The notes beneath the pieces are model-generated. The model made no database searches. It saw only the letters and a list, made by a program, of their open reading frames with translations, and was not told the DNA's origin. From a bacterium (GTDB lineage Bacteria > Zixibacteria > MSB-5A5 > WJJR01), in contig JAKAKI010000002.1 of the NCBI GenBank assembly GCA_021813505.1, positions 1 to 37,609 on the forward strand: DNA of 37,609 bases, given 5' to 3'. This document shows positions 1 to 37,609 of this stretch, in pieces. Both the position numbers and the translations under genes were made by a program. Numbering within the stretch: the stretch's first letter is position 1; every line of letters starts with the position of its first letter.

Positions 1-143
1 TGCTCGGTTTCCGGCTCATGTTTTGCCGTCTGATCGAGCACGATGATCTCGTAATCGGGAGTATCCTGCTTCAGCGCGCACTGGAGCGTCTGCACCAGAA
101 GCCGCTCCCGGCCGTAGGTCGGGATGATAAGGCTGACTTTCAT
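1..143 (-). CDS. Glycosyltransferase family 2, N-terminal fragment (runs off the left edge)
   Basis: The minus strand from the ATG at 143 reads MKVSLIIPTYGRERLLVQTL, then a stretch ending in YEIIVLDQTAKHEPETE, and stays open to the window edge (47 codons seen). The hydrophobic beta-strand followed by PTYGRERLL, then EIIVLDQ, is the start of a GT-A fold family-2 glycosyltransferase, where this segment binds the nucleotide sugar. The usual DDxS-like motif is replaced here by DQT, as in some subfamilies. Catalytic DxD and acceptor regions lie outside the window, so the substrate cannot be named. It starts 48 bp after the nuclease gene stop on the same strand. No good Shine-Dalgarno is visible. 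Confidence 0.72.
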   Translation of the reverse strand, partial: MKVSLIIPTYGRERLLVQTLQCALKQDTPDYEIIVLDQTAKHEPETE

Positions 144-191
144 GGGGGCAACAGTACAAAGGTCGAAGGTTGGAGGCAATTGACTGCAGGT

Positions 192-1940
192 CTACGCAGT
201 CGAGGCGGGTTTGGCTCGTGCAGCCACATCGGCGATGGTCAGGAGTTTTTCCCTCACCTCAAGATCAATTTGAGAGCTGGGGACGAAAGCCGCCAGCTCA
301 TAGAAGTTCTTCTTCGTCATCACGTTCGGGAAGCCAAGCTTCTCATAGTATTTCTCGAATACCGGTCTCAGGAAATCATCGCTCACTTTCGTCTCCCTGT
401 CCCATGGAGACCCTTTGCCAAGCGTAGAGAGGGCATTCTGGACCTCGGATATCGCAGCTTTCATGGCTACCCTCCTTCGCTCAACTTCCGGTTCTGCGAA
501 GATCGGGCCGTGCACAGTGCTTTGACGGGCTGTTTCCACGGCATACGCATCGAGAGCTGCAGGTACGCAGAGATAGTTCTCGATTTCACGAGAGCTCCAG
601 ATCATTCCAGTAACACCAAGATCGGTTGGGAGCTTAAGATCCAGTCTGTCGAAGAGTGCAACACCCAGGAGATGTGGAACAGCCTCGCGCAGACCGAAGA
701 AGTGTTGTCTAGCCCGATTAGGGTCATTCCCGACGTAGTGGACGAACGGCATCGCCAGCGCTTCTTTTGCTTCTGTCAGGGCAAGCCGCTCCGCGAAGGC
801 ACGAAGTATAGCTAAGTCTGTCGAACCCTCCAGGTATAGAACCCAACCAGTTTGTTCCGCCTGGTAGTAGTGTTCGAATCCAATCTCGCGAAGTGCCTTC
901 TGAACTTGACTGCCACGATCATCGATTCGGTGAGGCTTGCCCACGAATGCGACGACCATGTCTTTCCCGGCAGCTTCGTTGAGGAGAACTTCTGAGTGGC
1001 TGGCGGCGATAATCTGATTGCCATTTCGGTCAGCGACGTCGGTTAGGAGTTGGTAAATCTGCCGCTGACGTAGAATTTCAAGATGGGCATCGGGCTCGTC
1101 GAGCAGCAACACGGCACCTGGATTTGCATACATGTAGGCCAATAGAAGGAGCGTTTGCTGTAGGCCCCGCCCCGCCGATGATATGTCCAGCCGCACGGTT
1201 CGCTCTTTGTACCCCATTGTTATTTCGCCGCGTTCAGCAATGTAGATTGGCCCCTCCAACTCTACGCCGAAGAGTGCTGCGATCTCACCCGAGAGCTGCT
1301 CCCAGTGTGTTGGCTCTGACTGATAAACAGCGAGACAGAGATTGCGAAGTACTTCCGCTGTACGCCCTTCGCCCACTCTCACGTTGACAGCGCCACGTTC
1401 AAGGCGTGTCTCATTCGCAGACAATCCAGACATTGGAGGTAAGAACGCAACTTGGATTCCTGTCGCCTCGTCAGGAACAGGCATTCTCTCTGGAGGATCA
1501 CCTTCTGAGACGCGGAGAGGCCTACAAAACAATGACTCATCATTGGCGTAATCGAACTCAAGCCCGCAGACCCATGCCCGCTCCGTCGAGATACCTTCGA
1601 CTATTACGTCGATACGAACATTAGTCGTCGCGACCGCCTTGTTGCCAGATCGCGTGACCTCTCTCACGTGCAGGTTTCGCCAGAGCAGGTTAGCCTCAGG
1701 CACCGGTACAGCTATGAGATCTCTTCTGTTGATAGCTGCGCCGGGCCGCTTGCCTGTCGGCTTCTTAGTTCCGCGCTTCTTCTCACTCCATCTCTTAACA
1801 CCGATTTCCCAAAGTGAAAGTGCCTGCAGGGCGGATGTCTTCCCGGAGTTATTTGGACCCACGAAAAGGACGGGGTGGCCCAGCTCAATTTCGCTTTCTT
1901 CAAGCTTCTTGAAATTTCGAATTGTGAGTTTGGTCAGCAT
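192..1940 (-). CDS. OLD-family ATP-dependent endonuclease (AAA ATPase + TOPRIM)
   Basis: The 582-residue protein starts MLTKLTIRNFKKLEESEIEL, the standard opening of RecF/OLD-type ABC ATPases. Walker A is GPNNSGKT at residues 28-35. An SAGRGLQQ signature-like segment and LLLDEPDAHL (Walker B plus D-loop) follow near the middle. The second half carries a TOPRIM-like nuclease domain: VLYLEGSTDLAIL with the metal-binding Glu, an FDRLD acidic pair, and SSREIENYL, a typical OLD hallmark. The ATG at 1940 is chosen over upstream in-frame starts because GAGGTG sits just upstream and the fold begins there. OLD proteins act in phage defence or DNA repair. No UvrD-like GajB partner or reverse transcriptase is adjacent, so a two-gene Gabija call is not supported; it looks like a stand-alone OLD. 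Codon and base composition look less GC-rich than the neighbours by eye, consistent with transfer. Confidence 0.85.
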   Translation of the reverse strand: MLTKLTIRNFKKLEESEIELGHPVLFVGPNNSGKTSALQALSLWEIGVKRWSEKKRGTKKPTGKRPGAAINRRDLIAVPVPEANLLWRNLHVREVTRSGNKAVATTNVRIDVIVEGISTERAWVCGLEFDYANDESLFCRPLRVSEGDPPERMPVPDEATGIQVAFLPPMSGLSANETRLERGAVNVRVGEGRTAEVLRNLCLAVYQSEPTHWEQLSGEIAALFGVELEGPIYIAERGEITMGYKERTVRLDISSAGRGLQQTLLLLAYMYANPGAVLLLDEPDAHLEILRQRQIYQLLTDVADRNGNQIIAASHSEVLLNEAAGKDMVVAFVGKPHRIDDRGSQVQKALREIGFEHYYQAEQTGWVLYLEGSTDLAILRAFAERLALTEAKEALAMPFVHYVGNDPNRARQHFFGLREAVPHLLGVALFDRLDLKLPTDLGVTGMIWSSREIENYLCVPAALDAYAVETARQSTVHGPIFAEPEVERRRVAMKAAISEVQNALSTLGKGSPWDRETKVSDDFLRPVFEKYYEKLGFPNVMTKKNFYELAAFVPSSQIDLEVREKLLTIADVAARAKPASTA

Positions 1941-2015
1941 GCTAACGCACCTCGCGCCGTCCTCGGTTGCAGGCTTAGGATATGGCCTCAATCCGGCCTA
2001 ACAAGGTAATCCTTT

Positions 2016-3641
<1,626 letters not shown>

Positions 3642-4259
3642 GGCGGGAGACCTCACGTGGGATCGGGTTCGTTTAGCGACTAGCGTCGCAAAATACGATC
3701 TGGGAGAAGAAGTGCAAAGACGCGGGAGGGCTTCCCCGAACAGAATACGGAGGATTCTGACAGGGGGGACGGAGTGGACCTAGTGGACCCAGTGGACTGA
3801 GTGGACGAAGTGGGCTGGTGCGAAGGAGGCGCTAAACTGTTTGGAAATAATGGATTGTAGGGGTGTGTCCGGAGTTGTCCTGGCAGGGGTCTGAGCATCA
3901 TCAGGCCGGAGGCGAGCAGTGCCAGGCGGTTGTAATCGGCGATGGGACCGACGTATGTAGACGAGCGACTACCGCCGGCCTCCCCGTCCGCCCGGCGCCA
4001 ATGGCCACCATCCAGAATTTCCAGGCACAGTTCATGGAATACCTCCACGATTCCTTACCGGGATGGCCGGGCATTGGCTCCCGGCTTCGATGGAATTGGG
4101 AGCTTCCCAGTCCAGATTCTCCGACTTTTCCACATTTTGTGCGGGGGGCATCCGGCCCCCCTGATTTTCCTTGCATCAGCGACGGCAGCCGATATCTATT
4201 CCGCCAACCATCGCGCCATTTGCGCGTAAAATTGATCATTATGTCAGCTGGGCGCATAG
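3642..4259. other. Intergenic region with a short tandem repeat
   Basis: This 618-bp stretch separates the diverging P5C dehydrogenase and first SET gene. It contains five 9-bp tandem units at 3771-3815 and no recognisable protein. Several short open frames exist on both strands, but none resembles a known family. One, 3901-4035 on the minus strand (44 codons), has a perfect GGAGGT five bases before its ATG. A weak promoter-like pair TTGCAT - 16 bp - TATCTA lies around 4172-4199 and could serve the SET gene. Confidence 0.6.
3771..3815. repeat. Five-unit 9-bp tandem repeat, NNAGTGGAC
   Basis: The units are GGAGTGGAC, CTAGTGGAC, CCAGTGGAC, TGAGTGGAC and GAAGTGGGC. The first two bases vary while AGTGGAC is constant in four units and has one change in the last. 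The pattern is strictly periodic and lies in non-coding DNA, about 130 bp upstream of the P5C dehydrogenase start. Confidence 0.85.
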
Positions 4260-4883
4260 ATGGACGGTGAGATCGATTCACTTCTGCAAGTGACCTGCGG
4301 GGATGTGCCCCGAAGATTGCGCAACTCCAAGTACGCTGTCCGCCAGAATCGGTTCGGCCGGGGCATCTTCGCGACCAGTCCGATTGCGGCCGGGGAGACG
4401 GTGCTCCGTTTTCGCGGGCCGATCATCGATTTCGAGCGTTCCCGCAATCCGCGGTTCGAGTGTTTCTGTGTTCAAGTCGGCCCGAACAGCTACACGCTGA
4501 CCTGGGCGCCCGAGCGGTTCATCAATCACAACTGTAATCCCAATCTGGGATTCCAGGAGTCGCGCACGCTGCGGGCATTGCGACGGATCGAAGCGGGCGA
4601 GGAACTCACGTTCGACTACTCGACGTCGATGGCGGAAAATTCGTGGACCATGGAGTGTGGCTGCGAGTCGGCGAACTGCCGCCACGTGATCGGGGATTTC
4701 ATCGATCTGCCCCTCGAACTGAAGAACCGCTACCGCCTACTGGGCATTATTCCCGCATGGCTTTCTGAAGACTTTGAGAGACAACAAATTGAACTGCGGG
4801 CGAGGCGGCTGGTGCCGTTTCCCCCTCCCGGCAATGGGAATGGAAACGGGAACGGGAATGGTAACGGGAATGGTCATCATTAA
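4260..4883 (+). CDS. SET-domain protein with C-terminal Gly-Asn repeat tail (copy 1)
   Basis: Likely an S-adenosylmethionine-dependent protein-lysine methyltransferase. The 207-residue protein carries a compact SET domain at about 25-123: RFGRGIFAT (SAM-binding), RFINHNCNPN at 86-95 (the NHxCxPN motif) and GEELTFDYS at 113-121 with the catalytic-site Tyr. A post-SET-like C-G-C-E-S-A-N-C cluster (Cys133, 135, 140) follows, probably binding zinc with a SET-domain Cys. The C-terminus (191-205) is pure Gly-Asn dipeptide repeat ending in His-His, encoded by a GGNAAY hexamer repeat. The ATG at 4260 has only a weak ribosome-binding site; a TTG at codon 20 aligns with the preferred start of copy 2 and is an alternative. 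Copy 2 follows 317 bp downstream. The substrate is unknown. Confidence 0.85.
   Translation: MDGEIDSLLQVTCGDVPRRLRNSKYAVRQNRFGRGIFATSPIAAGETVLRFRGPIIDFERSRNPRFECFCVQVGPNSYTLTWAPERFINHNCNPNLGFQESRTLRALRRIEAGEELTFDYSTSMAENSWTMECGCESANCRHVIGDFIDLPLELKNRYRLLGIIPAWLSEDFERQQIELRARRLVPFPPPGNGNGNGNGNGNGNGHH
4830..4877 (+). repeat. Hexanucleotide GGNAAY coding repeat (Gly-Asn)n, copy 1
   Basis: Repeats of GGN AAY (GGCAAT, GGGAAT, GGAAAC, GGGAAC and so on) encode the Gly-Asn tail of the first SET protein. Synonymous variation between units suggests selection on the peptide rather than fresh slippage. Confidence 0.85.
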
Positions 4884-5200
4884 TATTCCCCTCTGCACGG
4901 CCCGCCAAAAAAACCGCTCGACAAATCTGACAAATAGCGTATATTTTTGACCAAATGGTTCGCCTGGTTATGACTCACATCTGCTCTTACAACGTTCATT
5001 GCCGCCTCGTGCACAGCCTCGACTGGGGTAACAAGTGCATTTGTACCGGGCGGGATGGGCGCGGCGTTCTGGCCTGACGGTCCAGACGCTACCACCTTTT
5101 TCCCGCAATGACTGCTGAACAGACGCTCCGGCGTCTTGTCTTTTCACATACACTCTTGGCAAACCTGTTTGGCCCCTCACTTCCGGGGCAGGAGAGAAAC
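4884..5200. other. Intergenic spacer between the two SET genes
   Basis: 317 bp (224 bp if the upstream ATG at 5108 is used). It includes an AT-rich segment near 4920-4960 unlike the flanking coding DNA. TTGACC followed 16 bp later by TATGAC (about 4948-4975) is a possible promoter for the second SET gene and cysK. No convincing gene or terminator was seen. Confidence 0.45.
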
Positions 5201-5878
5201 TTGATCGAGAATCCATTCATCGTGCGGCCACATCGATTCGGACGGGGTCTCTATGCCACCCGGCGGATCAAGGCGGGTGGTCTGGTGCTGCGGTTCCGCG
5301 GTCCGCTCATCGATTTTGAACGCTCACGCAATCCGCGGTTCGAGTGTTACTGCGTGCAAGTGGGGCCGAACAGCTACACGCTGACCTGGGCGCCAGAGCG
5401 GTTCATCAATCACAGTTGCGAGCCTAATCTCGGATTTCTGGATGACCGCGAACTGCGCGCGTTGCGCGCCATTCGCCAAGGGGAAGAGCTCACGTTCGAC
5501 TATTCCACATCGATGGCCGAGAATGCGTGGACAATGGAATGCCGCTGCGGCTCTCCCCGCTGCCGTCATCTGATTGGCGACTTTGTGGATTTGTCGGCGG
5601 ACCTCAGGACACACTACCGCGAATTGGGTATTGTTCCCGAGTGGCTTTCGCCGGATTTTGAACGTCAACAACTGGCGGCAAGATCCGGAGGGCGGATCCC
5701 CAACTGGTATCCCGGCAACGGGAACGGCAGGGGAAACGGGAATGGCAATGGAAATGGTAACGGCAATGGCAACGGACACGGGAAGACGGTCAGTGGTGGT
5801 GTCTCGTCGGATAATCCTCGTGTGCGATATATCGTAACTCTCAGACGCATGTCGAAGAAGTCAGGAGCATCCTCATGA
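5201..5878 (+). CDS. SET-domain protein with Gly-Asn repeat tail (copy 2)
   Basis: A paralogue of the preceding SET protein, nearly identical through the core: [28 protein letters not shown] and a C-R-C-x4-C post-SET cluster. It is a predicted SAM-dependent protein-lysine methyltransferase. The Gly-Asn tail is longer, with one Arg interruption, followed by about 30 further residues that overlap the cysK start. The TTG at 5201 is preferred: GGCAGGAG lies six bases upstream and similarity to copy 1 begins there. An in-frame ATG at 5108 would add 31 residues with no counterpart in copy 1 and no ribosome-binding site. The stop overlaps the cysK ATG by four bases (ATGA), so the two are probably translationally coupled. 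The target protein is unknown. Confidence 0.83.
5714..5779 (+). repeat. Hexanucleotide GGNAAY coding repeat (Gly-Asn)n, copy 2
   Basis: About eleven GGN AAY-type units, one with Arg instead of Asn, encode the low-complexity tail of the second SET protein. The unit number differs from copy 1, as expected for a length-variable repeat. Confidence 0.85.
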
Positions 5879-6804
5879 CCGCAATAGCACAGAGTATCAC
5901 GGAGACTGTCGGGAAGACCCCGCTCGTCCGGTTGAGCAAAATCGGCGCGGGGCTGAAAGGCGACCTGGTCGCCAAGCTGGAATCGTTCAACCCCGCTTCC
6001 AGCGTCAAGGACCGCATTGGGCTGGCGATGATCGATGCCGCGTTGGCGTCAGGCAAAGTCAAGAAAGACACAGTTCTGATCGAGCCGACCAGCGGCAATA
6101 CGGGGATCGCGCTGGCATTTGTGGCGGCGGCGCGAGGACTGAAGCTGATCCTCACCATGCCGGAGACAATGAGCATCGAGCGGCGCAAGCTGCTCGCGGT
6201 GTTCGGAGCCGAGTTGGTGCTGACACCCGGTACCGAGGGCATGCCGGGGGCGATCCGCAAAGCCGAGGAGCTGGCCAAGGCCAATCCCCATTACCTGATG
6301 CTGCAGCAATTCGAGAACGCCGCCAATCCGGAGATTCACCGCAAGACCACTGCCGAGGAGATCTGGAACGATACGGACGGCAAAGTGGATATCCTGGTGT
6401 CAGGGGTCGGCACCGGGGGAACGATTACCGGTGTGGCGGAAATCATCAAGAAGCGCAAACCGTCGTTTCGCGCAATTGCGGTCGAACCGACCGATTCCCC
6501 AGTGCTCTCCGGCGGGAAGCCCGGACCGCACAAGATTCAGGGCATCGGTGCAGGATTCGTCCCCAAAGTGCTGCGCACCGAACTGATCGACGAGATCATT
6601 CAGGTGAAGACGCCGGATGCCGGCGTGATGGCGCGAAGGCTGGCGAAGGAGGAAGGGATCCTCTCTGGTATCTCCTGCGGGGCAGCGGCGCATGCGGCGG
6701 TCGAAGTCGCCTCGCGGTCGGAGAACGCCGGGAAGCTGATCGTAGTGATCCTGCCGGATACCGGCGAGCGGTATCTGAGCACGTGGCTGTTCGAGGAGGC
6801 GTAG
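5875..6804 (+). CDS. cysK: Cysteine synthase A (O-acetylserine sulfhydrylase)
   Basis: A PLP enzyme converting O-acetyl-L-serine and sulfide to L-cysteine in the cytosol. At 309 residues it is the normal family length. Visible motifs are VGKTPLVRL at the N-terminus, [11 protein letters not shown] with the Schiff-base Lys, [12 protein letters not shown] (substrate-binding loop), the PLP-phosphate loop [11 protein letters not shown], and [13 protein letters not shown] with the Ser near the pyridine nitrogen. The ATG overlaps the upstream SET stop (ATGA) and has GGAG eight bases before it. Co-transcription with the SET genes is likely, although no functional link is known. The nearby selD makes this a small sulfur/selenium neighbourhood, which may be coincidence. 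Confidence 0.96.
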
Positions 6805-6857
6805 GCGGCATGCGCCAGCCTGGTGCATGATCCCGGAATCCTGAAGTGCAGCGCGAG

Positions 6858-6878
6858 GGGGCGTATGCAATACGCCCC
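6858..6878. repeat. Palindromic intergenic repeat
   Basis: Perfect inverted repeat with stem GGGGCGTAT / ATACGCCCC and loop GCA, about 50 bp after the cysK stop. Its position could allow a role in ending the cysK transcript, but no T-tract follows, so a dispersed REP-like element is more likely. Confidence 0.7.
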
Positions 6879-7009
6879 TACACGTCCATCTCGCTTCTCG
6901 ACCATGGTGTGGGCGCTGTCCAGCGGCGTGGTTCATGATCAGAGGTGTGGGTTGATTAACGATCGCTGTCGTGAATTCGAGTCGCCGCGGGAACGTTTCC
7001 GCGAGTACC

Positions 7010-7026
7010 GGTGGGCGGAGCCCACC
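7010..7026. repeat. Palindromic intergenic repeat
   Basis: Perfect inverted repeat with stem GGTGGGC / GCCCACC and loop GGA, followed about 30 bp later by a related imperfect hairpin. This is a typical compact REP-type pair in non-coding DNA. Confidence 0.65.
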
Positions 7027-7263
7027 CGATTTCCCTGAGAGTCAGGCAAGTAGGGCGGGCTTTGCCCACCTTTCTCTTTCGCAGGTCGCGGGTTCGCAGG
7101 ATTTTCAACACACCCCAAAGATCTGCGCCCTGTTGGAGATTGCGTCTCGGCCTCGAAAATCTGCTTCGGATCGCTGGGGTGAGCGGTGTATGTTGTGGCA
7201 GTCAGACTGGTGGAATGCGAGCGCGCGCAAACGCCGCACCATGTCTGAAATGTGAGTGACACG

Positions 7264-8325
7264 ATGTCAGATTGCGACCAGCCCCAATCTCAGGGACTGA
7301 CCCGTTTTGCCACTGCCGGCGGGTGAGCGGCAAAGATGGGTCCGGTGGACCTTTATGAGATTGTTCGGAACTTGAATGTCCCGATGCCGCCCGAGGTGTT
7401 GGTCGGGCTGCAGACATCGGATGACGCCGGGGTCTATAAGATCGGTCCGGATCTGAATCTGGTCCTGACGGCCGATTTCATCGCGCCGACGTGTGACGAT
7501 CCCTACCTGTATGGGCGGATCGCGGCCGCCAATTCGCTGTCGGATGTCTATGCCATGGGGGGGGTGCCGAAGGTGGCGCTCAATCTGTGCTGTTTCCCGG
7601 CACGGGGAGTCGACAAGAGCGCGCTGACCGAAATCTTGCGCGGGGGTCTGGATGCCATCACCGAGTCCGGTGCGGTGCTGATCGGCGGACACACGGTCAA
7701 AGATAACGAACTGAAGTATGGGCTCTCGGTGACCGGAGTCGTGCGGGACGCGGATATCAAGACCAACGCGGGAGCGCGCGCCGGCGATCTTCTAATTCTC
7801 ACCAAGCCGATCGGCACCGGCGTGGTCATGAGCGCGCAGAAAAGCGGCCTGATCACCGAAGGTGAAGCGATGCCGGTCTTGGAACGGATGGCGCAACTTA
7901 GTAAGACGGCGGCGGGGCTGATGAATCAGTTCGGCGCGCATGCGGCGACTGATATCACCGGGTTCGGTCTGGCCGGGCACGCGCTGGAAGTCGCGTCTGC
8001 CAGCAAAGTCGGGGTGCGCTTTCAGGCGGGGAAAGTTCCCCGGTGGCCACTGGCGGTACAGTTGGCCCAGAAGGGCGTGAAGACCGGAGTGAAGCTGGCC
8101 GAGGGGAAGCCGGGGGACGAGAAAGTTGTCTTCGGCGATGCAATGAGCGCAGAGGAACGGATGCTCTATTTCGATCCGCAAACTTCGGGTGGCCTGTTGA
8201 TTTCGATTGCGCCAAAGGATGCCAACCGGCTCTTGCAGGCGCTGGCCGACGCGGGCATCGCCGATGCCGCCATCTGCGGTGAGGTGTTTGCGAGCGAGCG
8301 GGCGCGTGTGGAGGTCGAAGCGTGA
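7264..8325 (+). CDS. selD: Selenide, water dikinase, predicted selenoprotein (Sec at codon 21 = TGA)
   Basis: Makes selenophosphate from selenide and ATP, the selenium donor for selenocysteine and selenouridine synthesis. The body is classic SelD: KMGPVDLYEIV, TSDDAGVY, LTADFIAPTCDDPYLYGRIA, AAANSLSDVYAMGG, IGGHTVKDNELKYGLSVTG, and the ATDITGFGLAGHALE motif near the C-terminal lobe. An apparent ATG at 7336 would lack the essential N-terminal loop. Reading upstream in frame gives MSDCDQPQSQGLTRFATAGG, then TGA at 7324-7326, then AAKMGPVDL. The family motif there is GG[C/U]-A/G-A/G-K, so the TGA sits exactly at the catalytic Cys/Sec position. The true product is therefore about 353 residues with Sec21. 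A weak GAG precedes the ATG at 7264 by seven bases. The call implies that selA, selB and a tRNA-Sec exist elsewhere in the genome. Confidence 0.93.
7327..7356 (+). promoter_or_regulatory. Candidate bacterial SECIS hairpin downstream of the selD UGA
   Basis: Just after the UGA at 7324-7326 the mRNA can fold GGUCC (7339-7343) with GGACC (7347-7351) around a GGU loop that begins 18 nt after the UGA. AAA (7332-7334) pairs with UUU (7352-7354) around a GAUG bulge containing a U. A short apical loop with G residues and a bulged U at this distance is the known bacterial SECIS arrangement recognised by SelB. It was folded by eye only. Confidence 0.6.
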
Positions 8326-8352
8326 GGATACCGCCTTGTTGAATGCGCGTGA

Positions 8353-8427
8353 GTGGAGGGCGAGGCTCCTGCCGAGCCTTGTTTCCGCGCGGAATCAAGG
8401 CTCGGCAGGAGCCTCGCCCTCCCACGC
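8353..8427. repeat. Long palindromic repeat (about 26-bp arms)
   Basis: Arms beginning GGAGGGCGAGGCTCC and CAAGGCTCGGCAGGAGCC are reverse complements over about 26 bp, separated by about 14 bp. A degenerate copy lies at 14589-14664. It sits directly behind selD and overlaps the annotated 5' end of the DUF1015 gene. It is probably a dispersed, non-coding mobile-type repeat that may also work as a transcription barrier. Confidence 0.82.
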
Positions 8428-9783
8428 AGTGAGATCTACCTAACCGCATCACAAACAATCGAGAAACCTATTCGCATAAGACATTTCACTGGGTGGCGGT
8501 TCAATCCGGACGTGGTTGGCAATCCGGCGTTGTGTGTCAGTCCGCCGTACGATCAGTTTGATCCGGCCATGATCAAGCGGCTGGAGGCGCAGAGTCCGTA
8601 CAATGTCGCCCGTTTGGTCAAGGCGCGTCCCGACTGGCAGCCGGACATGACGGGCGAACAGTATCGGCGGGCCGCAGCATTGATGAATGAGTGGATCACC
8701 AGCGGGGCGTTGGCTGCTGACGAAGGGCCGGGGTTCTACCCGTATTCTCAATCGTACACAGTCGGGAGCGACCGGCTGACGCGCTGGGGATTCATTGCGT
8801 TGGGCGATCTCCGCGATGCCGGTGTCCACACGCACGAGGAAACGCATTCCCATGTTCGTGAGGACCGCTGCCGTCTGCGGCTGGCGACCGCCGCGGACTT
8901 TGGGCTCATCTTCATGATCTATTCGGATCCGGCGCAGGCGGTCGACCGGCTCTTGCGCGACTGCGAAAGCGGCGAGCCGATTCTGGTCGCCGAGCAACCC
9001 GATGGCTCAATCCACCAGTTGTACTCCTGCCGCGATCAAGTGAGACGCGACCGGGTGATCAAGCACATGGCGGCGTTCGATTGCGTGATTGCCGATGGGC
9101 ATCATCGCGCGGCGGCGGCGTTCGATTCCTGGCGCACGACGCAGGACGAATCGTGGGCGTACGCGGCGATGGCGTTTTTCAACGCCGACGCGCCGGGGAT
9201 GACCGTCCTGCCGATTCACCGGGCGGTGGCGCGCGACCGGACCTGGCGATTTGAGAATTTCCTGGAGCGGCTGTCCGACGATTTCGAGGTGTTGGAGCTG
9301 CCGGCCGCGGGGCTGTCGCCACGGCAAGTCGTTGCGCACCTTGAAAATCAAGTTCAACATCGGCAAAACGCGGAGCGGGTCGCGTTCGGCATGATCGGTC
9401 CGGACCCGAACCGGGCGTTTCTTGTGGAGGCGCCGGTGCTGCTCCCCCACCGCTGGCCATGGCCGGCCAATTCGCATCCGTCCTGGCGCGGATTGGCGAC
9501 GGCGATCTTCGAAACTGGAGTCTTACGGTCGGTTTTGGGGTATTCGGATGGCCAGATTGACGCCGGCACGGGGATGGAGTTCACCAAGGACTCGGCCGCC
9601 TTGATCGACTGGGTGCGTACGGAGCGGTACCAGCTCGGGTTCATTCTGCCGGCAACATCGCTGGCGTCGATTCTCGAAGTCGCCCGGCTGGGACAGAATC
9701 TTCCCCGAAAATCGACTTTTTTCTTTCCGAAGTTGCTGACCGGATTGACCATCCACCGCATGGAACCAGTGTCCTCGATGTGA
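8353..9783 (+). CDS. DUF1015 family protein
   Basis: The conserved region begins at RIRHFTGWRFNPDVVG (about residue 41) followed by SPPYD, the diagnostic opening of DUF1015. ADGHHRAAAAFDSW, containing the family's DGHHR motif, lies near residue 245. The rest matches the usual length of 400-440 residues. The biochemical role is not established; the DGHHR motif recalls ParB/sulfiredoxin-fold proteins, an inference only. The start is uncertain. The only standard in-frame start before the conserved domain is the GTG at 8353, inside a palindromic repeat and just after an in-frame stop. ATC at 8458 or ATT at 8470 are non-standard options that would fit the domain edge better. The MoxR/VWA pair follows about 100 bp downstream on the same strand. 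Confidence 0.85.
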   Translation: MEGEAPAEPCFRAESRLGRSLALPRSEIYLTASQTIEKPIRIRHFTGWRFNPDVVGNPALCVSPPYDQFDPAMIKRLEAQSPYNVARLVKARPDWQPDMTGEQYRRAAALMNEWITSGALAADEGPGFYPYSQSYTVGSDRLTRWGFIALGDLRDAGVHTHEETHSHVREDRCRLRLATAADFGLIFMIYSDPAQAVDRLLRDCESGEPILVAEQPDGSIHQLYSCRDQVRRDRVIKHMAAFDCVIADGHHRAAAAFDSWRTTQDESWAYAAMAFFNADAPGMTVLPIHRAVARDRTWRFENFLERLSDDFEVLELPAAGLSPRQVVAHLENQVQHRQNAERVAFGMIGPDPNRAFLVEAPVLLPHRWPWPANSHPSWRGLATAIFETGVLRSVLGYSDGQIDAGTGMEFTKDSAALIDWVRTERYQLGFILPATSLASILEVARLGQNLPRKSTFFFPKLLTGLTIHRMEPVSSM

Positions 9784-9885
9784 GGTTCAATTCATTGGCA
9801 CAGCGCCAGGTGGCGTTTCACCTGCGTGTTTTTCGCATGGGAAGCGTATTCCCAGTTCACAGCAACTTTAGCCGGGGACAAACAA

Positions 9886-11364
9886 ATGCCAAACCAACGG
9901 CCAAAGACACTTGGAGAATACAAGAATACACGACCGGTTTACGAGACGGTCAAAGACGAAATGCGGCGCAATGTGATCAGCAAATTGCGTGCGGGCGAGA
10001 CATTGTTTCCCGGCATTGTCGGCTACGAGAAGACGGTTGTTCCGGCGCTGGTCAATGCCCTCCTCTCGCGCCATAACTTCATTCTGCTGGGGTTGCGCGG
10101 GCAGGCCAAGACACGGATTGCGCGCGCCCTCGTGTCGTTTCTCGACGAGTACACGCCCGCAATCAAAGGATCGCCATTGAATTGCCACCCGTTGAAACCG
10201 GGGTGCGCCTATTCGCGGCGGATCCTGGCGGAGCAGGGCGACAATGCCGAAATCGACTGGATCCATCGTGACCAGCGATACCAGGAGAAGCTTGCGACGC
10301 CGGACGTGACGATTGCCGATCTGATCGGCGATCTCGATCCGATCAAGGCGGCACGCGAGCGGCGCGATTTCTCAGACGAGGAATCGATCCACTACGGGAT
10401 CATCCCGCGCACCAACCGCGGGATCTTCGCGATCAACGAGCTGCCCGATTTGCAGCCGCGCATCCAGGTGGGACTGCTCAATATTCTCGAGGAGAACGAT
10501 CTGCAAATTCGCGGCTTCCCGGTACGGATTCCCCTGGACCTGGCGCTGGTGTTCACGGCCAATCCGGAGGATTACACCAACCGTGGGAATATCATCACGC
10601 CCCTGAAGGACCGCATCGATTCGCAGATTATCACGCACTATCCGGCGAACATCGAACAGTCGCAGGCGATCACCGATCAGGAGGCGTGGACCAAGCGCAA
10701 CGGCGCCGAACCGGCCATTCCCGATTTTTACCGGGAGATCGTCGAGGAGATTGCATTCGCGGCGCGCGAATCGGAATTCGTCGACCAGTCTTCGGGCGTG
10801 TCGGCCCGTGTGCCGATCTCGGTTTTGGAGAACATCGTATCGAATGTCGAACGGCGCAATCTGCTGACCGGAGACCAGTGCACCGTACCGCGCATTGCCG
10901 ATCTGGCCGCGGCGATTCCCGCGATTTCCGGGAAGGTCGAGCTGGTGTATGAAGGCGAACGCGAGGGGCCGCGGATGATCGCGGTCAACGTGCTCGGCCG
11001 TGCGGTGTCGCGCGTGTTCGAACGCCGTTTCCCCAGGATCGAAAAGGACAACGGACTGCCGGCGAAAGCCGATCCGATCTTCGGGAAGGTCATTTCGCAT
11101 TTCAGCGGGCAGGCGACCATCGATGTGTCGGACGATATGCCGTTTTCCACGTACGAGCACGCATTGGGAAGGGTGCCGACCTTGAAGCGGGTGGCGCAGC
11201 AATTCCTGAAGACCACGAAGGCGGAAGACACGGCGCTGGGAATGGAGTTCGTGCTGGAGGGGCTGCATCAGCAGAATCTAATCGCGAAGACGGCGGTTGA
11301 CTCGATCTACCGGTACACCGACATGCTGGCGACCATGCTTGACAACCTACGCCGGGACGACTGA
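9886..11364 (+). CDS. MoxR-type AAA+ ATPase (magnesium-chelatase subunit I-like)
   Basis: A 492-residue AAA+ ATPase predicted to act as a chaperone or remodelling motor with a VWA partner. Walker A is the MoxR variant GLRGQAKT at 69-76. Walker B/sensor region reads GIFAINELPDLQPRIQVGLLNILEENDLQIRG. Sensor 1 is LVFTANPEDYTNRG, and an arginine-rich LKDRIDSQI segment follows. This layout resembles the ChlI-like proteins encoded next to VWA proteins in actinobacteria and many other phyla. The ATG at 9886 is chosen because the sequence upstream is not conserved-looking. The VWA gene starts 11 bp after the stop, so the two are an operon. The client is unknown. Confidence 0.9.
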   Translation: MPNQRPKTLGEYKNTRPVYETVKDEMRRNVISKLRAGETLFPGIVGYEKTVVPALVNALLSRHNFILLGLRGQAKTRIARALVSFLDEYTPAIKGSPLNCHPLKPGCAYSRRILAEQGDNAEIDWIHRDQRYQEKLATPDVTIADLIGDLDPIKAARERRDFSDEESIHYGIIPRTNRGIFAINELPDLQPRIQVGLLNILEENDLQIRGFPVRIPLDLALVFTANPEDYTNRGNIITPLKDRIDSQIITHYPANIEQSQAITDQEAWTKRNGAEPAIPDFYREIVEEIAFAARESEFVDQSSGVSARVPISVLENIVSNVERRNLLTGDQCTVPRIADLAAAIPAISGKVELVYEGEREGPRMIAVNVLGRAVSRVFERRFPRIEKDNGLPAKADPIFGKVISHFSGQATIDVSDDMPFSTYEHALGRVPTLKRVAQQFLKTTKAEDTALGMEFVLEGLHQQNLIAKTAVDSIYRYTDMLATMLDNLRRDD

Positions 11365-11375
11365 GAACTTCTTGT

Positions 11376-12470
11376 ATGCGATTTCAGTACTCCGAGTGGG
11401 ACGAGGATCTGATCCGCCGGCTTCTGGCGCAGCGGGACTTGCTGCGCCTGTTCAACTACTTGTTGCTGCAGACCAATGGTGACGTGGATGAGGCGCTGCG
11501 GTGGATGAAGTACCTGCAGGAGCAGGGCGTGCTGTCCACCGATATCGATTTGAAGGATTTCGAGAAAAAACTCAAGGATGATCGCATTATCCATCAGAAG
11601 GGTGACCGGCTGGAGCTGACCCCCAAGGGGGAGAAACAAATCCGGCAGGCGTCGCTCGATCAGGTGTTCCAATCACTGAAATCCGACGCGCAGGGGAATC
11701 ATCCGATCCAGCGCGAGGGCTCCGGGTCGGTCGAACCACTGCCGGAGCGGCGTCCGTTTGCGTTCGGCGACTCGGCCAATGACATCGATTTCAACGAGTC
11801 GTTTACCAATGCGATGAGACGCGCCGGGAGCGACGAATGGTCGCTGACGGAGCCGGATTTATCGGTGCGCCAGACCGAAGCCGCCACCTCCTGTGCCACC
11901 GTTCTGCTTCTGGACATCTCGCATTCGATGATCCTCTACGGTGAGGATCGCATCACCCCGGCCAAGCAGGTCGCGATGGCGTTTGCCGAGATGATCCTGA
12001 CGCGGTATCCGAAGGACTCTCTTAACGTGGTTGTTTTCGGCGACGATGCGGCCGAGATCAAAGTCGAAGATCTGGCGTACGTGGGTGTGGGACCGTATCA
12101 CACGAATACGCAGGCGGGATTGCGAATGGCGCGGCAACTCCTGTTGCATCGCAAGTATCACAACAAGCAGATCTTCATGATCACCGACGGCAAGCCGTCG
12201 GTCATCCGCCGCAGCAACGGACAGCTTTACAAAAACCCGATCGGCCTCGATCCGATGATCGTCAACCGTACGCTGGATGAGGCGGTGATTTGCCGGAAGA
12301 AGAAGATCACGATTACGACCTTCATGGTCACCTCCGATCCGTATCTGCAGCAGTTTGTGCGCAAGCTCACCGAGCTCAATCACGGCCGCGCCTATTTCAC
12401 GCCGCCGGATCGTCTCGGCGGTTACATTTTCTGGGATTTCATTCGAAACAGCCGGCGGCGGCTGCGGTAG
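11376..12470 (+). CDS. VWA-domain protein, partner of the MoxR ATPase
   Basis: A 364-residue protein with an N-terminal helical region and a C-terminal von Willebrand factor A domain. The metal-ion adhesion site is complete in its first element: D180-I-S182-H-S184 (DxSxS) after the hydrophobic strand ATVLLL. The later Thr in the NTQAGLRMA segment and the Asp in MITDGKPS fit the remaining MIDAS positions. No signal peptide or membrane segment is seen, so the protein is cytosolic. The gene starts 11 bp after the ATPase stop. MoxR/VWA pairs act together on protein maturation or complex assembly in characterised systems; the target here cannot be told. Confidence 0.9.
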   Translation: MRFQYSEWDEDLIRRLLAQRDLLRLFNYLLLQTNGDVDEALRWMKYLQEQGVLSTDIDLKDFEKKLKDDRIIHQKGDRLELTPKGEKQIRQASLDQVFQSLKSDAQGNHPIQREGSGSVEPLPERRPFAFGDSANDIDFNESFTNAMRRAGSDEWSLTEPDLSVRQTEAATSCATVLLLDISHSMILYGEDRITPAKQVAMAFAEMILTRYPKDSLNVVVFGDDAAEIKVEDLAYVGVGPYHTNTQAGLRMARQLLLHRKYHNKQIFMITDGKPSVIRRSNGQLYKNPIGLDPMIVNRTLDEAVICRKKKITITTFMVTSDPYLQQFVRKLTELNHGRAYFTPPDRLGGYIFWDFIRNSRRRLR

Positions 12471-12499
12471 CATGCTGATTGGACAACCTGGCAGCCTTG

Positions 12500-12595
12500 T
12501 AGCATAGCCCCTTGTGGGCGTTGTTGGATTGGCATACCTCGTTCCGAAGACGGATGTACGATGCCCACGGAGAGCGGCCACGAGGGCCTATGCTA
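12500..12595. repeat. Imperfect inverted repeat element between convergent genes
   Basis: TAGCATAGCCCCTTGTGGGC at 12500-12519 and the reverse-complement-like GGCCACGAGGGCCTATGCTA at 12576-12595 match at 17 of 20 positions. They enclose about 56 bp. The element fills the 137-bp gap between the VWA gene and moaE, which converge. It could be a small MITE/REP-like insertion or a long-range hairpin that separates the two transcripts. Confidence 0.65.
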
Positions 12596-12607
12596 CGAGA
12601 GAGTTGA

Positions 12608-13042
12608 TCACGCGCCGGGTGTCACTCCCACCCATTCGGAACCATCGGCGAAGTATTCCTTCTTCCAGATGGGAACGGATTTCTTAAGGCGGTCGATGCC
12701 GGCGCGGGCGGCATTGAAGGCGGCGTCACGGTGGGCGGCGCCTGCCGACACGACAACGACCAGTTCGCCGACGGACATTCGTCCGATGCGGTGCACCATG
12801 GCGAGGCGATTGATCGGGAATTCGCGCGTGATGGCATCGGCGATTTCCTGCATCAGCCTTTCGGCCATTGGCACATAGGCTTCATACTGCAACGCGATGA
12901 CTTCACGGCCTTCGGAGTGGTTGCGTACCACGCCGGAGAATGAGCAGATGGCGCCATTGGCAGGATCCGCGACGAGCAATTCGATCTCAGCGGCCGTGAA
13001 TGGACCGGTGCGGATCGCAATGTACAGGGGCGATGGCATCAT
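12608..13042 (-). CDS. moaE: Molybdopterin synthase catalytic subunit
   Basis: The large subunit of molybdopterin synthase, which with thiocarboxylated MoaD turns cyclic pyranopterin monophosphate into molybdopterin. Visible family features are GAICSFSGVVRNHSEGREV (fold entry and pterin-site Arg), LQYEAYVPMAE, the HRIGRMSVGELVVVVSAGAAHRDAAF block, and DRLKKSVPIWKKEYFADGSEWVG with the conserved Lys residues of the active site. The length of 144 residues is normal. The ATG at 13042 overlaps the moaD stop (ATGA); a second ATG three bases further is also possible. It is the last gene of the moeB-moaD-moaE operon. Confidence 0.95.
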   Translation of the reverse strand: MMPSPLYIAIRTGPFTAAEIELLVADPANGAICSFSGVVRNHSEGREVIALQYEAYVPMAERLMQEIADAITREFPINRLAMVHRIGRMSVGELVVVVSAGAAHRDAAFNAARAGIDRLKKSVPIWKKEYFADGSEWVGVTPGA

Positions 13043-13281
13043 CCACCTGACACGGGCGGGATGAACGCGACACGGTCCCCGTCGTGAACAACCGTGTCGG
13101 CCGTGACATACTGTTCGTTGACCGCAAACATGGTGACGCTGCGCAACTCCGGCCGGGCTTTGCTGCCGAGCACTTGCGTGTAGATGTCCGCAACCTTGAG
13201 GCCTGGCGAAGTCTCGATGGCGATTTCGGCTCGACCCATCAGGTCGCGGTAGATGGCGAAGAATTTGACTGTTATAGCCAT
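13039..13281 (-). CDS. moaD: Molybdopterin synthase sulfur-carrier subunit
   Basis: An 80-residue ubiquitin-fold sulfur carrier starting MAITVKFFAIYRDLMG and ending IPPVSGG. The C-terminal Gly-Gly is the site of adenylation by MoeB and of thiocarboxylation. The start at 13281 comes one base after the stop of the upstream adenylyltransferase gene. An earlier in-frame ATG at 13335 would add residues inside that gene and is not needed. It is tightly coupled to moaE by a four-base overlap. Confidence 0.94.
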   Translation of the reverse strand: MAITVKFFAIYRDLMGRAEIAIETSPGLKVADIYTQVLGSKARPELRSVTMFAVNEQYVTADTVVHDGDRVAFIPPVSGG

Positions 13282-13282
13282 G

Positions 13283-14440
13283 TCAGTATCGAGGGATTGA
13301 GGAATCGGCTTCGAGTGACCAGCGGTCGATGCCACCGTCTATATTCTTAGCGCGTTTGAAACCGTGTGATCGGAGCCATTCGACCGCGCTCGCCGAGCGA
13401 ATTCCGTGATGACAGAGGACGGCGATTTCGTTTTCACGAAGGTGCCCCAGTTCTGAATCGGCGCGACGGGGGAGGTCGCCCAATGGAATCAATTTTGCCT
13501 GCGGGATGCTCGCGATCGCGGCCTCGAACGGCTCACGCACATCCAAAACCAGCAGCGGTTCACCGGCCGCCAGCCGCCGCCTCGCGATCCGTGGGGTCAT
13601 ACGATTTTCGTGATCGTAATCCTCACCGGCGAGTCCAGCTGGTGGGGTAATGCAGGAATCGGCGTACTCAACCGGCTGGGTGATGGTTGGATGATCGCCG
13701 CACACTGCACAATTCGGATTGCGGGGTATCTGAATGTGTTCGTTTGTCATGGCGAGCATGTCGAGCACCAGCAGACGTCCAATCAGCGGATCACCGATTC
13801 CACAGATCAGCTTGATCGCCTCCCCGGCCTGGATACTACCAATCATTCCGGGCAGGGCGCCCAGGACGCCGGCGTCGGCGCATCCGGGGATCACACCAAT
13901 AGGCGGCGGGGACGGGTATAGGCAACGGTAACAGGGTCCGAGGCCTGACACGAAGACCGAAGCGCGACCTTCGAACTGCAGGACACTCCCGTACACATTT
14001 GGTTTCTTCAATATGACGCAAGCATCGTTCACAGCGTATCGGGTGGGGAAGTTGTCGCTTCCGTCGATGACGAGGTCGTAGTCAGCGAGAATGTACATGG
14101 CATTGGCTGCCGTCAGACGAAGTGCGTGTTCCATTAGCCGGAGCTGCGAATTGAACCCCCTGAGCCGTTGCCCGGCCACCACGACTTTCGGTTGTCCGAT
14201 ATCACCCTCACGATACAAGACCTGGCGATGAAGATTGTTCAGATCGACGACGTCGTCATCGATCAGGCCCAGCGTCCCGACACCGGCGGCCGCCAGATAG
14301 AGTGCCGCTGGACAGCCCAGCCCGCCCAGTCCGACAATCGCCACTCTGGCGGCGGCGAGCTTTTCCTGCCCCTCGGCGCCGATCTGCGGCAGACGAATCT
14401 GGCGGGACCAGCGGGCCATATCGCCGGGTGTCAGCATCAT
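13283..14440 (-). CDS. moeB: MoeB-type adenylyltransferase with C-terminal rhodanese domain
   Basis: Activates the MoaD C-terminus as an acyl-adenylate and probably supplies sulfur through its rhodanese domain (a MoeZ/MoeBR-type fusion). The 385-residue protein opens with RWSRQIRLPQIGAEGQEKL, then the nucleotide loop VGLGGLGCPAALYLA (GxGxxG at 37-42), the ATP-contacting DDDVVDLNNLHRQ, and IDGSDNFPTRY. Zinc ligands lie in PCYRCLYP and CAVCGD. The last 105 residues form a rhodanese domain with the active-site loop CHHGIRS. It is the first gene of an operon with moaD (1-bp spacing) and moaE. ATG codons at 14440 and 14437 are equally possible; no strong ribosome-binding site is present. Confidence 0.92.
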   Translation of the reverse strand: MMLTPGDMARWSRQIRLPQIGAEGQEKLAAARVAIVGLGGLGCPAALYLAAAGVGTLGLIDDDVVDLNNLHRQVLYREGDIGQPKVVVAGQRLRGFNSQLRLMEHALRLTAANAMYILADYDLVIDGSDNFPTRYAVNDACVILKKPNVYGSVLQFEGRASVFVSGLGPCYRCLYPSPPPIGVIPGCADAGVLGALPGMIGSIQAGEAIKLICGIGDPLIGRLLVLDMLAMTNEHIQIPRNPNCAVCGDHPTITQPVEYADSCITPPAGLAGEDYDHENRMTPRIARRRLAAGEPLLVLDVREPFEAAIASIPQAKLIPLGDLPRRADSELGHLRENEIAVLCHHGIRSASAVEWLRSHGFKRAKNIDGGIDRWSLEADSSIPRY

Positions 14441-14588
14441 GGGGAATATACGTTACTCACACGCGCTCGTGGTGGGGGATGTGACAGTACAACAACGTTG
14501 AAAAATCCCAGAGGAATTCAGCGACTTTCGGTATGGTGGTTGTGCTCCTGCAAGTGGCGCTCATATCGTAAGCCTTGGCTTGGGATGT

Positions 14589-14664
14589 GAGGAGCGGGCG
14601 AGGTTCCGGCCGCGCCTTTTTGCCGCGCGAAAAAAGAGGCTCGGCAGGAGACTCGCCCTCCCAC
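14589..14664. repeat. Degenerate copy of the long palindromic repeat
   Basis: The right arm, GAGGCTCGGCAGGAG-ACTCGCCCTCCCA, matches the arm at 8353-8427. The left arm is degraded (GAGCGGGCGAGGTTCC). The shared arrangement, including a central GCGCG-containing spacer, shows a dispersed repeat family in this genome. Confidence 0.75.
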
Positions 14665-14743
14665 CTGCCGGTGCTCATTGGATAACCTGAAGAAGTATCA
14701 CTTGATCGAGTGCCGGATGAAGTTTACCATCGTGCGAATTGAA

Positions 14744-14797
14744 TTGGGGATGGAGTCCCCCCTTGACCGCCGACTTGGCTGATGACTCCTGCAGCGC
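14744..14797 (+). promoter_or_regulatory. Fluoride riboswitch (crcB motif)
   Basis: The segment holds GGGGATGGAGTCCCC, matching the first stem-loop consensus (GGNGAUGGNGUUCNCC-like), then CCGCC and the hallmark GGCTGATGACTCCTGC. It lies about 30 nt ahead of the crcB GTG. In characterised cases the aptamer binds fluoride through Mg2+ ions and switches on the downstream fluoride exporter. The 3' part, GAGTTCGGCCGAGGGAGGAAG, includes the ribosome-binding site, so control of translation is plausible. Confidence 0.88.
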
Positions 14798-14827
14798 ATA
14801 GAGTTCGGCCGAGGGAGGAAGTGGTCA

Positions 14828-15199
14828 GTGAATATCGTTTACGTTGCAGTTGGAGGGATGCTGGGTGCGGTGGCGCGCTACGTGCTTGGCGGGCTGATAC
14901 ATCGCGCCTATCCGGGGACATTCCCATTGGGAACGCTGGTGATCAATGTACTCGGGTGCATTGTGATCGGCCTGCTCACGACCCTCGCCGATGATCGTGG
15001 AGTGCTTTCGCCGCAAATGCGGCTCTTCCTGTTCATTGGAGTACTCGGAGGATTCACGACGTTTTCAACGTTTGGGTATGAGACATTTGCACTCCTGCGG
15101 GATGGCTGGTTTCGTGCGGCCATCACGAACATGCTGGCCAATGTGGTACTGGGGTTGGGCGGAGTCTGGCTGGGGCACATCGGTGCCCGGCTTTTGTGA
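14828..15199 (+). CDS. crcB: Fluoride ion exporter CrcB/FluC
   Basis: A 123-residue four-helix membrane protein that forms a dual-topology dimeric fluoride channel. It starts GTG AAT ATC with GGGAGGAAG upstream. Family signatures include GGMLGAVARYVLGG, FPLGTLVINVLGC with the conserved Asn of the pore, and GVLGGFTTFSTFGYET with the phenylalanine-box and Na+-site region. Four hydrophobic segments are visible. The fluoride riboswitch just upstream and the DUF190 gene 9 bp downstream support the call. A single crcB gene implies a homodimer. Confidence 0.96.
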   Translation: MNIVYVAVGGMLGAVARYVLGGLIHRAYPGTFPLGTLVINVLGCIVIGLLTTLADDRGVLSPQMRLFLFIGVLGGFTTFSTFGYETFALLRDGWFRAAITNMLANVVLGLGGVWLGHIGARLL

Positions 15200-15208
15200 G
15201 GTGAGTTT

Positions 15209-15550
15209 ATGAAGCTTCCCGAAGAAGGGTATCTGTTGCGCGTGTTTATCGGCGAGAGTGACCGCTGGGAAGGCGCGCCGCTGTATGAGGCGCTTGTCCT
15301 CAAGGCCCGGAAAGATGGTTTGGCCGGAGCGACGGTATTGCGCGGATTGATGGGGTTTGGCGCGCAGAGCCGGATTCATACCGCCAAAGTCCTGCGGCTA
15401 TCCGAAGATCTTCCGATTGTCGTGGAGATCGTGGATTCGCTGGAGAAGATCGAGCGATTCGCGGACGAGATCAGCCCGATGATTTCCGACGGTATGGTGA
15501 CTTTGGAGAAAGCGCGGGTCATCAAGTATCGCCACAAGGAATCCGGCTAG
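15209..15550 (+). CDS. DUF190 family protein
   Basis: A 113-residue cytosolic protein with the DUF190 pattern: LRVFIGESDRWEGAPLYEAL, then LKARKDGLAGATVLRGLMGFG, then SEDLPIVVEIVDS. The family has a ferredoxin-like, PII-like fold and is commonly encoded beside crcB, where its role is not established; a regulatory or gating role is an inference. It starts 9 bp after the crcB stop and is likely under the same riboswitch. Confidence 0.92.
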   Translation: MKLPEEGYLLRVFIGESDRWEGAPLYEALVLKARKDGLAGATVLRGLMGFGAQSRIHTAKVLRLSEDLPIVVEIVDSLEKIERFADEISPMISDGMVTLEKARVIKYRHKESG

Positions 15551-15640
15551 AGACCACACCCCGTTCGTGATCACTCTGGATGGCGCGGCAGTCAGGCGCG
15601 CTGTCTTTCCTGCGATTGAGGGAATCAGACCCGCAGACTA

Positions 15641-15669
15641 CTGGATCCCCGCTTTCGCGGGGATGACGG
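15641..15669. repeat. Dispersed palindrome, GGATCCCCGC type, copy 1
   Basis: Stem ATCCCCGC / GCGGGGAT around a short TTTC loop, preceded by CTGG and followed by GACG. A near-identical copy is at 15917-15945, differing by one base in the loop. Confidence 0.75.
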
Positions 15670-15808
15670 TGGATGAACCTCCCGCGAAAACGCGGGCGAG
15701 GGCGCCCGCGCCACATATTTCAACAGCGATTGATCCGTGTTAACTCTTGAAAGTTGCACGAAGCGTCTTAGGCACTAAGAAATGTGGCGAGGCCGCCCTC
15801 GACCGCGT

Positions 15809-15827
15809 GCGCAGGCGAAGCCTGCGC
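15809..15827. repeat. Short perfect hairpin
   Basis: Stem GCGCAGGC / GCCTGCGC with loop GAA, located in the repeat-dense gap. Confidence 0.6.
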
Positions 15828-15877
15828 TTCTTCGCAGGTTGCATGATCCGAAGAACCGGGTGCCAACGCCCCAATGT

Positions 15878-15945
15878 CCTTCCCGCGAAAGCGGGAATCC
15901 AGGGACACACGGTCGACTGGATCCCCGCCTTCGCGGGGATGACGA
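15878..15945. repeat. Inverted pair of dispersed palindromes
   Basis: A palindrome with stem TCCCGC / GCGGGA followed by ATCCAG (15878-15908) is set against the second CTGGATCCCCGC copy (15917-15945). Facing palindromes separated by about ten bases form a BIME-like unit. This sequence type is widely dispersed in bacteria, though its mover is unknown. Confidence 0.7.
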
Positions 15946-16011
15946 GGGACGGTGCTTCCCATGCATCGGACGATTGTCGGTTGTGAGGATACTACGGATG
16001 TCGAATGGCGG

Positions 16012-17535
16012 TCACGGGCTTGCGGTTTGGACTAGCTTTCTCGCCCAGACCGTTGTTGTGTCGAGCATGATGGCGTAGCCGTTGGCGGCGGGCTGCCCCC
16101 GCTGCAATGGATGGCCGCAAAACTTCCATAAACTGAATCGTTCCTGGAACCGGATAGTGCCGGCGACCAGCTTGTCGCGCCCTTGTTGCGGTATCAGGTT
16201 GCCTTTGTTGATGACGTCGACGGGCATGACATAGACACCCGGATTCTCTGCCATCGTGGCCTCGGCGTCGAAACCCTCCTGCGCAAACCGGCGATCACAC
16301 AATCCCCACACATCCAGCGTGGGAAGGTCACTCCAATAGGGAATGTACCCTGCATCGACTAAGGCCAGCTTTGTGTCCGGCGGAACGGCCCGCATCGCGT
16401 CAGCGACTTCTTGCCGGGTCTGCCGCCAGTAGCGTTCGCTGGCAACCCAGTTGTTTACCTCCGGCCACTCTTTAAGCATCCAAACGAGCATCAGTGCCAG
16501 CAGGAGGGCCACTCCCCAGCGCCGTGTTGCTGGGACCAGCATGATGACGCACGGAACCGCCAGGAGCAGAAACGGCAGGAAGGCGATCTGATACCGGTGC
16601 AGGAAGTACATGACCGGCACGACCGGTAGCACGACAGCGATCTGAATGAAGACCAGGATGATTGCTGTGCCCAGCACCCATCGATGTTGGAGATTCTGCC
16701 ATTGACGCAGTGCAGCGCCCCACGCCAGGAAAAAGGGGATGCCAAAGACGAGCCATTCCCCGACTCGTCCGAGCGACGGCAGCGTGCCGGCGAATTTCGC
16801 ATATACCGTGTTGGGCAGCGGGCTCCCGAAATAGGCCAGCCGGAAAGCAACAAGTGCACCAGCCGTGGCCACGGTGGCCAGGACAGGAATGGCGAATCCC
16901 CTGAGTCGCCTCGAAAGCGAACCCGGCTCCGCGATGACGCCGACAACCAGCACTATGCCGCCAATCAGCAACCCTTCGGGACGGGTCAGGACGAGGCCAG
17001 GCAGGCCGATCGACAATAGCCGTTGCCGTGTGTCGGGCTTTTCGGTCAGTCCCAGAAGCGAGACAAGGAGGAAGGCGCAATACAGGGGAATCTCCAATCC
17101 ACTCACCGACCAGATGGTCCATTCCGGCGTCAACGATACGAGCATCACCGGGAGCCACCAGTATCGCTGCGGTGACCACAACCGGCGGCACAGGACGAAG
17201 AGCAATGAAAGGCACCCTAACCCGAGCACAGCCCCCAGCGCGGCTGCCGCGGTCTCGATACTCAGCCCGACCCACGACGCGCCCGCCAGGATCAATACCC
17301 AGAGGAAATTCGAATATCCCTCAACCGGTGCACCCCCCGGATTCCAGGACAACCCCTGACCGTGAGCCAGGTGAAGTGCGTAACGATAGGTAATCGCAAC
17401 ATCGTCGATCGTGAATCCCCACAAGTAGGCCACTTGCGCGAGGTAGACAACTGCCGGCAGCGCCAGACCCCAGAGCCAAGAGGCCTGCCAGCGGGGTTCC
17501 CTTCCGTTGAGAGCAGTCGTTGAATCGTCAGTCAT
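16012..17535 (-). CDS. GT-C fold membrane glycosyltransferase (AftB-like)
   Basis: A polytopic inner-membrane protein of 507 residues with about ten hydrophobic segments and a C-terminal soluble domain. FTIDDVAITYRYALHLAHG then GLSWNPG and PVEGYSNFLWVLILA is the hallmark loop of lipid-phosphate-sugar-dependent GT-C enzymes such as arabinofuranosyltransferase AftB-like proteins; the Asp-Asp pair is the expected catalytic/metal site. It probably transfers a sugar from a polyprenyl donor to a cell-surface glycan or lipid. The donor and acceptor are unknown. The ATG at 17535 is used; a GTG at 17562 would add nine residues. Neither has a clear ribosome-binding site. Confidence 0.82.
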   Translation of the reverse strand: MTDDSTTALNGREPRWQASWLWGLALPAVVYLAQVAYLWGFTIDDVAITYRYALHLAHGQGLSWNPGGAPVEGYSNFLWVLILAGASWVGLSIETAAAALGAVLGLGCLSLLFVLCRRLWSPQRYWWLPVMLVSLTPEWTIWSVSGLEIPLYCAFLLVSLLGLTEKPDTRQRLLSIGLPGLVLTRPEGLLIGGIVLVVGVIAEPGSLSRRLRGFAIPVLATVATAGALVAFRLAYFGSPLPNTVYAKFAGTLPSLGRVGEWLVFGIPFFLAWGAALRQWQNLQHRWVLGTAIILVFIQIAVVLPVVPVMYFLHRYQIAFLPFLLLAVPCVIMLVPATRRWGVALLLALMLVWMLKEWPEVNNWVASERYWRQTRQEVADAMRAVPPDTKLALVDAGYIPYWSDLPTLDVWGLCDRRFAQEGFDAEATMAENPGVYVMPVDVINKGNLIPQQGRDKLVAGTIRFQERFSLWKFCGHPLQRGQPAANGYAIMLDTTTVWARKLVQTASP

Positions 17536-17681
17536 GCCATTGGCGAGGCGGGACGCCAGCACGCCCCTGTGGCGCGCTTCCTCCCAACAAAAGAAGACCG
17601 GACAGGAGTGTCCGGTCTACTTCTATTTCTGTCCTCAGGCGGCCGAGCATTCGTCCCCGGCCATGTCAGATTACGTGGCCA

Positions 17682-18959
17682 TCAATGACTGCTGTCCGGC
17701 AACACGTTCTGACTGTCAGGCCAGATGATGATCGTGTCCGGCCAGATGATGGTGCTGTCACGGCCCCAGTCGCAGGGGATGGGTTCGATGTGACGGCTCC
17801 ACGTGATCGGTTGATTCAGCGGCAGGGGAACGCGGATCGCGGCGGTTGGGTTCACGGTTCCACCGATATCCACAGGCGGGCACTTATCCCCGGGTTCCAT
17901 GACCGAGTACTCGATCGTCGTGCCGGTGAGCGAGGACTTAACATCGTCAAGCCAGATACCGCCTCCCCAGCGGGTGAATTCGCCGGCGCGCAGGATCACG
18001 ACCGCATGTGTATTGAAATCGACGTCAAATCCATTCCAAACTGGCGGGACGGTGGGATCACTGGGAATCAGGGTATCCCCCATCATCATGCCGCTGGAGT
18101 CGCCACCCCGATGGAAACGGGCCATATCGCAGGCCATGGCTGTTTCGATCCATTCTTTGAATCGTGCTTCGTCCGTGATGATGGTTTCACCGGCTCCGAG
18201 TGCGCACGGGGCGTCCGTGAAGTAGAGGGTGATGGGCATCTTGGGATCGGGTTCCCAACGGCAGCTCATGATGGTGTCGGTGCGCTCCCAGGTGACCGGC
18301 TCGGTGATGCGTCGTGAGACGAGCACCGCCGTCGTCGGCGCATAGAGTATGGCGGTATCGCCGCCCGTCATCGACAGGATCATGCAGTCGGGCGCCGGAG
18401 TGGTGACGACATACCGGACCACCGATCCGCCGCCTGGGGCGGACTGCACCTCGGTGACGTGGATGAAGCGTCCCGGTTCGGCCATTTGTTCGATGGAGAC
18501 CGCGACGATCGTACTGGTATCGAAGTTGATCATCGGCGCATCGGGTCCGTAAGGATTGATCGGACCACCCGGCCAGCCGATAGTCCCATTGTTTGAGTCC
18601 GCGGGGATTGGTCCCGGATCAAACCATGGCCAGGTGTAGTCAAACTTGGGGAGACAGGAGACAGCGTTGGTCCACCACGCCTGCCAGTCGGCCTGATTGG
18701 TGATGACGACAGTCTTTGGTGTTTCGCCGCAGGCGATGTCGGAATAGAAGAGCGGGGAGTAGCCATTGAAGTCGCCGTAGCCACTCTGGCCGGGACCCGA
18801 GTCCCGCGGGCCGCCCTTGAATGGGTCGTTGCCGGTCTCACGGCCTCCACCGGCGACATGGTCTTTTGTCACGCTTCCCGGCTGGGTCGGCTTATCGCCG
18901 CTGCAGGCGGCGAGGAGAAGGAGAGCGAGCGAAATGACTATCAACCATTTGTTTTTCAT
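17682..18959 (-). CDS. Lipoprotein with two PrcB-like repeats
   Basis: The 425-residue protein starts MKNKWLIVISLALLLLAAC, a clear type II signal peptide with lipobox LLAAC, so it is a secreted lipoprotein. The rest contains two similar modules of about 150 residues. Each begins with a Cys-containing strand plus an insertion-position motif (TVVITNQADWQAWW in the first, ETIITDEARFKEWI in the second), followed by a hydrophobic FDTSTIVAVS / FNTHAVVILRAGE strand and ending near TEPVTW / NQPITW. This resembles the PrcB family (protease complex subunit) and suggests an internal duplication. The tail ends in a Trp-Pro-Asp-rich repeat (IIWPDTIIIWPDS). The gene's frame continues upstream without a stop into a transposase; AGAGAG lies about ten bases before the ATG. 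Function unknown. Confidence 0.8.
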   Translation of the reverse strand: MKNKWLIVISLALLLLAACSGDKPTQPGSVTKDHVAGGGRETGNDPFKGGPRDSGPGQSGYGDFNGYSPLFYSDIACGETPKTVVITNQADWQAWWTNAVSCLPKFDYTWPWFDPGPIPADSNNGTIGWPGGPINPYGPDAPMINFDTSTIVAVSIEQMAEPGRFIHVTEVQSAPGGGSVVRYVVTTPAPDCMILSMTGGDTAILYAPTTAVLVSRRITEPVTWERTDTIMSCRWEPDPKMPITLYFTDAPCALGAGETIITDEARFKEWIETAMACDMARFHRGGDSSGMMMGDTLIPSDPTVPPVWNGFDVDFNTHAVVILRAGEFTRWGGGIWLDDVKSSLTGTTIEYSVMEPGDKCPPVDIGGTVNPTAAIRVPLPLNQPITWSRHIEPIPCDWGRDSTIIWPDTIIIWPDSQNVLPDSSH

Positions 18960-19598
18960 GGGCTTATACTCTCTTTCGGCATCCGCGCCCGATGCCTGGC
19001 TGGGTTGATCATCGCAACACATAATACGCACCAGGGGCTCAGAAATTCCCGAATTCTCAGGTGGCGTGAGTGGGTGATTCCTGAGTCGGCGATCACTCAG
19101 ATAACACCGCGCTTTAGCGCGGTGATCCGCGAGCGCCCCTCCTTCAGCTTTTGTCCCTTTCCCTTTGCTGGGGGGGCCGTAGGCTCGCAAGAACGCTTCA
19201 TACTCTTCCTGGAAGGTCTTGACCCGATGATGCTCCTCTTGTCCCAAGATGTAGGCCACGACTTTCGGCACATTCGACTCGGACACCGAAAAGGCCCCGC
19301 AGCCTCTGCCCCAGGAGAACCTTCTCGGCGCAATCTGGTCTTGATTGATCCAATAGGATGAAGCCCCTTTGAGCAGTTGGACGACTTCCTCGATCGTCAT
19401 TGTCGTGCACAGATCCAGCAGGACATGAACATGGTCGGGATTGACGAATACGCATCTGAGCAGAATGCTCTTTGAGCGGGCATACTCGTGCAGGAATTGC
19501 GCGACCTTCAACCGTGCGTCCCCGGTCAGAATCTTCTCACGGTTGAAGGTCCCCCAGACCAAGTGGAGCCAACACCGGGAGTAAGAGTGGACGGACAT
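18960..19598 (-). CDS. IS200/IS605-type (REP-associated) tyrosine transposase, in frame with the downstream lipoprotein gene
   Basis: A Y1 single-strand transposase. From the ATG at 19598 the protein reads MSVHSYSRCWLHLVWGTFNR; the HUH motif is PDHVHVLL (His56 and His58) and the nucleophilic Tyr116 lies in KVVAYILGQEEHHR. The core is about 150 residues, the normal size. There is no stop codon of its own: the frame passes through the end palindrome (19105-19124), where it reads HRAKARCYLS, and joins the lipoprotein ATG at 18959, so a 638-residue fusion from 19598 to 17682 is formally open. The region 18960 to about 19100 is therefore probably not transposase protein in origin. Palindromes on both sides mark the element. 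Confidence 0.83.
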
Positions 19599-19795
19599 GA
19601 TGAACCTGACGGAGTGTAACCTACTGAAGCGGCAAGAGTGTGTCGCCGCTTGCGAACACACCGCGCCAAAGCTGGGAGTTAGCTGATAGGCACTCGACGA
19701 GTTGAGTTAGCGTACTCTCACCATCCAGTCCTGCCAGTAGTGAGGCGACTTGCTGAAGGCCGTCACCACTTCGACACCCCGCTGAAGCGGGGTGT
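19105..19795 (-). mobile_element. IS200/REP-type element bounded by palindromes
   Basis: The transposase gene lies between two similar palindromes in opposite orientation. One is CACCGCGCT-TT-AGCGCGGTG at 19105-19124, preceded by TAA. The other is ACACCCCGCT-GA-AGCGGGGTGT at 19774-19795, followed by TAGCTGA. Read outward they share TAACACC-CGCT. Subterminal hairpins of this kind are bound by Y1 transposases in the IS200/IS605 and RAYT families. The exact cleavage sites cannot be set without an empty-site comparison. An extra hairpin (CTGAGT...ACTCAG, 19081-19100) abuts the left one. Confidence 0.75.
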
Positions 19796-19811
19796 TAGCT
19801 GAATTGGGCGA

Positions 19812-22325
<2,514 letters not shown>

Positions 22326-22598
22326 CAAAGACCTCCTGTTTTCCGATCAGCGAACGGGCGGCGCCGCAACGGTTTACGGGGCGCTCAAGTCCGTTTCAAT
22401 CTTCAATTTACGGGTTTTCCCAGCGGGGGGCAACAGGTATAAGTTGAATGATTTTCCGCCGGGCGGGCTCGGCTCGCTTTCTTGACTGGCGACAATGCCC
22501 CAATCGCCCTTGACATCACCTGCCGGGGGCGCTATCGATTCGGTGAGAATTACAGTGAAGTGAAATCAACGGTTTTGACTCAGTTACAAGGACGTGCT
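22326..22598. other. Divergent promoter region between gyrA and the peroxiredoxin gene
   Basis: 273 bp without a gene. It must hold the gyrA and peroxiredoxin promoters. On the plus strand TTGACA (22510-22515) and TATCGA (22533-22538) are 17 bp apart, a fair sigma70-like match. No terminator or riboswitch was recognised. Confidence 0.5.
22510..22538 (+). promoter_or_regulatory. Candidate sigma70-type promoter for the peroxiredoxin gene
   Basis: A consensus TTGACA -35 box is separated by 17 bp from TATCGA, a moderate -10 box. Transcription would start about 55 bp before the ATG at 22599. Predicted by eye only. Confidence 0.4.
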
Positions 22599-23459
22599 AT
22601 GCCGATGAAATCCAAGTCAGCCCAAAAGCCCAAACGGGCGACGCGCAAGCCGGCCGCGCGGAAGAGCAGTTCGCGGAAGGCTGCGACCAAGAAGAAGCCG
22701 GCGGTTCGCAAAGCAGCTCCGGGAAAGAAAGCCGCACCAAAGAAGAAGACTCCTGCGAAAAAGAAAGTGACGACAAATAAGCCAGTTCCCAAGAAGAAGC
22801 CGGCCCCCAAAATGAAAAAGAAGACCACTCCCAAAGCCAAGGTTGCCGCCAGGACCACGGCCAAAAAGCTGGCGCCGGGCGCGGCGGCGACGCCGCCAGC
22901 GGTGAAACGGTCGAAGTCACGCCTGATCAAGGCAGGGGCATCGTCAGCAGGCGGTCCGATGGCCGGCATGACGCCGGCAGCGCCACCGGATTTTGAAATC
23001 ACGACACATTTGCAGGTTGGGGAGATGGCACCGGAGTTCCGGCTTCCCGCCAATGACGGCCGCGTCATATCGCTTTCCGACTTTATGGGGCAGAAGGTTG
23101 TCCTGTATTTCTATCCCAAGGACGACACGCCGGGATGCACGAAAGAAGCGTGCTCGTTTCGCGACGGGCTTGCGGCGATCACGCAGCGCAATGCCGTGGT
23201 GCTGGGGATCAGCGCCGATCCGGTCGATTCTCACGAGGCGTTTCATGAGAAATACGGCCTCAATTTCCCGCTTCTGAGCGATGAATCGAAGGACACGGTC
23301 GAAGCATACGGCGTTTGGACCGAGAAATCTTTCCAGGGCCGGACGTGGATGGGCATCGAGCGCACCACGTTCATTATCGATGAGAATGGCCGCATCGCCC
23401 GCATCTTCCCGAAAGTTCAGGTCGACGGGCATTTCGACGAAGTTCTGGCTGCACTATAA
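22599..23459 (+). CDS. bcp: Peroxiredoxin (BCP family) with histone-H1-like lysine-rich N-terminal extension
   Basis: A 286-residue fusion. Residues 3 to about 110 are an unstructured tail made almost only of Lys, Ala, Pro, Thr, Ser and Arg, with repeats such as KKKPA and PAKKK, like the C-terminal domain of histone H1 or bacterial H1-like proteins. From about residue 137 ([11 protein letters not shown]) the protein is a BCP/PrxQ thiol peroxidase: [18 protein letters not shown] with peroxidatic Cys180 and a candidate resolving Cys185 five residues on, then FPLLSD and RTTFIID. Ordinary BCPs are about 150 residues without the tail. It is expected to reduce peroxides using thioredoxin, while the tail probably binds DNA or another polyanion. 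The ATG at 22599 has AAGGA seven bases upstream; an upstream in-frame start lies in non-conserved sequence. It is monocistronic and divergent from gyrA. Confidence 0.9.
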
Positions 23460-23674
23460 TCGTTATGCTGGGGCGATAGCCGGGCGCTTTCGCCCCACGC
23501 TACTCAAATTCATCGAGAATTGAACCAATGAAATGATTGCGCCGGGCGGTGCCCGGCGTTATCTATTCTGCCGTATGGGTGATGGTGCTTCGCAGAAGCA
23601 TGCCCATACGTAGCCAGTCAGACGATAACACATTGTTCAGCGCGATTGCCGCGGTATCACCCGGTGGAGAGATT

Positions 23675-26386
23675 ATGCCTTTGCAGAGAAGACACCCGTC
23701 TGCAGCCATCTTCATGGCCTTGTGCTTGGTCAGCCTGCCACTGACCGCAGTTGCTGAAACGCCGGTGTTCCATGCCATGAGAGGGATCGAACCGTATTCG
23801 CCGGCTGATATAGCGGATGCGGGAGCTGGAATGCCGACATCGTCTGCAATCGAAGGCAACGTGGAGGCGACTCCGGCACCGGGGTCGGGCCAGGTGATCG
23901 CCGCAGACGAAATGCGAAGCCTCGCCGTGCGTGGGGCAGAGGCCATTGTAGCACTTCAGCCGGGAGTGGTGCTGGACCGCCGGTCCGGCGAATTGTTCGT
24001 GCGGGGCGGAGCTTCCGATCAACTTGTGTATTACGTGGATGGTGTCCCTGTGCAGGACGCGTTTTCCGGGCAGTCTGCGCCGCTGGTTGGGGCCGCCTCT
24101 ATAGATCACATTAGGCTGGCCACCGGCGGGATCGGCGTGGAGTATGGCTGGGGGATGTCGGGCGCGGTCTTTGTTTCAACCTCTGAGGGCGGTGGGCGCT
24201 TGCACGGTAGCGCCGAGGCGATAACCGACAATTTTCATGGTGATGGCAACGATTACAACGTGTACGCTCTGGCGTTGAACGGTCCGCTGATTCCCAACTC
24301 GGATCGGTTGACATTTGCGGCCTCCGCCGAACGCGGGTGGGCTGGCGGGTCGAGCCTCGGGACGTGGAAGTGGAACGGGAAACTGCGTTGGAAGCCGGCA
24401 GAGAACATCGTTGCCCGGCTCGGCGGATTTGGGCTTCGCGAGGATTTCAGGTCTTATCTTCGTTCGTACTACTTCGACGTCGCACACGCTCCCCGGACGG
24501 CGGAGCGCAACAGCACTTGGTGGGCGGGGCTTTCACACACTCTGGGACCCAAGACCTCCTACGACCTGCTGGTATATAGTGTGCAGCAGGACTCGCGAAC
24601 TGGCGATGGCGTGTACTTTGACAATTTGTGGGGTTATGGGCGTCCGAACGGCAACCCACGCTACGAAAACGCTACACTCTTCTGGGCGTGGGATGACATG
24701 AATCTCGATCCGGACAGTTTGGCCGCCGGGGTGCGGTTCCAGATCCATACGCCGATCAGAGATTCTGTCTACACGGTGACGCTTCCCGACGGGAGTACGA
24801 TCCAAAAGAGTTTTGTTACCAGTGGTGACGAGGGCACCACTTGGGATGATTACTTCCACACAAAGGCCTCTTATATCGGTGGGAGAGCGAACCTAGTGAG
24901 TCAACTTGGGGCCAGACATTCTCTCGCAATTGGGGGCGACTTCCAGAGGCACTCATTGCGATCGTACCATCACTATTTCCCGGAACTCGTCTATCTGGGA
25001 AAGTTCGGGGGGTTCAAGGATGTTGATTTCTATGGTTTCGATGCTGTCGGTTCAGCCCATGTCGACGGCGGCTTGAACGGCGCCAAACACCCTGTCAGCG
25101 TCGCCGGATATGTCCAAGATCGGCTCACGCTTTCGGACATGGTGGTCAGCGCGGGTTTGCGTCTCGATTATTCCGACTACAACACCTATGGTCTGCGGGA
25201 TCCTGCCAATCCGCTAGACCCGGATGATTTCTTGAGAGTCATCGACACCTCGACCACGCTCCCACCTTCGACTCGGGACAGTCTGGCGATGGAGGCCGGG
25301 AGATTGACACGGTCTGATTTGGCAAAGATGAAGGCTTACGCACGATTGTCTCCTCGCTTGAGTGCGTCCTATCAGATGCCGAGTGGCCCACAGTTGTACT
25401 TCGCGTTTGGGAAGTACTTCCAAAGACCGGACTATGGCATGCTGTATTCGAATTTCGACTACGTAGAGTACAAGATCAAGACCGGGGGGAACTTTGGCTC
25501 TCTGGGCAATGCGAACCTGCGTCCAGCCAGTGTGACCAGTTGGGAGTTCGGGGTGCAGCATCGGCCTGCCGACATCGTGACGGTCGATCTTACTGGATTC
25601 TATAAGCAAACTTCCAATCTGACAGAGATGGTAGCGCAGCCCGCGGCCCCTAATAGTTTCCAGACTTACAGGAATGTAGGGGGGCCAGTGGCGAAGGGAC
25701 TCGAATTGCAACTCGGGATGAAGCGCAGGTGGGGCATTGCTGGTGAATTGAAGTACACGGTCCAGAAGATTGGTGCAGAAGTGCACTTCGCGAACTCGAA
25801 CCAGAACATTGCCTGGACTGTCTCTCAGCCTCCCCGCTTTTCAGGTCCGGTCGATTACGACCAGCGCCACACGCTCACCGCAATTGTGGATGCGAGGCTG
25901 GGAAACAGAAAGGGTCCGAAGCTGGGTAGTTTCCATCCGTTGGAGCGGTCCGGCTTAAACCTCGTATTCTATGCCGCCAGCGGTTTCCCATATTCTCCAA
26001 GCCAAGTGTACAACAGCATTTCACTCGCAGCCGTTACACCACAACCTTCCGGCCCGCTCCACTCGCGGCGAATCCCGGCCACCTATCGGCTGGACCTGAA
26101 GGCGGACAAAACGTTCTCATTTGGTAACACGACCTTCGATCTCTATCTATGGGTCCTCAATGTATTCAACCGGGCGAATGTCGTGGATGTCTACTCAGGA
26201 TCAGGGAAGCCTGGTGACACAGATTGGTTGAGTACTGAATCCGGCAAGGCATTTGCGACTGGCAGCTCGATCCCAAACGATGCCTCTTTGATGACCGGCG
26301 AACAGAAGTACCGTCTTCGCGAGCAGGATCCGTTGAATTACGACATCTCGCGGCAGATTCGACTGGGGCTAATCTTGTCGTTCTGA
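23675..26386 (+). CDS. TonB-dependent outer-membrane receptor
   Basis: A 903-residue outer-membrane protein. The ATG at 23675 (GGAGA upstream) gives a signal peptide: MPLQRRHPSAAIFMALCLVS then cleavage after VAETP-like sequence. The plug domain is recognisable from AVRGAEAIVALQPGVVLDRR, then GELFVRGGASDQLVYYVDG and VPVQDAF, IDHIRLATGGIGVEYGWGMSG, typical of TonB-dependent receptors. The rest is alternating beta-barrel strands, ending RQIRLGLILSF with the C-terminal aromatic required for BamA insertion. No N-terminal carboxypeptidase-like domain precedes the plug. The substrate is not deducible. It is about 245 bp upstream of an S46 peptidase gene, hinting at peptide uptake, but no direct link is shown. 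Confidence 0.88.
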   Translation: MPLQRRHPSAAIFMALCLVSLPLTAVAETPVFHAMRGIEPYSPADIADAGAGMPTSSAIEGNVEATPAPGSGQVIAADEMRSLAVRGAEAIVALQPGVVLDRRSGELFVRGGASDQLVYYVDGVPVQDAFSGQSAPLVGAASIDHIRLATGGIGVEYGWGMSGAVFVSTSEGGGRLHGSAEAITDNFHGDGNDYNVYALALNGPLIPNSDRLTFAASAERGWAGGSSLGTWKWNGKLRWKPAENIVARLGGFGLREDFRSYLRSYYFDVAHAPRTAERNSTWWAGLSHTLGPKTSYDLLVYSVQQDSRTGDGVYFDNLWGYGRPNGNPRYENATLFWAWDDMNLDPDSLAAGVRFQIHTPIRDSVYTVTLPDGSTIQKSFVTSGDEGTTWDDYFHTKASYIGGRANLVSQLGARHSLAIGGDFQRHSLRSYHHYFPELVYLGKFGGFKDVDFYGFDAVGSAHVDGGLNGAKHPVSVAGYVQDRLTLSDMVVSAGLRLDYSDYNTYGLRDPANPLDPDDFLRVIDTSTTLPPSTRDSLAMEAGRLTRSDLAKMKAYARLSPRLSASYQMPSGPQLYFAFGKYFQRPDYGMLYSNFDYVEYKIKTGGNFGSLGNANLRPASVTSWEFGVQHRPADIVTVDLTGFYKQTSNLTEMVAQPAAPNSFQTYRNVGGPVAKGLELQLGMKRRWGIAGELKYTVQKIGAEVHFANSNQNIAWTVSQPPRFSGPVDYDQRHTLTAIVDARLGNRKGPKLGSFHPLERSGLNLVFYAASGFPYSPSQVYNSISLAAVTPQPSGPLHSRRIPATYRLDLKADKTFSFGNTTFDLYLWVLNVFNRANVVDVYSGSGKPGDTDWLSTESGKAFATGSSIPNDASLMTGEQKYRLREQDPLNYDISRQIRLGLILSF

Positions 26387-26631
26387 TAGGACCGTGAGTG
26401 CACCCGTTTGGAGAGGTTGTGAAGGCTAAAGTGAAATGCTCGCGCTCTTCCGGTCGTCCCTATGTCGGCCTCCGGCCGATCACTGAGCGCCTGTGCGAAA
26501 CGTGGGAGATGTGAGCTCAGCGGTGCGCCCCTGCTCCTGTCAAATCCCCCCGTCACACTCCCCTTTCCCATTGATTCTCCGCACTCAGCCAATCCACCTT
26601 TAGAGGCGGGGGTGCTCGAAGGAGGACAGCA

Positions 26632-28809
26632 GTGCGTAAGACCGTGGTGTTCCTGGCGTTTGCGCTCGCCTTGGTGGGGATGACGGCCAGTGTCTCGCAG
26701 GCCGACGAGGGAATGTGGCCGCTCTTCTCGCTCGACCAGCTCAACTTCGACAGTCTCGCGGCGCGCGGGCTCAAGCTCAAAGCCGCCGACATCTATAATC
26801 CCAACGGCACCGGCCTCTGGGCAGCGGTCGTCTCGCTCGGCGGCGGCACCGGCAGTTTCGTTTCACCCAACGGACTGATCATCACAAACCATCACGTGGC
26901 CTTCGGCGCGATCCAAAGCCAGAGCACCGCCGAGAATAACTACATCGACAAAGGCTTCCTGGCGCGCACCGCCGCCGATGAAATCCCCGCAATCGGATAC
27001 AATGCCTGGGTGTGCAAGTCGTTTGAAGACGTCACCAAGAAAGTGCTGGGATCGGTGAAGAGCAATGCCACCGATCTCGAACGGTACAAGGCCATTGAGA
27101 AGGCAACCAAGGAAATCATCGCCAAGGCCGAGAAAGGCAAAGACGTCAAATGCCGCGTGGCGGCGTTTGATGAGGGACGCCAGTATATCCTGATAACTTT
27201 CCTCAAGATTCAGGACGTGCGTATTGTGGCGGTCCCGCCGCAGGGAATCGGCAACTACGGCGGCGAAATCGACAACTGGATGTGGCCGCGCCACACCGGC
27301 GACTATTCGTTCCTGCGCGCCTATGTCGCTCCCGATGGCAAGTGCTCTGAGTACTCAAAGGAAAACGTGCCTTACAAGTCGGCGATCTACCTGCCGGTCT
27401 CGGCCGCCCCTTTGAAAGAGGGCGACTTCTCGATGACCCTCGGCTACCCCGGCGGCACCAGCCGGTTCGAGACTTCATTCGGCATCGACGAAGCGCTGAA
27501 TTTCACCTATCCCAGAAGCGTCGCAACCCGCAAGGCCCTGATCGATATCATGGAGAAGGCATCGGCCGAAAACCCCGAATGGAACGTGCGCCTCTCCTCC
27601 CGGATCACCGGGCTGGCGAACTACCTGAAGAACTTCGAGGCGATGATTACCGGCCTGGCCAAGGGTCATGTCCTCGATAAGAAATTGCAGCTCGAGCAGC
27701 AGATGACCGACGCCCTCAAACAAAACCCGGCATTGCAGGCCAAGTACGGCCAGGTTCTGCCGGAACTGAAAGCCCTCTACGAAAAGCACAGCAAGACCCG
27801 CCAGAAGGATGAAGTCCTCGGCTGGCTGGGCCAATCCTCACGATTCTTCGGGTGGAGCAATCAGCTCTACCGCTGGAGTCTGCAGAAAGCCAAAAAAGAC
27901 CTGGATCGTGAACCGGAGTTCATGGAGCGCAACGTCCCCTCAATTCGCCGCGGTCTCAAAGAGGCCCAGGTCAATCTCGTCCCCGAGGTCGACAAACGCC
28001 TATTCACGTATGTGCTTCACCTGGCCATGGCCCTCCCCGCCGACCAGCGCATCGTTCCGCTGGACAAGCTGGTGGGTGACACAACCAAAGTCGGTACCGG
28101 CAAAGCCATCGAGACACTGGTCGATCGTCTCTACTCCAACACCAAACTGGGCACCCTCGATGACCGGATGAAGATGTTCGACATGTCCAATAAGGATCTG
28201 CTGGCACAAAACGACGCCTTCATCGGACTGGCCGCGTCGATGTACGACGATCTGGAAGCCCGCCGCCAGCAGGGGAAGGAATTCGACGGTGCGCATCGGC
28301 GGCTCAGTCCGCAATTGATCGCGGCGTTCCGCGAACTCAAACTCGGCCCGGCGTACCCCGACGCCAACGGCACCATGCGTCTGACCTACGGCTCGATCAA
28401 GGGATACTCGCCGGCCGATGCATCACACTTCGATTGCTTCACGACACTGACCGGCGTGGTGGAGAAGGAAACCGGCCAGGAACCGTTCAACAGCCCGCCC
28501 GCACTGCTGGCGGTGGCCAATGGCCACGACTTCGGCCCGTATCTCGATCCGCATTTGAACGATGTGCCGGTGAATTTCCTCAACGACAACGACACAACCG
28601 GCGGCAGTTCGGGCAGCCCTGTTCTCAACGGCAAAGGCGAACTCACCGGATTGTGTTTCGACGGCAACTATGAAGGCCTCGCGGCTGACTATGAGTTTGA
28701 CGAACGTGTCGCCCGCACGATCAATGTCGATTCGCGGTACATCCTCTTCACGCTCGACAAGGTGATGGGCGCCAAGGAACTGATCGGCGAGATGACAGTT
28801 CGGCGGTAA
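26632..28809 (+). CDS. S46-family dipeptidyl-peptidase (DPP7/DPP11-like)
   Basis: A 725-residue periplasmic or secreted serine exopeptidase. The GTG start at 26632 has GGAGG upstream, and residues 1-24 form a signal peptide ending near SVSQADEG. The catalytic triad is visible: His in GLIITNHHVAFG, Asp in EIDNWMWPRHTGDYSF, and Ser in DTTGGSSGSPVLNGKG. WMWPRHTGDYSFLRAY and DGNYEG are family-typical. S46 enzymes remove dipeptides from peptide N-termini and are known from Bacteroidota, Proteobacteria and others. The residue that sets P1 specificity could not be assigned by eye, so DPP7 and DPP11 are left open. Confidence 0.93.
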   Translation: MRKTVVFLAFALALVGMTASVSQADEGMWPLFSLDQLNFDSLAARGLKLKAADIYNPNGTGLWAAVVSLGGGTGSFVSPNGLIITNHHVAFGAIQSQSTAENNYIDKGFLARTAADEIPAIGYNAWVCKSFEDVTKKVLGSVKSNATDLERYKAIEKATKEIIAKAEKGKDVKCRVAAFDEGRQYILITFLKIQDVRIVAVPPQGIGNYGGEIDNWMWPRHTGDYSFLRAYVAPDGKCSEYSKENVPYKSAIYLPVSAAPLKEGDFSMTLGYPGGTSRFETSFGIDEALNFTYPRSVATRKALIDIMEKASAENPEWNVRLSSRITGLANYLKNFEAMITGLAKGHVLDKKLQLEQQMTDALKQNPALQAKYGQVLPELKALYEKHSKTRQKDEVLGWLGQSSRFFGWSNQLYRWSLQKAKKDLDREPEFMERNVPSIRRGLKEAQVNLVPEVDKRLFTYVLHLAMALPADQRIVPLDKLVGDTTKVGTGKAIETLVDRLYSNTKLGTLDDRMKMFDMSNKDLLAQNDAFIGLAASMYDDLEARRQQGKEFDGAHRRLSPQLIAAFRELKLGPAYPDANGTMRLTYGSIKGYSPADASHFDCFTTLTGVVEKETGQEPFNSPPALLAVANGHDFGPYLDPHLNDVPVNFLNDNDTTGGSSGSPVLNGKGELTGLCFDGNYEGLAADYEFDERVARTINVDSRYILFTLDKVMGAKELIGEMTVRR

Positions 28810-28825
28810 GCTCAGAGTTTTCCTG

Positions 28826-28852
28826 GTAGGGTGCGTGACACACGCACCCTAC
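28826..28852. terminator. 12-bp hairpin after the S46 peptidase gene
   Basis: Perfect stem GTAGGGTGCGTG / CACGCACCCTAC with loop ACA, starting 17 bp after the stop and followed by a pyrimidine-rich TTCTTCCTCCC. It is consistent with an intrinsic terminator, although the T-run is imperfect; a dispersed GTAGGGTGCG palindrome is the alternative. Confidence 0.55.
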
Positions 28853-29260
28853 TTCTTCCTCCCAAAAGAAGTCTTGACAGGTCTGCCGCAGGGGTTCTCT
28901 ATGCGAAGTGACCAATCGATCAATGGTGAAGTGCTCCAAGGAGCTGTCGTGATTAGTCTATTTGAGTCAATTTCGGTGCAATTGACACGACCTATGGCAA
29001 TCCATTGTTTTGAAATGAGTTACACGGTGACGACTGTTTGAGGATGGAGCACCTGCTCACCATCACTCAGAAGATGTCTCAATTGAATCAAAAGGCTCAT
29101 GGAGATATCGCCGTGGAAATCATCCGTAAGGCGTTGAATTCCAATGCGATACCTTCAGCCCTCCAAGGACGGCACAAAGTTTGCACAAGCGGATGTCACC
29201 CGTAGGCCACCTAGCCGTCAACGACGGCCTTGCGCGGCCAGATGCGGGGAGTGAGACCTG
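28853..29260. other. Intergenic region ahead of the efflux operon
   Basis: 408 bp, noticeably less GC-rich than the flanks, between the S46 peptidase and the efflux operon. It should contain the operon promoter. The only open frame of interest is a 53-codon one at 29044-29205. No metal-regulator gene or recognisable metal-responsive operator was found. Confidence 0.5.
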
Positions 29261-30571
29261 ATGAGAATCGTTGCCGTTCCAGTAGATAGAATCCTTCGCC
29301 GAGGCTTAGCCGTTGCGGTGGGGATCCTCATCGCCGGTTCGGCCTCTGTTGGCTCCACCGAATCGGACGGGGCCACAACGCCCGATTCCCTGCCACCGCT
29401 CACACTCAGCGCGGTGGTCGATACGGCGCTCAAAGCGAATGCGCAGCTTCACACGATGCAAGCCCGCTACGAGTCCATGCAGTACCGGTCGGCGCAGGTA
29501 CGAACGCTGCCGAATCCGATGTTTCAATTCGGTGTCATGGACATGACCTCGGGCGGCAATTGGCCCAACACCAGTGAGAAGCGTTTCATGCTCTCCCAGG
29601 ATTTCCCCTGGTTCGGCAAGCGCGGACTGCGGGGCACGGTGGCTGCCAACGAAGCCGACGCGATGAAGCAGGATTACGATGCCATGGTGCGGGAAGTCGT
29701 GATGGCCGCCAAGGAGACCTACTACAGTCTCTACAGCGTGCAGCGCACTCTCGCCATCACCCGCGCCGAGGAGAACCTGCTGGAGGAGATGCGGAGTATC
29801 GCCGAGGCCAAGTATTCCGTCGGCGAAGTGACCCAGCAGGATGTGCTTCAGGCACAGACCGAAATCTCGATGCTCCAGGAGCGTCAGTATGAGCTTGAGC
29901 AAGAGGAGGTGGTCGCCAAAGCCAGGCTCAATCTGCTGCTGAACCGTCGTGCCGACTCTCCGATCGGCTACGCAGTGACCGAACCCCATGGGAAACTCGA
30001 TCGGGCCGCCGATGAGTTGTTCGCCCTCGCCGAGAAGTCCCGTCCGGAAATCAAGCGCGCCCAACTGGACATCAAGAGCCGCGAAGCCGAACGCGCCCTG
30101 ATGAAGAAAGAGTACTTCCCCGATTACCGTCTCGGACTGGAATACCGCAGCTTCCGTTGGGGAACCGACATGGCGATGTTCACGATCGGATTCGATCTCC
30201 CGATCTGGCGCGGCAAATACTCGTCCGGCGTTCGCGAATCCGAGAAGATGATTGAGTCCAGTCAGGCCGGGTTGGAGGCGGCAAGGCAGCAGACCTCCTA
30301 CGATGTGCAGGATGCCCGCTTCAAACTGGCAACAGCCCGCCGCACATTGGAGCTGTACAAGACATCGCTCATTCCCCAGGCGGAAGCCCGTCTCCAGGCC
30401 AGCGAAGCCGGGTATCGCACCGGCAAGGTCAGCTTTCTCGAACTGTTGGAGAGCGAGCGTGTGCTGTTGAACGCGCGCATCATGGCGATCATGGCCGAAG
30501 GAAACGTCGGCATGGAGATGGCACGTTTGGAACGTGCGGTGGGGACGGATTTGTTTCCCACGACACATTGA
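29261..30571 (+). CDS. TolC-family outer-membrane efflux protein (CusC-like)
   Basis: The outer-membrane channel of a tripartite efflux pump. At 436 residues it has a hydrophobic N-terminal signal segment (RGLAVAVGILIAGSASVG) and the two repeated TolC coiled-coil modules: NAQLHTMQARYESMQYRSAQ with LPNPMFQFG in the first, and EARLQASEAGYRTGKVSFLELL in the second. A GAG-containing ribosome-binding site precedes the ATG. It is the first gene of the cusCBA-like operon; cusB follows 25 bp downstream. The lack of an N-terminal Cys suggests it is not lipidated, unlike E. coli CusC. Confidence 0.9.
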   Translation: MRIVAVPVDRILRRGLAVAVGILIAGSASVGSTESDGATTPDSLPPLTLSAVVDTALKANAQLHTMQARYESMQYRSAQVRTLPNPMFQFGVMDMTSGGNWPNTSEKRFMLSQDFPWFGKRGLRGTVAANEADAMKQDYDAMVREVVMAAKETYYSLYSVQRTLAITRAEENLLEEMRSIAEAKYSVGEVTQQDVLQAQTEISMLQERQYELEQEEVVAKARLNLLLNRRADSPIGYAVTEPHGKLDRAADELFALAEKSRPEIKRAQLDIKSREAERALMKKEYFPDYRLGLEYRSFRWGTDMAMFTIGFDLPIWRGKYSSGVRESEKMIESSQAGLEAARQQTSYDVQDARFKLATARRTLELYKTSLIPQAEARLQASEAGYRTGKVSFLELLESERVLLNARIMAIMAEGNVGMEMARLERAVGTDLFPTTH

Positions 30572-30596
30572 TCATCCAGCTCCAATCAGAGGTACT

Positions 30597-32009
30597 ATGG
30601 ATACGATACGAACTCACCAATCCGCCATGAGCAGCCCCCGGCCCGGCAGGTCATCGAGACGATGGCTCTGGATTGTTCTCGGGCTCGCGGCCGTTGTCAT
30701 TGCGGTGGTTGCCATTCGTGGCTTTGGCCCGGCCGGCCACAGCGGCGGCGGCGAACAATACCATTGCCCGATGCATCCCACCGTGGTCTCCGACAAGAAG
30801 GGCGAGTGCCCGATCTGCGGAATGGACCTGGTGCCGATTGAAAAGCCGGGCTCTGGTGCGCAAGCTCAGGCCGTAACGAAAAAAACCCTATACCGCTCGA
30901 CTATGAATCCCAAAGAAGTCAGCGACAAACCCGGCAAGGATGCGATGGGCATGGACATGGTGCCGTTTGAAGTTACTGTCGACGGCGAATCTCCATCTGT
31001 GGCAGGCATGGCGGCGGTCTCCATCACACCGCAAACTCGCCAGATCATGGGATTGAAACTCGGCACAGTTGTCAAGCGCGCGCTCGCGACCGATGTCCGC
31101 ACCTCGGCACTGATCGTCGCGGACGAGGCCCGCCAGTATCACGTGACGGTCAAAACCGAAGGATGGGTCGACAAACTCCTCATTAGCGTCACCGGACAGG
31201 AAGTGAAGAAGGGCGAGCCGCTGCTGACTCTCTACAGTCCGGATCTCGTGTCGGCACAGGAGGAGTATCTGATCGCGCTCAAAGCAAAGAACGCGCCGGG
31301 CGGCGAATCACTACTCGCGGCAACGAAGAGACGCCTGGAGCTGTGGGACATCAGCGATGATCAAATTCGGGAATTGGAGAAGACGGGCACGACGCGCCGC
31401 GACATGACACTCTACGCGCCCGCGAGCGGCATCGTGACCGAGAAGGACGTACTTCCCGGCCAGGAAATCATGCCCGGCGAAATCATCATGACTATTACCG
31501 ACCTCTCCTCCATCTGGGGCGAGGCCGACATTTATCAGTCCGACCTTCAGTTCGTGGCTGTCGGGATGCCGGTCGAATTGTCGCTGCCATACTGGCCGGG
31601 GCAAACGTTCGAAGGCAAAGTCATCTTTGTCTCCCCGACCCTCGATCCCGAAACCCGCACCTTGCGCGCCCGAATTCAGATCCCGAATCCCAACGGGTTG
31701 CTCAAGCCCGGCATGTATGCCGATGCGCGGCTTTTCTATCAACGCGGCGAGAAACTGTGTATCCCCGCCTCGGCTGTGATGTTCAGCGGCAAGGGCAGCT
31801 ACGCATTCAAGGATCTTGGCGACGGACGCTTGATTCCGACGGCGGTCAAGACCGGCGCCAAAGATGGCGACTGGTACGAATTGCTCGATGGCCTGAGCGA
31901 AGGTGACCGGATCGTGGTCTCCGCCAATTTCCTTGTGGATAGTGAATCAAACTTGAAGGCCGCTCTCGAGGCGGTCAGCGCGAGCTCCCAAACCGGAAAC
32001 CAGCAATAG
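30597..32009 (+). CDS. cusB: Periplasmic adaptor subunit of metal RND efflux (CusB-like) with heavy-metal-binding domain
   Basis: A 470-residue membrane-fusion protein linking the RND pump to the outer-membrane channel. RRWLWIVLGLAAVVIAVVAI is an N-terminal membrane anchor. It is followed by a heavy-metal-binding domain YHCPMHPTVVSDKKGECPIC then GMDLVP at 55-80, and a second, Cys-less version, YRSTMNPKEVSDKPGKDAMG then MDMVPFE, at about 99-125. The adaptor core shows the lipoyl-like VDKLLISVTGQEVKKGEPL and LYAPASGIVTEKDVLPGQEI, then a long beta-barrel domain with ARIQIPNPNGLLKPGMYADA. The ATG at 30597 (GAGGT upstream) is preferred to an earlier ATG overlapping the previous gene. Likely cargo is Cu(I)/Ag(I), by family. 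Confidence 0.92.
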   Translation: MDTIRTHQSAMSSPRPGRSSRRWLWIVLGLAAVVIAVVAIRGFGPAGHSGGGEQYHCPMHPTVVSDKKGECPICGMDLVPIEKPGSGAQAQAVTKKTLYRSTMNPKEVSDKPGKDAMGMDMVPFEVTVDGESPSVAGMAAVSITPQTRQIMGLKLGTVVKRALATDVRTSALIVADEARQYHVTVKTEGWVDKLLISVTGQEVKKGEPLLTLYSPDLVSAQEEYLIALKAKNAPGGESLLAATKRRLELWDISDDQIRELEKTGTTRRDMTLYAPASGIVTEKDVLPGQEIMPGEIIMTITDLSSIWGEADIYQSDLQFVAVGMPVELSLPYWPGQTFEGKVIFVSPTLDPETRTLRARIQIPNPNGLLKPGMYADARLFYQRGEKLCIPASAVMFSGKGSYAFKDLGDGRLIPTAVKTGAKDGDWYELLDGLSEGDRIVVSANFLVDSESNLKAALEAVSASSQTGNQQ

Positions 32010-32018
32010 CGGCCAGCC

Positions 32019-35000
32019 ATGCATTCATCGTCCTCCGAAGGTTCCCTGATCAAGAAGTGGATCGCGTTAGCGGCCTCCAACCGCGTGCTGGTGATCATGC
32101 TCACCACCGCAGCGGTCGCCTACGCTTTCTACACGATGCAGAACATCCGCCTGGACGCGATTCCCGATTTGTCGGACACGCAGGTGATCGTCTACACCCG
32201 CTGGGACCGCAGCCCCGACATCATCGAAGATCAAGTCACGTATCCTATCATCACGGCGCTGCTGGGCGCGCCGAAAGTGAAGGCGATTCGCGGTTTCAGC
32301 GACTTCGGTTTCAGCTACGTGTATGTCATCTTCCAGGACGGCACCGACATTTACTGGGCGCGCAGCCGTGTCGTGGAGTATCTCCAGAAGATCACCGGCA
32401 GCCTCCCGTCGGGCGCCAATCCCGAACTCGGCCCCGACGCGACGGGCGTGGGCTGGGTATTCCAGTATGTCCTCAAGGACACGACCGGCAAGCACAGTCT
32501 CGCGGAGTTGCGCAGCTACCAGGACTGGAATCTGCGCTACGCGTTGCAAAGCGTCCCCGGTGTCTCCGAAGTGGCCGGCATCGGCGGTTTCCAGAAGCAG
32601 TACCAGGTGACGGTCGATCCCGCGCGGCTCCAGAACTATGGCCTGAGCGTGATGGAAATCTCCGATGCGATCCGCCGTTCCAATAACGAGGTCGGCGGGA
32701 GGCTCATCGAGTGGAGCGGCCGGGAGTTCATGGTTCGCGCGCGCGGGTACATTCAGAGCACCGACGCGCTGGAGAAAGTCGTTGTCAAAGTCGGCCAGCA
32801 CGGCACACCGGTCCTGTTGCGCGATGTCGCCACGGTCGCACTGGGCCCGCAAATCCGCCGCGGCGTCGCCGATCTCGACGGCGATGGCGACGCGGTCGGC
32901 GCGATTGTGGTGATGCGCCACGGGGAAAACGCGCTCAATGTGATCGAACGCATCAAGCAGAAGATCGAGGAAATCAAGCCGTCCCTGCCCGAAGGTGTGA
33001 CCATCGTTCCCACCTACGACCGTTCGGAGCTAATCCAGGAATCGATCGACAATCTCAAACACGATCTGATCATCGAGATGATCATCGTCAGTCTCGTGAT
33101 CCTGTTCTTTCTGTGGCATATCCCCTCGGCGATTGTGCCGATCATCACGATTCCCATCTCGGTCGTGCTCTGTTTCATCCCCATGTACTACATGGGCATC
33201 ACTTCGAACATCATGAGCCTGGCCGGCGTGGCGATTTCCATCGGTGTCCTGGTGGATGGCGCGATTGTCGAAGTCGAGAACGCGTACAAGAAACTCGAAC
33301 GCTGGAATGAAGGAGGGCGCAAAGGCGACTTCCACAAGATTCGGCTCGAGGCCCTCCAGGAAGTCGGACCCAGCGTCTTCTTCTCTCTTTTGGTGATTGC
33401 CGTCTCTTTCCTGCCGGTCTTCACCCTGCTCGATCAGGAAGGCCGACTCTTCAAACCCCTGGCTTACACGAAGACACTCGCCATCGCCTTAGCGGCCCTT
33501 CTTGCGGTGACGCTCGATCCTGCCGTGCGCATGTTGTTTGCGCGGATGGACAACTTCACGTTTCGCCCGCGCTTCCTTGCTCGCATCACCAACGCGGTTG
33601 TCGTCGGCAAATACTACCCCGAGGAGAAACACCCGGTCAGCCGCGTGCTGTTCGCGATCTACGAAACGCCGTGCCGGTGGGTGCTGAAGTACCCGAAGAC
33701 GGTCATTGTTCTCGCAGTCCTGATCGTGGCGACGACGGTGCCCGTGTATTTGCAATTGGGCCACGAATTCATGCCGCCGCTCAATGAGGGTGTCATCCTC
33801 TATATGCCGACAACGCTACCCGGTCTTTCGGTAACCGAGGCGCAACGTCTCATGCAAACGGAAGATCGTATTCTCAAATCGTTCCCCGAAGTCGTGCGTG
33901 TCTGGGGCAAGGCCGGCCGCGCCGAGACGTCGACCGATCCGGCGCCGTTTTCGATGATGGAAACCACCGTCATGCTCAAACCCAAGGAGCAGTGGCGGCC
34001 CAAGGAGCGGTTCTTCAGCAGCTGGCCGTCACCGTTCCGCGCCGTGCTTGGGAAGTTCTGGCCGGAGCATATTTCCTATGAGGAACTGATCGACGAGCTG
34101 GATCGCGCTGTGCAAATCCCGGGCAATGTCAACGCCTGGACCATGCCGATCAAGGGCCGCATCGACATGCTCACGACCGGGGTGCGCACCCCGATCGGGA
34201 TCAAGATATTCGGCGCCAATTTGGATTCGATCCAGCGCATCGGCGAGCAGATCGAGGCGATCATTCGCCAGGTGCCCGGAACCCGCAGCGTCTTCGCCGA
34301 GCGCGCCAGCGGCGGCTACTTCGTCGACTTCATCCCGAACCGCCTGCAACTCGCCCGCTATGGCCTGACCATCGACGACCTTCAGGGTGTCATCATGACT
34401 GCCATCGGCGGCGAGAACATCACGACCACCATCGAGGGCCGCGAACGATACTCGGTCAATCTGCGCTACCCGCGCGACCTGCGCGCCGATCTCGATCAGT
34501 TGCGCCGTGTGCTGGTCACCGCGAAAGCCGGCGGTATGCAGGGGAGCGGCTCCGGTGGCATGGAGCAAGCAGGTGCTGTTGCTTCCGGTTCGGTTCCAGC
34601 CCAGATACCAATCAGCGAGCTCGCCGATATCGAACTGGTCAATGGCCCTGCCATGATCCGCGACGAGAACGGCATGCTGGCGGGATATGTCTATGTCGAT
34701 ATCGCCGGGCGCGACATCGGCGGGTATGTCGGGGACGCCAAAAAGGAAGTCGGTTCCAAGCTCACCCTTCCCACCGGCTATTCGCTTGTCTGGAGCGGCC
34801 AGTACGAAAACATGCTGCGCGTGCGCGATCGGTTGAAACTCGTGCTGCCGCTGACCATCCTGTTGATCTTCCTGTTGCTCTATGCCAACACCAAGTCATC
34901 GTTCAAAGCGATGATCGTCATGCTCGCGGTGCCGTTCAGTCTGGTGGGCGCCGTCTGGTTCTTGTACTTCCTGGGCTACAATGTTTCGATTGCGGTCTGG

Positions 35001-35378
35001 GTCGGCATGATTGCGCTTGCAGGCTTGGACGCCGAGACCGGTGTCTTCATGCTGTTGTTTCTCGATCTGAGCCATGACGACTACAAGCGTGCCGGCAAAC
35101 TCAAAACCCTGGCCGATCTGCACGAGGCCATCATTCATGGCGCCGTAAGGCGGATCCGTCCGAAGATGATGACCGTGATGGCGGCCGCCATGGGCCTGAT
35201 GCCCATCATGTGGAGCACGGGTACCGGCGCCGACATGATGAAACGCGTCGCCGCACCCATGGTCGGCGGCCTGTTCACCAGTTTCCTCATGGAACTGATG
35301 GTCTATCCGGCGATATACTTACTCTGGCGCCGCAAGGAAGTCAGTCCATCCCGCGACATCACGGCGCAAATACCATGA
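32019..35378 (+). CDS. cusA: Heavy-metal RND efflux transporter (CusA/CzcA family)
   Basis: The inner-membrane pump of a three-part metal exporter. At 1119 residues it is near the family norm. The N-terminal MHSSSSEGSLIKKWIALAAS is followed by DAIPDLSDTQVIVYTRWDRS and IIEDQVTYPIITALLGAPKV, the characteristic opening of HME-RND proteins. Twelve membrane segments are expected; visible are the IEMIIVSLVILFFLWHIPSA block and the C-terminal IAVWVGMIALAGLDAETGV stretch, where Asp/Glu are the proton-relay positions. A Gly/Met-rich loop (GGMQGSGSGGMEQAG) in the second porter domain is possibly a species-specific metal-site feature. The start is 9 bp after cusB. Substrate (Cu/Ag versus Zn/Co) is inferred from the adaptor, not proven. 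Confidence 0.94.
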   Translation: MHSSSSEGSLIKKWIALAASNRVLVIMLTTAAVAYAFYTMQNIRLDAIPDLSDTQVIVYTRWDRSPDIIEDQVTYPIITALLGAPKVKAIRGFSDFGFSYVYVIFQDGTDIYWARSRVVEYLQKITGSLPSGANPELGPDATGVGWVFQYVLKDTTGKHSLAELRSYQDWNLRYALQSVPGVSEVAGIGGFQKQYQVTVDPARLQNYGLSVMEISDAIRRSNNEVGGRLIEWSGREFMVRARGYIQSTDALEKVVVKVGQHGTPVLLRDVATVALGPQIRRGVADLDGDGDAVGAIVVMRHGENALNVIERIKQKIEEIKPSLPEGVTIVPTYDRSELIQESIDNLKHDLIIEMIIVSLVILFFLWHIPSAIVPIITIPISVVLCFIPMYYMGITSNIMSLAGVAISIGVLVDGAIVEVENAYKKLERWNEGGRKGDFHKIRLEALQEVGPSVFFSLLVIAVSFLPVFTLLDQEGRLFKPLAYTKTLAIALAALLAVTLDPAVRMLFARMDNFTFRPRFLARITNAVVVGKYYPEEKHPVSRVLFAIYETPCRWVLKYPKTVIVLAVLIVATTVPVYLQLGHEFMPPLNEGVILYMPTTLPGLSVTEAQRLMQTEDRILKSFPEVVRVWGKAGRAETSTDPAPFSMMETTVMLKPKEQWRPKERFFSSWPSPFRAVLGKFWPEHISYEELIDELDRAVQIPGNVNAWTMPIKGRIDMLTTGVRTPIGIKIFGANLDSIQRIGEQIEAIIRQVPGTRSVFAERASGGYFVDFIPNRLQLARYGLTIDDLQGVIMTAIGGENITTTIEGRERYSVNLRYPRDLRADLDQLRRVLVTAKAGGMQGSGSGGMEQAGAVASGSVPAQIPISELADIELVNGPAMIRDENGMLAGYVYVDIAGRDIGGYVGDAKKEVGSKLTLPTGYSLVWSGQYENMLRVRDRLKLVLPLTILLIFLLLYANTKSSFKAMIVMLAVPFSLVGAVWFLYFLGYNVSIAVWVGMIALAGLDAETGVFMLLFLDLSHDDYKRAGKLKTLADLHEAIIHGAVRRIRPKMMTVMAAAMGLMPIMWSTGTGADMMKRVAAPMVGGLFTSFLMELMVYPAIYLLWRRKEVSPSRDITAQIP

Positions 35379-35440
35379 GAGAACCAACATAGGAAGCGTA
35401 ACCCATCAGCAACCGCTGAGTGATCGGAAGGAGTCGTAAC

Positions 35441-35827
35441 ATGAGAAAACCAATCATCATCCTGGGAGCCGCCACATTCGTGACGGGTTTGCTCCTTGCC
35501 GGATGTGGAAAGCAAACTGAGCAGCAATCCGCCTCAAAGAACGAGAGCCAACCGGCGGCGCAACAGGCGCAGTCGCAGACCCCGCCGGCGCAGGATGCTG
35601 CCAAAACTTACGCAATCGACTGGTGCGTGGTCTCCGGCGAGAAACTCGGCGGAATGGGTCCGGCGGTTGACTACACTTACAAAGGCCGCCAGATCAAGTT
35701 CTGCTGCAAGAGTTGCATCAAGACATTCGAGAAGAACCCGGACAGATTCCTGGCCAAACTCGACTCCGCCGCCGCCGGCCTGATCAAGGCGCCCGCAGCC
35801 GAACCCGAAGCGGGCAGCGGAGGCTGA
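35441..35827 (+). CDS. Lipoprotein with YHS/TRASH-type metal-binding domain
   Basis: A 128-residue protein. The ATG at 35441 has AAGGAG eight bases upstream and opens a lipoprotein signal MRKPIIILGAATFVTGLLLA with lipobox LLAGC (Cys22). A Gln/Ser/Ala-rich linker (about 25-55) leads to a small domain with Cys62 (IDWCVVSGEKLG) and Cys88, Cys89 and Cys92 (FCCKSCIKTFEKNPDRFLAKL), the YHS/TRASH pattern that binds transition metals. It is 62 bp after cusA and probably the last gene of the efflux operon, where it may capture periplasmic copper or silver for the pump. Confidence 0.88.
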   Translation: MRKPIIILGAATFVTGLLLAGCGKQTEQQSASKNESQPAAQQAQSQTPPAQDAAKTYAIDWCVVSGEKLGGMGPAVDYTYKGRQIKFCCKSCIKTFEKNPDRFLAKLDSAAAGLIKAPAAEPEAGSGG

Positions 35828-35859
35828 ACCAACCTGCAAGCGTGAACATCGCCGCAATC

Positions 35860-35898
35860 GTACCGGTCAGCCGCTGGGCTGACCGGTACGTGCGTTTT
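35860..35898. terminator. Strong hairpin terminator between convergent genes
   Basis: Perfect 13-bp stem GTACCGGTCAGCC / GGCTGACCGGTAC with loop GCTG, followed on the plus strand by GTGCGTTTT. It sits 33 bp after the metal-binding lipoprotein stop and 24 bp before the VOC gene end on the other strand, so it can close the efflux operon and, by symmetry, the VOC transcript. Confidence 0.8.
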
Positions 35899-35921
35899 GG
35901 GGAAATCAACCAGGACGCGTA

Positions 35922-36302
35922 CTACTTCTTCTCCAGACTCTGGTAGAGCATGAACTTGTTGCCGTCGGGATCGTAAAACGTCGCCAGCTTCACCATCCCT
36001 TCAATCGTCTGCGTCGGTCCGTCGAATCGCACTTTCTTGGCTTCGAGCTGCTTGCGCGATTCGTCGATATCGACCACGCCAAACGTCAGCGTGGTGCCCC
36101 CTTTGACCTGGGGATTCTCCTCCTGCCCCACGCCCAGATTGACACGCGGCATGTGGGTGGCGAGCTCGCACCAGCCCATCTGATCCAATTGATAGAGCAG
36201 CTTGAATCCGAGCACGTCCTGATACCATTGGATGGCGGCCTTCATGTCCTTGACGCCAAGGGCACAGGTCAGTCCGCCATCGTACTTCAGTGAAGTTGCC
36301 AT
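35922..36302 (-). CDS. VOC-family (glyoxalase/bleomycin-resistance-like) protein
   Basis: A 126-residue metal-fold protein with one VOC module: GGLTCALGVKDMKAAIQWYQ, then DVLGFKLLYQ, GTTLTFGVVDIDES, and TFYDPDGNKFMLYQS. Such proteins include glyoxalases, dioxygenases and resistance proteins; the chemistry here is unknown. The ATG at 36302 has AAGGAG eight bases upstream; an upstream ATG at 36338 would overlap the predicted transcription start. It is divergent from the HxlR-type regulator gene and has a near-consensus promoter, so it is probably the regulator's target. Confidence 0.88.
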   Translation of the reverse strand: MATSLKYDGGLTCALGVKDMKAAIQWYQDVLGFKLLYQLDQMGWCELATHMPRVNLGVGQEENPQVKGGTTLTFGVVDIDESRKQLEAKKVRFDGPTQTIEGMVKLATFYDPDGNKFMLYQSLEKK

Positions 36303-36346
36303 GGGTGACTCCTTGAATCTGGTTTGAGTGTCCGTCATCGCTACGA

Positions 36347-36375
36347 ATTTTATACTTGCTATACTTTGATGTCAA
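36347..36375 (-). promoter_or_regulatory. Consensus sigma70-type promoter of the VOC gene with repeat operator
   Basis: On the minus strand TTGACA (36370-36375) and TAAAAT (36347-36352) are exactly 17 bp apart. Direct repeats of AAGTATA with a 9-bp period lie in the spacer (plus strand TATACTT at 36351-36357 and 36360-36366). They are placed so that a bound regulator would block RNA polymerase. The TACTT/AAGTA core resembles HxlR-family operators. Confidence 0.7.
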
Positions 36376-36384
36376 CAGTATTTT
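36356..36384 (+). promoter_or_regulatory. Candidate promoter of the HxlR-type regulator gene (possibly leaderless)
   Basis: TTGCTA (36356-36361) and TATTTT (36379-36384) are 17 bp apart. The expected start falls at about 36391, the A of the ATG, and no ribosome-binding site is present. The promoter overlaps the opposite one, so a single regulator site could control both. Confidence 0.45.
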
Positions 36385-36390
36385 GCCGCC

Positions 36391-36999
36391 ATGGGATCAA
36401 TTCTGCAGCCGGCTGATCTCTTTCACCATCGCTGGTCGGTGCCGATTCTGGCGGAACTGTATCGCACCAGTGGCAGCCGGTTCGTGGTTCTGGCCAACCA
36501 TCTGAGCGTCGGCCCGGATTCGCTGCACCACACCCTTGATGCCTTGATGCGTCATCGCTGGATTCGCCGCAATCCCGGATACGGCCACCCGTTGCGCCCG
36601 GAGTACATCCTCACCCCCACCGGGGCTGTCCTGGCGCCGGGTTGCGCGCGCTTGCTCAGGCTTTTGCAATCAATCGAGTTCGAGGAGGTTGGTTTGCGCA
36701 AATGGTCGATGCCGGTGCTGCTGGCGATTCAAACCGGCCGTAAGCGCTTTTCCGATCTCAAGGCATCGCTGCGCGGTATCACGTCGCGCGCGCTGACGCT
36801 GGCTCTCAAGGACCTCCAGACGGCAGGGCTGATCGAGCGAACCATCCTCGATGAATACCCGCCGGCCACGCGCTACGATCTCACGGGCAAGGGACGCCGG
36901 ATCGGACATGCCCTGGAGGAATTGTGCGGTCCAATGCCGCCCGGAGGTGGCTCCGGCGCCAGGTCTGCCTGGCCGATTCTTCTGTATGCGCCGGCCTAA
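36391..36999 (+). CDS. Tandem HxlR-type winged-helix regulator
   Basis: A 202-residue DNA-binding protein containing two HxlR-like winged-helix units instead of the usual one (about 100-120 residues). The second unit is typical: KWSMPVLLAIQTGRKRFSDL, then ITSRALTLALKDLQTAGLIE and PPATRYDLTGKGRRIGHALE. The first is diverged but keeps HRWSVPILAELY, SLHHTLDALMRHRWIRRNPG, then YILTPTG. Because HxlR proteins bind as dimers, a single-chain duplicate may bind as one covalent pair. It is divergent from the VOC gene, sharing the 88-bp promoter region, and is the likely regulator of it. No Cys sensor is obvious (Cys at two positions only). Confidence 0.87.
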   Translation: MGSILQPADLFHHRWSVPILAELYRTSGSRFVVLANHLSVGPDSLHHTLDALMRHRWIRRNPGYGHPLRPEYILTPTGAVLAPGCARLLRLLQSIEFEEVGLRKWSMPVLLAIQTGRKRFSDLKASLRGITSRALTLALKDLQTAGLIERTILDEYPPATRYDLTGKGRRIGHALEELCGPMPPGGGSGARSAWPILLYAPA

Positions 37000-37010
37000 T
37001 CGAGCCCGTT

Positions 37011-37609
37011 CTACGTCCAGCCGTTTGCCGCAAAGAACTCGGCACGGCGCAAGACATCGCTTGAGTAATTTCGACCCGCCGTGTAGAAATCGACGTTGCG
37101 TCCGTTGCTAAAGGTACGCAGTACATTCCCCGGTCCGCAATTGTATGACGCCAGCATCGCGCGAGTCAGTTTTGCTTCTTCAAGCGATGCGTGGCGCTTG
37201 ATGGTGGCACGGAAGTCTGCCAGGGTTTTGCAGGCGTATTCGATATTCGCTTTGGGATCGGCCCAGTTCCCGGAGCGCGCGAATTCGTGAAAGTCGTAAT
37301 CAATCTGCATGAGTCCGCGCCCGAAGCCGTAGCCGTCCGGCGGCAATGGGGTAACGCGGTACCGGCTCGGGCAGCTTCGCTTGGCAAAATCACCCGTCCC
37401 CGCCGCGCGTTGATTAGTCCCCTGAGGCAGTCTTAACGCCAGCCCCCAACGCGATTCACGCGATCCGATTCCGCCAATCAAAGAGAGTGAAATCCCAAAC
37501 GCCCGTCCCGCCTCGGCAGCGAACTGTTGATATTGTGCCGCCTCCGCCAACTCCGCCTGGAGAACAAGATGGGCAACTGCAACCGGCCCGGGAACGGAAA
37601 CTGCCGGTT
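37011..37609 (-). CDS. Lytic-transglycosylase/lysozyme-like protein, N-terminus beyond the window
   Basis: The frame is open to the right edge, so only the C-terminal 198 or so residues are seen. IGGIGSRESRWGLALR carries a likely catalytic Glu (in SRES). It is followed by GYGFGRGLMQIDYDFHEFA, DPKANIEYACKTLADFR and MLASYNCGPGNVLRTFSNG, a layout typical of SLT/goose-lysozyme-like muramidases. An internal TTG (37550) is not needed as a start. The product probably cleaves peptidoglycan; whether it is exported depends on the missing N-terminus. Its stop lies 11 bp from the stop of the converging HxlR gene. Confidence 0.78.
   Translation of the reverse strand, partial: PAVSVPGPVAVAHLVLQAELAEAAQYQQFAAEAGRAFGISLSLIGGIGSRESRWGLALRLPQGTNQRAAGTGDFAKRSCPSRYRVTPLPPDGYGFGRGLMQIDYDFHEFARSGNWADPKANIEYACKTLADFRATIKRHASLEEAKLTRAMLASYNCGPGNVLRTFSNGRNVDFYTAGRNYSSDVLRRAEFFAANGWT

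What the first reader, a model, noticed from the sequence alone, without database searches (positions are those of the whole stretch)
7264..7356. Hidden selenocysteine codon: SelD is itself a selenoprotein
A standard translation starts selD at 7336 and loses the catalytic loop. Upstream the frame continues to an ATG at 7264 through a single TGA at 7324-7326, placed exactly where SelD proteins have their catalytic Cys or Sec (GG-x-A-A-K). A GGU-loop hairpin lies 18 nt downstream. This shows the lineage uses selenocysteine, so other proteins in this genome may have been truncated by gene calling.
Basis: partly seen in the sequence, partly recalled or inferred. Interest (0 to 1): 0.75.

Follow-up and report, generated by a model that had tools for sequence, protein, structure and literature searches.

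The report
Selenium-making enzyme SelD contains selenocysteine
The enzyme that activates selenium in this uncultured bacterium carries selenium itself, at a UGA codon that normal gene calling reads as a stop; the genome holds the full machinery and a second such gene (formate dehydrogenase), so the reading is right, though enzymes of this kind are well known.

Summary
The observation and its interpretation both hold. The frame runs from ATG 7264 through one TGA (7324-7326) to 8325 and gives a full-length SelD (TIGR00476, 341.6 bits) with the TGA at the catalytic Cys/Sec position. The same genome (Candidatus Zixiibacteriota MAG, 97% complete) has tRNA-Sec(UCA), selA and selB side by side on one contig. 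In the class, all 77 distinct stand-alone SelD loci read have TGA at exactly this codon. The 15 SelD domains that lack it have TGC/TGT there; all are cysteine desulfurase-SelD fusions. The GGU-loop hairpin meets all four published bSECIS rules. It is not significant on its own but is clear across relatives: stem 6.7 bp against 1.06 ± 0.49 in synonymous shuffles, with compensatory changes. A second gene hidden by UGA was found: formate dehydrogenase-N alpha, with its own GGUCU-loop hairpin. Sec-containing SelD is well known, so this is a new member, not a new kind. The least expected by-product: the hairpin sits at three different distances from the UGA in this class, following the SelD tree.

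The parts
7264..8325 (+). selD, full length, 353 residues with Sec at position 21, terminal TGA stop at 8323-8325
   Evidence: translation; TIGR00476, 341.6 bits against cut-off 125; 94% identical in same genus; 53-65% in the same family and order
7324..7326 (+). UGA codon read as selenocysteine (Sec21), at the catalytic Cys/Sec position of SelD
   Evidence: TGA in all 77 distinct stand-alone SelD loci; TGC/TGT in 15 fusion SelD domains
7338..7352 (+). bSECIS hairpin: stem GGGUCC/GGACCU, apical loop GGU (7344-7346), 17 nt between UGA and loop
   Evidence: meets the four-rule bSECIS model quoted in PMC13188914
7254..7259 (+). possible weak ribosome-binding site GAGTGA, 4 nt before ATG 7264
   Evidence: read directly from the sequence; not tested
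7336..7338 (+). internal ATG (Met25) at which a standard gene caller starts the truncated ORF
8323..8325 (+). second TGA of the same gene, used as an ordinary stop; homology to relatives ends at residues 351-353

Best explanation
selD at 7264-8325 encodes a selenophosphate synthetase that is itself a selenoprotein. UGA at 7324-7326 is decoded as selenocysteine by SelB with Sec-tRNA(Sec), directed by the hairpin at 7338-7352. Sec21 (with Lys24) lies in the flexible N-terminal loop that handles selenide, and the enzyme makes selenophosphate for SelA. Its product is therefore needed for its own synthesis. No selenouridine synthase was found, so in this genome its known clients are SelD itself and formate dehydrogenase-N. 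Shown here: frame, homology, codon conservation, hairpin conservation and covariation, presence of the decoding genes, second UGA gene. Inferred: actual Sec insertion and catalysis by Sec21.
For: Full-length SelD only if the TGA is read through. tRNA-Sec with UCA anticodon, 68.4 bits; selA 490 bits; selB 324 bits; adjacent on contig C61. 77 of 77 distinct stand-alone SelD loci in the class have TGA at this codon; 15 of 15 fusion SelD have a Cys codon. Hairpin stem in the window's clade 6.7 bp against 1.06 +/- 0.49 in 1000 synonymous shuffles (maximum 3.2), while Cys controls give 1.6 against 1.3. Nine cells with both sides changed, covariation 0.298 against 0.152 shuffled (0/500), and the signal falls when the helix is slid. 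FdhA: TIGR01553 1283 bits, UGA in QARI-U-HSSTVA, hairpin with GGUCU loop 18 nt after the UGA. selA over cut-off in 86 of 98 relatives. No ybbB.
Against: No expression or mass-spectrometry data. The hairpin in the window sequence alone is not better than chance (best-stem p = 0.25). A few relatives with Sec-SelD show no full selA (for example G005, G074, G002, G090). MAG gaps are likely, but G005 is rated 100% complete. SelD function is assigned by homology only.
Confidence: 0.97

Rival explanations
1. The gene starts at the internal ATG 7336 and makes a shorter SelD; the upstream frame and TGA are incidental.
For: This is the longest ordinary ORF.
Against: Upstream residues are conserved in many genera, with the TGA at one codon in all 77 loci; the catalytic Cys/Sec would be missing; solved SelD aligns across this loop.
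Confidence: 0.01
2. TGA is a sense codon throughout this genome (Trp or Gly), so the readthrough is not selenocysteine.
For: Codes with TGA as Trp or Gly exist in other bacteria (general knowledge).
Against: The same gene ends at a TGA (8323-8325) where homology stops; the genome has tRNA-Sec, selA and selB; TGA aligns with Cys, not Trp or Gly, in homologues. The families tested in this genome show in-frame TGA only at known Sec sites.
Confidence: 0.005
3. The TGA is a sequencing or assembly error, or selD is a pseudogene.
For: The window is from a metagenome-assembled genome.
Against: Independent assemblies of other genera carry the same TGA; the rest of the frame is open and conserved.
Confidence: 0.005
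4. The UGA is only partly recoded, and termination there is a selenium-sensing switch: low selenium gives a 20-residue stub, high selenium gives SelD (autoregulation). This would add to, not replace, the best explanation.
For: The gene's product is needed for its own decoding; [quoted passage not shown]
Against: No evidence here for regulation; the dependence may be an unavoidable side effect.
Confidence: 0.3

Closest known systems
Sec-containing SelD / SPS2 selenoprotein family (TIGR00476)
   Same: Same fold family, Sec in the N-terminal UxxK loop, in-frame UGA, bacterial SECIS right after it
   Different: Nothing in mechanism; a new lineage member (Zixiibacteriota), where no stand-alone Cys form was seen in the genomes read
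Cysteine desulfurase (NifS)-SelD fusions (Geobacter FRC-32 and a few others; PMC2398784, PMC4561486)
   Same: SelD domain with homologous loop; 15 such fusions found in the same class
   Different: The window's protein is stand-alone and carries Sec; the class's fusions carry Cys (GCACK), and 9 of the 15 genomes have both forms
Escherichia coli type bSECIS (formate dehydrogenase genes)
   Same: Small hairpin directly after UGA with GGU in the loop; the genome's own fdhA hairpin has a GGUCU loop
   Different: The selD hairpin has a three-base GGU loop and no E. coli-like primary sequence (comparison with E. coli from general knowledge)

Membership tests
SelD (selenide, water dikinase) | Match over curated family cut-off, full length | tested here: met
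   TIGR00476 341.6 bits against 125; residues 12-319 on profile 2-310 of 311
SelD (selenide, water dikinase) | Cys or Sec plus Lys in the N-terminal loop (UxxK/CxxK) | tested here: met
   GG-U21-AAK24, aligned with the loop of solved SelD 2yye
SelD (selenide, water dikinase) | Selenophosphate synthesis activity | not testable with these tools
   needs assay
Bacterial selenoprotein gene | In-frame UGA aligned with Cys in homologues | tested here: met
   TGA in 77 loci, TGC/TGT in 15 homologous fusion domains
Bacterial selenoprotein gene | bSECIS: loop 3-9 nt and stem 4-16 bp | tested here: met
   loop 3 nt, stem 6 bp (rule from PMC13188914)
Bacterial selenoprotein gene | bSECIS: G in first two loop positions | tested here: met
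   loop GGU
Bacterial selenoprotein gene | bSECIS: 16-37 nt between UGA and loop | tested here: met
   17 nt; relatives 17-18, 20 and 32-33 nt
Bacterial selenoprotein gene | bSECIS: MFE at or below -7.5 kcal/mol | tested here: met
   -7.9 kcal/mol; only just
Bacterial selenoprotein gene | tRNA-Sec, SelA and SelB in the genome | tested here: met
Bacterial selenoprotein gene | Sec shown in the protein | not testable with these tools
   needs mass spectrometry or selenium labelling

The most novel reading that the evidence does not exclude
Within one orthologous gene of one bacterial class, the SECIS hairpin has moved along the mRNA several times. The loop starts 17-18, 20 or 32-33 nt after the same UGA, the position follows the SelD tree, and some genes carry stems at two positions (for example L053, L041), as if the element relocates through two-hairpin intermediates while the protein loop stays conserved.
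Probability: 0.5. Interest if true: 0.45.

Novelty: new member of a known kind. Interest (0 to 1): 0.3.

Why it matters
It corrects the annotation of selD and of a formate dehydrogenase in this genome and shows that Sec decoding is widespread in a candidate phylum for which the open literature searched holds no Sec report. Any metabolic reconstruction of Zixiibacteriota made with standard gene calling will lose the catalytic loop of SelD and split formate dehydrogenase. The class-wide set (77 Sec and 15 Cys SelD) is a usable natural experiment on how a coding-region SECIS element moves and on how Sec is exchanged for Cys.

Tried and rejected
Whole-region MFE of the 61 bases from the UGA: not significant. 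MFE z-scores against synonymous shuffles for all relatives: Sec group mean -1.0, Cys group -0.57, p = 0.27, too blunt; replaced by a register-specific stem test. Other selenoprotein candidates in the genome: AhpC/TSA peroxiredoxin family (9 matches), CMD/AhpD, FlpD, HdrA2: none with an in-frame TGA. Selenouridine synthase ybbB: not found. The idea that the class's Cys forms were NADH dehydrogenase-SelD fusions was rejected on inspection: they are cysteine desulfurase fusions. The register groups +23 and +36 were partly defined by their own stems, so only the window's clade (a 13-row clade in the tree) and the Cys controls are clean tests.

Full report
Observation. The coordinates given are right. 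In bacterial code the longest ORF is 7336-8325 (329 aa). Reading one TGA at 7324-7326 extends it to ATG 7264 and gives MSDCDQPQSQGLTRFATAGG-U-AAKMGPVDLYEIV... The full product matches TIGR00476 (selD) with 341.6 bits against a cut-off of 125, from profile position 2, and aligns through the loop with a solved SelD structure that has Cys at this place (2yye). A genome-wide search with the family gives the window copy as the only SelD over the cut-off and notes one TGA inside it. The next matches are weak.

Decoding machinery. In the window's own genome (95 contigs, 3.89 Mb, 97% complete) tRNA-Sec is at C61:10340-10433 (68.4 bits, over the gathering score; ARAGORN calls tRNA-SeC with anticodon tca), selA at C61:8954-10279 (490 bits) and selB at C61:6809-8662 (324 bits), on one strand in the order selC-selA-selB. 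The window is on another contig (C11). ybbB (selenouridine synthase) was not found. The closest public contig (94% protein identity) is named Candidatus Zixiibacteriota.

Conservation. SelD was sought in 98 genomes. For 94 loci the residue aligned with position 21 was read directly; removing two duplicates leaves 92: 77 TGA and 15 TGC/TGT. Every stand-alone SelD read has TGA; every Cys case is a 734-866 residue fusion of a cysteine desulfurase (LDYNATTP/LDHNATTP motif; PF00266 in the one scanned) with SelD. The fusions form one clade (support 100). The window's gene ends at an ordinary TGA (8323-8325), so UGA has two meanings within one gene. selA is over its cut-off in 86 of 98 genomes.

SECIS hairpin. 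GGGUCC-GGU-GGACCU at 7338-7352 meets the four rules of the published bSECIS model (loop 3-9 nt with stem 4-16 bp, G in the first two loop bases, 16-37 nt from UGA, MFE at or below -7.5; PMC13188914): 3 nt, 6 bp, GGU, 17 nt, -7.9 kcal/mol. Alone it is not significant. In the 13-member SelD clade of the window the stem at this register averages 6.7 bp against 1.06 +/- 0.49 (maximum 3.2) in 1000 shuffles that keep each protein and its codon usage; the Cys fusions at the same register give 1.6 against 1.3. On the gapless alignment, three pairs change on both sides (for example G-C to A-U in three sequences, U-A to C-G in one), 9 such cells against 2.7 +/- 1.4 shuffled, covariation 0.298 against 0.152, and the values fall when the helix is slid by one column.

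Movement of the hairpin. Elsewhere in the class the stem stands at other registers: counted from the first base of the UGA (offset 0) the loop starts at offset 20-21 (17 loci), 23 (38 loci) or 35-36 (16 loci, plus 3 with stems at both 20 and 36); 3 loci have only imperfect stems. The label follows the SelD tree (10 changes for six labels against 48 in shuffles). This is the least expected result, but the groups other than the window's were partly defined by the stems themselves, and no function was tested.

A second hidden selenoprotein. A search with the molybdopterin oxidoreductase family found a frame of about 1015 residues at G000:C5 (L116) interrupted by one TGA. It is formate dehydrogenase-N alpha (TIGR01553, 1283 bits against 814). 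The TGA is codon 189 of the frame, in YLEHQARI-U-HSSTVAGLAASFGRGAMTN, which aligns with formate dehydrogenases named selenocysteine-containing in the PDB. It is followed, 18 nt on, by a 7-bp hairpin with loop GGUCU, and an iron-sulfur subunit frame follows. Peroxiredoxin-type, CMD, FlpD and HdrA2 families had no TGA. So SelD is not the sole client of its own product.

Mechanism. From established knowledge of the family (PMC13188914): SelB with GTP and Sec-tRNA(Sec) binds the hairpin and delivers Sec at the UGA; SelD makes selenophosphate from selenide and ATP, with Sec/Cys in a flexible N-terminal loop; SelA uses selenophosphate to make Sec-tRNA. The SelD here is needed for its own translation. 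The genome has no second, Cys-type SelD copy to start this loop, whereas 9 of the 15 relatives with a Cys fusion have both forms. How the loop starts is not shown; inheritance of the enzyme is the simplest idea (inference).

Known or new. [quoted passage not shown] The only paper in the library that joins Zixibacteria with selenocysteine does so in passing, about other bacteria. Verdict: true, a new member of a known kind, useful for annotation, modest in surprise.

Noticed in passing
L095-L109 (relatives): Cysteine desulfurase-SelD(Cys) fusions occur in 15 of 98 genomes of the class and form one clade; the two papers found in the library searched report only a handful of NifS-SelD fusions (PMC2398784, PMC4561486). 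Nine of the 15 genomes also keep a stand-alone Sec-SelD.
   Followed up: partly
L116 (G000:C5, minus strand): Formate dehydrogenase-N alpha with in-frame UGA at codon 189 and a GGUCU-loop hairpin: a second gene that standard calling would split.
   Followed up: yes
L021-L114 (relatives): The SECIS hairpin of selD stands at three distances from the UGA in different clades; some genes have stems at two of them.
   Followed up: partly
L022-L024, L037-L039, L043-L049 and others: Many of the more distant Sec-SelD have a CxxU motif (SCAG-U-ASK), reported as about 5.6% of single-domain Sec-SelD in marine data (PMC2398784); the window's clade lacks it.
   Followed up: no
window 14737-14798: Fluoride riboswitch (RF01734, 50.1 bits) just upstream of a crcB-like ORF at 14828.
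   Followed up: no
window 8355-8422 and 14638-14661: A 34-nt palindrome (97% complementary arms, no spacer) right after selD, with one arm repeated at 14638: probably a dispersed repeat or strong terminator.
   Followed up: partly
window 4260-4883 and 5108-5878: Two neighbouring, similar SET-domain proteins with C-terminal glycine-asparagine repeats (GNGNGN).
   Followed up: no
G005 and other relatives: Some genomes with Sec-SelD show no selA match (G005, rated 100% complete; G074): incomplete MAGs or a diverged selA.
   Followed up: no
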